The notes under the pieces are model-generated. The model was given only the letters and a program-made list of their open reading frames with translations. It made no database searches and was not told the DNA's origin. Below, piece after piece: positions 1-64,000 of a stretch of 64,000 nt of DNA. A program made the translations under genes and the position numbers. Each line of letters begins with the position of its first letter. The first letter of the stretch is position 1. The DNA is taken from assembly GCA_021156365.1 (NCBI GenBank), contig JAJNDK010000007.1:1-64000 (forward strand). Direction: 5' to 3'. The DNA is from Bacteroidota bacterium (GTDB lineage Bacteria > Bacteroidota > Bacteroidia > B-17B0 > Aurantibacillaceae).

Positions 1-61
1 CGGACGAGGGAATAGAAACATTAAGCAATAAATAAACAGGGTACGTTTAGATAGGTGAAGC

Positions 62-105
62 TCCGAAAGCCCGCCGAACGCAAGCCCCGAAACCGTTAGT
101 GAGCA
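62..105 (+). other. attC site, right half (site 1)
   Basis: Right arm of a cassette recombination site ending in the core GTTAGTG at 95-101. The complementary left arm is not found within the first 60 bases, so it probably lies outside the window. The call rests mainly on the match between this core and the first core of the attC at 649-735. Confidence 0.55.
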
Positions 106-146
106 TTCCTGTTGAAATATAAATTGACAATTTACCTGACAAAACT

Positions 147-644
147 ATGGCAATCCAATCAACCAAATACTTCGGAGAAATAGACATTGATAATACAAAC
201 GAATACTATGACTCGGAAATTACGCTGAATTTAAAACCCGTGGAAGTTACAATTGACTTCAACGTTTTAAGAAACATAGACAAAGAATATCTCAATCAGA
301 TTGAAATATACATTGACAGCCTAAAAACTCACGAAACAAGTATTCGAAATTTATTCCAAACTGATTTTAAGGAAAATGGATTTGCAAAAGCATATGTTGA
401 CGCGCTCATAGAATATCAAGACATGGAAGAACTCGAAGTCTTGACAGAGAAATCAAATGGCAATCTTAGTTTTGACGAAAAGTTACTGTCTGAACTTCAG
501 CTATTAAGGATTGTCATTTACCCCGACAAAGATGATAATGTTTTTGCCGTTTACGACTATACAATAAGCGAAGAAATAACCAACGATCTACTTGTAGTAA
601 TTGTATCGAAAGACGGAGGGATAAGACTGACAATAGAAAGTTAA
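147..644 (+). CDS. Cassette 1 protein, hypothetical (DUF2004-like)
   Basis: A 165-residue soluble acidic protein without signal peptide or membrane segment. It begins MAIQSTKYFGEIDIDN and continues with an EYYDSEITL stretch followed by beta-strand-like hydrophobic alternation. The FGEI..D....YYD opening resembles the DUF2004 family as I remember it; no function is known to me. It is the only gene in its cassette, starting 51 bases after the cassette's recombination point and ending 4 bases before the next attC, the tight packing typical of gene cassettes. No own promoter is evident, so it may depend on an upstream promoter outside the window. Confidence 0.65.
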   Translation: MAIQSTKYFGEIDIDNTNEYYDSEITLNLKPVEVTIDFNVLRNIDKEYLNQIEIYIDSLKTHETSIRNLFQTDFKENGFAKAYVDALIEYQDMEELEVLTEKSNGNLSFDEKLLSELQLLRIVIYPDKDDNVFAVYDYTISEEITNDLLVVIVSKDGGIRLTIES

Positions 645-648
645 GTAA

Positions 649-735
649 CGCCCACTAACAGCATGCAAGCGCCAAGCGGCGAAAAATTATTATATTTGAG
701 AACGCCGCCTGCGCCTGCACGCGAAACGTTGGGCG
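649..735 (+). other. attC site (site 2)
   Basis: An 87-base imperfect palindrome closing cassette 1. The left arm (GCCCACTAACAGC.TGCAAGCGCC.AGCGGCG) pairs with the right arm (CGCCGCCTGCGCCTGCACGCGAAACGTTGGGC) with several unpaired bases, around an AT-rich loop. First core GCCCACTAAC at 650-659, last core GTTGGGC at 728-734; the expected cut lies between 728 and 729. Confidence 0.8.
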
Positions 736-740
736 AAATT

Positions 741-1601
741 ATGAAATATCCTATACCATATAGAAAAATTGACAAATGGGGCTTTTCAGACCCTGAGAAG
801 TCTATACTTATTGACTGTATTTATGATGACGTTGTGTTTCCATTTAGCGAAGAAAATTTTAATCTCGCCCTTGTAAAACTTTCTGACAAAATCTGTTGGA
901 TAAACACAAATGGAAAGCAGATATCGCCTCTTGCTGACAACGTATTTCCATTCACCCAAAAAGAAATATCGTTGATAATTATTGATAAGGAAAACTTTAA
1001 TAAAAGACAAACGACTGAGAATTGTTTATTCATAAATCGATTTGGCGAAAGTGTATTTAAAATTCAAGCAATAACTGCAAATGGTTTTCAAAATGACAAG
1101 TGCATTGTTTATTTTCCAAACAATAATTATGGTGCTATAAATTCAAAAGGAGAAATTGTTGTTGAACCAAAATTTGACAATTTTGAAGCTATTTGGAATG
1201 AAACAGGGCGACCATATTTTTATGATAGAAATGAAAAGCCTAAGAAAAATCAAGGGTTGATAAAATTTGAAAAAGATAGATACTTTGGGTTTAAAGACAT
1301 TGATGAAAATGTGATTTTAACAGCAAATTATTTTTTTGCCAGTGAGTATAATGAGGGGGCTTGTATTGTCGCAAAAAATTCCAAAAAGTTTTATCATATT
1401 GACATAAGAGGACAACGACTTTACAACAAAGAATACTACTTCGGATTTAATTACGAATATGAAATTGCAAAAGTAGTAACCGACATGCCAAACGTTGACC
1501 CATTTGTACATACACGATGGGGAGTTGACTACTATATTCCAGAAAGCTCAAAATGGGGGTTTATTGATAAAAAGGGAAATGAATTTTGGGAAGACGATTA
1601 A
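741..1601 (+). CDS. Cassette 2 protein, WG-repeat protein
   Basis: A 286-residue protein with WG (KWG) repeats: DKWGFSDPEKSILIDCIYDD near the start, a NNYGAINSKGEIVVEPKFDN unit near residue 130, a YFGFKDIDENVILTANYFF unit near 180, and a closing SKWGFIDKKGNEF. These beta-rich units (about 30 residues) are common in Bacteroidota proteins of unknown role. There is no signal peptide, so it probably acts in the cytoplasm. ATG at 741 was chosen because an upstream in-frame start at 663 would lie inside the attC palindrome. It sits 12 bases after the cassette recombination point and ends at the next attC. The sequence is AT-rich compared with the chromosomal genes to the right. Confidence 0.75.
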   Translation: MKYPIPYRKIDKWGFSDPEKSILIDCIYDDVVFPFSEENFNLALVKLSDKICWINTNGKQISPLADNVFPFTQKEISLIIIDKENFNKRQTTENCLFINRFGESVFKIQAITANGFQNDKCIVYFPNNNYGAINSKGEIVVEPKFDNFEAIWNETGRPYFYDRNEKPKKNQGLIKFEKDRYFGFKDIDENVILTANYFFASEYNEGACIVAKNSKKFYHIDIRGQRLYNKEYYFGFNYEYEIAKVVTDMPNVDPFVHTRWGVDYYIPESSKWGFIDKKGNEFWEDD

Positions 1602-1602
1602 C

Positions 1603-1740
1603 TTCGCCCAACATCGTATTGGCAATAGTGGGGCTGACAGTTGCAAACTCAACATTTGTAATTCTATTGAGCATTTGTGCAAATGTTGGGCTGACGTTTT
1701 TCAAATGCCCCACCACCGCCAATACGTAAACCGTTAGGGG
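1603..1740 (+). other. attC site (site 3)
   Basis: A 138-base imperfect palindrome closing cassette 2. Outer arms CGCCCAAC.TCGTATTGGC...GTGGGGC (from 1605) pair with GCCCCAC..CGCCAATACG....GTTAGGGG (to 1740). An inner inverted repeat CAACATTTG / CAAATGTTG extends the hairpin. The size is in the range of the long VCR-type sites. Expected cut between 1733 and 1734. Confidence 0.8.
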
Positions 1741-1755
1741 TAATTTATACGAACG

Positions 1756-2270
1756 ATGAAACTATTTACAATTCTTACTTTTTTGCTAGGCTTCGCTTCA
1801 TGTAATACTTCAAATTTCAACGAAGCGGACGCGAATAAATTTGTTGTTTTGAGTCAAGACGACCTAAATATGTATGATGGTCTTAAAATGAAATCTTGTC
1901 AGACCTGACTCTAATTAGAAAAGAAGCGAAAACTTTGAACTACGCGCCTGACACTACTTTTCTTGGCACTAACAGTTACTACTTATATCAAATTGACAAG
2001 AAAAGCTATGAACCTTTAATCGAAAAGCTCAAAACCAGGAATATTTATATTGACGATATAAATACGACCTACGATGGTACTCTGGAATTTCGTTTAAAAG
2101 AAAATACTGACGAAAGAAATCTACCACATTTCAGCTATACTCATTCATTAGTATACAAACCAGGGGCTCAATACATACCTCCATACTCTGGCCAGATTGA
2201 GGTATTAAAAGATTCAATATTAAATGAGAAATGGAGCTATATATATTACAAAGCCCAAGTCGGACACTAA
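1756..2270 (+). pseudogene. Cassette 3 lipoprotein gene, apparently frameshifted
   Basis: The 5' reading frame (1756-1908, 50 codons) starts MKLFTILTFLLGFASCN, a lipoprotein signal with an FASC lipobox, and stops at TGA 1906-1908. A second frame, open from 1887 and running to 2270, continues with SDLTLIRKEAKTLNYAPDTT and carries the rest of the protein (about 120 residues). The frames overlap over about 20 bases rich in A runs (1884-1895), where one indel would join them into one lipoprotein of about 170 residues. The second frame has no ATG near its start. I do not recognise the family. Either the gene is broken or the assembly has an indel here. Confidence 0.6.
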
Positions 2271-2274
2271 AAAC

Positions 2275-2364
2275 TACCGCTAACACGGGTTTTGCGTTAG
2301 CGGGCGGACAGCGCAGGTATGAACATTAATTGTTTTAGCTCGCAAAAAACCTGTTGGTTTAGCG
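2275..2364 (+). other. attC site (site 4), last of the array
   Basis: A 90-base imperfect palindrome closing cassette 3. The left arm CCGCTAACACGGGTTTTGCG (2278-2297) pairs with the right arm CTCGCAAAAAACCTGTTGG followed by TTTAGCG, with small bulges. First core ACCGCTAAC, last core GTTGGTT at 2353-2359. No further partner for this core is found to the right, so this is the end of the array. Confidence 0.72.
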
Positions 2365-2530
2365 AAGTTTGTTGTGTTTTAAAACAATCTGGCTGTAATT
2401 TAACTAATTGATAATTAAATAGTTGAATCAAAAAGTGAGCGAAAATACGCTGAAAAACTGCTCACTCCATAGCTCACAATATATTTGATTTTTGATGTAT
2501 TTTTTTGTGCCAGGAACAGGCATAAAATAC

Positions 2531-2557
2531 AAAAACCCCTTGGTTTACAAGGGGTTT
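2531..2557 (-). terminator. Terminator of the tmRNA gene
   Basis: Read on the minus strand: AAACCCCTTG, a short TAAA loop, CCAAGGGGTTTTTG, a strong hairpin ending in a T run about 35 bases past the tmRNA 3' end. Between this and the last attC (2365-2530) I see no gene, only AT-rich sequence with a 7-bp inverted repeat (AGTGAGC 2434-2440 / GCTCACT 2460-2466). Confidence 0.8.
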
Positions 2558-2591
2558 AGGGTTCTTTGACGGTGTTTACCATCTTAGGTTG

Positions 2592-2956
2592 TGGACCCGG
2601 AGAGATTCGAACTCTCGTCCAAACAAGGAAATACTAAGCTTTCTTCACGTTTAGAACTTATTTGGTTGTCGGTCTACCCCAGGCATAAATTCAAACCAAA
2701 GGTAAACGTAGATGTAAATATTGTTTCAGTTAACATCATCACTGAAACAACCTGCCATTTTACGATGCAGGATCCTTGTCGCTAGGCAGAGGCGCTACAA
2801 GGGCTGCAAAGGTTGCTAAATCTTAGATTAAGCAGCCATAGCGTAAGAATTCTCTTCGCCAGATAATAGTTTGAGAGTTAGGATTAACGTGCCATATTCC
2901 CAATACACGACGTGCTTACTTAATAGATGCGCTCGCTGTCAAAACCGGGCGGGCCC
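2592..2956 (-). ncRNA. ssrA: Transfer-messenger RNA (tmRNA)
   Basis: The 5' end GGGCCCG (2956-2950) pairs with the 3' acceptor strand CGGGTCC (one G-U pair), followed by discriminator A at 2592; the next bases are not CCA, so CCA would be added after transcription. The T arm GAGAG-TTCGAAT-CTCTC lies just before the 3' acceptor strand. The tag reading frame (2860-2828) begins with resume codon GGC and reads GEENSYAMAA followed by TAA, a typical Bacteroidota tag ending. The length of 365 bases is usual. tmRNA with SmpB releases stalled ribosomes and tags the unfinished peptide for proteolysis. The gene directly adjoins the end of the cassette array. Confidence 0.96.
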
Positions 2957-3045
2957 ATAATTCAGTTTCAATGAACTAAGGGCAAAGATACGAATAAAAA
3001 AAGCCGGTAGCACTCCTATTTGCATATTTTGTAAATTTGCAGCCT

Positions 3046-3474
3046 ATGCATCCAGGTGATTTCAAACATCAGTTCCCCATCCAGCTACGCTTTATCGATA
3101 TCGATAAGCTCGGACACGTAAACAACGCCGTGTACCATTCCTATTTCGAAATGGCGCGTGTAGCCTATTTCGATGATCTCTTAGGTGATCGTGTCGACTG
3201 GAAAGCCAAAGGAATGATCCTCGCCAAAGCCTTAGTGGATTTTAAAATTCCCGTTCGGCTGAGTGATAAAATAACCTGTTACACCAAAGTAAGCAGGATC
3301 GGCACCAAAAGCTTCGACCTGAGCAACCTCCTTGTGAAAGCCGGCCCCGAAGGACAGGAGCTGATTGCGGCAGAGGCGGTGTATACGATCGTTTGTATGA
3401 ATTATGAAACGCAGCAGACGATCGTCATCCCTGATAACTGGCTGGAAGCGATCCGGGCGTTTGAAGGAATGTAA
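3046..3474 (+). CDS. Acyl-CoA thioesterase, 4HBT hotdog family
   Basis: A 142-residue single hotdog-fold protein. The motif RFIDIDKLGHVNNAVYHSYFE (about residues 16-36) is the FcbC/YbgC-type 4HBT signature, with the Asp of IDIDKLGHVNN as the usual catalytic acid. Such enzymes hydrolyse acyl-CoA or acyl-ACP thioesters; the substrate cannot be read from sequence. A -7 box TAAATTTG (3032-3039) ends only 6 bases before ATG 3046, so the mRNA may be leaderless. A weak in-frame TTG upstream (3037) falls inside that box and is rejected. A second, different 4HBT protein lies at 59877-60293. It converges on nth, stops 4 bases apart. Confidence 0.88.
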   Translation: MHPGDFKHQFPIQLRFIDIDKLGHVNNAVYHSYFEMARVAYFDDLLGDRVDWKAKGMILAKALVDFKIPVRLSDKITCYTKVSRIGTKSFDLSNLLVKAGPEGQELIAAEAVYTIVCMNYETQQTIVIPDNWLEAIRAFEGM

Positions 3475-3478
3475 AAAA

Positions 3479-4153
3479 CTATCCGAGTTTTGGTAATACC
3501 GGTGCAACGCCTGTTTTTATGAGGGTAGTATAATACTTGCACCATTGTGTAAGCGGACATTTATCACATTGCGGATTCCGTGCCAGGCAAACATAACGCC
3601 CGTGCAGGATGAGCCAGTGATGCGCACGCGGCACTAATTTTTCAGGAATGAACTTCATCAGTTGCATCTCCGTTTGCAAAGGAGTTTTGGCATTGGTCGT
3701 TAAGCCGATGCGTGCCGACACCCTGAAAACATGCGTATCCACTGCCATTGCAGGTTTATCATAAACAACGGAAATTATCACATTTGCTGTTTTCCTGCCC
3801 ACACCGGGCAGTTTTATTAAGTCTTCTACTGTCGATGGAACTTCTCCCCTGAAATCTTTTTGCAGCATCTGTGCCATGCCCACTAAGTGTTTTGCTTTAT
3901 TGTTCGGGTAACTGATGCTGCGGATATAACTAAAGACCGTATCGGAATTGGAAGCGGCAAGTGTATCCACATCCGGGAATGCTTCGAAGAGGGCAGGAGT
4001 GACCATGTTCACGCGCTTATCGGTACACTGTGCCGAAAGGATTACTGCTACTAACAATTCGTAGGGATTGCCATATCTGAGCTCCGTTTCTGCAATCGGT
4101 ACATGCTCTTCGAAGTAAGCCAGCACATGTTTGTATCGTTCCGCCTTTGTCAT
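3479..4153 (-). CDS. nth: Endonuclease III, DNA glycosylase/AP lyase
   Basis: A 224-residue base-excision repair enzyme that removes oxidised pyrimidines and nicks at abasic sites. The helix-hairpin-helix LPGVGRKTA (115-123) carries the catalytic Lys121; the conserved Asp139 lies in the AVDTHVFRV motif. The C-terminal 4Fe-4S loop is complete with C-x6-C-x2-C-x5-C spacing (CLARNPQC..C.....C). The length matches the family (E. coli 211). A -7 box TAACTTTG (minus strand, 4165-4158) ends only 4 bases before the ATG, so the transcript may begin at the start codon. Confidence 0.96.
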   Translation of the reverse strand: MTKAERYKHVLAYFEEHVPIAETELRYGNPYELLVAVILSAQCTDKRVNMVTPALFEAFPDVDTLAASNSDTVFSYIRSISYPNNKAKHLVGMAQMLQKDFRGEVPSTVEDLIKLPGVGRKTANVIISVVYDKPAMAVDTHVFRVSARIGLTTNAKTPLQTEMQLMKFIPEKLVPRAHHWLILHGRYVCLARNPQCDKCPLTQWCKYYTTLIKTGVAPVLPKLG

Positions 4154-4243
4154 TTTTCAAAGTTAATTGTTTTCGCGCTTGTTTTAAAATTAACACAAGC
4201 TGGCACCAATCTTGTTTCGAACGGAATGCAAAAATACCGGTCT

Positions 4244-5062
4244 ATGAAAAATATATTACTTCTCATCTTTCTTCTTAGTGTTTCCTCTCTCGCAGCACAG
4301 CAGCCGATAAATCCCAAAGCGCCGAAAATACAGTTCGATCAGGAAACACTCGATTACGGAACGATCGAATATGGCTCGAGCGGACACAGGGAGCTGAAGA
4401 TAACGAACATAGGGAAAGAACCGCTTATTATCAGCGCTGTATATGGAAGTGACGGAGGCTTTTATGTACATTCATTTTCGAAAGAACCGGTCGCTCCGGG
4501 AAAATCAACAGTCATAAAATTCAATTACGATACCAAACGGTACGGCAGTTTTACACGTTCAATAACGGTGATCTCCAATGCAGATGAGCCTTCAAAGACC
4601 ATCGTAGCAAAAGGACAAGTGCGGATACCGGCAGTTAAAGATTCTGTAGTTATTCAACAAAAAGCAGCAGAGCCGGTCTTTCCTCCTGTCAATCCGAATG
4701 CACCGAAGATCCAGTTCGATCCGGAAATACTGGATTACGGTACGATTGAAAAAGACGCAAATGGTATGCGGGAAATAAAATGTACCAATACCGGAAAAGA
4801 ACCGCTGATCCTGATCGATGTAAAAACGAGCTGTGGTTGCCTTGTAGCAAGTTATCCAAAGGAACCTTTAGCTGCCGGCAAATCCTGTATCATCCAAGTA
4901 AAGTACGATACCAAACGTACAGGCCCTTTTCAAAAAACGATCACCGTTATTTCCAATACGGAAGAAAAAACACATGTCATTAAAGTAAAAGGTGTGGTGA
5001 ATCCTCCGCTGGTTGAAGAGGTGATCCAGCGGCCAAACGACAATGTGAAGGGAAAGGATTGA
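4244..5062 (+). CDS. Secreted protein with two DUF1573 (Ig-like) repeats
   Basis: A 272-residue protein with a signal peptide (MKNILLLIFLLSVSSLAAQ) and two tandem DUF1573 units of about 110 residues, each opening with PKIQFD.E.LDYGTIE and followed by KEPLI. The second unit has the family's typical SCGC motif (VKTSCGCLVASYPKEPLA.GKS); the first has lost both cysteines (VYGSDGGFYVHSFSKEPVA). ATG 4244 was chosen because the frame is open further upstream but only this start gives a signal peptide. These small ASPM/SPD-2/Hydin-like domains are very common in Bacteroidota and have no assigned function. The protein probably acts in the periplasm. Confidence 0.85.
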   Translation: MKNILLLIFLLSVSSLAAQQPINPKAPKIQFDQETLDYGTIEYGSSGHRELKITNIGKEPLIISAVYGSDGGFYVHSFSKEPVAPGKSTVIKFNYDTKRYGSFTRSITVISNADEPSKTIVAKGQVRIPAVKDSVVIQQKAAEPVFPPVNPNAPKIQFDPEILDYGTIEKDANGMREIKCTNTGKEPLILIDVKTSCGCLVASYPKEPLAAGKSCIIQVKYDTKRTGPFQKTITVISNTEEKTHVIKVKGVVNPPLVEEVIQRPNDNVKGKD

Positions 5063-5067
5063 TCATT

Positions 5068-5370
5068 TTATAAATGCTGGCCCCTGTTGGCTTTGTTCGC
5101 TCTCTTTTTGCTTTTCTTCATGCGTTTCTGCACACCCTTGGTCTGGATGCGTTTGTGATGCGCTTTGATGGCTTTTTTATTCGCCTTTTCCAGCTTCCTT
5201 TTTTCTTTCAGTTCTTTTCGCGCGGCTCTTGCTTTGGATCGTTTGATAGCACGACCCATGCTTTTGTTGGTGCCTCCGGGTCCGGTTCCTGCCTGTTCCT
5301 GGGCTACAGCATTCGAAGCTAAAAGGCTGAGAACAAAAGAGAGAACAAGTATCAATAAACTACGTTTCAT
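5068..5370 (-). CDS. Small secreted lysine/arginine-rich protein
   Basis: A 100-residue protein with a signal peptide (MKRSLLILVLSFVLSLLASNAVAQ) followed by a very basic mature part (KRSKARAARKELKEKRKLEKANKK and more), with predicted helix and no domain I recognise. Its ATG overlaps the TGA of the upstream dCMP deaminase gene (ATGA, 5370-5367), so the two are probably translationally coupled. Similar short basic secreted proteins are common in Bacteroidota but have no known role. It could bind nucleic acid or polyanions in the envelope; that is only a guess from charge. Confidence 0.7.
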   Translation of the reverse strand: MKRSLLILVLSFVLSLLASNAVAQEQAGTGPGGTNKSMGRAIKRSKARAARKELKEKRKLEKANKKAIKAHHKRIQTKGVQKRMKKSKKRANKANRGQHL

Positions 5371-5846
5371 ATAGCAGCAGGTATTGCAGGTTTTTTTGTA
5401 TAGCGTACAACATCCACGCCGAATTTTTTAAGGAAATCCACGCCTTCGTCGCTTGCTATCTTTTTGTATTCGGCATAGGAATGCATATAATACACTTTGC
5501 GGATCCCCACAGAAAAAATCACACGTGCACAGGCGATGCAGGGCGATAAGGTTACATAAAGCGTAGAACCCTCGATAGAGAAATTATTTTTGGCAGCATA
5601 CAGGATCGCATTCTGTTCGGCATGCAGTGCGAGCGAGCAGCTTCCTTTGCTGTCGCGTGGGCAGCCTTCTCCCGGCCATTCCTCGTCGCAGTTGTGTGTT
5701 CCGGCAGGCGGACCATTGTAGCCCAGCGACACAATGCGTGTATCTTTTGTAAGAACGGCCCCTACCTGCGCTTTCACACAGTGTGAGCGTTTGGCAAGGT
5801 TTTCGGCCAGTTCCATATAAATATCATCAAACGACGGTTTGCTCAT
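5367..5846 (-). CDS. dCMP deaminase (cytidine/deoxycytidylate deaminase family)
   Basis: A 159-residue zinc deaminase converting dCMP to dUMP, feeding dTTP synthesis. The zinc site is complete: HAE (His75, Glu77) and PCIAC (Cys103, Cys106); a second Cys/His-rich segment (THNCDEEWPGEGCPRDSKGSC) is typical of the ComEB/dCMP-deaminase subgroup. I chose MSKPSFDDIY at 5846 over an in-frame ATG 15 bases upstream, which would overlap the end of the preceding gene (5852). It sits in the middle of a three-gene minus-strand run; the downstream small basic protein gene overlaps it by 4 bases. Confidence 0.9.
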   Translation of the reverse strand: MSKPSFDDIYMELAENLAKRSHCVKAQVGAVLTKDTRIVSLGYNGPPAGTHNCDEEWPGEGCPRDSKGSCSLALHAEQNAILYAAKNNFSIEGSTLYVTLSPCIACARVIFSVGIRKVYYMHSYAEYKKIASDEGVDFLKKFGVDVVRYTKKPAIPAAI

Positions 5847-5851
5847 TTTTT

Positions 5852-6220
5852 CTACTTCCACTCGATTTTTACTTTTTTCCCTACTACAAAATTCGGCTGT
5901 TTCTTCCCGTTGATCGTGATATTGGAGGTTTCTTTGATTATTTTAAATGTAAGCGTTTTGCCTTTCACGCCCGTCAGCGAAATATCGCCGATGCCCATCC
6001 AGCCGCTGGAGATCGTGAGGCCAAAAGGATTCTTGGTGCCGGAGATATCTTTTGAAATGCTGCAGGTATCTGTTTTCAAAGGCAGGGGCTCTATCGCGTC
6101 GGCTTTTACCGTAAATATTTTGCCGCTCACCGCAGCGATCACACCGGTTATTTCTTTTTGTGCCAAAGCAGCGCCGGAAAAACAAAGGAATAAACAGCAG
6201 ACGAGGATCGTTTTTTTCAT
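5852..6220 (-). CDS. Secreted hypothetical protein
   Basis: A 122-residue protein with a signal peptide (MKKTILVCCLFLCFSGAALAQ) and a beta-rich mature part, possibly an OB-like or small barrel fold judging from the repeated KITGVI/VSGKIFTVKAD and VVGKKVKIEWK strands. I do not recognise the family. It heads the operon with dCMP deaminase and the basic secreted peptide, 5 bases before the deaminase start. No promoter with both boxes was found in front of it. Confidence 0.65.
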   Translation of the reverse strand: MKKTILVCCLFLCFSGAALAQKEITGVIAAVSGKIFTVKADAIEPLPLKTDTCSISKDISGTKNPFGLTISSGWMGIGDISLTGVKGKTLTFKIIKETSNITINGKKQPNFVVGKKVKIEWK

Positions 6221-6301
6221 AAGGCTTGTTTCAGGTTGAAAAATAATGGGCTGATATATAGTTGTTTATGTATTATTTTTTGATTAAAAAATAATTTTTC
6301 T

Positions 6302-6331
6302 TTTGATTGATACTTAATCTTTGTATTTTTG
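6302..6331 (+). promoter_or_regulatory. Bacteroidota-type promoter
   Basis: -33 element TTTG (6302-6305) and -7 element TATTTTTG (6324-6331) with 18 bases between them, matching the Bacteroidota vegetative consensus (TTTG, 17-23 bases, TAnnTTTG). Transcription should start near 6337, about 10 bases before the ATG at 6347. Confidence 0.65.
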
Positions 6332-6346
6332 TTGAACAATTACATC

Positions 6347-6799
6347 ATGACAATCAAAGCCACCACATACCGCACTATTAATTTGCCATCCCTCCAGGTT
6401 ATGGGCATTAAAGTTAATCGTTTTCCGGAAGATGTGCAATCTACTTTTGATTCTTTGGAAAAAAAGATCCTAAAAAAGTCGCAGCGGAAGATGCTGGGTG
6501 CTTTGAATGTGAGTAATGACATACCGGAGTACAAGGCCTGCATTGAGCAGTCGGAGATCGATAACCCGGATTTCCTGGGGCTCGAGTCCTATATGCTGCC
6601 CGGCGGAAAGTACATCAGCGGCAAGCTGATCAACTGGACGCTGAATACACATCTGATCAAGGAAATGTTCGGGGAAATGAGCCATAAGTATCTCTTCGAT
6701 GCATCCCGCCCCCAGCTGGAGTATTACAAAAGCAAGCGGGAGCTGATACTGATGCTGCCGATCGTGCCCCGGGAAGAACAATTAAAATTCAGTTTTTAA
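6347..6799 (+). CDS. Hypothetical protein, possible GyrI-like effector-binding domain
   Basis: A 150-residue soluble protein. The start (YRTINLPSLQVMGIKVN) and the later YMLPGGKYISGKLINW segment resemble the two halves of the GyrI/AraC effector-binding fold, but the match is from memory and weak. There is no DNA-binding domain and no signal peptide. It has a good Bacteroidota promoter close to its start and is followed by a long hairpin that looks like a terminator, so it is probably transcribed alone. It lies just upstream of an S24-type regulator with a separate operator region. Confidence 0.55.
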   Translation: MTIKATTYRTINLPSLQVMGIKVNRFPEDVQSTFDSLEKKILKKSQRKMLGALNVSNDIPEYKACIEQSEIDNPDFLGLESYMLPGGKYISGKLINWTLNTHLIKEMFGEMSHKYLFDASRPQLEYYKSKRELILMLPIVPREEQLKFSF

Positions 6800-6879
6800 T
6801 TTGCCTTCGCCCCGTTCTTTTAAGAAAAAATTCCCGCCATGGTTTTTGATTTTGAATGGGATGGGGCAGGCAAATTTTT
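6800..6879 (+). terminator. Possible long terminator hairpin
   Basis: TTTGCCTTCGCCCC (6800-6813) pairs with GGGGCAGGCAAA (6863-6874), with a 2-base bulge, and the right arm runs straight into TTTTT. The loop is long (about 49 bases), so this is less certain than the other terminators. Confidence 0.45.
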
Positions 6880-6890
6880 AATAACATTGC

Positions 6891-6910
6891 ATGATCAGCA
6901 AATGATCAGC
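6891..6910 (+). promoter_or_regulatory. Candidate operator, tandem ATGATCAGC
   Basis: Two copies of ATGATCAGC (6891-6899 and 6902-6910), each holding the palindrome TGATCA, start 11 bases apart, one helical turn. They lie 25-45 bases before the start of the XRE/S24 regulator, where an autoregulated repressor would bind. Inference from position and symmetry only. Confidence 0.4.
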
Positions 6911-6934
6911 TAAATAAATTCAAAACATCAGCTT

Positions 6935-7729
6935 ATGAACTTAAGCAGTAATTTAAAACTGTTACGCAAACGAAAAGGCCTCACGCAGGACGAAGCGGCA
7001 GAGCAGATGGGGATATCAAGGACCAAGGTAAATGCATACGAAAACGAGCATTCCGAGCCCACCATCGATAGCCTGATCATGCTGGCGACCTTCTACGGCA
7101 TCAATGTGGATACCCTCATTAAGACCGATCTGTCGCGCCTGTCCGAAAAACAGCTGGAAGAGGTCGAAAACGGCTATGATTCCTATATCAGCGGCTCCAA
7201 ATTGCGTGTACTGACCTCCACCGTGGACAATGACGACAATGAGAACATCGAGCTGGTGCCTGCCAAAGCCAAGGCCGGTTACACCGAAGGTTACAACGAT
7301 CCCGATTTTATCTCCAAACTGCCGACCTTTCAGCTGCCTTTTCTGTCGAAAGAACGTAAATACCGAACTTTTCAGCTGGACGGCGATTCCATGTACCCCA
7401 TCAAGGACAAATCCTATGTGATTGGGGAATTTGTGCAGAACTGGATCGATATCAAAGACGGCAATGCCTACGTGATCCTCACTTCCGATGATGGTATTGT
7501 GTTCAAGGTCGTTTTCAATAATATCAAGAAAGACAAAACCCTGCTGATGCACTCGCTCAATCCCCTATACAAGGATTACGAGATAAAGATCAACCAGGTA
7601 AAAGAAATATGGAAATTTGTGAGCTATTTCAGCCATGAGCTGCCGGACGTAAATAACAACCGAAGTGAATTGCTGACAGCCATTAAAGACCTCGAAGAAA
7701 AGATCAACGAGCTGAAAGTGACGCTGTAA
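6935..7729 (+). CDS. XRE-family regulator with S24 (LexA/CI-like) domain
   Basis: A 264-residue protein with an N-terminal helix-turn-helix (about 5-60: LRKRKGLTQDEAAEQMGISRTKVNAYENE) and a C-terminal S24 peptidase-like domain. Catalytic-type residues are in place: Ser152 in LDGDSMYP and Lys191 in GIVFKVVF; an Ala-Gly pair (114-115, KAKAGY) sits where LexA/CI proteins cleave themselves. It may therefore be a repressor inactivated by autoproteolysis, or a Bacteroidota variant that only dimerises through this domain. A C-terminal coiled-coil-like tail (LTAIKDLEEKINELKVTL) is extra. There is no prophage around it. A tandem TGATCA operator candidate lies upstream. Confidence 0.88.
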   Translation: MNLSSNLKLLRKRKGLTQDEAAEQMGISRTKVNAYENEHSEPTIDSLIMLATFYGINVDTLIKTDLSRLSEKQLEEVENGYDSYISGSKLRVLTSTVDNDDNENIELVPAKAKAGYTEGYNDPDFISKLPTFQLPFLSKERKYRTFQLDGDSMYPIKDKSYVIGEFVQNWIDIKDGNAYVILTSDDGIVFKVVFNNIKKDKTLLMHSLNPLYKDYEIKINQVKEIWKFVSYFSHELPDVNNNRSELLTAIKDLEEKINELKVTL

Positions 7730-7803
7730 AAGGCAGTTTTGAGAAATTTTATCTTTCTTTTTTATAGAATTGGAAAAATTGTTACATTTGCAGGCTCCAA
7801 AAT

Positions 7804-7878
7804 GGTAGATGTAGCTCAGGTGGTTAGAGCACCAGATTGTGATTCTGGGGGTCGTGGGTTCGAGTCCCATCATTTACC
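7804..7878 (+). tRNA. tRNA-His (anticodon GTG)
   Basis: Acceptor stem GTAGATG (7805-7811) pairs with CATTTAC (7871-7877). G at 7804 faces C73 at 7878, the G-1:C73 pair specific for tRNA-His. Anticodon stem CCAGA/TCTGG encloses loop TTGTGAT with anticodon GTG (7839-7841). The T arm GTGGG-TTCGAGT-CCCAT is complete. CCA is not encoded. A -7 box TACATTTG lies upstream at 7783-7790. A terminator follows directly, and the last 20 bases are duplicated 369 bases downstream. Confidence 0.96.
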
Positions 7879-7881
7879 CTT
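7859..7881 (+). repeat. Direct repeat, left copy (within tRNA-His)
   Basis: 23-bp copy inside the functional tRNA: T-loop, T-stem 3' strand and acceptor 3' strand plus three trailing bases. Identical to 8228-8250. Confidence 0.9.
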
Positions 7882-7912
7882 AAAGGCTCTTCATAATTGA
7901 AGAGCCTTTTTT
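7882..7912 (+). terminator. Terminator after tRNA-His
   Basis: Hairpin AAAGGCTCTTCA / TGAAGAGCCTTT (7882-7893, 7898-7909) with a 4-base loop followed by a T run. It begins one base after the tRNA-derived repeat, so it belongs to the inserted unit. Confidence 0.85.
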
Positions 7913-7919
7913 GTTTTTA

Positions 7920-8205
7920 ATGTATTCTGTATATATACTTTATTCGGAGAAACTGAATATTTTTTACAAAGGTCATACAAATGACATTCAGGCGAGATTG
8001 AGCCGGCATAATAATGGCCAGGAGGATTTTACCTCTAAAGGAGTTCCATGGGTTTTAATAACCAACGAAAGCGGAAGCTTATCAATTGGAATTGAAACTG
8101 AAAAATTTATCTAAAGAGCGAACGATAAGGTTTATCCTTAAGTTCCGGGAAGGAGTCGTGGGCGCCGACGAATTGTTGCGATTGCAACAATTGTCAACAT
8201 GCTGA
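7920..8205 (+). pseudogene. GIY-YIG nuclease gene, frameshifted
   Basis: From ATG 7920 the frame reads MYSVYILYSEKLNIFYKGHT, the GIY-YIG motif pair (VYI...YKG) of small Bacteroidota GIY-YIG proteins, with the catalytic-type Arg in ARLSRHNNG, then stops after 64 codons at 8112-8114. The expected C-terminal half, including the Glu of ELKLKNLSKERTIRFILKF, is present in another frame from 8089 to TGA 8203-8205. Removing one G of the GG at 8088-8089 joins the two into a normal-length protein of about 94 residues. So this is a recently broken gene or an assembly error. It is the only gene in the element bounded by the duplicated tRNA-His 3' end. Confidence 0.8.
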
Positions 8206-8227
8206 CAAAGCTCTGCTTTCGTCAACA

Positions 8228-8250
8228 TTCGAGTCCCATCATTTACCCTT
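8228..8250 (+). repeat. Direct repeat, right copy (tRNA-His 3' end remnant)
   Basis: Exact 23-bp copy of 7859-7881 without the rest of a tRNA. Just before it, GACAAAGC TCT GCTTTCGTC (8203-8222 region) can form a small hairpin. Confidence 0.9.
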
Positions 8251-8257
8251 CAAATTG

Positions 8258-8287
8258 ATCCCTTCAGTGAAAGCTGAGGGGATTTTT
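8258..8287 (+). terminator. Terminator, probably the ancestral tRNA-His terminator
   Basis: ATCCCTTCAG (8258-8267), loop TGAAAG, CTGAGGGGAT (8274-8283), then a T run. From here to 8530 I see no gene; the stretch holds two copies of AACCTTTTGGT (8393-8403, 8421-8431) and a -7 box for the next gene. Confidence 0.75.
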
Positions 8288-8455
8288 CTGTTTATAGATC
8301 TTCCGGGTATGTTCCTGATGCCCGCTTTGTTTTTTTAATTTTCTTATTCAATGAATAAAAGTTCATTTGTCGGTAGCATTGCTACAATGCGTAACCTTTT
8401 GGTAAAACAGATAAAACCAGAACCTTTTGGTGCAACAATTTTTTTCTCTAGCCCG

Positions 8456-8463
8456 TAACTTTG
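8456..8463 (+). promoter_or_regulatory. -7 box for the S41 protease gene
   Basis: TAACTTTG matches TAnnTTTG. The nearest TTTG upstream (8426-8429, inside the second AACCTTTTGGT repeat) is 26 bases away, a little further than usual. A 5' leader of about 60 bases would precede ATG 8531. Confidence 0.45.
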
Positions 8464-8530
8464 GAGAAATTTGTCGTTATACTAAATAATTTTCAAAACC
8501 TTGTAACAAGCATAAACCACATAAAAGCAT

Positions 8531-9970
8531 ATGATAAAGTATACAATTTTATTTATTTCCTTATTTTTATTGACAGGCTTTGCATACGGACAAACCTGTG
8601 ATTGTGCAAAGAACTTCGAATGGGTAAAAAAGACCTTTGAGGAAAATGATGCAGGATTCCAATATGTTATTGATATCAAAGGAAAAGCAGCCTATGACAA
8701 TCACAATAAAATTTTCCTGAAAAAAGTAAATAGCATTAAAACATCAGAAGAGTGCACACAAACACTTTATAGCTGGCTGCGTTTTTTCCGGGCAGGACAT
8801 ATTGCTATCAGGAGATCAGGAAATGATAATAGCACTCCTCAACAAACAGCCAAGCCAAAACCGGTTGAGAAATGGGAAACACTGAATGTGGATGTTCCAG
8901 GCTTTGAAAAATACCTGGATTCGAAGAAAGAACCGGATTTTGAGGGCATTTGGGAAACAAAGCCTTATAAAATAGGAATTAAAAAAAGCGGGGATTCTTA
9001 CCTTGGATTTATTATCGAAACAAGCGCAGAGGGCTGGAAACCGGGACAGGTAAAATTGAAATTCACCGACCAAAAAGGAACGTTCTACCTAAGGGACAGA
9101 ACGGGAGAAGAGTTTGACAATATAGAAGCGATCGGGAGGAATTACCTGCAGTTGGGAAGATTTACCTTAAAGAGACTAAGCCCGGCATTTGAAACAGAAA
9201 AACCGATTGAATCATTCTTCAGATCGATGGCGGCTGAAGAACCCTATTTTGAAAAGCTAAATGAAACAACTGTATTATTGAGGATCCCGTCTTTTGACGG
9301 TTCTCAGAAAGAATATATTGACAGTGTTATCCTGGCCAATGAAGCTAAAATATGTAAAACAGAGAATCTGATCATCGACCTGAGAAACAATGGCGGTGGA
9401 AGCGATGATAGTTACAGTGAACTTATACCTTTTATTTATACCAACCCGATACGGGAAGACGGCGTTGAGTTCTTATCGACCAAACTAAACAATCAACGTA
9501 TGCTGGATTTCATTACTAAGCCGGAATATGAAATGGATGAGGGAACAAAAAAATGGGCAAAGACTTCTTATGATAGCCTGGAAAAACACTTAGGTGAGTT
9601 TGTGAACCTGGAATCCACCCGGGTAAGCACAGAAGAGTATGATACGATATATCCGTATCCGAAAAACGTAGGCATACTTATTAACGGGGCCAATGGCAGC
9701 ACAACCGAGCAATTCCTGCTGGCAGCCAAACAAAGTAAAAAAGTAAAGCTCTTTGGTACGAGTACATTCGGGTCTTTGGACATATCAAACATGAATTTCG
9801 TGAAATCACCCTGTGGTGAATTTGACCTGGGCTATTGTTTATCGAAAAGCTTCAGGATCCCGGATATGACAATTGACGGTAAAGGTATACAGCCCGACTT
9901 TTACCTGGGCGATGAGATCCGGGACTATGAATGGATCGACTATGTGACTAAAATCCTGAACCAAAAGTAA
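8531..9970 (+). CDS. Secreted S41-family peptidase
   Basis: A 479-residue protein with a signal peptide (MIKYTILFISLFLLTGFAYGQ). Residues about 20-100 form a Cys-containing N-terminal helical region. The C-terminal half is the S41 (tail-specific/C-terminal processing) protease fold: LIIDLRNNGGGSDDSY (about 280-295), then VGILINGANGSTTEQFLLAA holding the nucleophile Ser, and KLFGTSTFGSLD, where the general-base Lys is expected but a Ser/Leu context is seen. No PDZ domain is obvious. It probably acts in the periplasm on unknown substrates, and activity is uncertain because the Lys position is not convincing. Confidence 0.82.
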   Translation: MIKYTILFISLFLLTGFAYGQTCDCAKNFEWVKKTFEENDAGFQYVIDIKGKAAYDNHNKIFLKKVNSIKTSEECTQTLYSWLRFFRAGHIAIRRSGNDNSTPQQTAKPKPVEKWETLNVDVPGFEKYLDSKKEPDFEGIWETKPYKIGIKKSGDSYLGFIIETSAEGWKPGQVKLKFTDQKGTFYLRDRTGEEFDNIEAIGRNYLQLGRFTLKRLSPAFETEKPIESFFRSMAAEEPYFEKLNETTVLLRIPSFDGSQKEYIDSVILANEAKICKTENLIIDLRNNGGGSDDSYSELIPFIYTNPIREDGVEFLSTKLNNQRMLDFITKPEYEMDEGTKKWAKTSYDSLEKHLGEFVNLESTRVSTEEYDTIYPYPKNVGILINGANGSTTEQFLLAAKQSKKVKLFGTSTFGSLDISNMNFVKSPCGEFDLGYCLSKSFRIPDMTIDGKGIQPDFYLGDEIRDYEWIDYVTKILNQK

Positions 9971-10018
9971 AGCCAGCCGGATCTGGAACAGCAGAGCTCT
10001 GTTTTAAACAACTTGCTG

Positions 10019-10438
10019 TTATTTTGATGCTGTGGGCGCTTTTTTCAGTCTGCCCCATGCAATAAATGCAGCTAATGCTATGCAGAATATGTTCATTCCG
10101 ATCACTGATGCCTCTCCTCTTGAAAGATGGAATACGGTTGCAGCGATCATAAGGGCAATAACACCAATAGAGGCCACAGTTGTTAGTTTCGGCTGAATAC
10201 GAAGTAAAGCCGGAAGGATCAGGCCCAACGCTCCTAACAGATCTATTACACCAAGAGCTCTTACAAGCACTGAAGGGATCTCTCCTGTCCAGGGCATTAG
10301 TTGGGATATTTTTTCAGTAGGCATGAATTTCATAATCGCTCCCATCAGGAGAAAGAGCGCTAAAATTACCTGTGCAATCCATAAACTGATATGCATTGTT
10401 CTGATAGCTGTAGAGAAAGATTTTTGTGGACCTGTCAT
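10019..10438 (-). CDS. DoxX-family membrane protein
   Basis: A 139-residue protein with four hydrophobic segments, beginning TMHISLWIAQVILALFLLMGAIMKF and including the GALGLILPALL turn typical of DoxX/DoxX-like proteins. The start at 10438 (MTGPQKSF) leaves a normal N-terminus; the longer frame upstream has no suitable ATG close by. The gene is divergent from an HxlR regulator with 111 bases between them containing two palindromes, and a -7 box TACTTTTG (minus strand, 10468-10461). This is the common arrangement of an HxlR-controlled redox or quinone-stress DoxX gene. Confidence 0.82.
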   Translation of the reverse strand: MTGPQKSFSTAIRTMHISLWIAQVILALFLLMGAIMKFMPTEKISQLMPWTGEIPSVLVRALGVIDLLGALGLILPALLRIQPKLTTVASIGVIALMIAATVFHLSRGEASVIGMNIFCIALAAFIAWGRLKKAPTASK

Positions 10439-10479
10439 AAGTAGTATTTTGTTGATGAAACAAAAGTAGGTACATTTAC

Positions 10480-10492
10480 TATCCAATGGATA
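10480..10492. promoter_or_regulatory. Palindromic operator 1, doxX side
   Basis: TATCCAATGGATA is a 13-bp palindrome with a central base, about 11 bases upstream of the doxX -7 box, overlapping the region where its -33 element should be. Shares half-sites TATCC/GGATA with operator 2. Confidence 0.6.
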
Positions 10493-10502
10493 TTACTTTC
10501 CC

Positions 10503-10522
10503 TTTGGATAGCGCTATCCAAA
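10503..10522. promoter_or_regulatory. Palindromic operator 2
   Basis: TTTGGATAGCGCTATCCAAA, a perfect 20-bp palindrome 27 bases before the HxlR start. With operator 1 it uses the same half-site (GGATA/TATCC); the centres are about 26 bases apart. Best explained as binding sites of the adjacent HxlR-family dimer. Confidence 0.7.
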
Positions 10523-10549
10523 AAGGTAGTATCGTAAACTAAAAAAAGA

Positions 10550-10888
10550 ATGCTGACTAAAGGAGGTTGCCCAAAAACTGCTCTTTCCATCAAAGATGCT
10601 TTGGAAGCATTGGAAGGCAGGTGGAAATTATTGATACTGTTTTCGCTGTCGGCAGAAAACAAACGCTTTAAACAGATATCAAAAGAGGTTCCCGGTATCA
10701 CGGATAAAACCTTATCCAAAGAGTTGAAAAGCCTGGAAGCAAACAAACTCATAAAACGGGATGTATATAATACGTTCCCTCCGACTGTAGAATATTCCAT
10801 TACATCACACGGTAAATCTCTGGAGAAAGTGATGGAAGAATTGCATTACTGGGGTTTGTTGCATCGCAAAAAGATAATCGGAAAATAA
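10550..10888 (+). CDS. HxlR-family transcriptional regulator
   Basis: A 112-residue winged-helix protein. The core GRWKLLILFSLSAENKRFKQISKEVPGITDKTLSKELKSLE is the HxlR signature. A conserved N-terminal Cys (Cys7, in KGGCPKTALS) matches the redox-sensing Cys position of YodB/HypR-type members, so a thiol-based switch is plausible. Divergent from a doxX-like gene; two palindromes with common half-sites lie between them. It probably represses doxX and itself. Confidence 0.9.
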   Translation: MLTKGGCPKTALSIKDALEALEGRWKLLILFSLSAENKRFKQISKEVPGITDKTLSKELKSLEANKLIKRDVYNTFPPTVEYSITSHGKSLEKVMEELHYWGLLHRKKIIGK

Positions 10889-10973
10889 TCCGGATAATCG
10901 GAGTCTTAAAAACGATCTGTATATCATACAATTTTTGCAGTCGTTTCACGTTAAGCAACAAAAAATAATATTC

Positions 10974-12188
10974 ATGCACTTAAAAACGTTCCTGTACACT
11001 TGTCTTTTTTCTGTATTGTTTTTGCCTTCACGGGCCCAGCTCGAGTACCTTGTTACAGTCGATCCTTCTGATATCAGCTTTGTGAAGATCGATACTATTC
11101 CAACAGTGGCATGGATCACGCTGATGCCTGCTTCTTATGACCAGGAACACCAACGGTATATTTTTCGCGGTGCAGATAGTAATTTCAACTGGAAATTATA
11201 TACCCTCGATGCCCCGACGGGAGCCGTACTGCACGATCCTGTTTTTCCCGGAACGCTTGATCCGGGAGACAACATTTTGTACCCACAATATTCGGATTCA
11301 CTGGATCATTTACTGGGAGTGTATTGGGATAATTCTGCCGGTGTTGCTATTTTCGGTACAATTGACCTTGCTTCCGGGGCATTCTTCGGCCTGGATAGTA
11401 TTCATGGTATGACTTCCATTCTGGAATCGACCTATGATAATAATGCAAACCGTTATTTTCTCAGGGTCGCGGATGCCAATGGTATATATCAGCTTTTGTC
11501 TATTGATGCCTCAAGCGGCACTATTGTTTCGTCTGTTGCCTGTTCAATGCCTCCGAATGGATTTTTTCACGGGATGTGTTTCAGTAATTCACTGAATAAG
11601 CTTTTTGCGTTGCATTGGGACCCGGTTTCGCAAACCATCAGCCTTACGGTGGTTGATCCGCTGACCGGCATCATGAATGATCTTGCAGTTATACCGAATA
11701 TGTATGGAGTTGAAAGTTCTTTTACCACTTTTGATGAGCTTAATAAGCGATATACTGTGAAAGGTGTTGACAATGCCGGCACTCGTACCGTTTATACACT
11801 GGATGCCCTTACGGGTGCAATTGTATACAATCCGCTTTTTCCGGGTAGTGAGAACATTATCCTGCCCTGTGTTGACCGGTCAAGTGGTATTATGTATGCA
11901 TTACACTGGGAGGAACAGGCTATGCTTCTTCCGGAACCGACAGGAACTGGTATCCGAAGTTTGTTCCCTAACCCCTGCCATGACAGAACAAGCCTGATTT
12001 TAGACAAGGCGTATCGGGAAGTACAGGTATTTTTATATACCTCTTCAGGACAATTGCTGAAACAAATAAAAGGGACCGACTGCACCGAAATTAGTATACC
12101 TGTTGAAGATCTAAAGCCTGGCTTGTACGTTGTTTCTGTGTTTGGCGATCATGCGCAGTGTGGGATGATTAAAATGATCGTGGAATAG
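10974..12188 (+). CDS. Secreted repeat protein with T9SS sorting domain
   Basis: A 404-residue protein with a signal peptide (MHLKTFLYTCLFSVLFLPSRAQ). The body has about six imperfect repeats of roughly 50 residues with TLDA.TGA.../SID.SSG. and LHW...., suggesting a beta-propeller. The C-terminus (FPNPCHDRTSLIL...VFLYTSSGQLLKQI...LKPGLYVVSVFG) is a type A T9SS sorting domain, so it should cross the outer membrane by T9SS and be attached or released. ATG 10974 is chosen for the signal peptide. The ligand or activity is unknown. Confidence 0.8.
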   Translation: MHLKTFLYTCLFSVLFLPSRAQLEYLVTVDPSDISFVKIDTIPTVAWITLMPASYDQEHQRYIFRGADSNFNWKLYTLDAPTGAVLHDPVFPGTLDPGDNILYPQYSDSLDHLLGVYWDNSAGVAIFGTIDLASGAFFGLDSIHGMTSILESTYDNNANRYFLRVADANGIYQLLSIDASSGTIVSSVACSMPPNGFFHGMCFSNSLNKLFALHWDPVSQTISLTVVDPLTGIMNDLAVIPNMYGVESSFTTFDELNKRYTVKGVDNAGTRTVYTLDALTGAIVYNPLFPGSENIILPCVDRSSGIMYALHWEEQAMLLPEPTGTGIRSLFPNPCHDRTSLILDKAYREVQVFLYTSSGQLLKQIKGTDCTEISIPVEDLKPGLYVVSVFGDHAQCGMIKMIVE

Positions 12189-12269
12189 TCTTCATAAACT
12201 GTTCACAAAGCATTCCGGTCCCGAAAATCAGCTCCCGATTTTTAGTTATTTTTGAGGCAAAATAGATGT

Positions 12270-13535
12270 ATGCTGGTTTTCAAATTCGGTGGGGCTTCGG
12301 TAAAGGATGCAGATGCAGTGAAAAATGTAGCTGCGATCCTGCAGCGTTACAAAAGACAAAAAGTGATCGTGGTGATCTCAGCAATGGGAAAAACCACCAA
12401 TGCGCTGGAGCAATTGTCAAAAGCATTCTTTTATAAAAAAGAAGATCCGCACGGGATACTGGAAGCGATAAAAAAATATCATTTCGATATTGTAGAGCAG
12501 CTGTTCCCTGATAAAACCCATCCTTTCTACAACGAGCTGGAAAATACATTCGTAGAATTGCTCTGGGCGATAGAAGACGAGCCTACGCACGGCTTCAACC
12601 ACGAATACGACCAGATCGTGAGTATGGGCGAACTGATCTCCACAAAAATTGTTTCCGCTTATCTCAACTTCGCCGGCATTGCCAACGAATGGGTGGACAG
12701 CCGCGGCGTTATCCAGACAGACAATACCTACCGCGAAGGGAAGATCGATTTTGAGCTCACACAATCATTGGTGACAAACGACTTATTGCCGAAGTTCAAC
12801 AGCTCGGATATCCTGATCACACAAGGGTTCTTAGGTGGTACTTCCGAAAATTTCACCACTACATTAGGAAGAGAAGGATCGGATTACACAGCCGCCGTGC
12901 TTGCTTATTGCGCCGGTGCGGAAAGCGTTACGATCTGGAAAGATGTACCGGGGGTGCTGAACGCCGATCCCAAGTGGTTCGACAATACAGTAAAGATCAA
13001 CGAGCTTACTTACCAGGATGCCATTGAGCTTACCTATTACGGAGCTACCGTGATCCACCCGAAAACCATCAAGCCGCTGCAGAACAAAAATATCCCGCTT
13101 TATGTACGTTCCTTCCTGAAACCCGAAGAGGAAGGTACGGTAGTGAAAGATTCCAAGAAAAAATTACCGATCGCTTCTTTCATTTTCAAAGTGAACCAGG
13201 TACTCATCTCTATTCAGCCGAAAGATTTTTCCTTTATAGCAGAAGATAATATGAGTGCGATCTTCCAGGTGTTTTTCCGGCATGGAGTAAAGATCCATAT
13301 GATGCAGCTTTCCGCCATCAATTTCTCCCTGTGTACGGATAATGATGAAGAAAAAATAGCAGGAGTACTCAAAGAGCTGCAGGATGAATACCGTGTTTTA
13401 TACAACGAGGATGTGGAGCTCTGCACCATCCGTTATTACGATCAAAGTACCATCGACAGGGTATCGATCAACAAACAGGTACTGCTGGAACAAAAAAGCC
13501 GGTATACAGCTCAGTTGGTGTTGAAATCTCTATGA
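12270..13535 (+). CDS. lysC: Aspartate kinase
   Basis: A 421-residue monofunctional aspartokinase that phosphorylates aspartate, the first step to lysine, threonine and methionine. The N-terminal kinase domain starts with KFGG (residues 4-7) and includes the TTLGREGSDYTAA motif near residue 205; the C-terminal part (about 300-421) corresponds to two ACT domains for feedback control. No homoserine dehydrogenase domain follows. A -7 box TATTTTTG (12247-12254) lies 15 bases upstream of ATG 12270. The next gene is unrelated, so it stands alone. Confidence 0.92.
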   Translation: MLVFKFGGASVKDADAVKNVAAILQRYKRQKVIVVISAMGKTTNALEQLSKAFFYKKEDPHGILEAIKKYHFDIVEQLFPDKTHPFYNELENTFVELLWAIEDEPTHGFNHEYDQIVSMGELISTKIVSAYLNFAGIANEWVDSRGVIQTDNTYREGKIDFELTQSLVTNDLLPKFNSSDILITQGFLGGTSENFTTTLGREGSDYTAAVLAYCAGAESVTIWKDVPGVLNADPKWFDNTVKINELTYQDAIELTYYGATVIHPKTIKPLQNKNIPLYVRSFLKPEEEGTVVKDSKKKLPIASFIFKVNQVLISIQPKDFSFIAEDNMSAIFQVFFRHGVKIHMMQLSAINFSLCTDNDEEKIAGVLKELQDEYRVLYNEDVELCTIRYYDQSTIDRVSINKQVLLEQKSRYTAQLVLKSL

Positions 13536-13604
13536 TTAATCATGTAGTGGCAGGCACAAATTTTGTTGTATCTTTGATTTGTATTAATTCACTACCTGAA
13601 TTCT

Positions 13605-15596
13605 ATGAAATTTGTACGATTCATCATCCTACTTATTCTGCCTTTGCATGCCTTTTCACAGCTCAACGACGATCTGAAGGACGAACTGCTTGCGAAGCTG
13701 AATGCTAAAGAAGCAGCCAATCTGCGCATCGCCGATCATTATTTCCTAAGCCGGGAATACCTGATGGCACTCCCGTATTACGACACACTCTCTGCGGCCA
13801 ATAAAGACAATATGTACCTGAATTACCTCGTAGGTGTTTGTTACGCATACGATGCGGTGAACCATAAAAACAGCGAGGCGAAGATCAAAAGTGCAGAGCC
13901 GATCCGCGACCAGTTAGCCGACTATGATTATTTCCTGGGAAAAGCCCTGCTCGAAAATGAAAAATACGATGAAGCCATTGTGCATTTCGAAGCATACATG
14001 AAAAATCCACTGGATGGAGAGTTAAAGGCCGAAGTGAAACACCAGATCCTTATCTGTAAGGATGCAAAGTTGAGCGATAACAAAGCCACTCTTGCCAGGA
14101 TCACGAATATCGGACAACCTGTAAACACTAAAGGTTCTGAGTATTCACCGGTTTTCCCTTCCGACGAGCGTTTTATGGTATTTACCTACCGTGGTGAAAA
14201 ATCAAAAGGCGGCAAACAATCCATGCCCGGAAAAAAAGATGAAAAAGAAGGGCTCTATTTCGAGGATGTTTTTATTTCATACAAAGGTCCGAGAGGCGAG
14301 TGGTCCGAACCAATGGCCATCGATGCGATCAATACCAACGGACACGATGCAGCCATCTTTATTTCACAGGACGGGCAGCGTCTTTTCATCTACCGGAATA
14401 TAAATGCAGGGAACGGTGATATCTACGAAAGTCACCAGGACGGGAACTCCTGGACCAAACCCGAAAAGGTAAAAGGTATTAATTCCAATGCATGGGAAGG
14501 AAGCGTGTGTTTATCGCCCGATCAGAAAACCATTTACTTTAGCAGCGAGCGCCCCGGTGGAATAGGAGGCAGGGACATCTATTTTGGACAGCTGATGCCG
14601 GACGGCAGCTGGGGAAATGTAAAGAACCTCGGCCCGGATATCAATACAAAATTTGATGAAGATGCACCCTTCGTTCACTCGGATGGTAAAACACTTTTCT
14701 TTGCTTCTACCGGCCATAACACGATCGGTGGCTACGATATTTTCAGGAGTGAAATGAAGGATGGGAAATGGCAAAAACCTTTCAACGTAGGGAAACCGAT
14801 CAATACACCGGGCGATGATAAATTCTATGTAGTGTCTTCCGACGGGCAGCGTGGTTATTACTCTTCCGAAAAAAGCTCGGGGCGCGGACAACAGGATATT
14901 TATATAACGGAGCCGGGTATGTTTGGCAAGCCAACAGCGGTCGTGCTGCTTACGGGAAAAGTGACATACAACGAAAAACCGGTGGATGCAGAGATCAAAG
15001 TAATTTCCAAAGTGTATAAAAAAGATTTTTCCGGATTGATAAAATCCAACCCGATCACCGGTGATTACCTGATCAACCTGCCATCAGGGAATGAATTCGG
15101 GCTTATCTTTCGATACAAGGATGCACATACGATCAAAGACCTGTCGACTGCCTTAGTGGATTCTTTTGCCCGCCTCGAGATCAATGTAGACCTGATGAGC
15201 GCAGATTTTGAAAAAGATAAATTCCTGAAGCTGGATTCTATGCAGATAAAATCCGACGATGTAAGCAAGATCGGTTTGGACTATTCGGATTTTGTGATCA
15301 AATTTGGGAATAAAACGGTGGATAGCCTGACCTACACGGTGCAGATCGGCGCTTACCGTATTATCGAGAATTTTAACTATGCCAGCATCATCGGTTTGCC
15401 GAAAGTGGAGCGTAAGCTTTACCGTGATGGTATCACCCGTTTTACAATGGGTGAATTCACGACGATAAATGAAGCCAACGAATTGAGTGTAAAAGCAAAG
15501 AAAAAGGGAATGAAGGATGCTTTTGTGATCGCTGTATACAAAGACCAGCGGATCTTCTTCAACGAGCTGATGACATCGGGGATATTGGAGAAGTAG
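13605..15596 (+). CDS. TPR/PD40-propeller envelope protein with SPOR-like C-terminus
   Basis: A 663-residue exported protein (signal MKFVRFIILLILPLHAFSQ). It has N-terminal TPR-like helices (about 30-155), then PD40/WD40-like propeller units (about 165-430, with repeated YFSSERPGG.GG.DIY and FFASTG...GGYDIF), a carboxypeptidase-regulatory-like beta domain (about 445-520), and a C-terminal segment YTVQIGAYRIIENFNY...VIAVYKDQR resembling a SPOR peptidoglycan-binding domain. The same order is seen in the PorE-like gene at 34404-36377, which ends in OmpA instead. It probably links peptidoglycan to an outer-membrane or T9SS-related complex. A -7 box TATCTTTG is at 13569-13576. Confidence 0.75.
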   Translation: MKFVRFIILLILPLHAFSQLNDDLKDELLAKLNAKEAANLRIADHYFLSREYLMALPYYDTLSAANKDNMYLNYLVGVCYAYDAVNHKNSEAKIKSAEPIRDQLADYDYFLGKALLENEKYDEAIVHFEAYMKNPLDGELKAEVKHQILICKDAKLSDNKATLARITNIGQPVNTKGSEYSPVFPSDERFMVFTYRGEKSKGGKQSMPGKKDEKEGLYFEDVFISYKGPRGEWSEPMAIDAINTNGHDAAIFISQDGQRLFIYRNINAGNGDIYESHQDGNSWTKPEKVKGINSNAWEGSVCLSPDQKTIYFSSERPGGIGGRDIYFGQLMPDGSWGNVKNLGPDINTKFDEDAPFVHSDGKTLFFASTGHNTIGGYDIFRSEMKDGKWQKPFNVGKPINTPGDDKFYVVSSDGQRGYYSSEKSSGRGQQDIYITEPGMFGKPTAVVLLTGKVTYNEKPVDAEIKVISKVYKKDFSGLIKSNPITGDYLINLPSGNEFGLIFRYKDAHTIKDLSTALVDSFARLEINVDLMSADFEKDKFLKLDSMQIKSDDVSKIGLDYSDFVIKFGNKTVDSLTYTVQIGAYRIIENFNYASIIGLPKVERKLYRDGITRFTMGEFTTINEANELSVKAKKKGMKDAFVIAVYKDQRIFFNELMTSGILEK

Positions 15597-15604
15597 CTAA
15601 TTTG

Positions 15605-15622
15605 TCCCGATAGCTATCGGGA
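15605..15622. repeat. Palindromic repeat TCCCGATAGCTATCGGGA
   Basis: Perfect 18-bp palindrome. The core CCGATAGCTATCGG recurs perfectly at 27303-27316 and with one change at 15677-15691 and about 29446-29459. This one lies in the gap between two convergent genes. Confidence 0.7.
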
Positions 15623-15808
15623 TTGAAAATTTGATGATGTGCCAACGTCCATCTACAAATTTTCAAATTATATCTTCCGATAGCTATCTGGATTTCAAAT
15701 CGCTACATTTTTAAATTGCCTTTCTGTATAGAGCTCACCAAAGGATCAGCAAGTTCATTTGAAAGTGTGTGAATCCACCTTCAAATTACCACATCATCAA
15801 ATTTTCAA
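15623..15808. repeat. 186-bp element with 19-bp terminal inverted repeats
   Basis: TTGAAAATTTGATGATGTG (15623-15641) is exactly reverse-complemented at 15790-15808. No ORF lies between. Inside is the degenerate second copy of the GATAGCTATC palindrome and further partial copies of the arms (ACAAATTTTCAAATTA at 15655-15670). It could be a MITE-like or REP-like repeat, or a long terminator for the convergent genes at 13605-15596 and 15810-17030. Confidence 0.55.
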
Positions 15809-15809
15809 A

Positions 15810-17030
15810 TCACTTCAGCTCCTGCTTTCTCAAAGCGATCCACGCTATCAATAAACTGAATGCCGTTAATATTCCCCCTGCAAAAAACGGAACGCCCGGA
15901 AAATATACCGGATTGGCTCTGTCGGTGAAATAAGCGAACAATCCCGTCATCAGCAGAGGACCCACAATAGAAGTGAGGCTCATCAAACTCGTAATGGCTC
16001 CCTGCAGCTCTCCCTGCGCATTGGCCGGTACCTGGCCCGACATTATGGTTTGCATGGCAGGTCCCGCAATTCCGCCCAGGGCATAGGGGATCATAAATGC
16101 AAACATCATCCAGCCCTGATTGGCAAAAGCAAAAAGCATGAAGCCGATAATATAGAAGATCATTCCTGTATACACGGATTTTTTTGCACCCAGCTTATTC
16201 ATAGCCACCTTTATCAGGCCTCCCTGCACAATGGCGATCGTGAGACCAACAAAGGAAATGGAAAGCCCGTTTATCCCTTCTGTCCATTTGAATTTTTCGA
16301 TGGTGATATACATCCAGGTGGATTGTGCCGCATGACCTGCAATGTAAATAATGATCAGGGAAGTGATGAGACCAAGGATGGCCGGATATTTTTTCAGGTG
16401 CAGGAGCGAGCCGATAGGATTGGCCCGTTTCCATTCAAAATTGCGCCGGTTCTCCTTCTTCAGCGATTCCGGTAAAATAAAAAAGCCGTACATACAATTG
16501 ATCAGTGAAAGAACAGCTGCTACAAGGAAGGGTACCCGTACACCGAAACTACTGAAAGCAGAGCCCAAAGCAGGCCCGATGATAAAACCCAGGCCGAAAG
16601 CGGCTCCGATCATCCCGAAATTCTGTGCACGGTTCTCCTTCGTGCTCACATCCGCTATGTAGGCAGATGCTGTAGTAAAGCTTGCACCACAGATACCTGC
16701 AATGATACGCCCTACGAACAGCCAGCCGAGGGTTGGAGCGAGGAAGAGGAAAATAAAATCGATACCGAGCCCAAACAGGGAGATCAGCAATACCGGCCGC
16801 CTTCCGAATTTATCGCTCAGTCCGCCCAATATTGGCGACATGATAAATTGCATAATGGCATAGGATACGTTGAGCCACCCGCCAATGGTGGAGGCCTCAC
16901 TTATATTGGCATGCCCAAGATTCTGGATCAATGTGGGCATCACCGGGATGATGATCCCGATCCCGATACAATCGATCAGGAGGGTGATAAATATGAAAAG
17001 GATCGCCTTTTTGGAGCCTGTTTGAGACAT
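15810..17030 (-). CDS. MFS transporter, TCR/Tet (tetracycline efflux-like) family
   Basis: A 406-residue 12-helix drug:H+ antiporter of the major facilitator superfamily. TM1 holds FITLLIDCIGIGIIIPVMPTL; the motif A loop GGLSDKFGRRPVLL follows TM2, and motif C (GAAFGLGFIIGPALGS) lies in TM5, the mark of exporters. Overall it resembles TetA-type and related TCR/Tet carriers, but most chromosomal homologues in Bacteroidota have no proven drug. It is convergent with the preceding gene, and its stop lies within two bases of the end of the inverted-repeat element. No regulator adjoins it. Confidence 0.85.
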   Translation of the reverse strand: MSQTGSKKAILFIFITLLIDCIGIGIIIPVMPTLIQNLGHANISEASTIGGWLNVSYAIMQFIMSPILGGLSDKFGRRPVLLISLFGLGIDFIFLFLAPTLGWLFVGRIIAGICGASFTTASAYIADVSTKENRAQNFGMIGAAFGLGFIIGPALGSAFSSFGVRVPFLVAAVLSLINCMYGFFILPESLKKENRRNFEWKRANPIGSLLHLKKYPAILGLITSLIIIYIAGHAAQSTWMYITIEKFKWTEGINGLSISFVGLTIAIVQGGLIKVAMNKLGAKKSVYTGMIFYIIGFMLFAFANQGWMMFAFMIPYALGGIAGPAMQTIMSGQVPANAQGELQGAITSLMSLTSIVGPLLMTGLFAYFTDRANPVYFPGVPFFAGGILTAFSLLIAWIALRKQELK

Positions 17031-17145
17031 ATTGTAAAAAATAAGCGCAAATGTACTGCAAAATTGCTTTGTCGGGAAAGGGATTTAGTTATAGTATTTG
17101 GTTCTTGAATCACAATAATTATCTTTAGACTTCGTTTTACAAAAG

Positions 17146-18225
17146 GTGAGAAAAGGACATTTACTTATAGCTGCTATGATCATGTGCTCGTTGAGCGGTT
17201 TCGCCCAGATGGGCGGGCAGGCAGTGTATTCCTTTTTACGTTTACCGGTACCTGCGCGCACCGCAGCACTCGGGGGGAACACCATAGGCCTGAAAGACGA
17301 TGATGTGAACCTGGCAGCACAGAATCCGGCATCTCTGAATGCAGGAATGAGCAACCAGCTCAGCCTGAGCTATATCAATTACATTGCGGACATCAATTAC
17401 CTCTACGCTACGTATGCCCGTAGTTTCGATAGTGTAGGGCATTTCGCAGCTTCCCTGCAAAAGGTAGGATACGGAAAATTCAAGGAAACAGACGAATACG
17501 GGGCCGAGATAGGGACCTTCCGTGCCAATGACTACAATTTTGCACTTTCGTATGCACGCGATCTCGATTCGGCTTTTACCTGGGGTGTAAGCGTAAAAAC
17601 GATCTTTTCCAGTTATTATACCTATTCTTCTGTGGCCAATGCGATTGACGGTGCATTGACCTACCGGAATAAAAAACGCCAGGTAGTTGCTTCGGTTGTA
17701 TTCAGCAATATAGGCATGCAATGGAAAACCTATTCGGGTGGTCCGAAAGAAAAGCTGCCGTATTACATCAGTGCAGGTGTATCGAAGAAAGTAGCCAAAG
17801 CACCGTTCCGACTGATCCTGTCATATGAGAACATAAATAAATGGGATCTCACCTACAGCGATCCGAACAATCCGGAGCCAACAGTAGATCCTTTTACCAA
17901 AGAGCCGATCAAAAAAAGCAAGTTCCGGACGGGTGGCGATAAGCTGCTGCGTCATCTGGTGTTCGCTACCGAGATCATCGTTTCGAAAAACATCAACCTG
18001 CGTGTAGGTTATAATTACCGTCGCTTAAAAGAAATGCAGCTTCCGGATAAAAGCGGTGCTGTCGGGCTCAGCTTTGGGCTTGGTTTCAAGATCTCCAAAT
18101 TCCAGTTCAGCTATGCCTTTTCCAAATACCATGCAGCCGGCAATGTAAATCACTTTACGGTGACCACGAATTTCTCTTCTTTCGGGAAGCAGAATAAACC
18201 GGCAGTTCCTGAGCCAGCTAAGTAG
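17146..18225 (+). CDS. porQ: Type IX secretion system protein PorQ
   Basis: A 359-residue outer-membrane beta-barrel of the PorQ/FadL-like type: signal peptide, then GGQAVYSFLRLPVPARTAALGGNTIGLKDDDVNLAAQNPASLN, the strongly conserved PorQ opening, and barrel strands ending SYAFSKYHAAGNVNHFTVTTNF. PorQ works with PorU, PorV and PorZ at the cell surface to process and attach T9SS cargo. The start is GTG at 17146; the first ATG downstream would remove most of the signal peptide. The cargo proteins in this window with T9SS tails are its expected clients. Confidence 0.88.
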   Translation: MRKGHLLIAAMIMCSLSGFAQMGGQAVYSFLRLPVPARTAALGGNTIGLKDDDVNLAAQNPASLNAGMSNQLSLSYINYIADINYLYATYARSFDSVGHFAASLQKVGYGKFKETDEYGAEIGTFRANDYNFALSYARDLDSAFTWGVSVKTIFSSYYTYSSVANAIDGALTYRNKKRQVVASVVFSNIGMQWKTYSGGPKEKLPYYISAGVSKKVAKAPFRLILSYENINKWDLTYSDPNNPEPTVDPFTKEPIKKSKFRTGGDKLLRHLVFATEIIVSKNINLRVGYNYRRLKEMQLPDKSGAVGLSFGLGFKISKFQFSYAFSKYHAAGNVNHFTVTTNFSSFGKQNKPAVPEPAK

Positions 18226-18303
18226 AAGCAGGCTTTTCAAAGAACGTATTCGTTCTGAATGTTAACTGAGATAGAATAATTGTCTTTTTGAATCTGATCT
18301 GCA

Positions 18304-18573
18304 ATGAAAACATATATCCTTACTACAGTAATTTATTTCCTGTGCATATGGTTAACACTTGTTTCAACTTCTTCATATGACGGCCCTGCACTTGTATGTT
18401 TTATGACAGTTGCACTCTTTGTCGGAGGAATATTGCTCTCCATGTCTGTCAGCCTTTGGTATGTAGACGATCGCCAGACGATAACACCCCGTGGAGCTGC
18501 GATTGGATTTCCCTTGAGCGGGATCATCTACCTCTCCGGTTATGGTTTTATTCTTCTTAAATCACTGATCTGA
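18304..18573 (+). CDS. Small membrane protein, hypothetical
   Basis: An 89-residue protein with three hydrophobic segments (about 3-22, 28-52 and 66-86) separated by short loops, one with WYVDDRQTITPRG. No family recognised. It ends 5 bases before the BamE-like gene, so the two are probably cotranscribed. Confidence 0.6.
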   Translation: MKTYILTTVIYFLCIWLTLVSTSSYDGPALVCFMTVALFVGGILLSMSVSLWYVDDRQTITPRGAAIGFPLSGIIYLSGYGFILLKSLI

Positions 18574-18578
18574 AAGAA

Positions 18579-18947
18579 ATGAAATTCTATCAAAGAATAG
18601 TAGCTGTCATCTCTACATCACTCATAGCCTTTGTCTTATTCAGTTTCGGGCAGGCTCCTTTAATGGAAGGATATAATCCCGTAAAGCCGGATGTCGATAC
18701 GCAGTATTCGGAGAAATTCGATGAGGCTAAATTCAGGACAATACAAAACGGAATGGATACGGCGGAAGTCATTTCACTGATCGGCATGCCAATGAGCCGG
18801 CAGCGTTTGGGAGATACAATGACACTCTGGTATTATACCTGCGACGGAAAATGTGAATGGGCTGATTTTGCATGGCTCGGCCGGGTGATCTATGTAGCAG
18901 AAAGTGGCCGGGTAAGCTCTACAGCAATGCCGGTTTGCCACGACTAA
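18579..18947 (+). CDS. SmpA/BamE-like (BLUF-fold) small protein
   Basis: A 122-residue protein with an N-terminal hydrophobic segment (signal or anchor) without a lipobox, then FRTIQNGMDTAEVISLIGMPMSRQRLGDTMTLWYYTC, the SmpA/OmlA/BamE-like pattern (helix, ..G.P......G....WYY, strands). A CDGKC pair may form a disulfide. BamE-like domains occur in many small envelope proteins, so a BAM role is not implied. Its stop overlaps the stop of the convergent rnhA gene by 4 bases. Confidence 0.65.
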   Translation: MKFYQRIVAVISTSLIAFVLFSFGQAPLMEGYNPVKPDVDTQYSEKFDEAKFRTIQNGMDTAEVISLIGMPMSRQRLGDTMTLWYYTCDGKCEWADFAWLGRVIYVAESGRVSSTAMPVCHD

Positions 18948-19423
18948 AGAATAGTTCCTTCGCTGTTTTCTGCTGAATGCTCCCTCATCAGCTTCCTGCA
19001 CAGTTTATCCACTTCGATATTGTAATTCTCCACGTCCGTTGGTTTCTGATGCGCTTTGATCTTAACGAATGTCAGGGAACTGCTTTTTGAAAGCGCTATC
19101 AGTTCTTTCACCAGGTCCACATTACGGATATCATCACCGGCTTTGGTTTTGAAATTACTTGCTTCAAATTTCGCCTGCCTTCTTTCGATGCCGATCACGT
19201 ACTGGCTGTCGGAAACGATCTGTATTTGCGTAATGGCAGGATGATTTTGCTGAATATGCCCGACCGCTTTGATCACGGCCAATAGCTCCATCCGGTTGTG
19301 CGTCGTGTCTTCGACAATGCCGCTTAATATCTCTTTTTTGCCGGCATTGAAAATAATGGAAGCCCAGGCACCCGTTTTTGTTTGGGGATTGCAGCTTCCA
19401 TCCGTAAACACTTCTGCTATCAT
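18944..19423 (-). CDS. rnhA: Ribonuclease HI
   Basis: A 159-residue enzyme that cuts the RNA strand of RNA-DNA hybrids. The catalytic set is complete: Asp8 (FTDGSC), Glu46 (NRMELLAV), Asp72 (VSDSQYV), His125 (KAHQ) and Asp139 (EVDKLCR). Length is normal. It is followed upstream (18 kb side) by convergent genes; argS lies 37 bases away on the same strand, upstream in transcription, so they may be cotranscribed. Confidence 0.94.
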   Translation of the reverse strand: MIAEVFTDGSCNPQTKTGAWASIIFNAGKKEILSGIVEDTTHNRMELLAVIKAVGHIQQNHPAITQIQIVSDSQYVIGIERRQAKFEASNFKTKAGDDIRNVDLVKELIALSKSSSLTFVKIKAHQKPTDVENYNIEVDKLCRKLMREHSAENSEGTIL

Positions 19424-19460
19424 TGCATTTTTAATTTAGAATTATAACAGAAGGATGAAA

Positions 19461-21263
19461 TTACATCTGCTCCGGAACCTCGATCCCTAATAGTTGCATG
19501 CTTGTTTTAATGGCTTCACTGCATTTGTAGCCTAAGGCCAGACGGAATTGTTTTACTTCCGCATTTTCCTCCCGTACAATATTCAGCTCAGGTACATTGT
19601 AGAACTGGTTGAACGCTTTTGCCAGTTCATATACATAATTCGCTACCAGGGCAGGACTGTAGCCTTTACCGGCTTCTTTTATTGCATTGGGCAATTCGTG
19701 CAATTGACAGATCAGTTCTTTTTCTTTTTCGTGCAGGTTTGTTTTTGACAATACATGCCCGCCCTCAAAGCTATATCCCGCTTTACGTAAAATAGATTTG
19801 ATCCGTGCATAGGTATACTGGATAAAAGGCCCTGTGTTACCATTAAAATCAATACTTTCCTTCGGATCGAAAAGCATTTTCTTTTTCGGGTCTACTTTCA
19901 GGATAAAATATTTCAAAGCACCCAAACTGATCGTGCTGTATAGTTTCTTTGCCGAATCGTTGTCAAAATCATCGATCTTGCCTAATTCCTTCGTTGTTTC
20001 TTCAGCGGTTTCATACATTCCCTGCAAGAGGTCATCTGCATCCACTACCGTTCCTTCACGGCTTTTCATTTTACCTTCGGGCAGCTCCACCATGCCATAG
20101 CTCAGGTGATAACATTCTTTTGCCCAGCTGTAGCCTAATTTTTGCAGAATAAGAAACAGCACTTTGAAATGGTAGTCCTGCTCGTTCCCTACCGTGTATA
20201 TCATTTGTGTTACATCAGGGTGGTTCTTGTAACGCTCCACTGCAGTACCGATATCCTGGGTAATATATACCGAAGTTCCATCGGCACGCAATACCAGCTT
20301 CTGGTCCAGGCCGTCTGCCGTGAGGTCGATCCATACCGATCCATCATCCTTTTTGAAGAATATGCCTTTTGCGAGACCTTCTTCGACAATGTCTTTTCCT
20401 AATAGGTATGTATTGCTTTCGTAATACATGGAGTCGAAATCGACACCGAGTGTTTTGTAGGTGATGTCGAAGCCCTCATATACCCAGCTGTTCATCATCT
20501 TCCAGAGCCCGATCGTTTCGGTATCACCGGCTTCCCATTTACGCAGCATTTCCTGCACTTCGAGCATAGACGGAGCTTTTTTCTCCGCTTCTTCTTTACT
20601 GATGCCCTGTGCAACCAGTTCCTCTATTTCTTTTTTGTACTGCCTATCAAAAGCCACATAGTATTTTCCTACCAGGTGATCGCCTTTGATACCGGATGAT
20701 TCAGGGGTTTCGCCGTTCCCGGATTTTTTCCAGGCGAGCATGGATTTGCAGATGTGTACACCCCGATCGTTCACGATACAGGTTTTGTGCACACGCTTGC
20801 CATTCGCTTTCAGGATCTCTGCAACGGAAAAACCCAAGAGGTGATTCCGCACATGCCCCAAGTGCAAAGGTTTGTTGGTATTCGGCGAAGAGTATTCAAG
20901 TAGTACGAGTGGAGAACTTGCATCGGCTTCAGTAGTTCCGTACGTCTCGATCTTCAGGATCTCCGAAAAGAAATTTTGCCAGTACTCATTGCTCAGCAGC
21001 AAATTGAGGAAACCTTTCACAATGTTGAAGGACTGCAGCTCTTTGCAATGCTCCTTCAGGTAATTCCCGATCTCTTCAGCGGTTTGTTCCGGGCCTTTTT
21101 TGGATGCTTTCACATAAGGGAAAGTAACCAGCGTAAAATCTCCTTCGAATTCTTTTTTGGTTTGCTGTAATACGATGGAAGAAGCATCTACCTGTAACTG
21201 GTATAAATGTGCGAGCGCCTGTTGGATATGTTGGGCTAATATGTCGGTTGCTTTTGTGAGCAT
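19461..21263 (-). CDS. argS: Arginyl-tRNA synthetase
   Basis: A 600-residue class I synthetase. The N-terminal additional domain (about 1-100) is followed by SSPNTNKPLHLGHVRNHLLG with the HLGH form of the HIGH motif, a Rossmann core, KMKSREGTVV in the KMSKS position and a DALR-type anticodon-binding C-terminus (IQYTYARIKSILRKAG ... ending QLLGIEVPEQM). The length fits the family. A near-consensus -7 box CACCTTTG lies upstream on the minus strand. Confidence 0.96.
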   Translation of the reverse strand: MLTKATDILAQHIQQALAHLYQLQVDASSIVLQQTKKEFEGDFTLVTFPYVKASKKGPEQTAEEIGNYLKEHCKELQSFNIVKGFLNLLLSNEYWQNFFSEILKIETYGTTEADASSPLVLLEYSSPNTNKPLHLGHVRNHLLGFSVAEILKANGKRVHKTCIVNDRGVHICKSMLAWKKSGNGETPESSGIKGDHLVGKYYVAFDRQYKKEIEELVAQGISKEEAEKKAPSMLEVQEMLRKWEAGDTETIGLWKMMNSWVYEGFDITYKTLGVDFDSMYYESNTYLLGKDIVEEGLAKGIFFKKDDGSVWIDLTADGLDQKLVLRADGTSVYITQDIGTAVERYKNHPDVTQMIYTVGNEQDYHFKVLFLILQKLGYSWAKECYHLSYGMVELPEGKMKSREGTVVDADDLLQGMYETAEETTKELGKIDDFDNDSAKKLYSTISLGALKYFILKVDPKKKMLFDPKESIDFNGNTGPFIQYTYARIKSILRKAGYSFEGGHVLSKTNLHEKEKELICQLHELPNAIKEAGKGYSPALVANYVYELAKAFNQFYNVPELNIVREENAEVKQFRLALGYKCSEAIKTSMQLLGIEVPEQM

Positions 21264-21323
21264 GATTTCTAAAATAATTTGGAATACAAAGGTGCAAAAA
21301 ATGTTTGAGTTAGAAAGAATCGT

Positions 21324-22163
21324 TTAAACAAACAATGCTGTATTCAATCCTCCGATCAACTTCAGCTCCTGCGCCTTCTTCATCATGAGATTCACAGCAT
21401 TTCTGCCCAAGTCTCCCAGATCAACAGAATACTGATTTACATACAGGTCGATATGTTTTTGCATCACGGCTTCGTCCATTTCCTGTGCATGCTCTTTTAC
21501 AAATGCACGTGAAGCCATGGGATTGGCAAATGCATATTCCACACTTTGGCGGATCAGGCGATCCACTTTTTGTTTCAGGGCTACCGGCAGTTCTCTTTTG
21601 ATCACAATTCCGCCCAGTGGAATAGGAGCGTGGATGAGGCTTTCCCAGTATTCGCCTAAGTCGATGATCTTTTTTAAGCCTTTCTGTTCGTAGGTAAAGC
21701 GGTTCTCATGAATGATCAGCCCGGCATCGAACTCACCGGATAACACGCCTTCCTCGATCCCTGAAAATACCAGCTCCGTTTTATTGATGGCATTTGGAAA
21801 AGCAAGTGAGAGAAGAAAATTGGCTGTCGTTAATTTGCCAGGGATGGCAATTTTCAAATCGGTATGTTGTACCTGTTCCCGGCTTATTTCTTTTTTCGAG
21901 ATGAGCAAAGGCCCGCAATTAAAACCTAAGGCACTTCCTGCATTCAGCAACTGGTACATTTCTGTTAAGTACGCATAGGCATGAAAGCTCAGTTTGGTAG
22001 TATCGAGCTTTCCTTCTATTGCCCAACGGTTCAGGGTTTCTACATCTTCCATTTTAATGTTGAAGTCTAAACCTTCGAGATCGATACGTTTGTTGACAAT
22101 GGCATCGAAAATAAAACAGTCGTTGGGACAGGGACTAAAGCCTAAAGTGATGGTGGTGCTCAT
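21324..22163 (-). CDS. mqnD: 1,4-dihydroxy-6-naphthoate synthase
   Basis: A 279-residue enzyme of the futalosine menaquinone pathway, converting cyclic dehypoxanthine futalosine to dihydroxynaphthoate. The start TLGFSPCPNDCFIFDAIVNKRID is the MqnD signature, followed by TLNRWAIEGKLDTTKLSFHAYAY and GPLLISKKE of the periplasmic-binding-like fold. Its ATG overlaps the TGA of mqnB (ATGA, 22163-22160), so they form a coupled pair. The fold resembles MqnA, but the cysteine-rich SPCPND opening favours MqnD. Confidence 0.92.
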   Translation of the reverse strand: MSTTITLGFSPCPNDCFIFDAIVNKRIDLEGLDFNIKMEDVETLNRWAIEGKLDTTKLSFHAYAYLTEMYQLLNAGSALGFNCGPLLISKKEISREQVQHTDLKIAIPGKLTTANFLLSLAFPNAINKTELVFSGIEEGVLSGEFDAGLIIHENRFTYEQKGLKKIIDLGEYWESLIHAPIPLGGIVIKRELPVALKQKVDRLIRQSVEYAFANPMASRAFVKEHAQEMDEAVMQKHIDLYVNQYSVDLGDLGRNAVNLMMKKAQELKLIGGLNTALFV

Positions 22164-22804
22164 GCGATCTCGTTCAGTAATTGTAAAAGTGCGGTATTCA
22201 GATTTTTAATAGCCAGCGGAATATCCCAGGCATCGCGGTTACGTTTGGTTACATAGTTGGAGATCGACCGGATCTGCAGGTACGGAACCTGTTCCTGTTC
22301 GCATACCAGTGCCATGGCAGCTCCTTCCATTGTTTCCACTTCCACATCAAAACGTTTCAGCAAAAGAGAGATGGAGTTTTCATTTCCATGCACCTTGTTC
22401 ACGGTGGCACCCATTACTTTTTTTAATTCATCGAGAGTAGCAGTGATCAGGTGGCTGGAGTTGGAAAAGGTATTTTTGCCCGGCAGGCTGAGATCTTTGA
22501 ATGGAATGAATTCCTCATCGTCTTCGGCACCCAGCTCTACAATACAATCGCTGATCACCTGAACCACTTCGCCGACTTTGATCCCGCGGTAGAAGGAACC
22601 GGCAATACCCGCATTGATAACCAGGTTGTAACTATTCCTCAGCTCTTTTGTAAGTGCATATGCAGTTTGCGTCATTCCCACGCCGGTGTGCAGGAAATGA
22701 ACTTCGTGCGACCGGTGTTTCACAGCCTGGCCGTTCTTCACACCCAATTCATCCAACAGGGGCTGAAGCTCGAAAACGGTGGCGGAAACGATCAATATGC
22801 GCAT
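22160..22804 (-). CDS. mqnB: Futalosine hydrolase
   Basis: A 214-residue nucleosidase of the PNP/UDP phosphorylase family that removes hypoxanthine from futalosine. Motifs: HTGVGMTQTAYAL, NAGIAGSFYRGIKVGEVV and the METMEGAA-like VETMEGAAMALVCE nucleoside site. MRILIVSATVFEL at 22804 is a better start than an in-frame ATG 15 bases upstream. Overlap with mqnD and nearby ubiX support a menaquinone role rather than MTA/SAH hydrolysis. Confidence 0.9.
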   Translation of the reverse strand: MRILIVSATVFELQPLLDELGVKNGQAVKHRSHEVHFLHTGVGMTQTAYALTKELRNSYNLVINAGIAGSFYRGIKVGEVVQVISDCIVELGAEDDEEFIPFKDLSLPGKNTFSNSSHLITATLDELKKVMGATVNKVHGNENSISLLLKRFDVEVETMEGAAMALVCEQEQVPYLQIRSISNYVTKRNRDAWDIPLAIKNLNTALLQLLNEIA

Positions 22805-22908
22805 GGTACAAAGGTACATAATTCGCTGCGGATATACATGCTATAAAATTGTTTAAAATGAACAGGAATTCCGGAAGCAGTCTAAAATAAATGTAACTTT
22901 GTGAGTAT

Positions 22909-23550
22909 ATGAAGAAAGTATCGGTGATCGTATTTCTTGTCCTGTCTTTGTCAGCTATTGCCCAGGACGATGACCGTTTCCGGTTGGTATTATCAGCCGG
23001 AGCGATCGGTTCGCAGGTAGACGGCGATTCCTATGGGGGCTATACCAAGCTCGGTCCATATGGCGGACTTTACCTGGATAAGGCTATCGGTGAAAAAACG
23101 GCTTTTGATTTCGGGATTACCTATGCACAAAAAGGCGCCCGGAAAAATGCGAATAATATGGATCCTACCTATTATATCTCCCGCCTGCATTATGTAGAAA
23201 TGCCTTTTATGTTCTCTGCCAATTACAAAATAAAATACCGCTTTGAAGGTGGGCTGAGCTTTGCCTATTTATTCGATAAACATGAGGAAAGCTCGCAGGT
23301 AGGCACCATCAATACGCCTTTCAAAAAATTCGATTTTTGTTACAACCTTGGATTCGGTTATCGATTCAAAGAAAAACTATATGTGAACCTGCGTTACAGT
23401 TATTCATTCATCCCCATCCGCGATTACCAGGCGGGCGTGTACCTGGGAACCAATTTCCTGACACGGTTTTTTAATAAAGGTTTGTACAACAACGTACTTC
23501 AGCTTTCCCTCAATTACATCATCTCACCTAAAGAAAGACTCAGTGAATAA
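22909..23550 (+). CDS. Outer-membrane beta-barrel protein (PorT-like)
   Basis: A 213-residue protein with a signal peptide (MKKVSVIVFLVLSLSAIAQ) and an eight-strand-type barrel of the outer-membrane beta-barrel family that includes PorT: GAIGSQVDGDSYGGYTKLGPYGGLYLD, ITYAQKGARK..., FGYRFKEKLYVNLRYSYSFIPIRD. A -7 box TAACTTTG (22894-22901) ends 7 bases before the ATG, so the mRNA is probably leaderless. The gene overlaps ubiX by 8 bases, an odd partner. PorT identity is only suggested; many barrels share this pattern. Confidence 0.7.
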   Translation: MKKVSVIVFLVLSLSAIAQDDDRFRLVLSAGAIGSQVDGDSYGGYTKLGPYGGLYLDKAIGEKTAFDFGITYAQKGARKNANNMDPTYYISRLHYVEMPFMFSANYKIKYRFEGGLSFAYLFDKHEESSQVGTINTPFKKFDFCYNLGFGYRFKEKLYVNLRYSYSFIPIRDYQAGVYLGTNFLTRFFNKGLYNNVLQLSLNYIISPKERLSE

Positions 23551-24115
23551 TCCAAAAGTAAAAATAGTTGTAGCAGTTACAGGTGCCAGTGGTGCCATCT
23601 ACGCCAAAGTACTGTTCGATAGCCTGGTAAAATTATCAGGACAGATCGATGCAGTAGGAGTAGTAATGAGCGACAATGCAAAAGATGTATGGAAGGTGGA
23701 ATTGCAGAATGAGGAATACAAAAACTATCCGTTTCAGTTCTATGAAAAAAATGATTTTTATGCGCCTTTTGCATCCGGTTCGGCAAAATATTCACACATG
23801 ATCGTTTGCCCTTGCAGCATGGGCACACTGGCGCGTATCGCAGGCGGGATCAGTAACGATCTTACTTCGCGTGCGGCAGATGTGATATTGAAGGAACGCA
23901 GGAAGCTGATCCTTGTTACACGCGACACACCGTTGAGCCTCATCCACATCAACAATATGAAAACGGTTACCGAAGCAGGCGCTGTTATTTGTCCCGCCTC
24001 TCCAAGTTTCTATAGTGGCCCTAAAGATTTCGAAGCCCTTGCGCGTACAGTTACGGATCGGGTGATCGATCTCTGTGGACTGGAAAATGAGAGCTTTCGC
24101 TGGGGAGAGAAATGA
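23543..24115 (+). CDS. ubiX: Flavin prenyltransferase UbiX
   Basis: A 190-residue enzyme making prenylated FMN for UbiD-type decarboxylases. It shows the VAVTGASGAIYAKVLFD flavoprotein opening, CPCSMGTLARIAGGISNDLTSRAADV, and RRKLILVTRDTPLSLIHINNM of the UbiX family. The start is GTG at 23543, overlapping the stop of the barrel gene by 8 bases; the next ATG would cut into the flavin motif. With mqnB and mqnD next door the natural partner would be the decarboxylase of the futalosine menaquinone pathway, which is not in the window. Confidence 0.92.
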   Translation: MNNPKVKIVVAVTGASGAIYAKVLFDSLVKLSGQIDAVGVVMSDNAKDVWKVELQNEEYKNYPFQFYEKNDFYAPFASGSAKYSHMIVCPCSMGTLARIAGGISNDLTSRAADVILKERRKLILVTRDTPLSLIHINNMKTVTEAGAVICPASPSFYSGPKDFEALARTVTDRVIDLCGLENESFRWGEK

Positions 24116-24134
24116 GTTTTAAGCCGGTAACAAT

Positions 24135-24728
24135 CTAAAAATTGATATTAAATCCGGCCCTGTACACAAGCGGAGAACCAAAAGGCCCATAGGTGTATGG
24201 TGAATTTGGGGTAGGGAGAAATTCATACATCAGCAGCAGGTAATAGGAAGAATTGTCACCTAACTGATTGCGGAGACCAAGACCTGCGAGATTTACATCA
24301 GCCAGTGTTCGTTTTACACTGCCCGAGCCGATCGAAAAATGATCCGGCACACTCAACAGATCATATTCAGCCTGCAGGAAAAGAAAGTTGAGTGGTTTTA
24401 CGCGCAAAAAAACACCGCCTCCGTAAAATGTATAGCGTTCATTGAATCCACCGTAGTTAACAGAGAGGTTCGTAAAGATCCCCTGAACTCCTACCGAAAC
24501 ATATTTCACCACTTTGTATCCTACGTTCGGGGAAAGGTCTACGAGACTTCCGCCGCTGCTTAGCTGCAATCCGATGTTACCACCGTAGTACAAACTGTCT
24601 TTTTCAAAAAAGGTTTTTTTCGGTGATTTCTGTTTAACTTTGGCCGGACGGTTGTCCTGGGCGATCCCTTTTAATGGGAAGATCGCCAGCACGAGCAGAA
24701 TAGTGGTTACCTGAAACAGCTTTTGCAT
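24135..24728 (-). CDS. Outer-membrane beta-barrel protein, hypothetical
   Basis: A 197-residue protein with a signal peptide (MQKLFQVTTILLVLAIFPLKGIAQ), a short Lys-rich linker, then alternating strands (YYGGNIGLQLSSGGSLVDLSPNVGYKVVKYVSVGVQG...) and a terminal RAGFNINF, as in barrel proteins whose last residue is Phe. No more specific family is evident. It is divergent from the SDR gene and convergent with ubiX. Confidence 0.65.
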   Translation of the reverse strand: MQKLFQVTTILLVLAIFPLKGIAQDNRPAKVKQKSPKKTFFEKDSLYYGGNIGLQLSSGGSLVDLSPNVGYKVVKYVSVGVQGIFTNLSVNYGGFNERYTFYGGGVFLRVKPLNFLFLQAEYDLLSVPDHFSIGSGSVKRTLADVNLAGLGLRNQLGDNSSYYLLLMYEFLPTPNSPYTYGPFGSPLVYRAGFNINF

Positions 24729-24790
24729 TTGTAAGGTAAAGATAGCGAAAATTGCTAATTTATTTGTTAAATGAATTTAAAAACAGAGGA

Positions 24791-25474
24791 ATGAAGACAG
24801 TATTGATAACGGGAGCATCGGGAGGAATAGGCCTGGAACTGGTAAAATTATTTTTGCAAAACGACCATCGGGTGATCGCTGTTTCGAGAGCCGTGGAAAA
24901 CATAAAGAGCATACAAAATGATCGTCTCATTGTTGTGAAAGCAGATATTACCACCGAAGAAGGACGGACTGGTATAACAAAAGCCGTGAAAGAGGCAGGA
25001 TCGATCGATGTGCTGATCAACAATGCCGGTGCAATAGTGAACAAGCCTTTTTCGGACATAAGCCCGGCTGAGCTGGAAACAGTATACAGGGCCAATGTAT
25101 TTGCACCTTTTCATTTGCTGCAAAGTCTGCTTCCGTTTATGGGAACAAGCAGCAAGGGCCATGTGGTAAATATCGGCAGCATGGGCGGCTTCCAGGGAAC
25201 CGCTAAGTTTGCAGGCTTAACTGCCTACAGCTCTTCCAAATTTGCACTGGCGGGCTTAACAGAGATCCTCGCTGAGGAATTCAAAGAAAAAAATATTGCA
25301 TTCAATTGCCTGGCGCTCGGGGCTGCGCAGACAAAGATGGTGGAAGAAGCTTTTCCCGGTTATAAGCCTCCGGTGAGCGCCGAAGAAATGGCTTCATTTA
25401 TAATGGATTTTTCGCTGAAGAGCCACTATTTTATAAACGGAAAAGTCATTCCCGTTTCACTGAGCACGCCATAG
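24791..25474 (+). CDS. Short-chain dehydrogenase/reductase
   Basis: A 227-residue classical SDR oxidoreductase. Cofactor motif TGASGGIG near residue 7, NNAG near 80, catalytic Ser in the NIGSMGG strand and YSSSK (Tyr-x3-Lys) near 155. The ATG at 24791 follows a long AT-rich leader; an upstream in-frame TTG/ATG extension is unnecessary. Substrate unknown. Its stop is 3 bases from the stop of the convergent porin gene. Confidence 0.88.
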   Translation: MKTVLITGASGGIGLELVKLFLQNDHRVIAVSRAVENIKSIQNDRLIVVKADITTEEGRTGITKAVKEAGSIDVLINNAGAIVNKPFSDISPAELETVYRANVFAPFHLLQSLLPFMGTSSKGHVVNIGSMGGFQGTAKFAGLTAYSSSKFALAGLTEILAEEFKEKNIAFNCLALGAAQTKMVEEAFPGYKPPVSAEEMASFIMDFSLKSHYFINGKVIPVSLSTP

Positions 25475-25477
25475 CAT

Positions 25478-27364
25478 TTAATCACGGAATTCCCAGTTCA
25501 CACCTAATCTGAAAGCCCTATCGGGTTGGTAATAGCCATTCAGGAGTGTATAATCAGATCCCATGAATCCCTGGTTCAGATGTTCGGCTTTGAAGAAAAA
25601 TTTCACCGGCTTGAAATTCACACTGAAGAAAAAATCGGCGAACACATAATTCCCTTTTTGCTCATTGGCATACTTCAGGTAAAAGCTGTTCAATGCGGGA
25701 TCGTAAGAAATAAGATCCGTTTTTGAAATATAATCTGCCTGCACACCTATCTCGAATTTCAAACCGTTCTTTTTTACACGGTGCTCGAAATACAGCTGAT
25801 GCCGTGTATACAGCTGCGGAAGTGCAAGAGCATAACTATTTTTGCTTTGATAATTGATCGTATTCACCAGGTGAAATTTATACACTTTCAGATGATGTTT
25901 GATATACAGGCGTGTCGCCAGTACATTTTCTTTTATCTGTACCGGCAGGGCATTGCTTCCCAAAACGATCATGTTTGTAGCAGTGGAATACACGGCTCCT
26001 ATCTCCAGTCGGAGCTTATCGGATGCAATGGAAGCTTCTAATTTCCCGGTCTGTGTTTTATCGAATGCGTTTTTCCAGTAATAATTGTTGCTGCTGTTGT
26101 AATTGAAAAAAAGATCAGGACTCCTGTCTTCATACAGGGCTTTTAAAGACAAACTTGTTTGAAGAAAAGGCAACTGATACCGGGCAGACACATTCACCTG
26201 GTAATCGCCGGTGTTGTCGCCGGAAGCAATATAAGAAGCTCTTTCTTTTACGATGAGCTTGCGGTCGAATCCTCTCCAGGCAAAACCCTGCAAAGCAATG
26301 ATGGAGCTGTAGTAATGGCCGCTGTCGGGTGTTTCCCAATGGCTCCAGTCATACATGCCGCCCAATTCAAAATTACTGTTGCGTGTATTTAAGTTGTAGC
26401 TAAACGAAGGGCTGAGCTTGGATAACTTAGTTGTATCCGCGGTTACAGCCGGATCTTTGTAAACGGTTTTGTAATAATTCGTATCCGGTACATCCGTATA
26501 CTGGCTTTTGTTCGCATAGCCTTTGGTGCCAAGCAGGAGATAATGGTTCACACTACTTGCCGAATCCCGGTTCAGTTTAAAAAAGAGCGAAATGTTGCCG
26601 GTCATGAGGCTGTAGTTGCGGCGGGCTTTCGAGAGATACACAGGCAACAGCTCTTTGTTTACAAAGATGTCGGCCACAATGGATGTATCGCTGGTAATGC
26701 CGCCATTCTCCTGGTGCCTGAACCGATCGAAACCAAAAGATGCAAAATACCCGAAGCGTTTTTTTTTGCCGGTATAGTTGGAAGAAAACAACACGTTGTT
26801 TACAAAGCTTTGCTGGAACTGATAAAAACCGAGGGCTCCGTAGCGATCCAGCTTCAGACTGAAATTCAACCGTTCGTTTATGTTTTGAATATGAGAAAAT
26901 TTCAGCACCTGTTCTTTTTTGGAACCGACCGCTCCGAAGACTTCCGTGTGAATTCCCTTTTGCCAATAGTACCGATCATCCCGCAAACCAAAAAGGCGAT
27001 TGTCGTAAGGAGAGCTGAACCATTTGACACCAAGGGGATCCGTATCACGGAATGAAAGCAGGTAGGAGTAATCCGGTAAGCCGATATTTCCAATCAGACT
27101 GCGTTGAAAATAATTCGGCAGCTCGTTGAAGCTGGTATCGTTTTTACTGAAATTGCTCCGGGTACGCTGATCGAAAAAATAGAAACGGCTATCATACCGA
27201 ACAGTGCGCATGGAATCTTTCGCAGTTTCTGCAACATCCAACGAATCCTGGCCTACAAGCGTATAGGCCGGAAGCAGGAAGCAAAACAGGAAATTACGAA
27301 TTCCGATAGCTATCGGAACGGAAAGTATAGACAAATTGTTCTTATATTGTTTTGTATAACGCAC
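25478..27364 (-). CDS. Putative porin (Porin_10-like beta-barrel)
   Basis: A 628-residue outer-membrane protein made of many amphipathic strands and ending RLGVNWEFRD. The N-terminus RYDSRFYFFDQRTRSNFSKNDTSFNELPNYFQR and LGVKWFSSPYDNRLFGL match the Bacteroidota 'putative porin' family as I know it. The signal region is unusual: about 25 residues (with SVPIAIGIR encoded by the GATAGCTATC palindrome) precede the hydrophobic core FLFCFLLPAYTLVGQ, so a shorter start lacking ATG or a repeat-extended leader is possible. It lies 19 bases after the YihY gene on the same strand. Confidence 0.75.
   Translation of the reverse strand: MRYTKQYKNNLSILSVPIAIGIRNFLFCFLLPAYTLVGQDSLDVAETAKDSMRTVRYDSRFYFFDQRTRSNFSKNDTSFNELPNYFQRSLIGNIGLPDYSYLLSFRDTDPLGVKWFSSPYDNRLFGLRDDRYYWQKGIHTEVFGAVGSKKEQVLKFSHIQNINERLNFSLKLDRYGALGFYQFQQSFVNNVLFSSNYTGKKKRFGYFASFGFDRFRHQENGGITSDTSIVADIFVNKELLPVYLSKARRNYSLMTGNISLFFKLNRDSASSVNHYLLLGTKGYANKSQYTDVPDTNYYKTVYKDPAVTADTTKLSKLSPSFSYNLNTRNSNFELGGMYDWSHWETPDSGHYYSSIIALQGFAWRGFDRKLIVKERASYIASGDNTGDYQVNVSARYQLPFLQTSLSLKALYEDRSPDLFFNYNSSNNYYWKNAFDKTQTGKLEASIASDKLRLEIGAVYSTATNMIVLGSNALPVQIKENVLATRLYIKHHLKVYKFHLVNTINYQSKNSYALALPQLYTRHQLYFEHRVKKNGLKFEIGVQADYISKTDLISYDPALNSFYLKYANEQKGNYVFADFFFSVNFKPVKFFFKAEHLNQGFMGSDYTLLNGYYQPDRAFRLGVNWEFRD
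27301..27318. repeat. Palindromic repeat TTCCGATAGCTATCGGAA
   Basis: Perfect 18-bp palindrome with the same core as 15605-15622, here inside the first codons of the putative porin gene, where it encodes part of the leader peptide (SVPIAIGI). Confidence 0.75.
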
Positions 27365-27383
27365 TCTACCTGTTTTTCTTGTT

Positions 27384-28724
27384 CTACAGGATATCTTTCA
27401 CAAGAACATTGCCTTTATTTTCGTCAAGGATATGGTCAAAGTCGTCGATCAGCTTATGAATACTGTCCAGTTCCTGTGTATGCTGGATCGGCATTTCATT
27501 CACCCCGTGCCTGTCGAGCTTATCCATGATGTACCGTACCGATAATTTATTCTCACTCATAGCCGGCTGATACGCAAGATCTTTTTCGCCGTCTGTTTTT
27601 ATTCCGCTGAAAATGCCGGTTTCGGTGAATTCAAAGATGATCGTACGTACCAATCGCACAGGAAGATCCAGCTTAGTGGCGAGGTCTTCGGCCGTAAGCG
27701 CGGGTTTTCCTTCCACAAAATTCTTGATCACCTTGTGAGCCACCAGCAAAGAAAGCGTTCTTTTGTAGCGTGTACTGATCCCCTGGATCTCGTTCTCTAA
27801 TTCGTAATGATCTACATGCTGATTGGCAAAAGCCAGCTCGGCACCGAACAGTACAATGAACCAGCTATACTGTACCCAGATGAGGAAGAGCGGGAGTGCG
27901 GCAAAGCTTCCATAAATAGCGCTGTATTGGGCCACACCGATCTGGAAAGTAATATACCCCCATTCCAGCAGCTCGAACAGAACAGCGCCCACCACAGCCG
28001 CCATAAACGCCGATTTAAACTTGACCTTTGTATTGGGCAATACCATATAGATAAAGGTGAAAAGCCCGCAGATCAACAGAAAGGAAATTAACTTCAATAA
28101 TACTTTGAACAGCGGACCTATTTGTTGAAGCCAGGTATAGGCATTCAGTATATTGTCGACCTGTGTTTGAATGATCACTGTAATACTTCCGGAAACAATG
28201 ATGAAAATAGGAGCGATCAGCACTATCGACAAGTAATCGGTGAATTTACGCACCCAGGTCCTTGATTTTTTGATCTCCCAGATCTCATTGAAGGACTCTT
28301 CAATACTGCCTAATAATTTCATTACCGACCAAAGCAGGAGCACAATACCGATCCCTGCGATCAGCCCGCCTTTGGCATTGGACAGCATACTGTTGGCATA
28401 TTCAAACACCTGTACCAGCACTTCTTTCTGATCGCTGAAATCAGCTAACAGGTTTTCCTCTAATTTTTTTTCGAGCCCGAATCCTTTGGCAATGGCAAAT
28501 GCAAGTGCAATAACGGGAACGATGGAGAACAGCAGGTAATAGGTGAGGGCAGAGGCTTTCAGTAAACATTTATCCTCATTAAAGCCTTTTATAGCAAGGG
28601 CAAAGATCCGGAGTTGTTTTACGAGAAATCCCTGTTTTTTGTCCATTTTCTCCAGCCGTATCCTCCAAAGCTTATGATTGATGAAGTGAGAAGAACTACG
28701 TATCAGCGCAAAGATTTTCGACAT
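27384..28724 (-). CDS. YihY/BrkB-family membrane protein
   Basis: A 446-residue inner-membrane protein with six transmembrane segments: LLKASALTYYLLFSIVPVIALAFAIA near residue 65, GLIAGIGIVLLLWSVMKLLGSIEESFNEIW, and YGSFAALPLFLIWVQYSWFIVLFGAELAFA near 300, all YihY signature parts. A cytoplasmic C-terminal extension of about 130 residues resembles a winged helix (LTAEDLATKLDLPVRLVRTIIFEFTETGIFSGI). The family was once called ribonuclease BN; its true role is unknown. The porin gene follows 19 bases later. Confidence 0.88.
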   Translation of the reverse strand: MSKIFALIRSSSHFINHKLWRIRLEKMDKKQGFLVKQLRIFALAIKGFNEDKCLLKASALTYYLLFSIVPVIALAFAIAKGFGLEKKLEENLLADFSDQKEVLVQVFEYANSMLSNAKGGLIAGIGIVLLLWSVMKLLGSIEESFNEIWEIKKSRTWVRKFTDYLSIVLIAPIFIIVSGSITVIIQTQVDNILNAYTWLQQIGPLFKVLLKLISFLLICGLFTFIYMVLPNTKVKFKSAFMAAVVGAVLFELLEWGYITFQIGVAQYSAIYGSFAALPLFLIWVQYSWFIVLFGAELAFANQHVDHYELENEIQGISTRYKRTLSLLVAHKVIKNFVEGKPALTAEDLATKLDLPVRLVRTIIFEFTETGIFSGIKTDGEKDLAYQPAMSENKLSVRYIMDKLDRHGVNEMPIQHTQELDSIHKLIDDFDHILDENKGNVLVKDIL

Positions 28725-28821
28725 TATCCGGATATAATTTCCGTAAAGGTAAATTTTTTTGATAAAAAGGGAACTTTTTTGAATCTAAATCGTTTAAGTA
28801 TATATCTTAGCGCGACTTTAT

Positions 28822-29373
28822 ATGCTTTGGGACCGGATAAAATTATTCTTTGGTGGACAGAAATGTGTGGTGAAACCCGCATCTGTGCCCAAAGCTCCTG
28901 TTTCCTTTTTTGATCTGTATGCCAAAACCATCTCCGGCGAAAAATTTCACTTCTCTCAGCTGAAAGGAAAAAAAACACTGATTATCAATACGGCTTCGAA
29001 GTGCAGTTACACCGATCAGTATACTATTCTTGAAAGTTTCCATCAGACCTATGGCAACTCTGTAACTGTGTTGGGCTTCCCCTGCAATGATTTCCTGGGC
29101 CAGGAACCGGAAAGCGAAACGAAGATCATGGAGTTTTGCAGTATCAATTACGGCGTTAGTTTCCAATTGTTTGAAAAAATGACCTTAAAGGGCGAAAGCC
29201 GCTCACAGGTATATGACTGGCTGGGCTCCAGGCAGAAGAACGGTTGGAGCAATCATACACCTACCTGGAATTTCTGCAAATACCTCGTCGACGAGAACGG
29301 TGAGCTCCTGCTTTTTGCCAGTTCTTCGGTACTTCCTACTCACAAGGATTTTATGAGTTTGATAGACGGCTGA
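28822..29373 (+). CDS. Glutathione peroxidase-type thiol peroxidase
   Basis: A 183-residue peroxidase. The peroxidatic Cys61 is in NTASKCSYTDQY, the Gln94 of FPCNDFLGQEP and Trp149 of WNFCKY complete the catalytic triad. Most bacterial members use thioredoxin rather than glutathione, and the Cys at 88 (FPC) is the usual second site. A short N-terminal stretch (about 25 residues) precedes the domain; it has no clear signal. It starts a run of five genes on the same strand, divergent from the YihY gene. Confidence 0.88.
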   Translation: MLWDRIKLFFGGQKCVVKPASVPKAPVSFFDLYAKTISGEKFHFSQLKGKKTLIINTASKCSYTDQYTILESFHQTYGNSVTVLGFPCNDFLGQEPESETKIMEFCSINYGVSFQLFEKMTLKGESRSQVYDWLGSRQKNGWSNHTPTWNFCKYLVDENGELLLFASSSVLPTHKDFMSLIDG

Positions 29374-29411
29374 TCTTTTGCTCCAAAATTTCGTATCTTT
29401 AGGAATTCAAA

Positions 29412-30134
29412 ATGAGGATAAGATCATTCGTCATATCTGTTATTTCCGTAGCTATCGGGATCCTGTTTTCTACCTGTAAGAAAGATCCTGTGCTGGAAAA
29501 TCCTCCTGATCTCGGCTACGATTATTTTCCGGTGCATGTGGGCAAATATATTGTATACAATGTCGATTCCACAAAATACCGGGCCATTGAAGCAGATACC
29601 ATCCATCTTCTGTATCGCATCAAGGAACAGATCGATTCTGTTTTTAATGACAACCAGGGAAGAGAAACCTTTAAGCTGGTGCGTTATGTCAAATATTACA
29701 GCCCTACCGTTTCTTACGATTCTATGCCCTGGACGATAAAAGATGTATGGGCGGTGAATCTCACCAAAACCACGGCAGAAGTGGTGGAAGAGAATGTGCG
29801 TTTTATCAAACTGAGCTTTCCTGTGATGATGAACACTACCTGGAACGGTAATTCGCAGAACACGATGGTGCAATGGGATTATAAATACACGGCCATGAAC
29901 GGGCAGGAAATGATCAATACCCGTAATTATGAAAATATACTGACGGTTACACAGAAAGATTATTCTACTGCACTGGGCAGGCAATTTTACGAGGAAAAAT
30001 TTTCAAAAGGGATCGGGATGATCTCCAAAGAGATCAGGGATTATGTATTTAAAGTAGAGAACGGAGTGTTGCAACCCGGGGTCATCAGTGAAGGTGTGAT
30101 CTATAAAATGTCGATTGTTGATTATCATTTGTAA
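29412..30134 (+). CDS. Lipoprotein, hypothetical
   Basis: A 240-residue protein with a lipoprotein signal (SVISVAIGILFSTCKKD, Cys22). The KKD right after Cys resembles the surface-export context of some Bacteroidota lipoproteins. The mature part is beta-rich (YFPVHVGKYIVYNVDS opening); no named family recognised. A one-base-deleted copy of the GATAGCTATC palindrome (about 29446-29459) encodes the VAIGI of its signal peptide. The stop is one base before the ATG of the subtilase gene, so the two should be coexpressed. Confidence 0.7.
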   Translation: MRIRSFVISVISVAIGILFSTCKKDPVLENPPDLGYDYFPVHVGKYIVYNVDSTKYRAIEADTIHLLYRIKEQIDSVFNDNQGRETFKLVRYVKYYSPTVSYDSMPWTIKDVWAVNLTKTTAEVVEENVRFIKLSFPVMMNTTWNGNSQNTMVQWDYKYTAMNGQEMINTRNYENILTVTQKDYSTALGRQFYEEKFSKGIGMISKEIRDYVFKVENGVLQPGVISEGVIYKMSIVDYHL

Positions 30135-30135
30135 T

Positions 30136-31854
30136 ATGCATTTCAGAAACAGAATATTCATTCCACTGTCTTCCCTTTGCTGGCTGGTATTCTTATGCAG
30201 CTTTTCCAGCCTGCTTTTTTCGCAGAGCGGCGACCGGTATTTTATCCGGCTGAACCATAAGAATAACACAGCCTACAGCCTTGCCAACCCGCAGCAATTT
30301 CTCAGCCAGCGCGCTATCGACCGGCGAACACGTCAGAATATTGCCATCGACAGCACTGACATTCCTGTTGATACGGCTTATGTTCGTCAGATCAGAACAG
30401 CCGGTGCAACAGTATTGTATACTTCACGCTGGTTCAATGCAGTAGTGGCTGTAATACCAAATGCAACGGTTCTTTCTGCTGTAAACACACTTCCTTTTGT
30501 GATCAATTCCAACCCGGTGAATCGCTATAAAAGTGATAAGGAAACAGAGACGATCTTTCCGTTTGTTTCTTCTGAAAGAGGTACATCAACCGCATCGCTT
30601 TATAATTACGGACCATCGCTTAACCAGATAAGTATGCTGAACGGAGTGTGTATGCACGATCAGGGCTATAACGGAGAAGGAATGCAGATAGCAGTTTTGG
30701 ATGCCGGTTATGCCAATGCCAATGTACATTCCGCCTTTGACAGTTTGCGGGCCAATAACCAGATATTAGATACCATCGATTTTACTTTCAACTTTCCACC
30801 CAGTCTTTTTTCGCCTTCCACTTCAGGGCATGGAACTGCTGTTCTCTCGTGTATGGCAGGAAACAAGCCCGGACAATTGGTTGGAACGGCGCCTAAAGCA
30901 AAGTACTGGCTGTTCCGGAGCGAATATGCACCCAATGAGTATATTGTGGAAGAATACAACTGGGTAGGAGCGGCGGAATGTGCGGATAGTGTGGGAGCGG
31001 ATATCATCAACTCTTCACTTGGCTACAATCAGTTCGATAACTCAGGACAGGATCACGTTATGTCTCAGTTAGACGGGAAAACTTCCTATGCCAGCAGAGC
31101 GGCCACCATGTGTGCACGCAAAGGTATGATCGTATGCAACAGTGCCGGGAACACCGGTGGTTCGGGTTGGCCGAAGATCACTTTCCCGGGCGACGCAGAT
31201 AGTATTATTACAGTGGGTGCAGTGGACCCGAACAGGAATTATGCTTCTTTCAGCTCCATAGGTCCGAGTGCCGACGGAAGGGTGAAACCCGATGTAATGG
31301 CGCAGGGTCTGGGCTCTGTAGTTGCTGTCGGGGTCAATACCATTTCCACCAGCAGCGGAACTTCTTTTTCGAGTCCGATCACAGCGGGAATGGTAGCCTG
31401 TTTATGGCAGGCCAATCCCTTAAAAACAAATATGGAGATCATTAATGCCATTCGTCAAAGTGCTAATTTATTTGAAATGCCCAATAACCAGTTTGGCTAC
31501 GGGATCCCTGATTATTGTAAAGCGGATGATATACTTAAGGGAGTTGTGGATACTATTGTCATTCCGGCACCGGTTTTTGTCACTTCACTTGTTTTGTCTT
31601 CTTCCAATCCTTTCAGAGATGAGGTACGGTTTACCCTTACTACTGCCGCTGATCTTTCTTTCACGGTGAAGATCTACGATATCACCGGCAAGCTGGTGCT
31701 AAAAGAGAACCGATCTGTAAAAGCAGAAGATAGTACCGAATACATTATTAACACAGGTTCTCTGTCAGTGGGTGCATATGTAATGAAGATCACTGCTACC
31801 GTGAGCGGGGAGGAAAAAGTGTGGCAATACAAACTGCTGAAGGTGCAGAATTAA
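30136..31854 (+). CDS. Subtilisin-like S8 serine protease with T9SS sorting domain
   Basis: A 572-residue exported protease. Order: signal peptide, inhibitor-like prodomain (about 32-130, FIRLNHKNNT...), S8 domain with Asp189 (VLDAGYA), His232 (SGHGTAV), Asn339 (NSAGNT) and Ser410 (SSGTSFSSP), then a C-terminal T9SS sorting domain (SNPFRDEVRFTL...VKIYDITGKLVL...LSVGAYVMKI). It should be secreted through T9SS and activated by prodomain removal. ATG 30136 lies right after the preceding stop; the longer frame is rejected for lack of signal. The MFS gene starts 3 bases after its stop. Confidence 0.92.
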   Translation: MHFRNRIFIPLSSLCWLVFLCSFSSLLFSQSGDRYFIRLNHKNNTAYSLANPQQFLSQRAIDRRTRQNIAIDSTDIPVDTAYVRQIRTAGATVLYTSRWFNAVVAVIPNATVLSAVNTLPFVINSNPVNRYKSDKETETIFPFVSSERGTSTASLYNYGPSLNQISMLNGVCMHDQGYNGEGMQIAVLDAGYANANVHSAFDSLRANNQILDTIDFTFNFPPSLFSPSTSGHGTAVLSCMAGNKPGQLVGTAPKAKYWLFRSEYAPNEYIVEEYNWVGAAECADSVGADIINSSLGYNQFDNSGQDHVMSQLDGKTSYASRAATMCARKGMIVCNSAGNTGGSGWPKITFPGDADSIITVGAVDPNRNYASFSSIGPSADGRVKPDVMAQGLGSVVAVGVNTISTSSGTSFSSPITAGMVACLWQANPLKTNMEIINAIRQSANLFEMPNNQFGYGIPDYCKADDILKGVVDTIVIPAPVFVTSLVLSSSNPFRDEVRFTLTTAADLSFTVKIYDITGKLVLKENRSVKAEDSTEYIINTGSLSVGAYVMKITATVSGEEKVWQYKLLKVQN

Positions 31855-31857
31855 TTT

Positions 31858-33114
31858 ATGGAGCAGAAAACTTCCTCTTCCCTTAACAAGCTGATACTGG
31901 TAGCCGCACTCGGTTATTTTGTGGATATCTACGATCTTTTATTATTCAGCGTTGAGCGTATCGACAGTCTCGTGGATATTTTAAAAGTGGATGCCAAACA
32001 TCCATCCATTAAAAGTGTGGGAATGGATCTGCTCAACTGGCAAATGTTCGGAATGCTGATTGGCGGTATCTTCTGGGGGATCTTAGGAGATAAAAAAGGC
32101 AGGCTTTCCGTTCTCTTCGGTTCTATTATTACCTATTCGCTTGCTAATATTGCCAACGGTTTTGTACAGGATGTGAATACGTATTCGGTTCTGCGTTTTG
32201 TTTCGGGTTTTGGTCTCGCAGGAGAGTTGGGCGCCGGGATTACATTGGTGAGTGAATCGATGAGCAAAGAACGGCGTGGGATAGGAACGATGATCGTTGC
32301 AACTGTCGGCGTGTTTGGTGCGGTAGTGGCAGGTTTCATGGGCGGTGTGATCAGCAACTGGAGGGTGTCTTTTTTTATCGGCGGAGGCATGGGCTTATTG
32401 TTATTGATACTCCGTATCGGTGTGCTTGAATCCTCTATGTTCAAAAATGTGAAGGAAAGCAAGGTGCGGAAAGGTAATTTCTTTTTATTGTTCAGCTCTG
32501 CCAAACAAATAAGGAAATACCTGGCGATCATTTTTGTGGCCGTGCCGGTTTGGTATGTAATGGGGATCCTGATCTCCTTCTCTCCGGATATCATCGGAAA
32601 AATAAATCCGGCCATCATGCCGAATCCCGGAACAAGTATTATGTTCGCATACCTTGGCATCACAGTTGGTGATGTGGCCAGTGGTCTTATCAGTCAGCTG
32701 CTGAAGAGCAGGAAAAAGGCCCTGTTTGTTTTTCTAACGCTCACGCTCATTTCTATTATCATGTATTTTACCGTCGCCACTATTTCGATTGTGGCATTCT
32801 ATTCGGTGGTAACATTTATTGGATTTGCTACCGGCTATTGGGCTGTCTTTATGAGCTCTGCAGCAGAACTGTTCGGGACCAATATCCGGGCTACCGCCAC
32901 TACTACTGCACCAAATTTTGTACGTGGCGCAGTAATTCCCATTAGCTTCGGTTTTAAATCGCTCGAAAAGCTATTTGTGAACTCCGATGGTACAGCAGAT
33001 TCGGTAACGGCTGCTATAGTGGTGGGGGCGATCGTGCTGGTAGTGGCATACATTTCCCTGTATTCACTGGAAGAAACATTCCATAAGGACTTAAATTATA
33101 CCGAAAATGAATAA
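31858..33114 (+). CDS. MFS transporter (sugar/MHS-like)
   Basis: A 418-residue protein with about 12 transmembrane helices. N-terminal ALGYFVDIYDLLLFSVERIDSL, GGIFWGILGDKKGRLSVLFGS (motif A, GDKKGR) and GFGLAGELGAGITLVSESMSKERRG are typical of sialate/aromatic-acid/MHS-type symporters. Substrate unknown. Its last codons overlap the CoA-binding gene by 8 bases and it follows the subtilase closely, so it belongs to the gpx-to-CoA-binding run. Confidence 0.85.
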   Translation: MEQKTSSSLNKLILVAALGYFVDIYDLLLFSVERIDSLVDILKVDAKHPSIKSVGMDLLNWQMFGMLIGGIFWGILGDKKGRLSVLFGSIITYSLANIANGFVQDVNTYSVLRFVSGFGLAGELGAGITLVSESMSKERRGIGTMIVATVGVFGAVVAGFMGGVISNWRVSFFIGGGMGLLLLILRIGVLESSMFKNVKESKVRKGNFFLLFSSAKQIRKYLAIIFVAVPVWYVMGILISFSPDIIGKINPAIMPNPGTSIMFAYLGITVGDVASGLISQLLKSRKKALFVFLTLTLISIIMYFTVATISIVAFYSVVTFIGFATGYWAVFMSSAAELFGTNIRATATTTAPNFVRGAVIPISFGFKSLEKLFVNSDGTADSVTAAIVVGAIVLVVAYISLYSLEETFHKDLNYTENE

Positions 33115-33469
33115 ACCAACCGTAGTGATCGGCGCTTCGGACAACCCGGACCGTTATGCATACAAAGCAACTGTTTCCTTGCAAAGTCACGGACACACCG
33201 TATATCCCGTTGGCCTGAAAGACGGCGAAATAAACGGCATCAAAATGACGGCAGACCGTTCTTTCATTCCCGATGTGCACACGGTTACGATGTATGTAGG
33301 ACCAAAGAACCAACCTTCCTGGTATGAGTATATTCTTTCCCTGAAACCAAAGCGGATCATTTTTAACCCGGGTGCAGAAAATCCTGATCTGGTTAAATTA
33401 GCGGTTCAGCAAGGTATTGAGTGCGAGGAATCCTGCACGCTGGTGATGTTGTCAATAGACCGGTATTAA
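33107..33469 (+). CDS. CoA-binding domain protein (YccU-like)
   Basis: A 120-residue single Rossmann domain. VVIGASDNPDRYAYKATVSLQSHGHTVYPVG is the CoA_binding_2 signature; KPKRIIFNPGAENPDLVKLAVQQGIECEESCTLVML completes it. These small proteins bind CoA and have no settled role. The start ATG at 33107 overlaps the end of the MFS gene. A strong bidirectional terminator follows. Confidence 0.88.
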   Translation: MNKPTVVIGASDNPDRYAYKATVSLQSHGHTVYPVGLKDGEINGIKMTADRSFIPDVHTVTMYVGPKNQPSWYEYILSLKPKRIIFNPGAENPDLVKLAVQQGIECEESCTLVMLSIDRY

Positions 33470-33484
33470 ACCGTATTTTATAAA

Positions 33485-33522
33485 AACAAGAAAGGCTGAT
33501 CAAACGATCAGCCTTTCTTGTT
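33485..33522. terminator. Bidirectional terminator
   Basis: AACAAGAAAGGCTGATC, loop AAAC, GATCAGCCTTTCTTGTT: a 17-bp perfect stem with A and T runs on either side, between the convergent genes at 33107-33469 and 33543-34205. Confidence 0.9.
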
Positions 33523-33542
33523 ATAGTGTGTTTATCAGCAGA

Positions 33543-34205
33543 TTATCTCTCGTCGATAATTTCGTATCCTTTTGCTTTGTAGGCATTAGTATCTACGATG
33601 AACATGGTGTCAGAAAACTCTGTATTTGTTGTCATTTTCTTCACCTCAATGGTTTGTGAAGATTGGTCCTTCATCATGATCTTCATCATTTTCACCTGTT
33701 TCTTTACTTTATCTACGTAGAGTTTTACAGTGTGGTATTTTTTCTTCTCCGGTTTTACACTTGGAGAGAGATTGATAACACTTACATTGGTGCCATTTAC
33801 TTTTTCGTCTTTATCGTATCTGTATTTGAATCCGTTTTCATACATCGTGAAGATCTTTGTAGGGTCCATAGCATCGTCTGCAGAAGGCTCGTAGTTTTTT
33901 ATGGAAACTTCTTTTGCATCATCGTTGATCGTCCAAACTGATTTGTTGTCGGATACAATGGTGTTGCCTTTCAGGTACAATTTAAATTTGCTTCCCTTTA
34001 CTTCGATCTTGCCGCTTTGCGCATCGGTTTGTTTGCCGTCCTTGTTCTTAACTGTTTGCGTGTATTCAGTCGTAATAGTTTTATACGCTTTCGTTGTTTT
34101 GGAAACGTCGTCTAAAATTGCTTTTGCTTTTGGATCCTGATCCTGTGCGAATGCAACTGCTCCTACGAATAAGAAAAGAAGTGTTGCTTTTATAGTCTTG
34201 TTCAT
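33543..34205 (-). CDS. lolA: LolA-like outer-membrane lipoprotein carrier
   Basis: A 220-residue periplasmic protein (signal MNKTIKATLLFLFVGAVAFAQ) of the LolA/LolB superfamily. DPKAKAILDDVSKTTKAYKTITTEYTQT opens the fold, then GKIEVKGSKFKLYLKGNTIVSDNKSVWTIN and NTEFSDTMFIVDTNAY. It carries lipoproteins across the periplasm. A start at 34205 gives a clean signal; -7 box TACTTTTG at 34268-34261 (minus). Upstream of it sits the PorE-like gene, also on the minus strand. Confidence 0.9.
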   Translation of the reverse strand: MNKTIKATLLFLFVGAVAFAQDQDPKAKAILDDVSKTTKAYKTITTEYTQTVKNKDGKQTDAQSGKIEVKGSKFKLYLKGNTIVSDNKSVWTINDDAKEVSIKNYEPSADDAMDPTKIFTMYENGFKYRYDKDEKVNGTNVSVINLSPSVKPEKKKYHTVKLYVDKVKKQVKMMKIMMKDQSSQTIEVKKMTTNTEFSDTMFIVDTNAYKAKGYEIIDER

Positions 34206-34403
34206 CTCTTTGTTTTTATAAATGTTAAAATGCAACATATGTGCCACTTTAATAGATGTGCAAAAGTAGAAAAAGTTTAACGAACTAAAGATAGGGAGTC
34301 AAAAGTATAATGCACTAAAAATCAATTAATTAAATTGGTTTTCAGTTCGTTTAAGGAAAACGGGGCATCCCAATATATCCTAAAAAGTGGGATCCGGTAA
34401 AAA

Positions 34404-36377
34404 TTATTTCTTCAATACTTTGAAAACCGTTCTACGATTCGCGGCTTTGTGCTCGGGTGTATCGTTCGGAACTTTTGGTTTCGTATCACCATAGCCAATA
34501 AAGCTGAGGCGGGTTTTATCAATTCCTCCTTCGGTGGTAAGATAGTTGTATACGGATTTTGCCCGGTTTTCCGAGAGCACCTGGTTTTTCTTTTTATCGC
34601 CGGTATTATCCGTGTGCCCTTCCAGTTGTCCTTTTATAGTCGGATTTTTCTTCAGGAAGTCCGCCAGTTTGTTGAGCTCCGCTTTCGATTGCGGTTTCAG
34701 ATCGAATTTATCCACATCAAAGAAAACGTTCTTCAGCTCTATATCTCCCACATCCGAAATAGGCTGCATGGGAACATTCAGCACAAACGGATTGTTGTAG
34801 TCGGCTACTACATTTTTCAGACTGAAATTGTCAGAGTAGAACAAATAGCCGTTCTTCGAAACATTCAACAGATAATCATGATTGGCAGTGAGTGTGATCA
34901 GGAATTTTCCATCCTTGGCAGATAAAGATTTCAATACCTGTTTTTGGGTCTCCAGGTCAATGAGCTCAAACTCTGCCTCTAGGCCCACACGTGAGAGGGA
35001 GTCGTATACTTTTCCTTTTGCATAGGTGATCTGCTCGGGACGAAATGTTTCAGGCATTTCGAACTGGTAGATGTCCAGCCCGCCATAGCCACCCGGGCGC
35101 TCACTGGCGAAGTAGGCGATCTTCCCGTTCGGACCAACCAGCAAACTGTTATCGTCCACAAAGGTATTGATAGGATAGCCCAGGTTTACAGAAGGCCCCC
35201 ATTCTCCGTTTGGCTGTCGTTTGCTCATAAAGAGATCGAGGCCGCCCATTCCCGGAAATCCATCGGATGCAAAATAAAGTGTCATGTTATCCGGGTGAAT
35301 GTATACGGACTCTTCTTTCCCATCTGTATTGATGTTCGGCCCCAGCTTTACCGGATCGGAAAACTGACCATCGAAACCGATCTGCGACATGTAAATGTCC
35401 TGAGATTTAATGCCTTCACGTGTTACAATACCTCTTACAAAATACAATGTTTTTCCATCGGAAGAGAACGAAGGCTGCGTTTCCCAGTTCCTGCTATTGA
35501 TAGGCTCTCCCACATTTCTCGGCTCGCTCCATTTCCCGTTTATTTTCTGGCTGAAAAAGATATCGCAGCTTCCGTATCCTTTTCTGCCATCGGCGCCGTA
35601 ATTACCAAACTGGTCGGGGCATAAAACAAAAAACATAAATTGTCCGTCGGCAGAGATATTAGGAGCGCCCTCATTTCCCGGGGAGTTGAGGCCTTTCATG
35701 GGTGTAGAGGACATCCATTTGCCATTGTTGTTCATGCTTATATAAAAATCTTCCTGCCCTGCCGTTCCGCTCTCTTCACGAATATTGCGGGTGAAGAGGA
35801 ATTGACTGCCATCAGCTGTAATAGTGGGAAAATATTCGTAATAGTTGGAATTGATCGCATCTCCGGCATTCACCGGTTTGAATGGCTGTGGGTTTTTCAG
35901 TGCATTTTCCCCGAACTTGGCATTCACTAAGAATTTATCGGCATTTTCTTTCAGGGTTGGGTTGATGCGCGGGTATTTGAGGTAGGCTTCGTAGGCAGCT
36001 CTGCCTTCGGAGTATTTCCCCTGCATCATATAAAGTCCACCGAGGTTGTAGAAGTTATTCGGAAAGAAATCGGCATTGATCTCTACACATTTTTTGAAAT
36101 GCTCGATGGCTTCGTCGATGCGTTTGTGGTCGGAATACAGGTAACCGAGCGCCATGTGCGGCTCTACGAAATTCGGATCGAGTTCGATAGCTTTCAGGAA
36201 ATTTTTCTCTGCTTCTTTGTCTTTTTTGTATTCAAAGTTCTTTTTCCCTTCGTCCATCTGCTTGATGGCTTTCTTGTTGGTGGAGGTATAACCGGGAGGT
36301 TTATTGGTTTGCGCTCCGCTATTTAAAAAAGAGATAAGAGCAAGAAAAAAAACGAGTAGTTGGGTTCTGAAGTTCAT
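34404..36377 (-). CDS. porE: PorE-like TPR/PD40/OmpA protein
   Basis: A 657-residue exported protein: signal peptide, TPR repeats (about 35-150, including FLKAIELDPNFVEPHMALGYLY), PD40 propeller (about 175-430), a carboxypeptidase-regulatory-like beta domain (about 450-535), and an OmpA peptidoglycan-binding domain (NVFFDVDKFDLKPQSKAELNKLADFL and LEGHTDNTGD...LSENRAKSVYNYL). This order is that of PorE, which anchors the T9SS to peptidoglycan; many paralogues exist in Bacteroidota, so PorE proper is not certain. It parallels the SPOR-ended protein at 13605-15596. Confidence 0.78.
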   Translation of the reverse strand: MNFRTQLLVFFLALISFLNSGAQTNKPPGYTSTNKKAIKQMDEGKKNFEYKKDKEAEKNFLKAIELDPNFVEPHMALGYLYSDHKRIDEAIEHFKKCVEINADFFPNNFYNLGGLYMMQGKYSEGRAAYEAYLKYPRINPTLKENADKFLVNAKFGENALKNPQPFKPVNAGDAINSNYYEYFPTITADGSQFLFTRNIREESGTAGQEDFYISMNNNGKWMSSTPMKGLNSPGNEGAPNISADGQFMFFVLCPDQFGNYGADGRKGYGSCDIFFSQKINGKWSEPRNVGEPINSRNWETQPSFSSDGKTLYFVRGIVTREGIKSQDIYMSQIGFDGQFSDPVKLGPNINTDGKEESVYIHPDNMTLYFASDGFPGMGGLDLFMSKRQPNGEWGPSVNLGYPINTFVDDNSLLVGPNGKIAYFASERPGGYGGLDIYQFEMPETFRPEQITYAKGKVYDSLSRVGLEAEFELIDLETQKQVLKSLSAKDGKFLITLTANHDYLLNVSKNGYLFYSDNFSLKNVVADYNNPFVLNVPMQPISDVGDIELKNVFFDVDKFDLKPQSKAELNKLADFLKKNPTIKGQLEGHTDNTGDKKKNQVLSENRAKSVYNYLTTEGGIDKTRLSFIGYGDTKPKVPNDTPEHKAANRRTVFKVLKK

Positions 36378-36424
36378 ACCGTATTGTTTTTATCGTTCAC
36401 ACAAATCGTATGCGTAAATCTAAA

Positions 36425-36459
36425 CAAAAATAATACCGCAAGTAAATAAAAGATACAAA
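36425..36459 (-). promoter_or_regulatory. Promoter of the PorE-like gene
   Basis: Minus strand: -33 TTTG (36459-36456), 23-base spacer, -7 TATTTTTG (36432-36425). A transcript would start about 40 bases before the ATG at 36377. The promoter begins right after the porD stop. Confidence 0.6.
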
Positions 36460-36462
36460 TAA

Positions 36463-37371
36463 TTATTTCGGCTCCGTAATTTTCGCGTATTTATTGGCAT
36501 TGGCCGGATCGATGAGGTTCAGGGTTTCGATCACGGCAGCTTTTTCATCGGAAGGCGCTTCTTTGAATATATTGATCACTTCATCCGCTTTTGCGTTGAA
36601 GAACAATTGCATACTGTAGGAAGCCGGACGTAATTTGTGAAGCTCCTTGAGAGATTCCAGAGCTTTTAATACTTCCGCTCTTCCGCCATCCGTTTTTTCA
36701 TACATCACATCCAGTCCCTTGCGGTGATACTGATAATAACAATTGCGGATCGGGTTGAACATAGGGTTAAGGATATTATCGATCATCCAGAAACGGTTCT
36801 TGTTGCCATCAAATGATTTCCAGCCCGGTCCTGAATCGCTGCCTGCCTGTGCATTGTTCACGATCTGCTGTGCATACTGCCAGTGTTCGGTTCCGCCCAT
36901 CGGAGCATAAGAATCGTAATCGAGGGCGAGGATCACATAGCTGTAAAAAGCAAGTATGGAAGTGAGGTTGTTATTGTATTGGTTTACGTTAAAATCAAAA
37001 GGCTGATTTTCGATGTAGCTGAATTCGAAATTTATATCGTTGTAGTTGAAAAGCGTGGAAGGGTAGGATGTTTTGTAAACCGGGCGGCGGCTCTGCACCT
37101 GGATCGTGGCTTTCCATTGAGAAGCGCTTACTTTTTCGGTAACATTGATGAACATCGTACATTCGATACGTTCGTTGGTAGAGAATATATCTTTGGTCCA
37201 TTTGCGGTTGTTCACGAATTCGAAAGCCTGTTTCTGAAGGTTGTCAAAAATACGTTTGTTATCGGTTCCCTGCACCTGCTGGGACGAAACAGTAACCTGG
37301 CAGTTCAGCTCCTGTGCATTGGCTCCTGTAGCTATAAAAAGTGCAAACAGTGCTGCAACGATTATCTTCAT
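36463..37371 (-). CDS. porD: T9SS protein PorD (DUF4835 family)
   Basis: A 302-residue secreted protein: signal MKIIVAALFALFIATGANAQ, then ELNCQVTVSSQQVQGTDNKRIFDNLQKQAFEFVNNRKWT, the well-known DUF4835/PorD opening, and later NPIRNCYYQYHRKGLDVM. PorD is required for T9SS function in some Bacteroidota. The ATG at 37371 overlaps the coaB stop (ATGA), matching the conserved bamD-rpoZ-coaBC-porD order. Confidence 0.9.
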   Translation of the reverse strand: MKIIVAALFALFIATGANAQELNCQVTVSSQQVQGTDNKRIFDNLQKQAFEFVNNRKWTKDIFSTNERIECTMFINVTEKVSASQWKATIQVQSRRPVYKTSYPSTLFNYNDINFEFSYIENQPFDFNVNQYNNNLTSILAFYSYVILALDYDSYAPMGGTEHWQYAQQIVNNAQAGSDSGPGWKSFDGNKNRFWMIDNILNPMFNPIRNCYYQYHRKGLDVMYEKTDGGRAEVLKALESLKELHKLRPASYSMQLFFNAKADEVINIFKEAPSDEKAAVIETLNLIDPANANKYAKITEPK

Positions 37372-38033
37372 TTTTTGTCTATACATTGTTCAATTGCATT
37401 CAAAATATCCAGGGCAACTTCTTCTTTGGATTTTAACTCAAAATTATGCAAATTATTGTTCCGATCCATGATTATAACCTTATTTGTGTCGAAACCGAAG
37501 CCCTCGCCACGTTCGTTGCTGAGATTGGCCACTATGAGATCCAGGTTCTTTTTCAGCAGCTTATTTTTGGCATTTTCGAGCAGATTTTCCGTTTCAAGGG
37601 CAAATCCGACTAAAAACTGGTGGGTTTTGCGTTTTCCAAGCTCTGCCAGGATATCGGTGGTTTTTACGAGCTCCAGTGTAAATGACGCATCCGTTTTTTT
37701 GATCTTTTGGCTGGCTGCCTGAGCAGGTTTGTAATCGGCTACCGCTGCGGATTTTACAACAATGTCGGTTTTTTCGAAATGCTCCAGACAGGCGCGGTAC
37801 ATTTCATCACCGGTTTCCACCTCTACTACTTTGATAACCGGGTTTTTCGGTCGCAGGTGGGTGGGGCCCAGTACCAGGATCACACCGGCTCCACGGGCTG
37901 CGAATGCTTCTGCAATGGCGATCCCCATTTTTCCGGTGGACCGGTTGCCGATAAAACGCACCGGATCTATGGCCTCATAGGTGGGGCCGGCTGTGATCAG
38001 TATTTTTTTATGGTGGAAAATGGTATCCGTCAT
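37368..38033 (-). CDS. coaB: Phosphopantothenate-cysteine ligase (CoaB half of CoaBC)
   Basis: A 221-residue protein equal to the C-terminal half of CoaBC: ITAGPTYEAIDPVRFIGNRSTGKMGIAIAEAF at the start, KSAAVADYKPA, GFALETENLLENAKNKL and NERGEGFGFDTNKV, all CoaB signatures (joins cysteine to 4'-phosphopantothenate with CTP). The partner CoaC half is a separate gene at 40172-40717; the two halves sum to a normal CoaBC length of about 400, but three lipoprotein genes lie between. A -7 box TATCTTTG (38054-38047, minus) could drive it. porD overlaps its stop by 4 bases. Confidence 0.92.
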   Translation of the reverse strand: MTDTIFHHKKILITAGPTYEAIDPVRFIGNRSTGKMGIAIAEAFAARGAGVILVLGPTHLRPKNPVIKVVEVETGDEMYRACLEHFEKTDIVVKSAAVADYKPAQAASQKIKKTDASFTLELVKTTDILAELGKRKTHQFLVGFALETENLLENAKNKLLKKNLDLIVANLSNERGEGFGFDTNKVIIMDRNNNLHNFELKSKEEVALDILNAIEQCIDKK

Positions 38034-38138
38034 TGTTTCAGGAGATCAAAGATACGAATTGTCTATAGTTTTTGATCGAAACGGTACTTGTTTTCCTGTA
38101 AAGCAAACAGAAAAGATACTTTCATACACGATTTGAAT

Positions 38139-38726
38139 TTAAATGTCTGCAATTATCCATAGTATCAGAAACAAGAGGAACAAAGCTGCGGCGCTGCACA
38201 GAATGATAAGCCCGGTCGTTATACTGAAAATTAAAAAAACAAGACCTGTCAGGAGAGCAAGCGGAAGGATAAGAAGAAAAAGGAGGATCCCGAAAACGAT
38301 CACAAATCCTTCGAATTCGGTGAAAGTGTGGTGACGCGGCCAGGAAAAGGAAGCAGAAGATTGCTTTTGTGAAGTTACCGAAGCTATCTGTTCACGCGAT
38401 GCCGGCCTGTTTGCAGATAAAAGCGGATAATGGGATTCTTCTTCCTGTTTTATCAGGGAAGTATTCCTGATCGTTTTTTTCTGTTGTGGAATACCCGGAG
38501 AGGAAATGTTCTCAACTACCGGAATGTCCTGCTCTTTGCTGATGTACGCTGTCGAAGCAGTTTCAGGAGCTGTAGCAGTTTTCTGGTATGGTTTGTTTTT
38601 TGCAGGTCCGGCAATAGTTTCGGAAGGAGTCCTATACTTATAATGGGTGTATTTCTGTCGCAAAAAACTATTCCCTGTGCAGGAAGAAAGTAACAATACG
38701 ATCAGGATTGGAAGGAGTGTACGCAT
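38139..38726 (-). CDS. Lipoprotein paralogue 3 (QKYT family) with C-terminal helices
   Basis: A 195-residue lipoprotein (MRTLLPILIVLLLSSCTG, Cys16). After the Cys comes NSFLRQKYTHY, the motif shared with the two neighbours, then a hydrophilic Ser/Pro/Lys-rich linker (about 35-130), then a hydrophobic C-terminus (about 135-195) with two to three membrane helices. So it is anchored by both lipid and helices, an odd pairing. Last of three tandem paralogues; 21 bases after paralogue 2. Function unknown. Confidence 0.7.
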   Translation of the reverse strand: MRTLLPILIVLLLSSCTGNSFLRQKYTHYKYRTPSETIAGPAKNKPYQKTATAPETASTAYISKEQDIPVVENISSPGIPQQKKTIRNTSLIKQEEESHYPLLSANRPASREQIASVTSQKQSSASFSWPRHHTFTEFEGFVIVFGILLFLLILPLALLTGLVFLIFSITTGLIILCSAAALFLLFLILWIIADI

Positions 38727-38747
38727 GTTGTGTTTGTTTTGAGTAGT

Positions 38748-39248
38748 TTATTTAAACCATTTCAATTCAGGCTCGGCATTGAGCCATACAAAGAAAAACA
38801 GGACAGCCAGGCCGATCAGTAACAATCCTATCCAGAATTCGGAAAAGAGCAGGGTAATGCCCGCTATAAGACAACCGGGTATTAAAAGGAGGATCATCAG
38901 GAACCAGGTGCCGTAAGACATTTTCTCTTCTTCCTCTTCTTCGGCATCCTGTTTGTTTGCATTCACGAGTGGTTTCACGATGGTCGAATGAATAGCAGAA
39001 AATGCAGTTGCTACAGGTTGTTTCTGCGCCCCGATCATTCTTTTGGCTGCAGCCATTTCACCGGTGTTTTCATCCGGTGCTTTGGGCATACTGCAGGGTG
39101 ATGAATCGTTTTTTTCTTTGGCCGCAAGCGCAGATGGACGCTCAGGATGGCGATCATGTCCATAGCTCGTGTATTTCTGCTTCAGGAAATTGCTCCCTGC
39201 ACAGGAACAAAGCAAGAGGCAGATTGATAGATAAAGTAGTTTACGCAT
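38748..39248 (-). CDS. Lipoprotein paralogue 2 (QKYT family) with C-terminal helices
   Basis: A 166-residue lipoprotein (MRKLLYLSICLLLCSCAG, Cys16) with SNFLKQKYTSY after the Cys, a charged linker (DDAEEEEE-like EEEEEEKMS near 108) and two C-terminal hydrophobic helices (WFLMILLLIPGCLIAGITLLF and IGLLLIGLAVLFFFVW). Middle copy of the tandem; 10 bases follow paralogue 1 and 21 precede paralogue 3, so the three form one operon. Function unknown. Confidence 0.7.
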   Translation of the reverse strand: MRKLLYLSICLLLCSCAGSNFLKQKYTSYGHDRHPERPSALAAKEKNDSSPCSMPKAPDENTGEMAAAKRMIGAQKQPVATAFSAIHSTIVKPLVNANKQDAEEEEEEKMSYGTWFLMILLLIPGCLIAGITLLFSEFWIGLLLIGLAVLFFFVWLNAEPELKWFK

Positions 39249-39258
39249 AGTTGAGATT

Positions 39259-40038
39259 TTAGCCGATAAGGAGATTGAATAACAAGATCACTAAGAGTAC
39301 TGCTCCCAAAATAATCAGGCTTATGATCCAGTTGATGAACAGGAACAAAACAATAAACACTATAGCCAAGAGGAAAAGTGTAAATATGATCGTGAGCGCT
39401 ACTGCCAGGTCGTGCCATTTGTCCCTGCTCTGAGAAGTAGCCTGGAACCTTTCTGCGTAAGGGTTATCCGGTGCAGTATCGGTAGTAGCATCAATGATCC
39501 AGGATGCTATCAAAAAAGCAAGAACGGCAGCTCCCATAACAATGAGCGCTATTCCTGAATCATATAATAAAAGTATAAGGCCCACAACAAAGGCAGCGGG
39601 AGCTAAAACCAATAATACGAAGAAGATAAAAAAGGCAAAAAATATTTCCGCGTCTCTGCCATACGATCTTTTCCTGTGTTCGACCGAATGAATTGTTTTT
39701 TCGTTTTTTATTTTGCTGATAGTACGGACAGATGATTGCACCGGATCTTTTTTGGAAGATCTACGGGGGCTCATTGAGAGAGGAGTTTCGGAATGTTGTT
39801 TGGCTGGAGCAGCGATCTCCGGGTGTATTGAAACAGGAATGTTACCTGTATCATGAATCGTATCTATTGTAGCCGGCAGCTTGTTTGCAGGAGGAGGATC
39901 GGCGAGGTCCGGAGCAATTTTTTTTCTTTCGTAAGTATAAGACTTGTGTGAAAAACGGGTGTACTTCTGTTTCAAAAAGCTATTGCCTGCGCAGGAGCAG
40001 ACTGCAAGAGCGATCAGTAGATAAAGGATAGTACGCAT
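39259..40038 (-). CDS. Lipoprotein paralogue 1 (QKYT family) with four C-terminal helices
   Basis: A 259-residue lipoprotein (MRTILYLLIALAVCSCAG, Cys16) with NSFLKQKYTRF after the Cys, a hydrophilic linker, and two pairs of hydrophobic helices (about 130-185 and 210-258), i.e. one pair more than its sisters, perhaps by internal duplication. A -7 box TACTTTTG lies at 40102-40095 (minus), so this operon has its own promoter between coaC and the first paralogue. Function unknown. Confidence 0.7.
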   Translation of the reverse strand: MRTILYLLIALAVCSCAGNSFLKQKYTRFSHKSYTYERKKIAPDLADPPPANKLPATIDTIHDTGNIPVSIHPEIAAPAKQHSETPLSMSPRRSSKKDPVQSSVRTISKIKNEKTIHSVEHRKRSYGRDAEIFFAFFIFFVLLVLAPAAFVVGLILLLYDSGIALIVMGAAVLAFLIASWIIDATTDTAPDNPYAERFQATSQSRDKWHDLAVALTIIFTLFLLAIVFIVLFLFINWIISLIILGAVLLVILLFNLLIG

Positions 40039-40171
40039 TTTACAGTATCTGCCTGAGTGATCAGTGGCAGTATTGGTTTTAGTATACTTAAGAGCAAAAG
40101 TAGAAATAAGGAATATGCATTTCCCTGATATTAGGAAAGCTTTGGATTTTTTAGGATTTATTATGGAAACC

Positions 40172-40717
40172 TTAGAGAAAGAACTTCTCCAGGAAAGTTA
40201 CAATGTGCTCAGGCTCAGCCATTCTGCCATCACCCACCAATCCGCTGGCCAGTTCCCCGTGTTCGCTGGGGATCACTACTACATTGTCTTTTTTCACCTG
40301 TTCGAGGTTGCGCAGGGTGGAAGGATGCTGGTACATATCGAGGTCCATCGCAGGAGCTATCATTGTTCTGCAACGCGCCGAAAGATAGGTGGCCAGCAGT
40401 AAGTTATCGCAGAGCCCGTTGGCCATTTTCGCGATCGTATTGGCAGTGGCAGGTGCAATTACGAATGCATCAGCCCATAAGCCAAGTTTCACATGATTGT
40501 TCCAGGTATTGTCCTTATCAAAAAACTGTGACTCCGCTTCATTTTTAGAAAGTACGGAAAGTGTTTTGGAGGTGATAAAGTGCTCCGCATCGCTTGTCAT
40601 GATCACTTTTACTTCCGCACCGGCCTTTACAAGCAGGCGGACCAGTGTAGCGCTTTTATAGGCAGCGATACTACCTGTAACACCGATCAGTATTTTTTTA
40701 TGTTGGAGTGATCCCAT
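40172..40717 (-). CDS. coaC: Phosphopantothenoylcysteine decarboxylase (CoaC half of CoaBC)
   Basis: A 181-residue flavoprotein: KKILIGVTGSIAAYKSATLVRLL, the catalytic-type His75 in NNHVKLGLWADA, APATANTIAKMANGLCDNLL, APAMDLDMYQHPS and GELASGLVGDGRMAEPE. At the position of the E. coli Dfp Cys158 there is Ser158 (ELASGL); I believe Ser is frequent in Bacteroidota CoaBC, but could not check. The protein ends FLEKFFL, exactly where the fused enzyme would continue into CoaB. The CoaB half lies 2.1 kb downstream (37368-38033). Confidence 0.9.
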   Translation of the reverse strand: MGSLQHKKILIGVTGSIAAYKSATLVRLLVKAGAEVKVIMTSDAEHFITSKTLSVLSKNEAESQFFDKDNTWNNHVKLGLWADAFVIAPATANTIAKMANGLCDNLLLATYLSARCRTMIAPAMDLDMYQHPSTLRNLEQVKKDNVVVIPSEHGELASGLVGDGRMAEPEHIVTFLEKFFL

Positions 40718-40783
40718 GTTTTAAAAAAGAAAGGCAGAGAGCGGATTGCTAACTGCCTTAAAATTATCCTGTAATTTCAATCC

Positions 40784-41119
40784 TTATACCAATGGAGTAT
40801 TTTCCTTTGAAGGATTACGGTAATAGGTTTTATTTTCGATAAACTCCTGAACAGCGATCAATGTCGGTTTCGGAAGTTTTTCGTAATGTTTGGAAATTTC
40901 GATCTGCTCGCGGTTTTCGAAGATCTCTTCGAGGTTATCGTTATGAGAAGAAAACTCAGCCAGTTTACCCTGCAGCTCTTCTTTCAGCTCGATAGCGATC
41001 TGGTTAGAGCGTTTTGCCATAATGGCAACTGCTTCATACAAATTACCTGTTGGTTCGTCAAAAAGACGGATGTCACGTGTAACGGTAGAAGATTCTGCGT
41101 TTGTTTTTTTAAAGTCCAT
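40784..41119 (-). CDS. rpoZ: RNA polymerase omega subunit
   Basis: A 111-residue protein of the Bacteroidota omega/RPB6 type. TRDIRLFDEPTGNLYEAVAIMAKRSNQIA corresponds to the conserved omega core (..YE...I.A.R..QI), followed by helices and ENKTYYRNPS. It stabilises the beta-prime subunit. It overlaps bamD by 11 bases and lies in the conserved bamD-rpoZ-coaC order. Confidence 0.88.
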   Translation of the reverse strand: MDFKKTNAESSTVTRDIRLFDEPTGNLYEAVAIMAKRSNQIAIELKEELQGKLAEFSSHNDNLEEIFENREQIEISKHYEKLPKPTLIAVQEFIENKTYYRNPSKENTPLV

Positions 41120-41936
41120 TTTTCTGTGAAATATTAAGTTCGTCTTTCAGTTTTTTGCAGCTCTCGTATATGTCCTCAGCCTCCCTCAAGTAACTACTTT
41201 GGGGGTACAAATCTAAGAATTTTAAATAAGATTCTATCGAATTATCCAATCTTTCTCCTTTTTTCTTATCGATACTGTTTCGGGCAAGTAAATAACTGGA
41301 TTTCAGATTGATAAAGTGAATTTCTTCACATTTGGACGAGGTCTGGAACTCTTTCAGGAAATTATTGCTCTCCGCAATAGCTGCTTTCCAGTCCTCGATG
41401 AAATAATATTGTTTGGTGATCTCGTATGCTTTCCGCTCCAGTTTTACCCGTAGCTCATCCATCAGTTTGTTGCAACTATCAATACGAACGCTCTCCGGGA
41501 AATTGTTGACGAATTCCTGCATTTCAAACACTGCTGTTTTCGTATCCTGCTGATCAAGACTGTATTTCGGAGAATTGAGGTAATAACAATAAGCATTCAG
41601 GAACGCGCATTCTTCCGTGTGTTTGCTTACCGGGAAATTGCGCACATACATTTTGAAGTGATAGGCAGCCAAGCCGAAATCGCCGAGGTGATAATTACAG
41701 TAGGCTACATAGTAGTATACTTCTTCGGCCCGATCGGTCCCTTTGAAAACGGGGATCAGCTCTTCGAAAAGCGTAAGTGCATTGGTGTAATTTTCTTTTT
41801 CGTAATAATATTTGGCCTTGGTGTATTTCAGCTCATAATCAGAGCTTTTTACGATCTTATCGAATTTGCTGCAGGAGGCGACACTGATAATGCCAGCCAA
41901 AATGATCAGGAAGGAGTATAAACGGATACGTTTCAT
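41109..41936 (-). CDS. bamD: Outer-membrane assembly lipoprotein BamD
   Basis: A 275-residue lipoprotein (LIILAGIISVASCSKF, Cys22) with TPR repeats: KYYYEKENYTNALTLFEELIPVFKGTDRAEEVYYYVAYCNYHLGDFGLAAYHFKMYVRNFPVSKHTEECAFLNAYC is the BamD core. It belongs to the BAM complex inserting outer-membrane beta-barrels. First gene of the bamD-rpoZ-coaBC-porD operon. The gap of 142 bases to the divergent alpha-oxoamine synthase gene holds the promoters. Confidence 0.93.
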   Translation of the reverse strand: MKRIRLYSFLIILAGIISVASCSKFDKIVKSSDYELKYTKAKYYYEKENYTNALTLFEELIPVFKGTDRAEEVYYYVAYCNYHLGDFGLAAYHFKMYVRNFPVSKHTEECAFLNAYCYYLNSPKYSLDQQDTKTAVFEMQEFVNNFPESVRIDSCNKLMDELRVKLERKAYEITKQYYFIEDWKAAIAESNNFLKEFQTSSKCEEIHFINLKSSYLLARNSIDKKKGERLDNSIESYLKFLDLYPQSSYLREAEDIYESCKKLKDELNISQKNGL

Positions 41937-42078
41937 TTTTTAGCAGCGTCAAAGATACGATTTTGGTATCAATATCATGAATATTAGCAAAGTTTGGGAA
42001 AAATAGCTATTTCGATGATCCGGATGGAATTTCATTCAGAATTTGTAAATTTGCGCTCTATTACCTTAAAATCAAAAC

Positions 42079-43326
42079 ATGAAGGATATTTTTGAAAAGA
42101 TCAAAAGTAACAGGGGGCCGATCGGTGAGCACTCCAAAGAATCTCACGGATATTTTACGTTCCCGAAACTGGAAGGCGAAATAGGTCCGCATATGGAATT
42201 CCGTGGCAGAAAACGCCTGAACTGGAGTTTGAACAATTACCTTGGATTAGCGAACCATCCGGAAGTGCGTAAAGCAGATGCGGATTCGGCAGCTCAATAC
42301 GGTTTTGCACTACCGATGGGGGCACGGATGATGAGCGGGAACTCCAATAATCACGAAGCGCTCGAAGCGGGCCTTGCAAAATTGGTTGGAAAAGAAGATG
42401 CCATCCTTTGTAATTTCGGTTACCAGGCAATGGTTTCCTGTATAGATGCTTTGGTTGACCGCCACGATGTAATTGTATACGATGCCGAAAGTCATGCGTG
42501 TATCCTCGATGGTGTACGTCTGCACATGGGGAAACGTTATGTGTACAAACACAATGACATGGCTGATTTTGAAAAACAAATGGAGCGTGCTACGAAGCTG
42601 GCTGAAACAACAGGTGGAGCGATCCTTGTGATCACTGAAGGTGTATTCGGAATGCGTGGCGACCAGGGAAAACTGAAAGAGATCGTTGAGCTGAAGAAAA
42701 AATATAATTTCCGTTTGTTGGTAGATGATGCACATGGAATCGGTATCATGGGACCAAAAGGCGGTGGAACAGGAGAAGCACAGGGATGCCAGGATGGTAT
42801 CGATGTGTATTTCGGAACCTTTGCAAAATCATTTGCTTTGATAGGTGGCTTTATTGCTGCTACTGAAAACTGTGTCGAATACCTGCGTTACAACATGCGT
42901 TCACAGATCTTCGCGAAAGCACTTCCAATGCCATTAGTAGTAGGTGCACAAAAACGACTCGAGCTGATCAATGCGCATCCGGAGTTTCGTGAAAAATGCT
43001 GGGATATTACCCGTGCATTACAGAATGGATTAAAAGAAGCAGGATTCAATATCGGCGATACCAATTCGATGGTAACGCCTGTTTATATGAACGGCTCTAT
43101 TCCGGAAGCGACCAACCTGATCCTCGATCTGCGTGAGAATTTCAATATTTTCTGTTCGATGGTGGTATACCCGGTTGTTCCGAAAGGAATGATCATCCTG
43201 CGTTTGATCCCTACAGCGGTTCACACGATGGAAGATGTGAAATATACTATTGAGTGTTTCTCGAAAATTGTAGATAAACTGAAAACAGGAAAATACCAGG
43301 CAGAGAAAATTGCTGCTTTCGAATAA
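42079..43326 (+). CDS. Alpha-oxoamine synthase, probably serine palmitoyltransferase
   Basis: A 415-residue PLP enzyme of the KBL/BioF/SPT family that condenses an acyl-CoA with an amino acid. NNYLGLANHPEVRKADADSAAQYGFALPMGARMMSGN and the LVDDAHGIGIMGPKGGG segment are typical; the PLP Lys is in FGTFAKSFALIGGF. With a short N-terminal addition (MKDIFEKIKSNRGPIGEHSKE) it looks most like the Bacteroidota serine palmitoyltransferase group (sphingolipid synthesis) rather than KBL, but cysteate acyltransferase is possible. -7 box TAAATTTG at 42046-42053; strong terminator follows. Confidence 0.85.
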   Translation: MKDIFEKIKSNRGPIGEHSKESHGYFTFPKLEGEIGPHMEFRGRKRLNWSLNNYLGLANHPEVRKADADSAAQYGFALPMGARMMSGNSNNHEALEAGLAKLVGKEDAILCNFGYQAMVSCIDALVDRHDVIVYDAESHACILDGVRLHMGKRYVYKHNDMADFEKQMERATKLAETTGGAILVITEGVFGMRGDQGKLKEIVELKKKYNFRLLVDDAHGIGIMGPKGGGTGEAQGCQDGIDVYFGTFAKSFALIGGFIAATENCVEYLRYNMRSQIFAKALPMPLVVGAQKRLELINAHPEFREKCWDITRALQNGLKEAGFNIGDTNSMVTPVYMNGSIPEATNLILDLRENFNIFCSMVVYPVVPKGMIILRLIPTAVHTMEDVKYTIECFSKIVDKLKTGKYQAEKIAAFE

Positions 43327-43347
43327 AGTTATTTCAATAGAAACAGG

Positions 43348-43380
43348 ATCGCCCTTTCTTGCAAAGAAAGGGCGATTTTT
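43348..43380 (+). terminator. Terminator, shared by convergent genes
   Basis: ATCGCCCTTTCTT / AAGAAAGGGCGAT (13-bp perfect stem, 3-base loop) followed by TTTT, directly after the alpha-oxoamine synthase gene and touching the stop of the giant T9SS gene. Confidence 0.88.
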
Positions 43381-46300
43381 ATTTACCGCTTTTCACGATC
43401 TTCTTTACTATTGTTTCCGTTACATCTTTCCCTTTGATTGCTATCGATAATAGATAGATCCCCGGGTTCAGCTCCGACAGATCCAATTGAAGTGATCGGT
43501 TGCCGTCGTTGAAAAAGTAAGTGCTATTTATTACTTCTCTGCCAAACATATCTGTAAGCAAATAAATACAATCTGTTGTGCCCGCACCGGATACAGCTAT
43601 TACCAGATGATCGGTGGCAGGATTGGGAAACACATTGACGAAAAAATGATCTTTTTCGGAATGCTCTAATGAAATGATAGGGGAGTAGTTGAAATTTCCA
43701 TTGTGATCGGTTTGTTTCAAACGGTAATAAAAAACAGGAGCTACATCGTAAACATCCTGCAGGCCGTCTAAGAACGTATAGTTGTTGATGGAAGAAGAAT
43801 TTCCCGCACCCTGCACATTTCCTACGGATATAAAATTCAATGCATCTGCGCTTCTTTCGATACTGAAATAGGCATTGTCGGTTTCGGAACTGGTGGCCCA
43901 GGATAAGAGCGCTTTCTTTTCTTTCCATGTTCCGTTGAAAAATAAAAGCTCGACAGGCAGTGAGATGAGCTTTCCGCACGGATCTACCGATACGGAAGGA
44001 ACACCATAACCCGGATCGTATTCATCAGCACCTATAGATGTACCTGCCCGGCTTTGATTATCATAATCGGTGGAAACGCCGACATTTATTCCGGTTGTTA
44101 TTGCAGGGCTTCCTGCCTGCAGGTGCATGTCAGGAGGAAGTGTAGTAAGCTGGAACAAAGCATCCGAAGAAATGCTGTTGTTGTCGAAACCTATCCCTTG
44201 CCAGGCGGTGAATGCTGTGTAATCTACGGTAGCGGAATTTCCGCATTTATAACCCGTACCACTGCCCCAGCAGTCATTATAATTACTTGTAACCGTGTTG
44301 GAGTTATCGAGGTAAACCGAATAATGTGATCGTGTACCAGTGCTGTTGGAACGGCTGTTGATGAAAATATTATTCTTTATGTCCACTGTGTTTTTCGGAC
44401 TGATGTTCGTATTGAGCCGCCGGAAAGCATAGCTATTATTGGTTGTTCCTGTTATTCCTGTTCCGGCGATATAAACACTGTTGTAATAGTAATTCATATA
44501 GGTAGTATTGCCTCCGCTGGTATACCCTGATGTATTGTCCAGTATACCCGTGATCTCCGCACCTGAAGTGATCGAAGAGCCATCTATCCGGTAACCCAGG
44601 TTGATCATATTGTTGCTGAAAATGTTGGTAACGGCAGAGGAAGCACTCGAGCCAACAGTTCCGATCCCTGTGATTCTTGCATTGGTGCTTCCGTTAGGCG
44701 TGTCAAATCCAAAGATCAAATTCGCATCAATTATATGTGTCTGACCGGGATCGCCTACTCCCGTATAGATACCATAAAGCTTGTTTGAATTGGTACCCGT
44801 GTAGGTGCTTTTCAAATTATAAATAAGATTGTTTGAAATGGTTTGAGTAGTGCCGTTGTAACTACTTTTATCTGCGATCCCTACCACGCTTGCATCGTGC
44901 GCAATATACAGCTGGTTGACAGCCGTTGGTACAGCACCTGTCAGATTAAATATAGTATTCCCGGTTATGGTATTGGAGCCGCAATCTGTGTAGATACCCG
45001 TTAAGGTAGCAGCGGAATTCCCCGCATTTGCTGCAGTCATATTCGCAATCGTATTATTGGCAAGCGAAATGGTTCCGCAGGTATTATCGCACCAGATGCC
45101 CACTGTCTTCCATTGACCTCCGCTGCGTACGCTGTTACAGGTTTCTGTGCTTCCGATCAGGTTATTGTTGATGGAATAGCTGCCCGACGAGCTTGCTCCT
45201 GCAAGATGGATGCCTCCGAATGAAGTCCCGCCGGTACCAGTTAAACTGATGTTTTGAATTGTATTACCATTGATGGCAGTTGTTCCTGCCCACACATAAA
45301 TGCCTTCGAAGGTCTGGATCGTATTTCCTGCACCGCCGACATTGCTGGTCCAGATAGTTCCTCCGCATAAAGGCGCGCCTCCCCCGATATAATTATCAGA
45401 GATGGTATTTCCTGTGGATCCTAAACCCGGAATAAAATTGATCACGGTATACCTGTGCAATTGTTGTTCTGCACAATCAAGGTAAAAGCTATTTCCTGTG
45501 ATTGTCCAGTTATTGCCATAATTCGTATTCAGACCGGTGCCGGTCACGGTAACTCCCGTGGCTTCAGTGGTGATGCCGGGAGTAAAGCTGTGAATGTTGT
45601 TATTTAAGATATTGATATTGCTGTTCGGGTTTGCTGTTTGCCCGTATGCATATACGGCATTTATATGCGTCGTCGTTGCACTGGTGTATTTTGTAATATC
45701 ACAATTCTGAATAGTGATGTTATTGTTGCCTGCAGTCCAGAGCGGGAAGCTGCTGATATAAATAGTGCCGCTGGTTCCTGTGGAATTCTGGCTTTCCGCA
45801 CGAACATATTGTAATACATCATTGGTGGCTCCATTGCCCAGCTGGATCGCAGGTCCTACCAGGGAAGCTGTTCGTGTATTCCGGATGATCCAGTTAACGG
45901 TAGTTCCCACACCTCCGGCTCTGCCATCGAGTGTTACGTAATCCGCTCCGTTAAAGTTGATCAATGCCAGGCCCGAACCCGGATCACCGGCGGTTATCAA
46001 AGTGCCGGCCCCCGTTGCAGGCCGGAAGGTGGCTGTAACAGAAGAGCTTCCCGAATATAAAATGCTGATCGGGAAACTTTCTCCGGAACCCGTATATGTT
46101 GCCTGCAATTCAAAAAGGACACTGCAGGACACTGTTCTTGTGTTCAGCGAATTCACTGCTGCCGTTACGGTAGCAAAAGTGCCTGTTGGTCCTATGGTGT
46201 ATGTACCACAAAGCGGACTTGTGTTTTTGGTGCCGATCACAAAATACCCGAGTGAAGATGGTGCGGAAAGAGTGGAGCTCAGTACAGGCGCGGCTACGCT

Positions 46301-47806
46301 TCCACCGATCGAGCTGTAACTTCCGGCAAGTGTTCCCGATTGAGCAACAACGTCCGTTGCATTCAATGCAGGTGTATTGTCTGTAAGGTTTATGATACCA
46401 GGGCTTGAGAGACTGGTGGCATTCGCGATGACCTGCGCATACCAGTAATTATCCGTATGAAGCGCTGTCATACTCTGGTCGAAAGTGCCGCCACTGTTTG
46501 CATCAAAGGCTTCTACCCGTATAACTGCCGTGCTTGCAGAATTTGTCGTGGAAAGACCGGTGAACGAAACCCGCTGACAGGCTGTTTTCCCAACCGGGAA
46601 GAGAATGGTGACAGCACTCAGGTTAGGGCTCAGGGTACGCTGCAAAGCACCATTTACATAGGAGTCGGTACCACCCGTATTCGTAACTGCAGCAACTGCA
46701 CCATTTGTTACGGATATAAGATTTCCGTTGGCATTGATTACTCCGTCGGTAAGATTCAGTGTTCCGCCTGTGCTGATAGTGATGGCTTGCGTTAATCCTA
46801 CCGTGCCGGCTCCCGACCTGTTTATGGTGAAGGAAGTAAGTGTTGGGGCAGCAGTAAAACGAAGTGTTCCGTAATCTCCTCCGCTGCCTCCAATGCTTAT
46901 AGCCCCGCTGGACGTAATGGTTCCTGCTCCGCCGGCTGACATAGTCCCTGTCAGCGTAAGGGTGTTTGTTCCAACGGCAAACGCACCGGATGTCAGGGTA
47001 AGCACTCCTGCAATGGTAGGACTGCCACTGAATAAAGTCAGCGTACCTGCAGAATTGATGGTGACATTCCCGAATGTCTGGGTCATGTTGTTAATGGTGG
47101 ATGTGCCTGCTGTGAAATTAGCAGTAGAATTGCTGTTGTACGTAGCGTTTGGGACAGATACCTGAGTAGTCGTTATATGATTATAGTTGGAACCACTGGC
47201 AAATGTAAGCGTAGCAGCGGAACTAATGACCGGGATACCTGCACCCGTTTGATAGTTGTTGGTAATGGCGCCGCCACTGCCTACCGTCACTAAAGTCGTT
47301 GCAATGCCGGATGTATTGAACAGGCCTCTTGTGTTCAATTGCAAAGTGCCGTCGATCTGTCCCCGTTGACTGGCAGTTGTGAGAAAATTCAGTGTGAGCG
47401 TAGTACCCGCTGAGGTAAGCTGTAGCGTAGAACCTGCATCGATCACAAGGTTATTCGTCAGCGTAGGGCCGTTTATAGACAAGGTTAAAGCGCCGGTGTT
47501 TCCGGTCAGGGTAATATTCGAATTGCCTGTTATTGTTAAAGAACGAATGGTTTGTGTAGGAACAGCTGTAATGTTAAGCGTAGTGCCGCTATTGAATAAA
47601 ATAATATCAGTAGCGTTAGGTGTTGTACGTGTTGGTGACCAGTTGGCAGCTACAGCCCAGCTTGCTCCTGTTGCGCCGATCCATGTATACGTTGTTTGTG
47701 CGGAAGAAAAATTGTACAACAGGCACAGCAATGGAATATAAAGACATTGTAAAATGTCTTTATATACGCTTACAAAACAATGTTTATGGAATTGGGGTAC
47801 ACTCAC
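43379..47806 (-). CDS. Giant beta-helix surface protein with T9SS sorting domain
   Basis: A 1475-residue exported protein. After a long leader (hydrophobic core CLYIPLLCLLYNFSSAQ) comes a Thr/Ser/Gly-rich autotransporter-like beta-helix (TLTLTGTMSAGGAGTITSSG and many more, about 40-370), then a region with TYTGSGESFPIS and a pectate-lyase-like parallel beta-helix (NNNI.SF, TISDNYIGGG, NNLI... about 560-1250), a linker with SLPVELLFFNGTW (common just before T9SS tails), and VFPNPATDHLVIAVSG...MFGREVINST...LNPGIYLLSIAIKG, the type A sorting domain. Function is probably adhesive or polysaccharide-related; no catalytic residues can be assigned. The length alone makes it the largest gene here. Confidence 0.85.
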   Translation of the reverse strand: MSVPQFHKHCFVSVYKDILQCLYIPLLCLLYNFSSAQTTYTWIGATGASWAVAANWSPTRTTPNATDIILFNSGTTLNITAVPTQTIRSLTITGNSNITLTGNTGALTLSINGPTLTNNLVIDAGSTLQLTSAGTTLTLNFLTTASQRGQIDGTLQLNTRGLFNTSGIATTLVTVGSGGAITNNYQTGAGIPVISSAATLTFASGSNYNHITTTQVSVPNATYNSNSTANFTAGTSTINNMTQTFGNVTINSAGTLTLFSGSPTIAGVLTLTSGAFAVGTNTLTLTGTMSAGGAGTITSSGAISIGGSGGDYGTLRFTAAPTLTSFTINRSGAGTVGLTQAITISTGGTLNLTDGVINANGNLISVTNGAVAAVTNTGGTDSYVNGALQRTLSPNLSAVTILFPVGKTACQRVSFTGLSTTNSASTAVIRVEAFDANSGGTFDQSMTALHTDNYWYAQVIANATSLSSPGIINLTDNTPALNATDVVAQSGTLAGSYSSIGGSVAAPVLSSTLSAPSSLGYFVIGTKNTSPLCGTYTIGPTGTFATVTAAVNSLNTRTVSCSVLFELQATYTGSGESFPISILYSGSSSVTATFRPATGAGTLITAGDPGSGLALINFNGADYVTLDGRAGGVGTTVNWIIRNTRTASLVGPAIQLGNGATNDVLQYVRAESQNSTGTSGTIYISSFPLWTAGNNNITIQNCDITKYTSATTTHINAVYAYGQTANPNSNINILNNNIHSFTPGITTEATGVTVTGTGLNTNYGNNWTITGNSFYLDCAEQQLHRYTVINFIPGLGSTGNTISDNYIGGGAPLCGGTIWTSNVGGAGNTIQTFEGIYVWAGTTAINGNTIQNISLTGTGGTSFGGIHLAGASSSGSYSINNNLIGSTETCNSVRSGGQWKTVGIWCDNTCGTISLANNTIANMTAANAGNSAATLTGIYTDCGSNTITGNTIFNLTGAVPTAVNQLYIAHDASVVGIADKSSYNGTTQTISNNLIYNLKSTYTGTNSNKLYGIYTGVGDPGQTHIIDANLIFGFDTPNGSTNARITGIGTVGSSASSAVTNIFSNNMINLGYRIDGSSITSGAEITGILDNTSGYTSGGNTTYMNYYYNSVYIAGTGITGTTNNSYAFRRLNTNISPKNTVDIKNNIFINSRSNSTGTRSHYSVYLDNSNTVTSNYNDCWGSGTGYKCGNSATVDYTAFTAWQGIGFDNNSISSDALFQLTTLPPDMHLQAGSPAITTGINVGVSTDYDNQSRAGTSIGADEYDPGYGVPSVSVDPCGKLISLPVELLFFNGTWKEKKALLSWATSSETDNAYFSIERSADALNFISVGNVQGAGNSSSINNYTFLDGLQDVYDVAPVFYYRLKQTDHNGNFNYSPIISLEHSEKDHFFVNVFPNPATDHLVIAVSGAGTTDCIYLLTDMFGREVINSTYFFNDGNRSLQLDLSELNPGIYLLSIAIKGKDVTETIVKKIVKSGK
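47736..47765. repeat. 13-bp perfect inverted repeat in the leader of the giant gene
   Basis: ATATAAAGACATT (47736-47748), loop GTAA, AATGTCTTTATAT (47753-47765). It lies about 14-24 codons inside the coding sequence, in the signal peptide. In RNA it would form a stem of 13 bp, which is rare in a leader. It may regulate translation or be a terminator-like relic. Confidence 0.6.
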
Positions 47807-47928
47807 GTAAACAACTACAGACTAATAGGATTCAGACTAAGAAATTTACAAAAAAAAAGTGATTTGTAGTAGGAAATATTTTCAGACAGTTTTTAATTGT
47901 TTGAAAATCAATAAGTAATGCGTTCGTT

Positions 47929-48012
47929 TTAACCCTGAAGCAGGTTGGTGAAAAATAAGATCAGCCCTACACCAATGTTATAGAATACATTCACTTCGTA
48001 CTTTGTGAAAGA
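47929..48012 (-). pseudogene. 3' fragment of a second hupE gene
   Basis: Read on the minus strand immediately after the PhoX stop: the frame gives SFTKYEVNVFYNIGVGLILFFTNLLQG and TAA, closely matching the C-terminus of the intact HupE gene at 49702-50295 (GVGLILFFTNLLEK with its stop). Only the last 25 or so codons are present, so this is a remnant. It sits about 1.77 kb from the intact end, with the PhoX-like gene between. Confidence 0.72.
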
Positions 48013-48013
48013 C

Positions 48014-49597
48014 TTATTCGCTCTCTTTTATGAATTGTCCGTGAATAACTTTGTCGCCGGATATCATCCGGATCTGGTAAATACCTTCCTGCAAATGAGC
48101 AATGTTGATCTGTAGTTTATTCTTTTCCGGGAGTAGCTCGAAAGCTTCGTCAACGCATACTTTTTTTCCTGTGATATCAAAGATCTCTACCTGGAGTCTC
48201 CTGGTTTTATCCGACTCGATCAAAAAATTCAAGCCATCTGCCGCCGGGTTAGGATATAAGCCGCGAAGTGTTAGATCCGAATTTGTTTTGTTTTTCGGCA
48301 CACCAACCGGAGCTCCCCAGTTTTCATTCAGTGCGATGATCACCGTAGCGTCTGCATCCATTGTAATGCTTTGGCCTGCCGCGTCCACCTGTGGGCTTGC
48401 ATTTGAACCGCTTGGGTGCTGAATGTCCAGTACGAGGAACTCCCCATCGGGCGTAAAATAAATTCCTGTTGGTTCGGCGCCTGAAGGTATCACTGCAAAA
48501 ATTTCGATCTGTGGGTTTGCCGCAGTATGTCCTGGTTTTACCATCCAGAGGTAGTTGCCGCCACCATCCTGTGTTACCCACATATTTCCCTGGCTGTCAA
48601 AAGCAATATTATCCGGTGAATCGAAAGCTACGTTTTGTGTCCCGCTTCCATAATTGATCGTATAGCTGCTGTTTGAAACAAAGGTTTGGAAATTAGAAAT
48701 GGTAGTGCCATCGTCATCAAAACGAAATATCTTGCCTTGCGAAGTGGAGGCAAAATAAACTTTTCCGTCGGGGCCTACTTCCACATCTTCCACGCGGTCG
48801 AAATAGGTTCCTCCTGCGGTTATTGCATTGGCGATAACATCATTGCGTTCCGAATTCGTTGTATTCGGGATCTGTACCCAGCTGCCGGTTGTTCCATTCC
48901 GGACCAAAACGTAAAGTGTACCGGAAGACAGGTTGGCTTTTGTGTTGAGGATATACTTAAATACAAAGCCGGTACTCGAGTTATCTTCTCCTTCATACAC
49001 AGTAAGACTGTCCTCGCGGAAACATACATTTTCGTGTTTCATATGCCCCATTCCCCAAACTTTATCTTTATTACCATCGCTATTATAGTCTTTTACCTGG
49101 CGGGTAAACGGGTTTATTTCGACAGGCCATCCATAATCTCTCTTTCCGTCAAAATTAATATCAAATGTCAGGTCGGTCTCTTCGCAGGTAACCATCGTTC
49201 TCCAGGGTGTGATTCCTCCGCTGCAATTAGCGGCAGTAGCAGCACCCGAAAAGCTGATCGCTTCCGAATGGTTCAGTTGCCAGTAGCCTGCCAACGAATC
49301 GTATTGAACATCTAAAACGGTAACACCGCCCGGTGCAAATTCAGAATTCACGCAAATAGTGCCCTGACGGCTGCTTCCGGTTTGAGAAACATACCCGCAA
49401 AAATCTGAATTGACAGGCATGGTGCCACCAGCGCTTAAATTGTCGCCTGCCTGCAGGATCACCTGAAATTTATGACTGGAAGGGATCACCAAGGTTGGTC
49501 CCTGTGAGGTGGGCTGTACGGACGTAAAGTTTCCGATGTTTTGAGCAGAGGCAGTTCCCATGCCTGCCAGCAGAACGAAAAATAATGTTTGTTTCAT
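48014..49597 (-). CDS. PhoX-like (DUF839) secreted protein with T9SS sorting domain
   Basis: A 527-residue protein with a signal peptide (MKQTLFFVLLAGMGTASAQ). The body shows the PhoX/DUF839 pattern: CSGGITPWRTMVTCEETDL, GWPVEINPFTRQVKDY, MGHMKHENVCF and VYEGEDNSSTGFVFKY, then VEDVEVGPDGKVYFASTS and DSPDNIAFDSQGNMWVTQDGG, as in alkaline phosphatases of the PhoX family. The end is a T9SS sorting domain (LYPNPAADGLNFLI...VEIFDITGKKVC...LQEGIYQIRMISG). It is flanked by hupE on one side and a hupE 3' remnant on the other. Confidence 0.85.
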   Translation of the reverse strand: MKQTLFFVLLAGMGTASAQNIGNFTSVQPTSQGPTLVIPSSHKFQVILQAGDNLSAGGTMPVNSDFCGYVSQTGSSRQGTICVNSEFAPGGVTVLDVQYDSLAGYWQLNHSEAISFSGAATAANCSGGITPWRTMVTCEETDLTFDINFDGKRDYGWPVEINPFTRQVKDYNSDGNKDKVWGMGHMKHENVCFREDSLTVYEGEDNSSTGFVFKYILNTKANLSSGTLYVLVRNGTTGSWVQIPNTTNSERNDVIANAITAGGTYFDRVEDVEVGPDGKVYFASTSQGKIFRFDDDGTTISNFQTFVSNSSYTINYGSGTQNVAFDSPDNIAFDSQGNMWVTQDGGGNYLWMVKPGHTAANPQIEIFAVIPSGAEPTGIYFTPDGEFLVLDIQHPSGSNASPQVDAAGQSITMDADATVIIALNENWGAPVGVPKNKTNSDLTLRGLYPNPAADGLNFLIESDKTRRLQVEIFDITGKKVCVDEAFELLPEKNKLQINIAHLQEGIYQIRMISGDKVIHGQFIKESE

Positions 49598-49701
49598 AGT
49601 AGCTAAAGTAGTGTCCTGCCTGTGTATTGCCTTTACCTGAATATTAAAAAATCATTATGCCTGCTTGCGATGTGCATAGAATATCTAACCGTAAAGAAGA
49701 A

Positions 49702-50295
49702 TTACTTTTCCAGCAGATTCGTGAAAAATAAGATCAACCCTACACCAAAGCCTGCCCCGGATAAAAAAAGATTCCACTCCCGGTGTACTATACGGAATAT
49801 GCGGTTCAGCAAAAAATAAGTGCAAAGGATGCAGAGTACGATCAGCAATTGACCCAATTCTATTCCGAGGTTAAACGCAAGCAATTCGGCAACGATGTTC
49901 TGATCATCACCCAACAGGAATTTGAAATTGCTGGCAAAGCCCATCCCGTGAATGAATCCGAACAACAAAGCGATCAGGTAATTCTTCCGGACATTTCTAT
50001 CGAATGTTTTAGCAAGGTTTTGTTTTTTCTGAAGGATGTTACTAAGAGCTGTAATAACAATTGTTGCAGGTATAAGGATCTCTACGATTTTCACCGGGAT
50101 GAAAACAATATTGAAGGCAGAAAGAGCAAGTGTTATGGAGTGCCCGATGGTAAATGCGGTTACGATCACCAGGATCTTTCTCCATTCCGTGAGTTTGAAT
50201 AAGGCACAGAGCACCGTTATAAATAAAATATGATCGTAAGCGCTGAAATCGATGATGTGCGCCCATCCCATCCCTAAAAAGCTCCAAAAATCCAT
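49702..50295 (-). CDS. HupE/UreJ-family membrane protein
   Basis: A 197-residue protein with six to seven membrane helices. HIIDFSAYDHILFITVLCALF at the start and TAFTIGHSITLALSAF with GFIHGMGFASNF carry the conserved His/Asp residues of HupE/UreJ, a family tied to nickel or cobalt uptake. In many Bacteroidota it is paired with a DUF6702 protein, as here (next gene 3 bases upstream). No hydrogenase or urease genes are in view. A remnant of its 3' end is repeated at 47929-48012. Confidence 0.85.
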   Translation of the reverse strand: MDFWSFLGMGWAHIIDFSAYDHILFITVLCALFKLTEWRKILVIVTAFTIGHSITLALSAFNIVFIPVKIVEILIPATIVITALSNILQKKQNLAKTFDRNVRKNYLIALLFGFIHGMGFASNFKFLLGDDQNIVAELLAFNLGIELGQLLIVLCILCTYFLLNRIFRIVHREWNLFLSGAGFGVGLILFFTNLLEK

Positions 50296-50297
50296 GG

Positions 50298-50822
50298 TTA
50301 AAAAATTACTGTTTCCGAAGTCAGGTTTTTATCGAATTGTATCACCTTTTTCAGCTTATCCGGAATATTGATCACCACTACATTTGCCTGGTTAGGAAAA
50401 TAATTCAGTAACATTTTGTTTGTGATATCGATCTTCTGTTTGCCCTTGAAAGTATAGTTCTTCAGAATGGTGGTGCATACAAAGGAGTTTTTGTCCTCAT
50501 CATTCAGCACTTCATCATATTTCAGTGACAGTACTTTATCATTGATGCTGATGGAAATGAATTTATTGAAGAATGTGTAAACGGCATCTGTGGCGTCTTT
50601 GCTGTTGTAGTAATGAATAAGATCGAAGCGGCTATTGAGCTCCGTATTCAGGCTTTTTTGAAAATCGTCCCTGAAAACACTGATGCTCACCTGCAGCTCT
50701 TTTTTTTCGGGCAGATATGTAATACGTGTACTTGTGGCTTTCAGCGGATGTATATACGTGAAAGAGGACTGGAATAATCCGGCGCTGATGAGCAGTATAA
50801 ACAGCAGTTTTTTGTGTGTCAT
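50298..50822 (-). CDS. DUF6702-like secreted protein
   Basis: A 174-residue protein with an N-terminal signal (MTHKKLLFILLISAGLFQSSFTYIHPLK). The HPL after cleavage and STRITYLPEKKELQVSISVFRDDFQKSL suggest the DUF6702 family that often accompanies HupE. It probably acts in the periplasm. Its stop is 3 bases before the HupE start, so the two form an operon. A terminator separates it from the upstream phosphatase gene. Confidence 0.65.
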   Translation of the reverse strand: MTHKKLLFILLISAGLFQSSFTYIHPLKATSTRITYLPEKKELQVSISVFRDDFQKSLNTELNSRFDLIHYYNSKDATDAVYTFFNKFISISINDKVLSLKYDEVLNDEDKNSFVCTTILKNYTFKGKQKIDITNKMLLNYFPNQANVVVINIPDKLKKVIQFDKNLTSETVIF

Positions 50823-50830
50823 AAAAAAGA

Positions 50831-50868
50831 AAAAACCAATCTCTGTGAGTAAGACAGAGATTGGTTTT
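50831..50868 (-). terminator. Terminator of the purple-acid-phosphatase-like gene
   Basis: AAAACCAATCTCTGT / ACAGAGATTGGTTTT stem around GAGTAAG, with A/T runs on both sides; it lies between two minus-strand genes and would end the transcript coming from 53659. Confidence 0.85.
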
Positions 50869-50878
50869 GAACAGCAGG

Positions 50879-53659
50879 TTAATAAGGGGCAATAATGAGC
50901 TTATAGGTGTGTACGGTCCGGTTATCCTGGTAGATGCGAACAAAGTAAGTACCCGGCGGCAGATCCGTATTCACGAACGAAAAATTGTTTGCTTTTATAT
51001 TATTGGATATAAAGATCTCCTGCCCCTGTGAATTCAGGAACTGAATACGGTCGATCATGTATTTCGATTCGATGACAGTTTTGCCTCCTTTGGTGGAAGG
51101 ATTGGGATACATCTGGATGCTCATATCATTTCCGGATACGTTTTTAATGCCGGTTGCGGTGGTATCCACGATCTCGAAATAACAACGGTTCGAAACCTCG
51201 TTGTATGAATCGTTGGTAAACATCACAATAAAATAGCTACCGGTTTGGGCAGGCAGTACGGTATCCTGGATAACTTTTACTCCGCTGGCCGTTCCACCGA
51301 AATAAGTATATGTAGTCAGCGGATCGATGTTTGGATTGGCAAGCGAATCATAGATACCCAGCCAGTCTTTAACAATGCCCGGTGCATCATACCAACTTGC
51401 GGTAATGTATTCGTTCAGGTTGTAGATGGATTTATCGATCATCAGGTTGGTGATCGTATCACCTACGGAGAAGTAGATCCTGCCGGTGGGCTCCGTATAT
51501 CCATCTGTCAAAAAGTAATTCGCAAAATAATATCCTTTAGGCAGACCGTTGAATATAAGCTGGCCATTCGTTCCGCTGGTATATTGCCAGAGTGTTGAAG
51601 GAACAGGGCCCGGAGTGTTCCCGACTTTGTATATTCCGACCCAGTCGTTGGTAAAACCGGGGCAATTGGTGTATGTTATCTTTACTGGTGAGCCGAGGTG
51701 GTAATGAGTTGAATCACTTGCCAGGGAAGGAATAGGGCCGAGGTAGAAAGTATCTCTCGGTGCAACTTCCGTATAACCGTCGTTGGTGAAGAAAGCAGCG
51801 AAATACATCCCCGGGGTAACACCACTCAGATTGGTGAACTGCATCACACCTGCTGGCCCTGTTACATAATGCCATTGGGTGGATCCCACGCCTCCCGGTG
51901 TCTGGCCAAGCTGGTAAATCCCGATCCAGTCGTCGGTCAATCCCGGACCGTTGTTATACGTTGCAAAAATCGTATCCGTTAATTCGTATGCATCTTGATC
52001 GAGGCTAAGGGTAGGCGCTCCCGAAGCTGAGCTGTTGTATATTTTAAATGAATCTACCGCAGACCATGCCGACCATTCGAGATTGCGGTCCCTGTGTCGC
52101 ACACGTATATAATGCCAGCCATTCGGCAAATATCCTGCAGGCATGTCGAGGTTTTGAATGTTCACACCCAGGTTTACATCGGCACTTGTATCCACGTCTC
52201 CGGCTGAGCCAAAGAGATTTTCGTAATCGCGTAAACGATCGATCTCATTGCTTGCAAAATTGGAAGTTTGAGAGATCTGGAATTCTGTAGTATTCAATAA
52301 TTCTCCTGCCACACTGGTGCCAAAAGCAGAGCCGGTAATGGTATATGGAAGCTGAAGCGAATCGGGGAATATATTGGTAATGGATGGAGTATTCGGCACT
52401 GCCTGATTTTTGTAACGATGGAACGAATCGATCAGCATGTTGTTGCGATGATGATAAGCGCTACCGATCGAATAGGTCTCTGCATCCATTTTCTGATTTG
52501 TTACGTCGAAGTCGAGGATAGAATACGCCCATTGTGAAATGGTTTTCTGCACATCATCAAAATCCTGCTCTGTAGCCATTCCCCAGTATTGATCCCAGGC
52601 AGTTCCCCCGGATATTACATTGTACACAGGATTTGATTTTAGCTGCCCGCGTGCATACAAGTGATGATGCGCACCGATATGCAATACATATTTGGAAGAA
52701 GTGCTCATATACGGAACAGCTGTGTTGCGCACCCATGCTGAAATATCACCTACATATTGTTCTGCCTGGTACGGACGATGTCCTAAGGAAACGATCCATT
52801 GAACGGTGGCATCGCTATTGGCAGCCGATATCACCTGCTGCAGCCAGCTGAATTGTGTAGCGGACTGTGAGCCGGAAGTATGCTCTGTACTGAGGCTGAT
52901 AAATAAAACGGGCCCTGCCTGAATGGCGTAATAATTTTCGGTTCCTGAATTGATCCCCTGGTAAGGAAGGCTATCGAGGTAAAAATGATTGTTGTATGCA
53001 CCTAATTGCAGTGTTCCGTATAATTCATGATTACCAACCGTTGTTTGTATTGGAATATAAGGGGAAAGGTCTTTGTTCTTTGCAAAATGTACATATTCAT
53101 AATGATCGAGTGTGCCCACATCTACCTGGTCCCCCACCATAAAATTAAGCGCGATGTTGTCGCAGAAATCTCCTGAACCATACAATTGGGTAAGTTTCCG
53201 TTTAGCCTGTGCATTCAGTGAATCGAAGCGTGGTTCTGCTTTTATCTGGTTATCACCCATGATCAGGAAACGGATGTGACCATTGGTTGTAGAAGCCTGG
53301 CCGGGATTAGGCAGGGTTTTGAAAGAACAGATAGCAGAGCTTTGCCCGCCTGTTGTTACTTTATAATAATACTTGGTATTTGGTGTCAGTCCACTCAGCT
53401 TTACTGTATGGTAGTAATAATTATTCGGGTATCCGTTATCGCTCCAGATCTGATTGGTACCGTTACTGCTCATAGTGAGGCTGGAAGCGCTAAGGCCATA
53501 TTCCACGAGAGTTTGAGGATTAGAGCTTGTTTTCCAGGTGATGTAAATGGAAGTAGGTTTGGGAGTTTGCAGATACGGATAAATGGTTTGTGCAGTTGTT
53601 TTTGCAAAGAAGACAGAGATCAAAAAGATCAGGATAGAAAAGAGGATTATTTTTTTCAT
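50879..53659 (-). CDS. Purple acid phosphatase-like metallophosphoesterase with T9SS tail
   Basis: A 926-residue exported protein: signal peptide, a fibronectin-like N-terminal domain (YLQTPKPTSIYITWKTSSNPQTLVEYG) as in purple acid phosphatases, a calcineurin-like phosphoesterase core (FLIMGDNQ, FMVGDQVDVG, TTVGNHELYG, VSLGHRPY, HIGAHHHLYARG), then a linker domain and three tandem repeats of about 90 residues holding PGLTDDWIGIYQLG, PGFTNDWVGIYKVG and PGIVKDWLGIYDS, and a T9SS sorting domain (MYPNPSTKGGKTVIE...LPPGTYFVRIYQD). It likely cleaves phosphate esters at the cell surface. Confidence 0.88.
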   Translation of the reverse strand: MKKIILFSILIFLISVFFAKTTAQTIYPYLQTPKPTSIYITWKTSSNPQTLVEYGLSASSLTMSSNGTNQIWSDNGYPNNYYYHTVKLSGLTPNTKYYYKVTTGGQSSAICSFKTLPNPGQASTTNGHIRFLIMGDNQIKAEPRFDSLNAQAKRKLTQLYGSGDFCDNIALNFMVGDQVDVGTLDHYEYVHFAKNKDLSPYIPIQTTVGNHELYGTLQLGAYNNHFYLDSLPYQGINSGTENYYAIQAGPVLFISLSTEHTSGSQSATQFSWLQQVISAANSDATVQWIVSLGHRPYQAEQYVGDISAWVRNTAVPYMSTSSKYVLHIGAHHHLYARGQLKSNPVYNVISGGTAWDQYWGMATEQDFDDVQKTISQWAYSILDFDVTNQKMDAETYSIGSAYHHRNNMLIDSFHRYKNQAVPNTPSITNIFPDSLQLPYTITGSAFGTSVAGELLNTTEFQISQTSNFASNEIDRLRDYENLFGSAGDVDTSADVNLGVNIQNLDMPAGYLPNGWHYIRVRHRDRNLEWSAWSAVDSFKIYNSSASGAPTLSLDQDAYELTDTIFATYNNGPGLTDDWIGIYQLGQTPGGVGSTQWHYVTGPAGVMQFTNLSGVTPGMYFAAFFTNDGYTEVAPRDTFYLGPIPSLASDSTHYHLGSPVKITYTNCPGFTNDWVGIYKVGNTPGPVPSTLWQYTSGTNGQLIFNGLPKGYYFANYFLTDGYTEPTGRIYFSVGDTITNLMIDKSIYNLNEYITASWYDAPGIVKDWLGIYDSLANPNIDPLTTYTYFGGTASGVKVIQDTVLPAQTGSYFIVMFTNDSYNEVSNRCYFEIVDTTATGIKNVSGNDMSIQMYPNPSTKGGKTVIESKYMIDRIQFLNSQGQEIFISNNIKANNFSFVNTDLPPGTYFVRIYQDNRTVHTYKLIIAPY

Positions 53660-53818
53660 AGCAGCGGATTTGTTCTTGTTGAATCGTTTTAGTGATCCTG
53701 CTGCAAATGTATGTGGACATGTTTACCGGAATATTATGGAAATGGTACTACAACAGTAATCAATTGTATAGTCCGGGATATTTTAAAGGATTCTTTGGTT
53801 TCGGGATGCAAACCAATC

Positions 53819-53854
53819 CAATCTGTCCGAAGCATTCTAACTCCGGACAGATTG
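53819..53854. repeat. Hairpin between DUF4199 gene and phosphatase gene
   Basis: CAATCTGTCCG (53819-53829) pairs with CGGACAGATTG (53844-53854): an 11-bp perfect stem. No long T run, so termination is only possible. The surrounding 53660-53869 has no gene I can support. Confidence 0.55.
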
Positions 53855-53869
53855 TTGGGATTTTCGTTC

Positions 53870-54409
53870 TTAAGCAGCAGCCGGCGTCTGTTTTGGCGTC
53901 TTGCGTTTCAGGATCAGCGCACACACCAGTGTAGCCAGCAAGCCAATCGGAAGCACTTCCAGGTATGTCATTACGATCACCCAGAACGGATTTTTATACA
54001 TTTCCTTGTACCCTTCCATTTCTTTTATCTGGGCATTTAATTCTGCCGCAGTGGCTCCCGATTTTTCTGCCTGTTTGATCATATGATCAGCGTATGTGTC
54101 CATAAAATCAGGAAAAAAGCAGTAATATTCGATCAGCCAGGTCACTACATAAAAAGTAGAGGAGATCAGCGCAATAAATAAACCTACCTTAAATGCCTTG
54201 CCAAAAGTAATGAGACCTCCGTTATCTTTGTCCCTTACCTGTTTGATCCCGACAAAGATAAAAGAGAAGGCGAGCAGCATACTGGCATAGCCCAGCACCA
54301 TACTGCCTTCGAAATTTGAGTTTTTCATGAATACGATCGTGGAAATCACCATAAACGCGGTTACAATAAGACCCGAGATCGATCCAAATACAAGTACTTT
54401 CTTTTTCAT
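53870..54409 (-). CDS. DUF4199-family membrane protein
   Basis: A 179-residue protein with four membrane segments, including FGKAFKVGLFIALISSTFYVVTWLIEYYCFFPDFMDTY, the DUF4199 signature, a coiled helix (KQAEKSGATAAELNAQIKEMEGYKEM) and a closing membrane pair. The family has no known function but is often next to LuxR-type genes in Bacteroidota, as here (minus strand, 88 bases after the regulator). Confidence 0.82.
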   Translation of the reverse strand: MKKKVLVFGSISGLIVTAFMVISTIVFMKNSNFEGSMVLGYASMLLAFSFIFVGIKQVRDKDNGGLITFGKAFKVGLFIALISSTFYVVTWLIEYYCFFPDFMDTYADHMIKQAEKSGATAAELNAQIKEMEGYKEMYKNPFWVIVMTYLEVLPIGLLATLVCALILKRKTPKQTPAAA

Positions 54410-54497
54410 AGTTTTGTTTTTTTTGTTTGCAAAATTCGGTACACTTCACTCGAAATCCGTCATACTTTAGGATGATTTTCGGGATGAGTCCGATCTT

Positions 54498-54980
54498 TTA
54501 AGTAATGATCCTTAATTGTTTAGCTATTTCTATAGCCTGGGTTCTTCGTTTAGCTTCCAGTTTTTCGAAAATCCGGGCCACATGGGTTTTTATGGTGTTG
54601 GCCGAAACGAATAGACGGTCGGCAATTTCCTGGTTGCTCAATCCTCCGGCTATCAGCTGCAAAACTTCCAGCTCCCGTTTGCTGATATTCAGTTTTTTGA
54701 TCTGTTCCTCATCTATAGTTCCGTTTTCCGTTTGTTCGGAGGCAGGTTCTTTCTCTATATAAACAGTCTCGATTATTTTTTCTGTTTTTGGTTTCCGGAG
54801 GTGGAAGCTCAGCCAGATCCCGAAGCCGGTGAAAAAAGCAGCCATGATACCCGAATAGATCCGGATCTGACGGTCGCTGATGATGAATCGCCACTCTATC
54901 CAGCTGAGAAGCAATAACAAAAGCCCAAGCGAAAGGGCATATAATAACAGGCTTTTGTATTTGGAGATCAGGCGGAGCAT
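54498..54980 (-). CDS. Membrane-anchored LuxR-type regulator
   Basis: A 160-residue protein with two N-terminal membrane helices (LLLYALSLGLLLLLLSWIEW and YSGIMAAFFTGFGIWLSFHL), a short cytoplasmic linker and a LuxR/GerE helix-turn-helix (about 95-160: LNISKRELEVLQLIAGGLSNQEIADRLFVSANTIKTHVARIFEKLEA). It has no receiver domain; the membrane part might sense envelope conditions. It precedes DUF4199 and may regulate it. A LuxR on the membrane is unusual elsewhere but known in Bacteroidota. Confidence 0.88.
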   Translation of the reverse strand: MLRLISKYKSLLLYALSLGLLLLLLSWIEWRFIISDRQIRIYSGIMAAFFTGFGIWLSFHLRKPKTEKIIETVYIEKEPASEQTENGTIDEEQIKKLNISKRELEVLQLIAGGLSNQEIADRLFVSANTIKTHVARIFEKLEAKRRTQAIEIAKQLRIIT

Positions 54981-55175
54981 TTGGCTAACAGGAAGCTAAG
55001 ATACTAAGAATTTGAAAAATGATTTTTACTATCTTTGTACCGTTAAATAAACGCCTCTGTTAATTACCATCTGTTGCCAGCTGCCTGGCATTGTTTAAAG
55101 CTCAACACCAATCAGGGATTCATACAAAATTCCCGGTTAGTCTTTTATTGAATTTTAAATCAAACAATCCAATAC

Positions 55176-55706
55176 ATGTTTCAGATACAAACAGAGCGAT
55201 TGAGCTTAGTGGCTCTTTCCTACGAACAATTACTATTATTAAATGAAAGCAGAACCAGCCTGGAAAAACAGCTTGGGCTTACAATTTCTGATTTCGAAGT
55301 GAACAGCCCCTATGATTTTATCGGCGGGCTACAGGAAGCGATCAACAATTTCATGCTGCACAATGTACGGCAACATCCTGAAAATTTCCAATGGTATACA
55401 CACTGGCTGATCATTGAACGATCTACACAGTTAACTGTTGGCGGGATAGGAGCAAGCGGACTTCCTGATCCGAAAGGTGAAGTAATGATCGGTTATTTTA
55501 TCGATGCGAAATCGGAAGGGAAAGGGTATGCAACAGAAGCTGTAAAAGGGCTGACGGCCTGGATGCAAGGTCACCCGGAGCTGAGAGCTGTGATAGCCGA
55601 TACACTGATCGACGGCTTTGCTTCACAGTGTGTTTTGCAAAAGGCAGGTTTCGAAGTGCAGGGATCTTCGGAGGATGGCCTGCGTTGGGAATGGAAAAGG
55701 AAGTGA
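55176..55706 (+). CDS. GNAT-family N-acetyltransferase
   Basis: A 176-residue RimJ/RimL-like acetyltransferase: LQTERLSLVALS start in the form FQIQTERLSLVAL, GGIGASGLPDPKGEVMIGYFIDAKSEGKGYATEAVKGL (acetyl-CoA site) and ASQCVLQKAGFEVQG. Substrate unknown. A -7 box TATCTTTG (55030-55037) implies a leader of about 130 bases before the ATG; the leader holds a 6-bp hairpin (TGCCAG, 55075-55080 / CTGGCA, 55085-55090). Confidence 0.85.
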   Translation: MFQIQTERLSLVALSYEQLLLLNESRTSLEKQLGLTISDFEVNSPYDFIGGLQEAINNFMLHNVRQHPENFQWYTHWLIIERSTQLTVGGIGASGLPDPKGEVMIGYFIDAKSEGKGYATEAVKGLTAWMQGHPELRAVIADTLIDGFASQCVLQKAGFEVQGSSEDGLRWEWKRK

Positions 55707-55718
55707 GTGCAATAAAAA

Positions 55719-55785
55719 AAACGCCCTGTCATTCATTTCAACCTGAGTAAATCGAAGGTTGTCGAAGAACGGGCCGTTTTTTTTA
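55719..55785. terminator. Bidirectional terminator
   Basis: AAAAAACGCCCTG ... CGGGCCGTTTTTTTT with an inner TCAACCT/AGGTTGTCGAA pairing. It separates the convergent acetyltransferase and TPR lipoprotein genes. Confidence 0.65.
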
Positions 55786-55787
55786 TT

Positions 55788-56375
55788 TTAGTCTTTCTTT
55801 ATTTTATTCTTCTTCTCAAATTCTTCGATCAGTTGCTTATCGCTTTTGGCTACATTGTTTAGCAGGTTGATGGCATCTTTGGTCACCGGCGAATTGGGAT
55901 ATTCCTTTTTGCAATCGTTGTATGCAATTTTAGCCTCCACATAGTCGTTCAGCGTGAACTGGTAGATATTCCCGATGCGGAAAAGGCAATACGGAGCGAG
56001 TGAAGATTGCGGGTAATGATCATAACATGACTGGTACAGCTCAATCGCTTTTTGCGGATAGCCCATATTATCAGCGATCTCTGCTGCTTTAAACATAAAA
56101 TCAATCGACAAAGTATCCTGCCAGTAATATTTATGAAACTCCTGGTATAACGAGATAGCCCTGTTGCCAAGTTTTTTATCCAGTTTTTCCGAAGCATACA
56201 AGGTATCCTCCAGGTTTTTGATCTGTTTCAATAAACCTTCTTTTGAATTATCGGGTTTTAGGGCAACAGTATCTTTCTTTACGGTATCGGCAACAGACGC
56301 TTTTTCTTCAACAGCTTGCTGGCCGCAGGCAGATGCCAATAGAAATACAGCGGCAATAACAATGATCGTTTTCAT
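55788..56375 (-). CDS. TPR lipoprotein
   Basis: A 195-residue lipoprotein (IIVIAAVFLLASACGQQ, Cys17) with a linker (VADTVKKDTVALKP) and TPR-like repeats (KAAEIADNMGYPQKAIELYQSCYDHYPQSSLAPYCLFRIGNIYQF), similar to the YbgF/BamD type. It starts 4 bases after the peptide deformylase stop, so they are cotranscribed, a common Bacteroidota pair. Function unknown. Confidence 0.78.
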   Translation of the reverse strand: MKTIIVIAAVFLLASACGQQAVEEKASVADTVKKDTVALKPDNSKEGLLKQIKNLEDTLYASEKLDKKLGNRAISLYQEFHKYYWQDTLSIDFMFKAAEIADNMGYPQKAIELYQSCYDHYPQSSLAPYCLFRIGNIYQFTLNDYVEAKIAYNDCKKEYPNSPVTKDAINLLNNVAKSDKQLIEEFEKKNKIKKD

Positions 56376-56379
56376 GATG

Positions 56380-56982
56380 TTACTTTTTAGCAAGGTATAC
56401 TTTTGTTTTGTAATCAGCGCTCAGTTTTCCTTTACTGATATCATTCAGCTTCCCACTGATCAGCTTGCGGCGCAGCGGGCTTACCCGGTCGGTAAATAAT
56501 TTCCCTTCGATGTGGTCATACTCATGCTGGATCACGCGCGCGATCAGGCCGTCGTAGGTCTCCGTATGTTTTTTGAATTTTTCGTCGTAGTATTCTATTG
56601 TTACTTCTTCATTGCGCAGCACATCTTCTCTCACCTTCGGAATACTCAGGCAGCCTTCATTGAATTTCCATTCCTCACCTGTTTCTTCAAGTATACGCGC
56701 ATTGATAAACACCTGTTTGAATTTTTTCAGTTGTTCGCGTTCTTCTTTTGTGAACTCTTCATCGTCCTCCTCATCATCGCTATCGGCAAATGGCTCGGTA
56801 TCCACAATGAACAGGCGGATCGCTTTTCCTATTTGCGGAGCAGCCAATCCCACACCCGAAGCATTATACATGGTTTCGAACATGTCCGCGATCAGCTTTT
56901 CCAGCCCCGGATAATCTTTGGTAATGTCAACACCTACTTTTCGCAGAACAGGATCGCCGTACACAACAATCGGTAATATCAT
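56380..56982 (-). CDS. def: Peptide deformylase
   Basis: A 200-residue metallo-enzyme that removes the formyl group from new proteins. Motifs: GVGLAAPQIG (about 43-52), EGCLSIP (metal Cys) and QHEYDHIEG (HExxH-type metal site). Between motif 1 and 2 lies an acidic insertion (DSDDEEDDEEF) that lengthens the protein; the last 35 residues form an extra tail. In Bacteroidota both are common. The TPR lipoprotein gene follows 4 bases later; the AAA+ gene is 77 bases upstream. Confidence 0.95.
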   Translation of the reverse strand: MILPIVVYGDPVLRKVGVDITKDYPGLEKLIADMFETMYNASGVGLAAPQIGKAIRLFIVDTEPFADSDDEEDDEEFTKEEREQLKKFKQVFINARILEETGEEWKFNEGCLSIPKVREDVLRNEEVTIEYYDEKFKKHTETYDGLIARVIQHEYDHIEGKLFTDRVSPLRRKLISGKLNDISKGKLSADYKTKVYLAKK

Positions 56983-57059
56983 AACTCAATTTTAAAGGAC
57001 TACAAAAGTACAAATTTGCGGGGATATTCAGATGTTAAAATAAGTCATACAAAAAGGCT

Positions 57060-59714
57060 TTATGCCGTATGAAAACGGAAGCCCAATGTACTCTTTTTCT
57101 CATCTTTTGCAACAACAAATTCCGCCACATCCACCATTCTCAGGCTTTGCAGCTCTTCTTTGGTCCGTTCGGCTGCCGTCATAGAAGCCATCCGCAGGTT
57201 TTGGTTTTTTACGGCCTCAGCTATTACCTGCCTTACCGTACGGGCATTCCCGAAGAATTTATCCCGCTGCTCATACAAGGTGATGAAGTAATTTTTCAAA
57301 TGTTCTTCCGCCTCTGCATCCGCTTTCAGGTCTTCTTTCTTCAGAAGCGATTTGGCGATCAGCAGCAATTGTTCCGGCGTATAATCGTGGAAATGGAAGG
57401 TCTTGTCGAACCTGGATTTTAAGCCCGGGTTCATCTCCACGAACTTCGACATGTTCTCCGGATAGCCGGCTGCTATCACACCGAATTTTCCGCGGCTGTC
57501 TTCCATGCTTTTCAGCACTTCTTCTACCGCTTCCTTACCGAAAGAATTGTTCTCTCCTCCTTCACTCAGCGCATAGGCTTCATCAATAAAGAGAATACCT
57601 CCCATGGCTTCTTTGATGCGCTCTGCCGTTTTTAATGCGGTTTGCCCCGTGTAGCCTGCTACCAGCCCTTCGCGGTCTACTTCCACCACATGACCTCTTT
57701 CCAGCAATCCGAGTGCTTTGTAGATCTTCGCAATGATCCGCGCCAATGTTGTTTTCCCTGTTCCGGGATTACCGGTGAAAATACTGTGTAGCGAAAATTT
57801 GTTCACCACATCCTTTCCTATCTCATTGTAGAAACGGATCAGCTTCACCAATTCTGCAACTTCCTGTTTGATATTGTCCATGCCGGTCAGCTCGTTCAGC
57901 TCATCCAGCGCTTCCTGCAGGTGTTTGTCATTGATCGTAAGGTTGAGTTTTTTACGTTCGTTGGCGGCAAAAATAGGACGAAGGTCGTCCAGTGTAATGA
58001 CTTCAAAATCCTCTTTCGTCAGGTCTTTTACATTCGGGAGCTTCATCAGGCGGATACCCATGTTCATTTTTGCTTCTTCAATGATACCATGCACAAAGCG
58101 GGCATTCCCGAAGCTGTGATCACGTTTACGATAAGCTTCTATCAATTGTTCTTTCAGGTAATTGTCTGCATCCGGTGTCAATACCACTTCCTTGTTTTTA
58201 GCTGCATACAATGCGATGGCATACAATTCTTCCGGCAGATAATCTTCGAAATTGAAGTAGTGCGAGAAACGCGATTTTAAACCGGGATTGGAATTGATGA
58301 ATTCTGTCATTTCCTTCGGATAGCCTGCACCGATAATAGCGATATCACCTTTACCGTCGCTCATTTCTTTCAGCAGCACTTCTATTACTTCTTTCCCGAA
58401 ATCTTTGCTGTCATCACCCGAGCGTGCAAGGGAGTATGCTTCATCAATAAAAAGAATTCCGCCCCTTGCTTCGTCAATCGCTTTTTTGGTACGTGGTGCC
58501 GTTTGCCCGATGTATTCTCCCACAAGGGCTGCACGATCTACTTCATGCACATGCCCTTTGCTGAGCAATCCCATTTTCTGATAGATCTTGCCAAGCATTT
58601 TTACAATGGTTGTTTTTCCCGTGCCCGGATTACCGGTAAAAATACTGTGGAGACTGATCTTCGAAGAATCTTTGAAACCCTTTTCCTGTCTGAGTTTGGC
58701 AAAATTGAGGTAAGAGATGTTCTCGCGGATGCTTTTTTTCACACTTTCAAGTCCGATGAGTGCATCCATTTCGATCAACAGGTCATCCAGTGTTTTGGAA
58801 TCATCTGCGCTTGTGCCACCTGCTGATTGCGTGTTGACCTGGGCCGTAGCTCCTGTGGCTGCAATGGTTTGCTCGATCGAAGAGATAAGCTGCGGCACAC
58901 CTTCCACTTCCGTTGCACCACTATCGAACGAAACGGCCGCAATGAGTGTATCCATAAATACAACTTCTACCGTATACTTGTCATCTTTCCAGGAGCCCGC
59001 CACATCATTTCCCCAGCCCACATCAAAGGTGTAGCCGAAATCGAGCTTGCCGGCCTCCAGTTTTCCTTCCCGCTGTGTTTTACCCTTCAGTTGTCCTGCA
59101 TCATCATAGAAGTTAAAGAAGAGCTCATAGTTGTATTCAAGATTGCTTTTGTTCTTTATTTTAAATTCCACCCACAGGTATTGTGTGTTATCTTTATTGA
59201 TCGCGGTCAGGTATTTACGCTGTTCTACCGGGATATTCCAGCCTTCGTAGCCACCTGCATATAATTTCAGGTGCGATACTTCAAAATACGGATTGGTGGT
59301 TTTATTCACCACACCGATCTCGTTAATGAAGAATTCATGCGAGCCTACAAATTTACCATCAATGTATGCATCCCACGAAAAGCGGCCTTTTTTCCAGTAG
59401 GTGCCATATTCCTTATTCCCCCAGCCATCACGCATATAGATGATGTTCTCATCTTTGCTGATCTTTTTCTGTGTGTCGAGATTGCACAGCTCTACTTTAC
59501 CGGTCCCGGTAATTTCAAATGCCTTGAGCTCTATTTTGCATTCCCAGTCCGTCTCGTCGAACAGCTTGTTATAAAAAGCAAATTCCACACGCAGGTAATT
59601 CACTTCGTTCCGTTCAAAAACACTGCGGTATTTTTTTGTGGCGCCACTCATCCATTCATCTGACGAATAAGTCTGAACACCTTTTAGTTTATAGTTTAGC
59701 ATGCCCTCTATCAT
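57060..59714 (-). CDS. Double AAA+ ATPase (CbxX/CfxQ type) with duplicated beta domain
   Basis: An 884-residue protein. Residues about 20-130 and 165-270 are two related beta-sandwich units (NYLRVEFAFYNK...GWGNKEYGTYWKK... and QYLWVEFKIKNK...GWGNDVAGSWKDD...); after a linker (270-310) come two CbxX/CfxQ AAA+ domains with Walker A GNPGTGKT (both), Walker B GGILFIDEAY (both) and sensor/finger motifs NPGLKSRF (both). ISLHSIFTGNPGTGKTT and FSLHSIFTGNPGTGKTT are near identical. CbxX proteins remodel Rubisco or other assemblies; there is no Rubisco here, so the target is unknown. The start ATG 14 codons into the region could also be 59702. Confidence 0.82.
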   Translation of the reverse strand: MIEGMLNYKLKGVQTYSSDEWMSGATKKYRSVFERNEVNYLRVEFAFYNKLFDETDWECKIELKAFEITGTGKVELCNLDTQKKISKDENIIYMRDGWGNKEYGTYWKKGRFSWDAYIDGKFVGSHEFFINEIGVVNKTTNPYFEVSHLKLYAGGYEGWNIPVEQRKYLTAINKDNTQYLWVEFKIKNKSNLEYNYELFFNFYDDAGQLKGKTQREGKLEAGKLDFGYTFDVGWGNDVAGSWKDDKYTVEVVFMDTLIAAVSFDSGATEVEGVPQLISSIEQTIAATGATAQVNTQSAGGTSADDSKTLDDLLIEMDALIGLESVKKSIRENISYLNFAKLRQEKGFKDSSKISLHSIFTGNPGTGKTTIVKMLGKIYQKMGLLSKGHVHEVDRAALVGEYIGQTAPRTKKAIDEARGGILFIDEAYSLARSGDDSKDFGKEVIEVLLKEMSDGKGDIAIIGAGYPKEMTEFINSNPGLKSRFSHYFNFEDYLPEELYAIALYAAKNKEVVLTPDADNYLKEQLIEAYRKRDHSFGNARFVHGIIEEAKMNMGIRLMKLPNVKDLTKEDFEVITLDDLRPIFAANERKKLNLTINDKHLQEALDELNELTGMDNIKQEVAELVKLIRFYNEIGKDVVNKFSLHSIFTGNPGTGKTTLARIIAKIYKALGLLERGHVVEVDREGLVAGYTGQTALKTAERIKEAMGGILFIDEAYALSEGGENNSFGKEAVEEVLKSMEDSRGKFGVIAAGYPENMSKFVEMNPGLKSRFDKTFHFHDYTPEQLLLIAKSLLKKEDLKADAEAEEHLKNYFITLYEQRDKFFGNARTVRQVIAEAVKNQNLRMASMTAAERTKEELQSLRMVDVAEFVVAKDEKKSTLGFRFHTA

Positions 59715-59876
59715 TAAATCTATTTAAAAATAAGTCATTTAAAGGAACTAAAAAATCGGGAAAAAAGCAAGTAAAAAATGTCAGGTCGCGGACCTTGAAT
59801 AGCGCCGGTTGCAGCAAGTTTCGATAGATCATGGCCAATTGCCGGGCTGTGTTTTTGTGGAAAATCTGCTGAAAAA

Positions 59877-60293
59877 TCAGGCCTGGCTTTCCCCTTGCTG
59901 TATCAATGTTTTGATCGCTTCCGGGATATCGGTTTTTTGCTGAGTGGTGTAATTGAACATGACTACGATGTCTTCTGCCTCCGCCACCAATTCACCTGTA
60001 GCATTGTGCAGCTGATGCGATAACCGGAAACTGGAATTTTTCATCCATTCCACTTTTGTGTTTATGATCACTTCACCGGGAAAATAAAGCGGTTTTTTGA
60101 ATTGGCAGCTGACGGATGCCAGGGTAGGGCCAATGTTTTCGGTTTTATGAAGCTGATTGATCCCTACCTGCTCCCAGTAATTTACCCGCGCGGCCTGCAC
60201 ATATTTGAAAAAGGAAACGTTGTTCACATGTCCGAAGAGATCCATTTCGCTCCAGTCGATGCGGAGTTTGAGTTGAGTGCTGTGTTTTGCCAT
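59877..60293 (-). CDS. Acyl-CoA thioesterase, 4HBT family (second copy)
   Basis: A 138-residue hotdog protein. LRIDWSEMDLFGHVNNVSFFKYVQAAR matches the FcbC/YbgC 4HBT signature (Asp of SEMDLFGHVNN as the catalytic acid). It is only distantly related to the copy at 3046-3474. ATG at 60293 begins MAKHSTQLK; the longer frame adds a hydrophobic stretch with no purpose. Probably soluble. The region 59715-59876 to its left is AT-rich with no gene. Confidence 0.85.
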   Translation of the reverse strand: MAKHSTQLKLRIDWSEMDLFGHVNNVSFFKYVQAARVNYWEQVGINQLHKTENIGPTLASVSCQFKKPLYFPGEVIINTKVEWMKNSSFRLSHQLHNATGELVAEAEDIVVMFNYTTQQKTDIPEAIKTLIQQGESQA

Positions 60294-60506
60294 TTGTTTT
60301 CCATTTGATGTACAGAAATACAAGAATAAGAAAATTAATAACAATTTCTTAACGCGTTTGGGAAAAAAGGGCGGTTTTCCGTATTGTTTTACCCCTCTGC
60401 GATAGTCTATACTTGCAGGGTAGAAATAAACGGTTCGTTTTTTTGTTGTGGATCGCTGACTAATACCTCCTGATTTCTTAATTATTCACTTTAAAAACTT
60501 AAAAGC

Positions 60507-62276
60507 ATGAAAACAAAAAGCAAATTAAATTTACTGATGCTGGCCCTCGGAATAGCAGTGGCATCAGGGTCTGTTGCGCAGCAGACACTTAATTACGTCC
60601 CGAAATGGAATGGCAGTACGTATGTAAATACAGCTACTCCTATTTTTGAGGATGCAGCAAACACACGAATTGGTATTGGTACAACCACGCCGGGTCAGAA
60701 GCTGGATGTAAACGGGAACCTCAATGCGGGTGGGAGCAGTACAAGTACTACCAATGGTTACTATTTAGGGACGAACCGGATCCTTTGGCACAATGGCTTA
60801 ACTTCATGCCTTTTTGCGGGTGTAAGTGCGGGTGCTTCCAACACGGGTGCTAATAACACATTTGCAGGAAACAGCGCCGGTACTACCAATTCTACAGGTG
60901 CAGGTAATAGCGCTTTTGGCTACCAAGCGATGTTCAGCAATACGAATGCCGGCAGCCAGTGTGCTTTTGGTTACAGGGCTTTGTATGCCAATACCACCGG
61001 GGGAACGTTCAACAATGCCTTTGGTTACGAGGCTTTGACAGACAACACTACCGGCGATTGGAATGCTGCGTTCGGGTATGCAGCACTGGGTTTCAATATT
61101 ACGGGAAGCGGCAATTCAGCCTTTGGCTATCAGTCGCTGGCTACGGGAACTGCCACTTCAGGTAATTCTGCGTTCGGGTGGAATGCTTTGGCTACCACCA
61201 CAGCATCGGAGAGTTCTGCGTTCGGCAGCCTTTCTATGCTGAGCACCACTACGGGGGCAGCAAATGCTGCAATGGGATACAGAAGTATGTATGAAAATCT
61301 CACCGGTGAGAATTGTACGGCTATGGGACACCAGGCCCTTCAGGAAAATGTGGATGGGAACAACAATACGGCCCTCGGCAAGAATGCCGGAAACACCAAT
61401 GTTTCGGGAGATAACAACACATTTCTCGGCTATCAGGCAGATGCGAGTGGAGATTATACCAATGCGACGGCGTTGGGTAACGGAACAGTTGTAAACGCAA
61501 CGAATAAGGTGCGGTTAGGGAATACGGCAGTAACCGTAGTGGAAGGACAGGTATTCTATACCACCAGCGACGCCCGTTTTAAGACAAACATCACCGAATC
61601 GGTAAAAGGTCTTGAGTTCATCAAAAAACTTCGCCCTGTTTCGTATCAATACGACGCAAAAAAACATGCTGAATTCTTAGCTCAGAATATGTCGGAAGAG
61701 ACCCGTTCATTACACCTGAATGCAGATTTCGGACCTGCCTCGGCCATTGTTCATTCCGGCTTCATTGCCCAGGAAGTGGAACAGGCGGCAAAAGAAAGCA
61801 ATTTCGTTACGGATATCGTTCACACACCGGAGAACAAAGATGATAACTACAGCGTTTCCTATCAGGCCATTGTTGTTCCCCTCGTAAAAGCGGTGCAGGA
61901 GCAGCAGGAAATGATCGAAAAGCTGCAGGCACAGCTCAATGAGCTTAAATCGCTTCCTGCTGTTCAAAACAATGCTGATGTGACAACAGTTACGGTTGAG
62001 CTGAGTGATGCAGATATCATTGTGCTGAATGACGCCGTTCCGAATCCTTTTGCAGAACAAACGATGATCGGGTACACAATTCCTGAAAATACAGGTGTGG
62101 CACAGTTACTTTTCTATAACAGCGCCGGGCGTATCATCAAGTCCGTTGATATTAAAACAAAAGGCAAAGGGCAGCTCAGTGTTTTTGCGAATGACCTCAC
62201 GAATGGCGTATATTCCTATTCACTTATTGTGGATGGAAAACTGATCGATACCAAAAAACTGGTGAAAACCGACTAA
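60507..62276 (+). CDS. YadA-head-like repeat protein with S74 chaperone and T9SS tail
   Basis: A 589-residue exported protein: signal peptide, an opening RIGIGTTTPGQKLDVNGNL (tail-fibre type), then about 15 repeats with consensus G.NSAFGY.AL..NT (about 90-330), as in YadA-like left-handed beta-roll heads, then a peptidase S74 intramolecular chaperone (TSDARFKTNITESVKGLEFIKKLRPVSYQY, GFIAQEVEQAA, YSVSYQAIVVPLVKAVQEQQ) ending in a coiled coil, then a T9SS sorting domain (VPNPFAEQTMIGYTI...LTNGVYSYSLIVDG). The Ser of SDARFK is the expected self-cleavage site; since the T9SS tail follows the S74 domain, autocleavage would separate it from the repeats. Confidence 0.85.
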   Translation: MKTKSKLNLLMLALGIAVASGSVAQQTLNYVPKWNGSTYVNTATPIFEDAANTRIGIGTTTPGQKLDVNGNLNAGGSSTSTTNGYYLGTNRILWHNGLTSCLFAGVSAGASNTGANNTFAGNSAGTTNSTGAGNSAFGYQAMFSNTNAGSQCAFGYRALYANTTGGTFNNAFGYEALTDNTTGDWNAAFGYAALGFNITGSGNSAFGYQSLATGTATSGNSAFGWNALATTTASESSAFGSLSMLSTTTGAANAAMGYRSMYENLTGENCTAMGHQALQENVDGNNNTALGKNAGNTNVSGDNNTFLGYQADASGDYTNATALGNGTVVNATNKVRLGNTAVTVVEGQVFYTTSDARFKTNITESVKGLEFIKKLRPVSYQYDAKKHAEFLAQNMSEETRSLHLNADFGPASAIVHSGFIAQEVEQAAKESNFVTDIVHTPENKDDNYSVSYQAIVVPLVKAVQEQQEMIEKLQAQLNELKSLPAVQNNADVTTVTVELSDADIIVLNDAVPNPFAEQTMIGYTIPENTGVAQLLFYNSAGRIIKSVDIKTKGKGQLSVFANDLTNGVYSYSLIVDGKLIDTKKLVKTD

Positions 62277-62296
62277 ACCGTTTTGTACATTAAAAG

Positions 62297-62326
62297 AAAA
62301 GCTCCCTGGATCAGGGAGCTTTTTTT
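62297..62326. terminator. Bidirectional terminator
   Basis: AAAAGCTCCCTG / CAGGGAGCTTTT with loop GATC-like and T run, between the convergent S74-protein and fabI genes. Confidence 0.88.
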
Positions 62327-62349
62327 GTATGAAAGAGATTGCAGATGGA

Positions 62350-63165
62350 TTATTGAATTCCCATTTTTTCCATCATTTCCATGCTCACGCCGGTGTTGCT
62401 ATAACCGCCATCGTGATACAGGTTTTGCATGTTTACCATACGGGTAAGATCACTGAACATAGAGATGCAATAATCGGCACAGCTTTCTGCGCTTGCGTTG
62501 CCTAATGGAGAGATTGCATTAGCGTAATCGTAGAAATCGCCGAAGCCTTTGATACCGCTTCCGGCAGTGGTTTTTGTAGGTGATTGTGAAATAGAATTTA
62601 CACGCACTTTTTTCGCTTTTCCGTAGTGGTAGCCAAAGCTTCTGCAGATGGATTCAAGCACTGCTTTTGCATCGGCCATATCGGTATAAAAAGGGTAGGT
62701 ACGCTGTGCAGCAATATAACTAAGTGCAACTACGCTTCCCCATTCGTTGATCGCGTCCATTTTGTAGGCCGCGCTCAGCATTTTGTGCAGGGAAAGTGCA
62801 GATACATCTATACTTTTGTTGTAGAAATCGTAATTCAATTCGGTGTAAGGGATATTCTTACGGATATTCGGACTCATACCGATACTGTGAAGAACGAAGT
62901 CTAACTTGCCACCCAACACTTCCTGCGATTTGGTGAACAGGTTCGTGATCTCCTCTACATTGGTTGCATCTGCAGGTATGATCTCGGCATTGGTAGCCTC
63001 TGCCAGTTTTTTGATCTCACCCATACGCATAGCGATAGGAGCATTGGTCAGAACGATTTTAGCGCCCTGCGCATGCGCTTTTAAAGCTACTTTCCAGGCA
63101 ATGGAATTTTCATCCAGTGCACCGGTAATAATACCTCTTTTTCCTGCTAACAAGTTGTTACTCAT
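62350..63165 (-). CDS. fabI: Enoyl-ACP reductase (NADH)
   Basis: A 271-residue SDR-type enzyme that completes each elongation cycle of fatty acid synthesis. Start GKRGIITGALDENSIAWKVA; catalytic Tyr160 and Lys167 (Y-x6-K) with Tyr150 nine residues earlier, as in E. coli FabI (Tyr146, Tyr156, Lys163), and the SQSPTKTTAGSGIKGF active-site loop. A -7 box TACCTTTG (63196-63189, minus) lies 24 bases upstream of the ATG. Confidence 0.94.
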   Translation of the reverse strand: MSNNLLAGKRGIITGALDENSIAWKVALKAHAQGAKIVLTNAPIAMRMGEIKKLAEATNAEIIPADATNVEEITNLFTKSQEVLGGKLDFVLHSIGMSPNIRKNIPYTELNYDFYNKSIDVSALSLHKMLSAAYKMDAINEWGSVVALSYIAAQRTYPFYTDMADAKAVLESICRSFGYHYGKAKKVRVNSISQSPTKTTAGSGIKGFGDFYDYANAISPLGNASAESCADYCISMFSDLTRMVNMQNLYHDGGYSNTGVSMEMMEKMGIQ

Positions 63166-63422
63166 AGTGTGTGGTTTTTTTGATGGAGCAAAGGTACTAT
63201 TTTATATTAAACGGATCGCCCGGGCAGGAACCTTTGGAATGCTTCATTTCAGTAACAATTTGCATAAGCAGGTGCCGGCCGCTACATTGGATTGAGTCTT
63301 AGGTACTTTAGCCTGATTATCAGGAGGCAATTGTGAATATTTATTGATTAAAAAGCGAAATATTTCAATTATAAACCCGAAATTCGTGCTTTGTATAAAA
63401 CTAAAAAACCAACACAGATTAT

Positions 63423-64000
63423 ATGGAATTATATTTAGACTCCGCAAACCTCAAAGAAATTGAAGAAGGCTTTAAATTGGGTTTCCTGAATGGATTAACA
63501 ACCACACCCACTTTCATGCAGCGTGAAGGAATTACGGATATCGATGGTACTATTGTGAAACTGTCAAAAATGGTTCCTGTGTTGCAGATCGAAGCATTGG
63601 GAAATTCGGCAGAAGAAGTGTTAGCTGAAGCAGAACGTCAGTTGGCTCTTGGTCTGGATCCTCAAAGAACGGTGTTTAAGATCCCGGTTTCTCTCGAAGG
63701 CGTTCGTGCATGTAAAATGCTCAGAGATAAAGGATACCTGGTAAATGTACATTTGGTGTATACCTTGCAGCAGGCTTATATGGCTATGCATGCCGGCGCA
63801 TCCTATGTATGCCCCCTGGTAGGACGTTTGCAGGACCAGGGCCACGATGCACTGGCTCTTGTAGAGCAGTGTGTGGATGCAGTGGACGGATACGGATACG
63901 ATACGAAGATCATGTTCTCTTCGGTGAGACATGCAGAGCACGTTAGAAATGCTATTAATATCGGTGTGCACACGATCACCGTTCCGCTGAAAGTATTGAA
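63423..64000 (+). CDS. Transaldolase family protein, cut by window end
   Basis: Open frame from ATG 63423 to the window edge (192 residues visible): ELYLDSANLKEIEEGFKLGFLNGLTTTPTFMQREG, Schiff-base Lys in TVFKIPVSLEGVRACKML, and AGASYVCPLVGRLQDQGHDALALVE. It fits the small transaldolase/fructose-6-phosphate aldolase (TalC/FSA) group of about 215-220 residues. At the place where the family has TTNPS there is TTTPT, so the conserved Asn is replaced by Thr. Stop is beyond the window. Leader 63197-63422 has no other gene. Confidence 0.85.
   Translation, partial: MELYLDSANLKEIEEGFKLGFLNGLTTTPTFMQREGITDIDGTIVKLSKMVPVLQIEALGNSAEEVLAEAERQLALGLDPQRTVFKIPVSLEGVRACKMLRDKGYLVNVHLVYTLQQAYMAMHAGASYVCPLVGRLQDQGHDALALVEQCVDAVDGYGYDTKIMFSSVRHAEHVRNAINIGVHTITVPLKVL

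Follow-up and report, generated by a model that had tools for sequence, protein, structure and literature searches.

A tRNA-His locus in the window (the whole 64,000-nucleotide stretch of DNA analysed here) holds a decayed member of a real and widespread family of small units, in which an intact tRNA gene is followed on the same strand by a GIY-YIG nuclease gene and a copy of the same tRNA broken by a palindrome. The family is undescribed in open-licence PubMed Central full texts, in which no account of tRNA-nested bacterial GIY-YIG units was found. Comparison among genomes shows the anatomy of the units, their grouping as a family, their presence or absence at the tRNA sites of close relatives and the existence of copies that lack the gene. 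These are probably homing-like mobile units of Bacteroidota, driven by the GIY-YIG nuclease and bearing a repair copy of their target, of which the window unit would be a decayed member.

The sequence-only reading of this locus had placed a GIY-YIG gene between the 3' end of tRNA-His and an exact 23-bp copy of that end, and this arrangement was recovered (Table 1), the gene matching PF01541 at 34.5 bits (cut-off 22.6). The direct repeat extends with 96% identity over 26 bp (7859-7884 and 8228-8253, spacing 369) and is the longest among 11 direct-repeat families in the 2.6 kb searched. The further claim that the insert comprises only the gene and a terminator was too narrow, as it also includes 8 nt (here called A'') that repeat the sequence bordering the break on its 5' side, and a 65-nt double hairpin (8163-8227), which folds with a z score of -3.8 and was equalled in stability by none of 200 letter shuffles. 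The second 3' end begins at tRNA position 55, indicating that the downstream copy spans tRNA positions 47 to 75, with the double hairpin interrupting it at the T-loop 5' edge. By analogy with the pair of genomes G009 and G015 described below, this downstream copy would be the original tRNA-His 3' end, and the inverted repeat behind it is probably the original terminator.

Table 1. Features of the tRNA-His locus, in positions of the window
Feature	Position	Strand	Basis or remark
tRNA-His(GTG), intact	7805-7879	+	ARAGORN; B', the element-side copy of the 3' part, starts at the T-loop 5' edge and comprises the final 21 nt (7859-7879)
Exact 23-bp repeat, copy 1 (T-loop to tRNA 3' end plus 2 nt)	7859-7881	+	
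Terminator: perfect 12-bp inverted repeat, 4-nt loop, T run	7882-7912	+	Differs from the stretch behind copy 2
GIY-YIG nuclease pseudogene, frameshifted	7920-8205	+	Open reading frames, PF01541; by eye against L091
A'' (GTCGTGGG), 8 nt repeating tRNA-His positions 47-54, which adjoin the break on its 5' side	8155-8162	+	
Hairpin 1, imperfect	8167-8195	+	Computed fold
Hairpin 2, imperfect; abuts the second T-loop half	8200-8227	+	Computed fold
23-bp repeat, copy 2, which is the stranded 3' end B (tRNA-His positions 55-75 and 2 further nt)	8228-8250	+	
Putative original tRNA-His terminator, which now follows the stranded 3' end	8258-8287	+	By eye, by analogy with the tRNA-His G009/G015 pair

The locus thus unites a same-strand tRNA, a nuclease gene and a palindrome-broken copy of that tRNA, and its duplicate 3' end beside an intact tRNA-His is the arrangement known from mitochondrial mORFs (see below). 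An intact tRNA is present even with the insert in place, which separates the locus from introns and inteins that depend on splicing, and no intron family was present among the Rfam matches at 7500-8600. No integrase gene lies between the two 3'-end copies, as the sequence-only reading had noted; the longest stop-to-stop frame there, that of the GIY-YIG gene, spans 76 aa, which is too short for an integrase, and units elsewhere in the family are likewise too short for one. Chance is an unlikely origin for the arrangement, because it recurs at tRNA-Pro and tRNA-Val in the window's genome and in many other genomes. The window also holds a tmRNA gene on the minus strand (2591-2956), with the tag peptide GEENSYAMAA.

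The nuclease gene in the window is not the working open reading frame for which it had been taken. Its N-terminal half runs in frame 1 from the ATG at 7920 to a stop at 8112-8114, and its C-terminal half lies in another frame ending with a stop at 8203-8205; compared by eye with the intact relative at L091, the frame break looks like a short deletion. The PF01541 match covers profile positions 2-50 of 78 only, the N-terminal half. Owing to the frameshift, the window copy does not encode an intact protein with all catalytic residues, which is found in relatives. The end of the C-terminal frame translates A'' and hairpin 1, and the 'ELLRLQQLSTC'-like tail that had been offered as a mark of the family lies within translated hairpin 1.

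Of the nine places in the window's genome that match PF01541, two belong to long frames of 630 and 471 aa, two share the array L003/L008 and one is a 44-aa fragment. With the fragment left out, four of the five small-gene loci that were read lie less than 200 bp downstream of a same-strand tRNA gene (Met, Pro, Val and His). The units at the Pro and Val genes share the anatomy of the window unit, with the T-stem side, a palindrome and then the 3' end of the same tRNA; traces of a copy are visible by eye in the Met unit, where the parser finds none. Within the window's genus, a site in G002 shows a single 3' end and no GIY-YIG gene (by eye). In the sister genome G001 of the same genus (L010), the orthologue of an S24/HTH gene of the window is followed by an integrase-like gene and not by tRNA-His (by eye).

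The wider distribution was assessed in three samples: small GIY-YIG loci in 41 genomes of the window's family, fetched among the matches listed; 54 loci of the same subfamily from named genomes, of which 50 were counted; and 30 loci found by searching 198 genomes across the phylum, of which 29 were counted. L008 (the same place as L003), L115, L117, L118 and L150 (contigs of the family-wide sample) and L158 were dropped from the adjacency counts, as was L245 from the phylum count. The suggestion that the arrangement may represent a family is borne out by its recurrence across many Bacteroidota genomes in all three samples. Adjacency to tRNA, which the sequence-only reading had expected of small GIY-YIG genes, applies to part of them: 38 of 94 family-wide loci (among the matches listed), 41 of 50 named-genome loci and 22 of 29 phylum loci have a same-strand tRNA gene no more than 200 bp away, leaving 56, 9 and 7 loci, respectively, that do not follow the expectation, whereas an opposite-strand tRNA lies within that distance at 0, 1 and 0 loci. 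Among the matches listed, 44 of the 59 family-wide loci with unlabelled tips fall in a separate clade of ordinary small GIY-YIG genes, and some of the remaining 15 are interrupted by contig ends.

A FastTree phylogeny of 150 domains contains a branch (support 92) that divides 45 tips, none of them tRNA-labelled, from 105 tips, of which 75 are tRNA-labelled and 30 unlabelled. The ordinary small GIY-YIG proteins of the same genomes, which form the clade without a tRNA-labelled tip, therefore act as an internal control, and this clade, in place of random genes, serves as the control for tRNA adjacency. These ordinary genes are presumably of the YhbQ/UPF0213 type. At least 36 switches of tRNA type are required among the 75 labelled tips, which carry 20 type/anticodon labels, against a mean of 55.4 changes (minimum 51) for shuffled labels, indicating that tRNA type is partly inherited and often switched. 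Matches at E values up to 1e-12 were found in 81 of the 198 phylum genomes and in 52 of 103 genera, and 52 of the 54 named-genome loci belong by title to Bacteroidota, the others being one Chlorobiota and one weak Gammaproteobacteria match; the window's genome, too, is therefore probably from Bacteroidota. Phage, plasmid and viral-contig vehicles were considered and rejected, since the phage and plasmid collections contained no relatives and the viral-contig search matched one distant contig. Other structured RNAs were likewise rejected as usual neighbours: Rfam searches of 60 loci (three sets of 20, mostly without a detected close tRNA) returned six tRNAs and just two riboswitches, one cobalamin and one TPP.

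Across 82 pairs of tRNA and GIY-YIG gene, the parser, which sought a tRNA copy solely beyond the gene as seen from the tRNA and makes both false and missed calls, found an insert-broken copy of the same tRNA in 56 (45 of type R and 11 of type L), the 3' part alone in 4 and no copy in 22. Known artefacts are L040-L, L068-L, which is one of the 11 of type L, and L135-Arg; the copies at L120 and L135-Pro were missed, and copies seen by eye among the parser-negative pairs are those of the degenerate L107 type and of L120 and L135. An earlier parser mis-set some breaks, and the counts given here come from its replacement. Type R units present, in order, the intact tRNA, usually a terminator, the gene, A'' as a short 5'-side copy, the hairpin and the 3' part B. 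Type L is the mirror image, with the 5' part, the hairpin, a short 3'-side copy, the gene and the intact tRNA. L088 and L092 differ in having the gene outside the pair of tRNA copies. The stability of the insert was matched by at most two of 200 letter shuffles in 44 of the 56 cases and by none in 34.

Break positions were set by rule, and a few are mis-set. With this reading, the T-loop or 5' T-stem contains 32 of the 45 type R breaks (18 of them exactly at T54) and the anticodon loop 7, and the D-arm contains 9 of the 11 of type L, a total that includes the L068-L artefact. The duplicated part thus tends to be the shorter part of the tRNA, which is the one that restores it. In the stems of the double hairpins the letters change and the pairing is kept: pair 3 of hairpin 2 is G-C in 13 and C-G in 11 of 26 rows, a comparison in which the stems were picked for pairing and a few rows are mis-set, so that the evidence lies only in the variety of pair types. 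These counts are used because a consensus fold from a MAFFT alignment of 16 double hairpins misaligned hairpin 1; that fold recovered four pairs, two of which change on both sides. The same tRNA and site can hold different palindromes (L053 versus L084 and L093), and units form tandem arrays at L052, L055, L093 and L094.

Several loci depart from these arrangements. At the tRNA-His loci L139, L146, L148 and L152 a double hairpin stands directly 3' of the tRNA, before the terminator and nuclease gene, and L146 additionally carries a degenerate tRNA-His copy with a hairpin at the acceptor end. The tRNA-Asp units L138 and L143 duplicate and interrupt the trailer/terminator stretch instead of the tRNA, suggesting that the target may be stem-loops in general. 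At L201 (G031) a tRNA-His gene has a downstream unit and an upstream copy broken twice, by TCCCGATAGCTATCGGGA in the D-arm and by a double hairpin in the T-loop, and the mirror-type copy at the tRNA-Met gene of L184 (G009) includes, by eye, part of the upstream (promoter) stretch.

Closely related genomes provide filled and empty versions of the same site. At tRNA-Phe, G009 (L174) and the same-genus G015 are 98% identical over 588 bp of one flank and 99% over 508 bp of the other, and G009 has 126 bp extra in the T-loop, between GG and TTCGA, which duplicate the 21-nt 3' end. The proposal that the element carries a copy of the 3' end of its target holds most cleanly at this site. The insertion lacks the nuclease gene, its terminator is unlike that of the host, and its A'' is by eye an imperfect copy that differs from the host's 5' side; the non-host terminator and imperfect A'' suggest that the unit brings its own repair copy. 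At tRNA-His, G009 is filled and G015 is empty, with the G015 flank resuming behind the stranded copy of G009. Here the duplicate takes in 13 nt past the tRNA that match the host, which points to B' having been copied from the target, opposite to the evidence at tRNA-Phe, and the two sites are thus split on the origin of B'. Among the 30 tRNA-His loci examined (40 genomes with a match), 26 have neither a GIY-YIG gene nor a copy downstream and 4 have the gene, one of these without a detectable copy. Empty tRNA sites have one 3' end each, as anticipated for relatives in the sequence-only reading. Self-resistance through an altered T-loop of the rebuilt tRNA was considered and rejected, as filled and empty tRNA-His genes show no consistent difference by eye.

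Gene-less hairpins exist as well. The hairpin junction CTCGCGATGGCGAG has 28 occurrences in 6 of 41 genomes, and its reversed control has none. A nuclease from the matching subfamily or close to it is present in four of these six (L091, L062, L040 and L085); in G015 and in G034, which is 75% complete, none of the matching subfamily was found among the matches listed or fetched. The 26 distinct copies comprise 16 associated with tRNA genes and 10 elsewhere, the latter all without a GIY-YIG gene, which is present at a minority of copy loci (L159, L169, L173/L176, L183, L184 and L185). An uninterrupted site lies within 900 bp of 13 of the 16 tRNA-associated copies and of 3 of the 10 others (raw counts without a chance control), these 3 being low-complexity or short repeats and the other 7 having none. 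The solo copies L181 and L186 are missing in G015, and these sites are not clean because the adjoining G015 sequence differs too. A single-hairpin palindrome occurs at 12 sites in five genomes. Four of these are at tRNA genes; of the other eight, several lie by eye inside longer terminator-like inverted repeats, which makes the pattern weak evidence for solo copies. The idea of a minimal mobile unit agrees with the insertions that bring a target copy and with the empty and filled pairs, but it does not cover the many hairpin copies without a gene or the mirror units that restore the 5' half. At tRNA-Arg(ccg) of G009 (L161), a hairpin-broken 5' part precedes the intact tRNA, which is followed by three tandem 97-bp units, each a broken 3' part with a double hairpin, and no nuclease gene.

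In the GIY-YIG proteins, Y19, Y30, R40 and E76, which we take to be the catalytic residues, are invariant in 29 of 29 aligned sequences. The structure was predicted with a mean pLDDT of 87, and in a fold search UPF0213 (1zg2) and Slx1 ranked before UvrC and I-TevI, none below E 0.001, so that the small UPF0213/YhbQ-like proteins and Slx1 appear to have the folds closest to the model. NCBIfam gave weak matches to TIGR01453 (group I intron endonuclease) in 13 of 29 proteins (best E 1.2e-5), the first member scoring 20.6 bits against a cut-off of 56.05. Among anti-phage defence models, the candidate PDC-S14 ones matched up to 20 of 29 proteins, weakly and in part (best E 1.9e-6). A structure-selective enzyme would fit breaks at stem-loop edges.

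Under the homing-like reading, a complete unit would consist of B' (the tRNA from the break to its 3' end), a terminator, an optional single-domain GIY-YIG gene, A'' and a palindrome or double hairpin, and would occupy one point of the tRNA gene, mostly around the T-loop 5' edge. Insertion would leave an intact tRNA upstream and the old 3' end stranded behind the hairpin, and at D-arm breaks the mirror arrangement would restore the 5' half. The nuclease may nick or cut the stem-loop junction of the tRNA gene, perhaps when this is extruded or single-stranded, and the break would be repaired by copying of the unit, with A'' and B' as short homologies. Insertions that do not leave a working tRNA would be lost by selection. 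The nuclease gene is nearly always on the strand of the tRNA, possibly because it is transcribed by read-through from the tRNA promoter.

Some observations count against the homing-like reading. The rebuilt tRNA retains the uninterrupted site, so that the host itself should be exposed to a nuclease that cuts duplex T-loops. Changes of tRNA type in which A'' and B' already fit the new tRNA would need a source for both. The 22 of 82 pairs without a parser-detected copy, the genes outside the copies at L088 and L092, the hairpins of G015 and G034, and the absence of relatives from the phage and plasmid collections are also against it. The family is a variant of the target-copy homing idea and possibly a class of its own. 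The specific proposal of a new class, to which we give somewhat less than an even chance, is that of palindrome or double-hairpin units that invade tRNA-gene loops and owe their movement, both in cis and in trans, to a single-domain GIY-YIG nuclease that is structure-selective; such units would be harmless as they bring or provoke the missing tRNA part, and the nuclease-less units and solo hairpins would be their MITEs.

The main rival explanation is that the mobile part is the hairpin alone, as in REP or MITE-like sequences, moved by another enzyme such as an IS200/IS605-type RAYT, with the tRNA duplications as selected rescues and the GIY-YIG gene as a passenger that uses read-through from the tRNA promoter. 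We consider this unlikely, with several results in its favour: 10 of the 26 distinct CTCGCGATGGCGAG copies, without a GIY-YIG gene, lie away from tRNA genes; uninterrupted sites accompany mainly the tRNA-associated copies (13 of 16 versus 3 of 10, without a chance control); palindromes differ at the same tRNA and site (L053 versus L084 and L093); and the tRNA-Phe unit has no gene. A passenger gene agrees poorly with a tRNA association that tracks the GIY-YIG clade (0 of 45 versus 75 of 105 tips) and with the near-matching nuclease in four of the six hairpin genomes. The position of the gene between the two tRNA copies is no independent evidence, because the parser's search was limited to that arrangement, to which L088 and L092 do not conform.

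Tyrosine-recombinase islands are marked by a directly repeated tRNA 3' end like that found at this locus, and the units could be what is left of such islands at tRNA att sites; attR would then correspond to the 3'-end copy, and the last cargo to the GIY-YIG gene. The gene resembling a phage-type integrase at the expected tRNA-His place in G001 (L010, by eye) would agree with this origin. Short units of the same anatomy at many tRNA types, the hairpin at the break, the 5'-side copy, the mirror units and the 126-bp unit without a nuclease gene all disagree with it, and this explanation is disfavoured as scarcely credible. An RNA-level system, in which the nuclease has tRNA or its own message as substrate and the 3' UTR contains the hairpin-broken tRNA copy as a decoy, antitoxin or processing signal and not as a scar, is improbable, if less so. 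Conserved hairpin pairing, breaks mostly at tRNA loops or loop edges and the near-fixed strand would suit it, but gene-less copies and dispersed hairpins would not, presence and absence at otherwise near-identical sites resembles insertion, and to our knowledge GIY-YIG enzymes of known action all cut DNA. Plain tandem duplication of tRNA genes followed by decay, with palindromes arising by replication slippage and small GIY-YIG genes nearby by accident, is disfavoured as very improbable. It could produce the 97-bp tandem units without a GIY-YIG gene at tRNA-Arg (L161), but it accounts neither for the strand bias, clade specificity and break positions, nor for identical double-hairpin stems at many sites within one genome, nor for the sequence in the tRNA-Phe insertion that was not copied from the host site.

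The preferred homing-like reading has its nearest precedent in the mORFs of fungal mitochondria (Allomyces atp6; Glomus atp6, atp9, cox2 and nad3), in which an endonuclease gene near the 3' end of an essential gene is accompanied by a copy of that 3' end; insertion continues the host gene and strands the native 3' end downstream, and the atp9 mORF encodes a GIY-YIG enzyme (PMC3630166). Both systems share an endonuclease gene that carries the 3' end of its target, but mORFs occupy mitochondrial protein genes and their inserted 3' end is clearly diverged from the native one (PMC3630166), whereas the targets here are bacterial tRNA genes. The hairpin, mirror form and gene-less copies of the tRNA units are not mentioned for mORFs in the part of that article available to us (PMC3630166). 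REP/RAYT systems and tagged palindromes comprise short dispersed hairpins with many gene-less copies and an associated transposase family, and CGTC repeats, which also occur in Bacteroidetes, apparently have no dedicated transposase (PMC3733652). Dispersed hairpins with gene-less copies are the feature in common with the tRNA units; RAYTs, however, are IS200/IS605-type HUH transposases, and that article makes no mention of GIY-YIG (PMC3733652). The REP end tags GTAG and CGTC have no match, by eye, in the tRNA-unit hairpins. I-TevI-type group I intron endonucleases share the GIY-YIG catalytic domain (PMC1564403), but the tRNA units have no intron, their protein consists of a domain of about 80-90 residues only, and their neutrality comes from the target copy and not from splicing. 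The available part of PMC1564403 makes no mention of a tRNA-nested GIY-YIG group.

If the homing-like reading is true, bringing a copy of the target would be a third route, after introns and inteins, by which a nuclease gene can sit harmlessly in an essential bacterial gene. It would account for many small GIY-YIG genes beside tRNA genes, explain the repeated tRNA 3' or 5' ends without integrases in these genomes, and could supply an enzyme for the hairpin repeats of Bacteroidota. The units are small, their empty sites are clean, and they are testable in vitro.

Ordinary small GIY-YIG genes away from tRNA often lie between direct copies, 25-56 bp long, of repeats that look REP-like (L018, L020, L021, L026, L028, L034, L035, L044, L064, L066 and L067), and perhaps represent the same partnership of nuclease and hairpin minus the tRNA targets. 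A flanking repeat of at least 14 bp is present in 28 of 59 pieces without a near tRNA, some of these being tandem units of the tRNA type.
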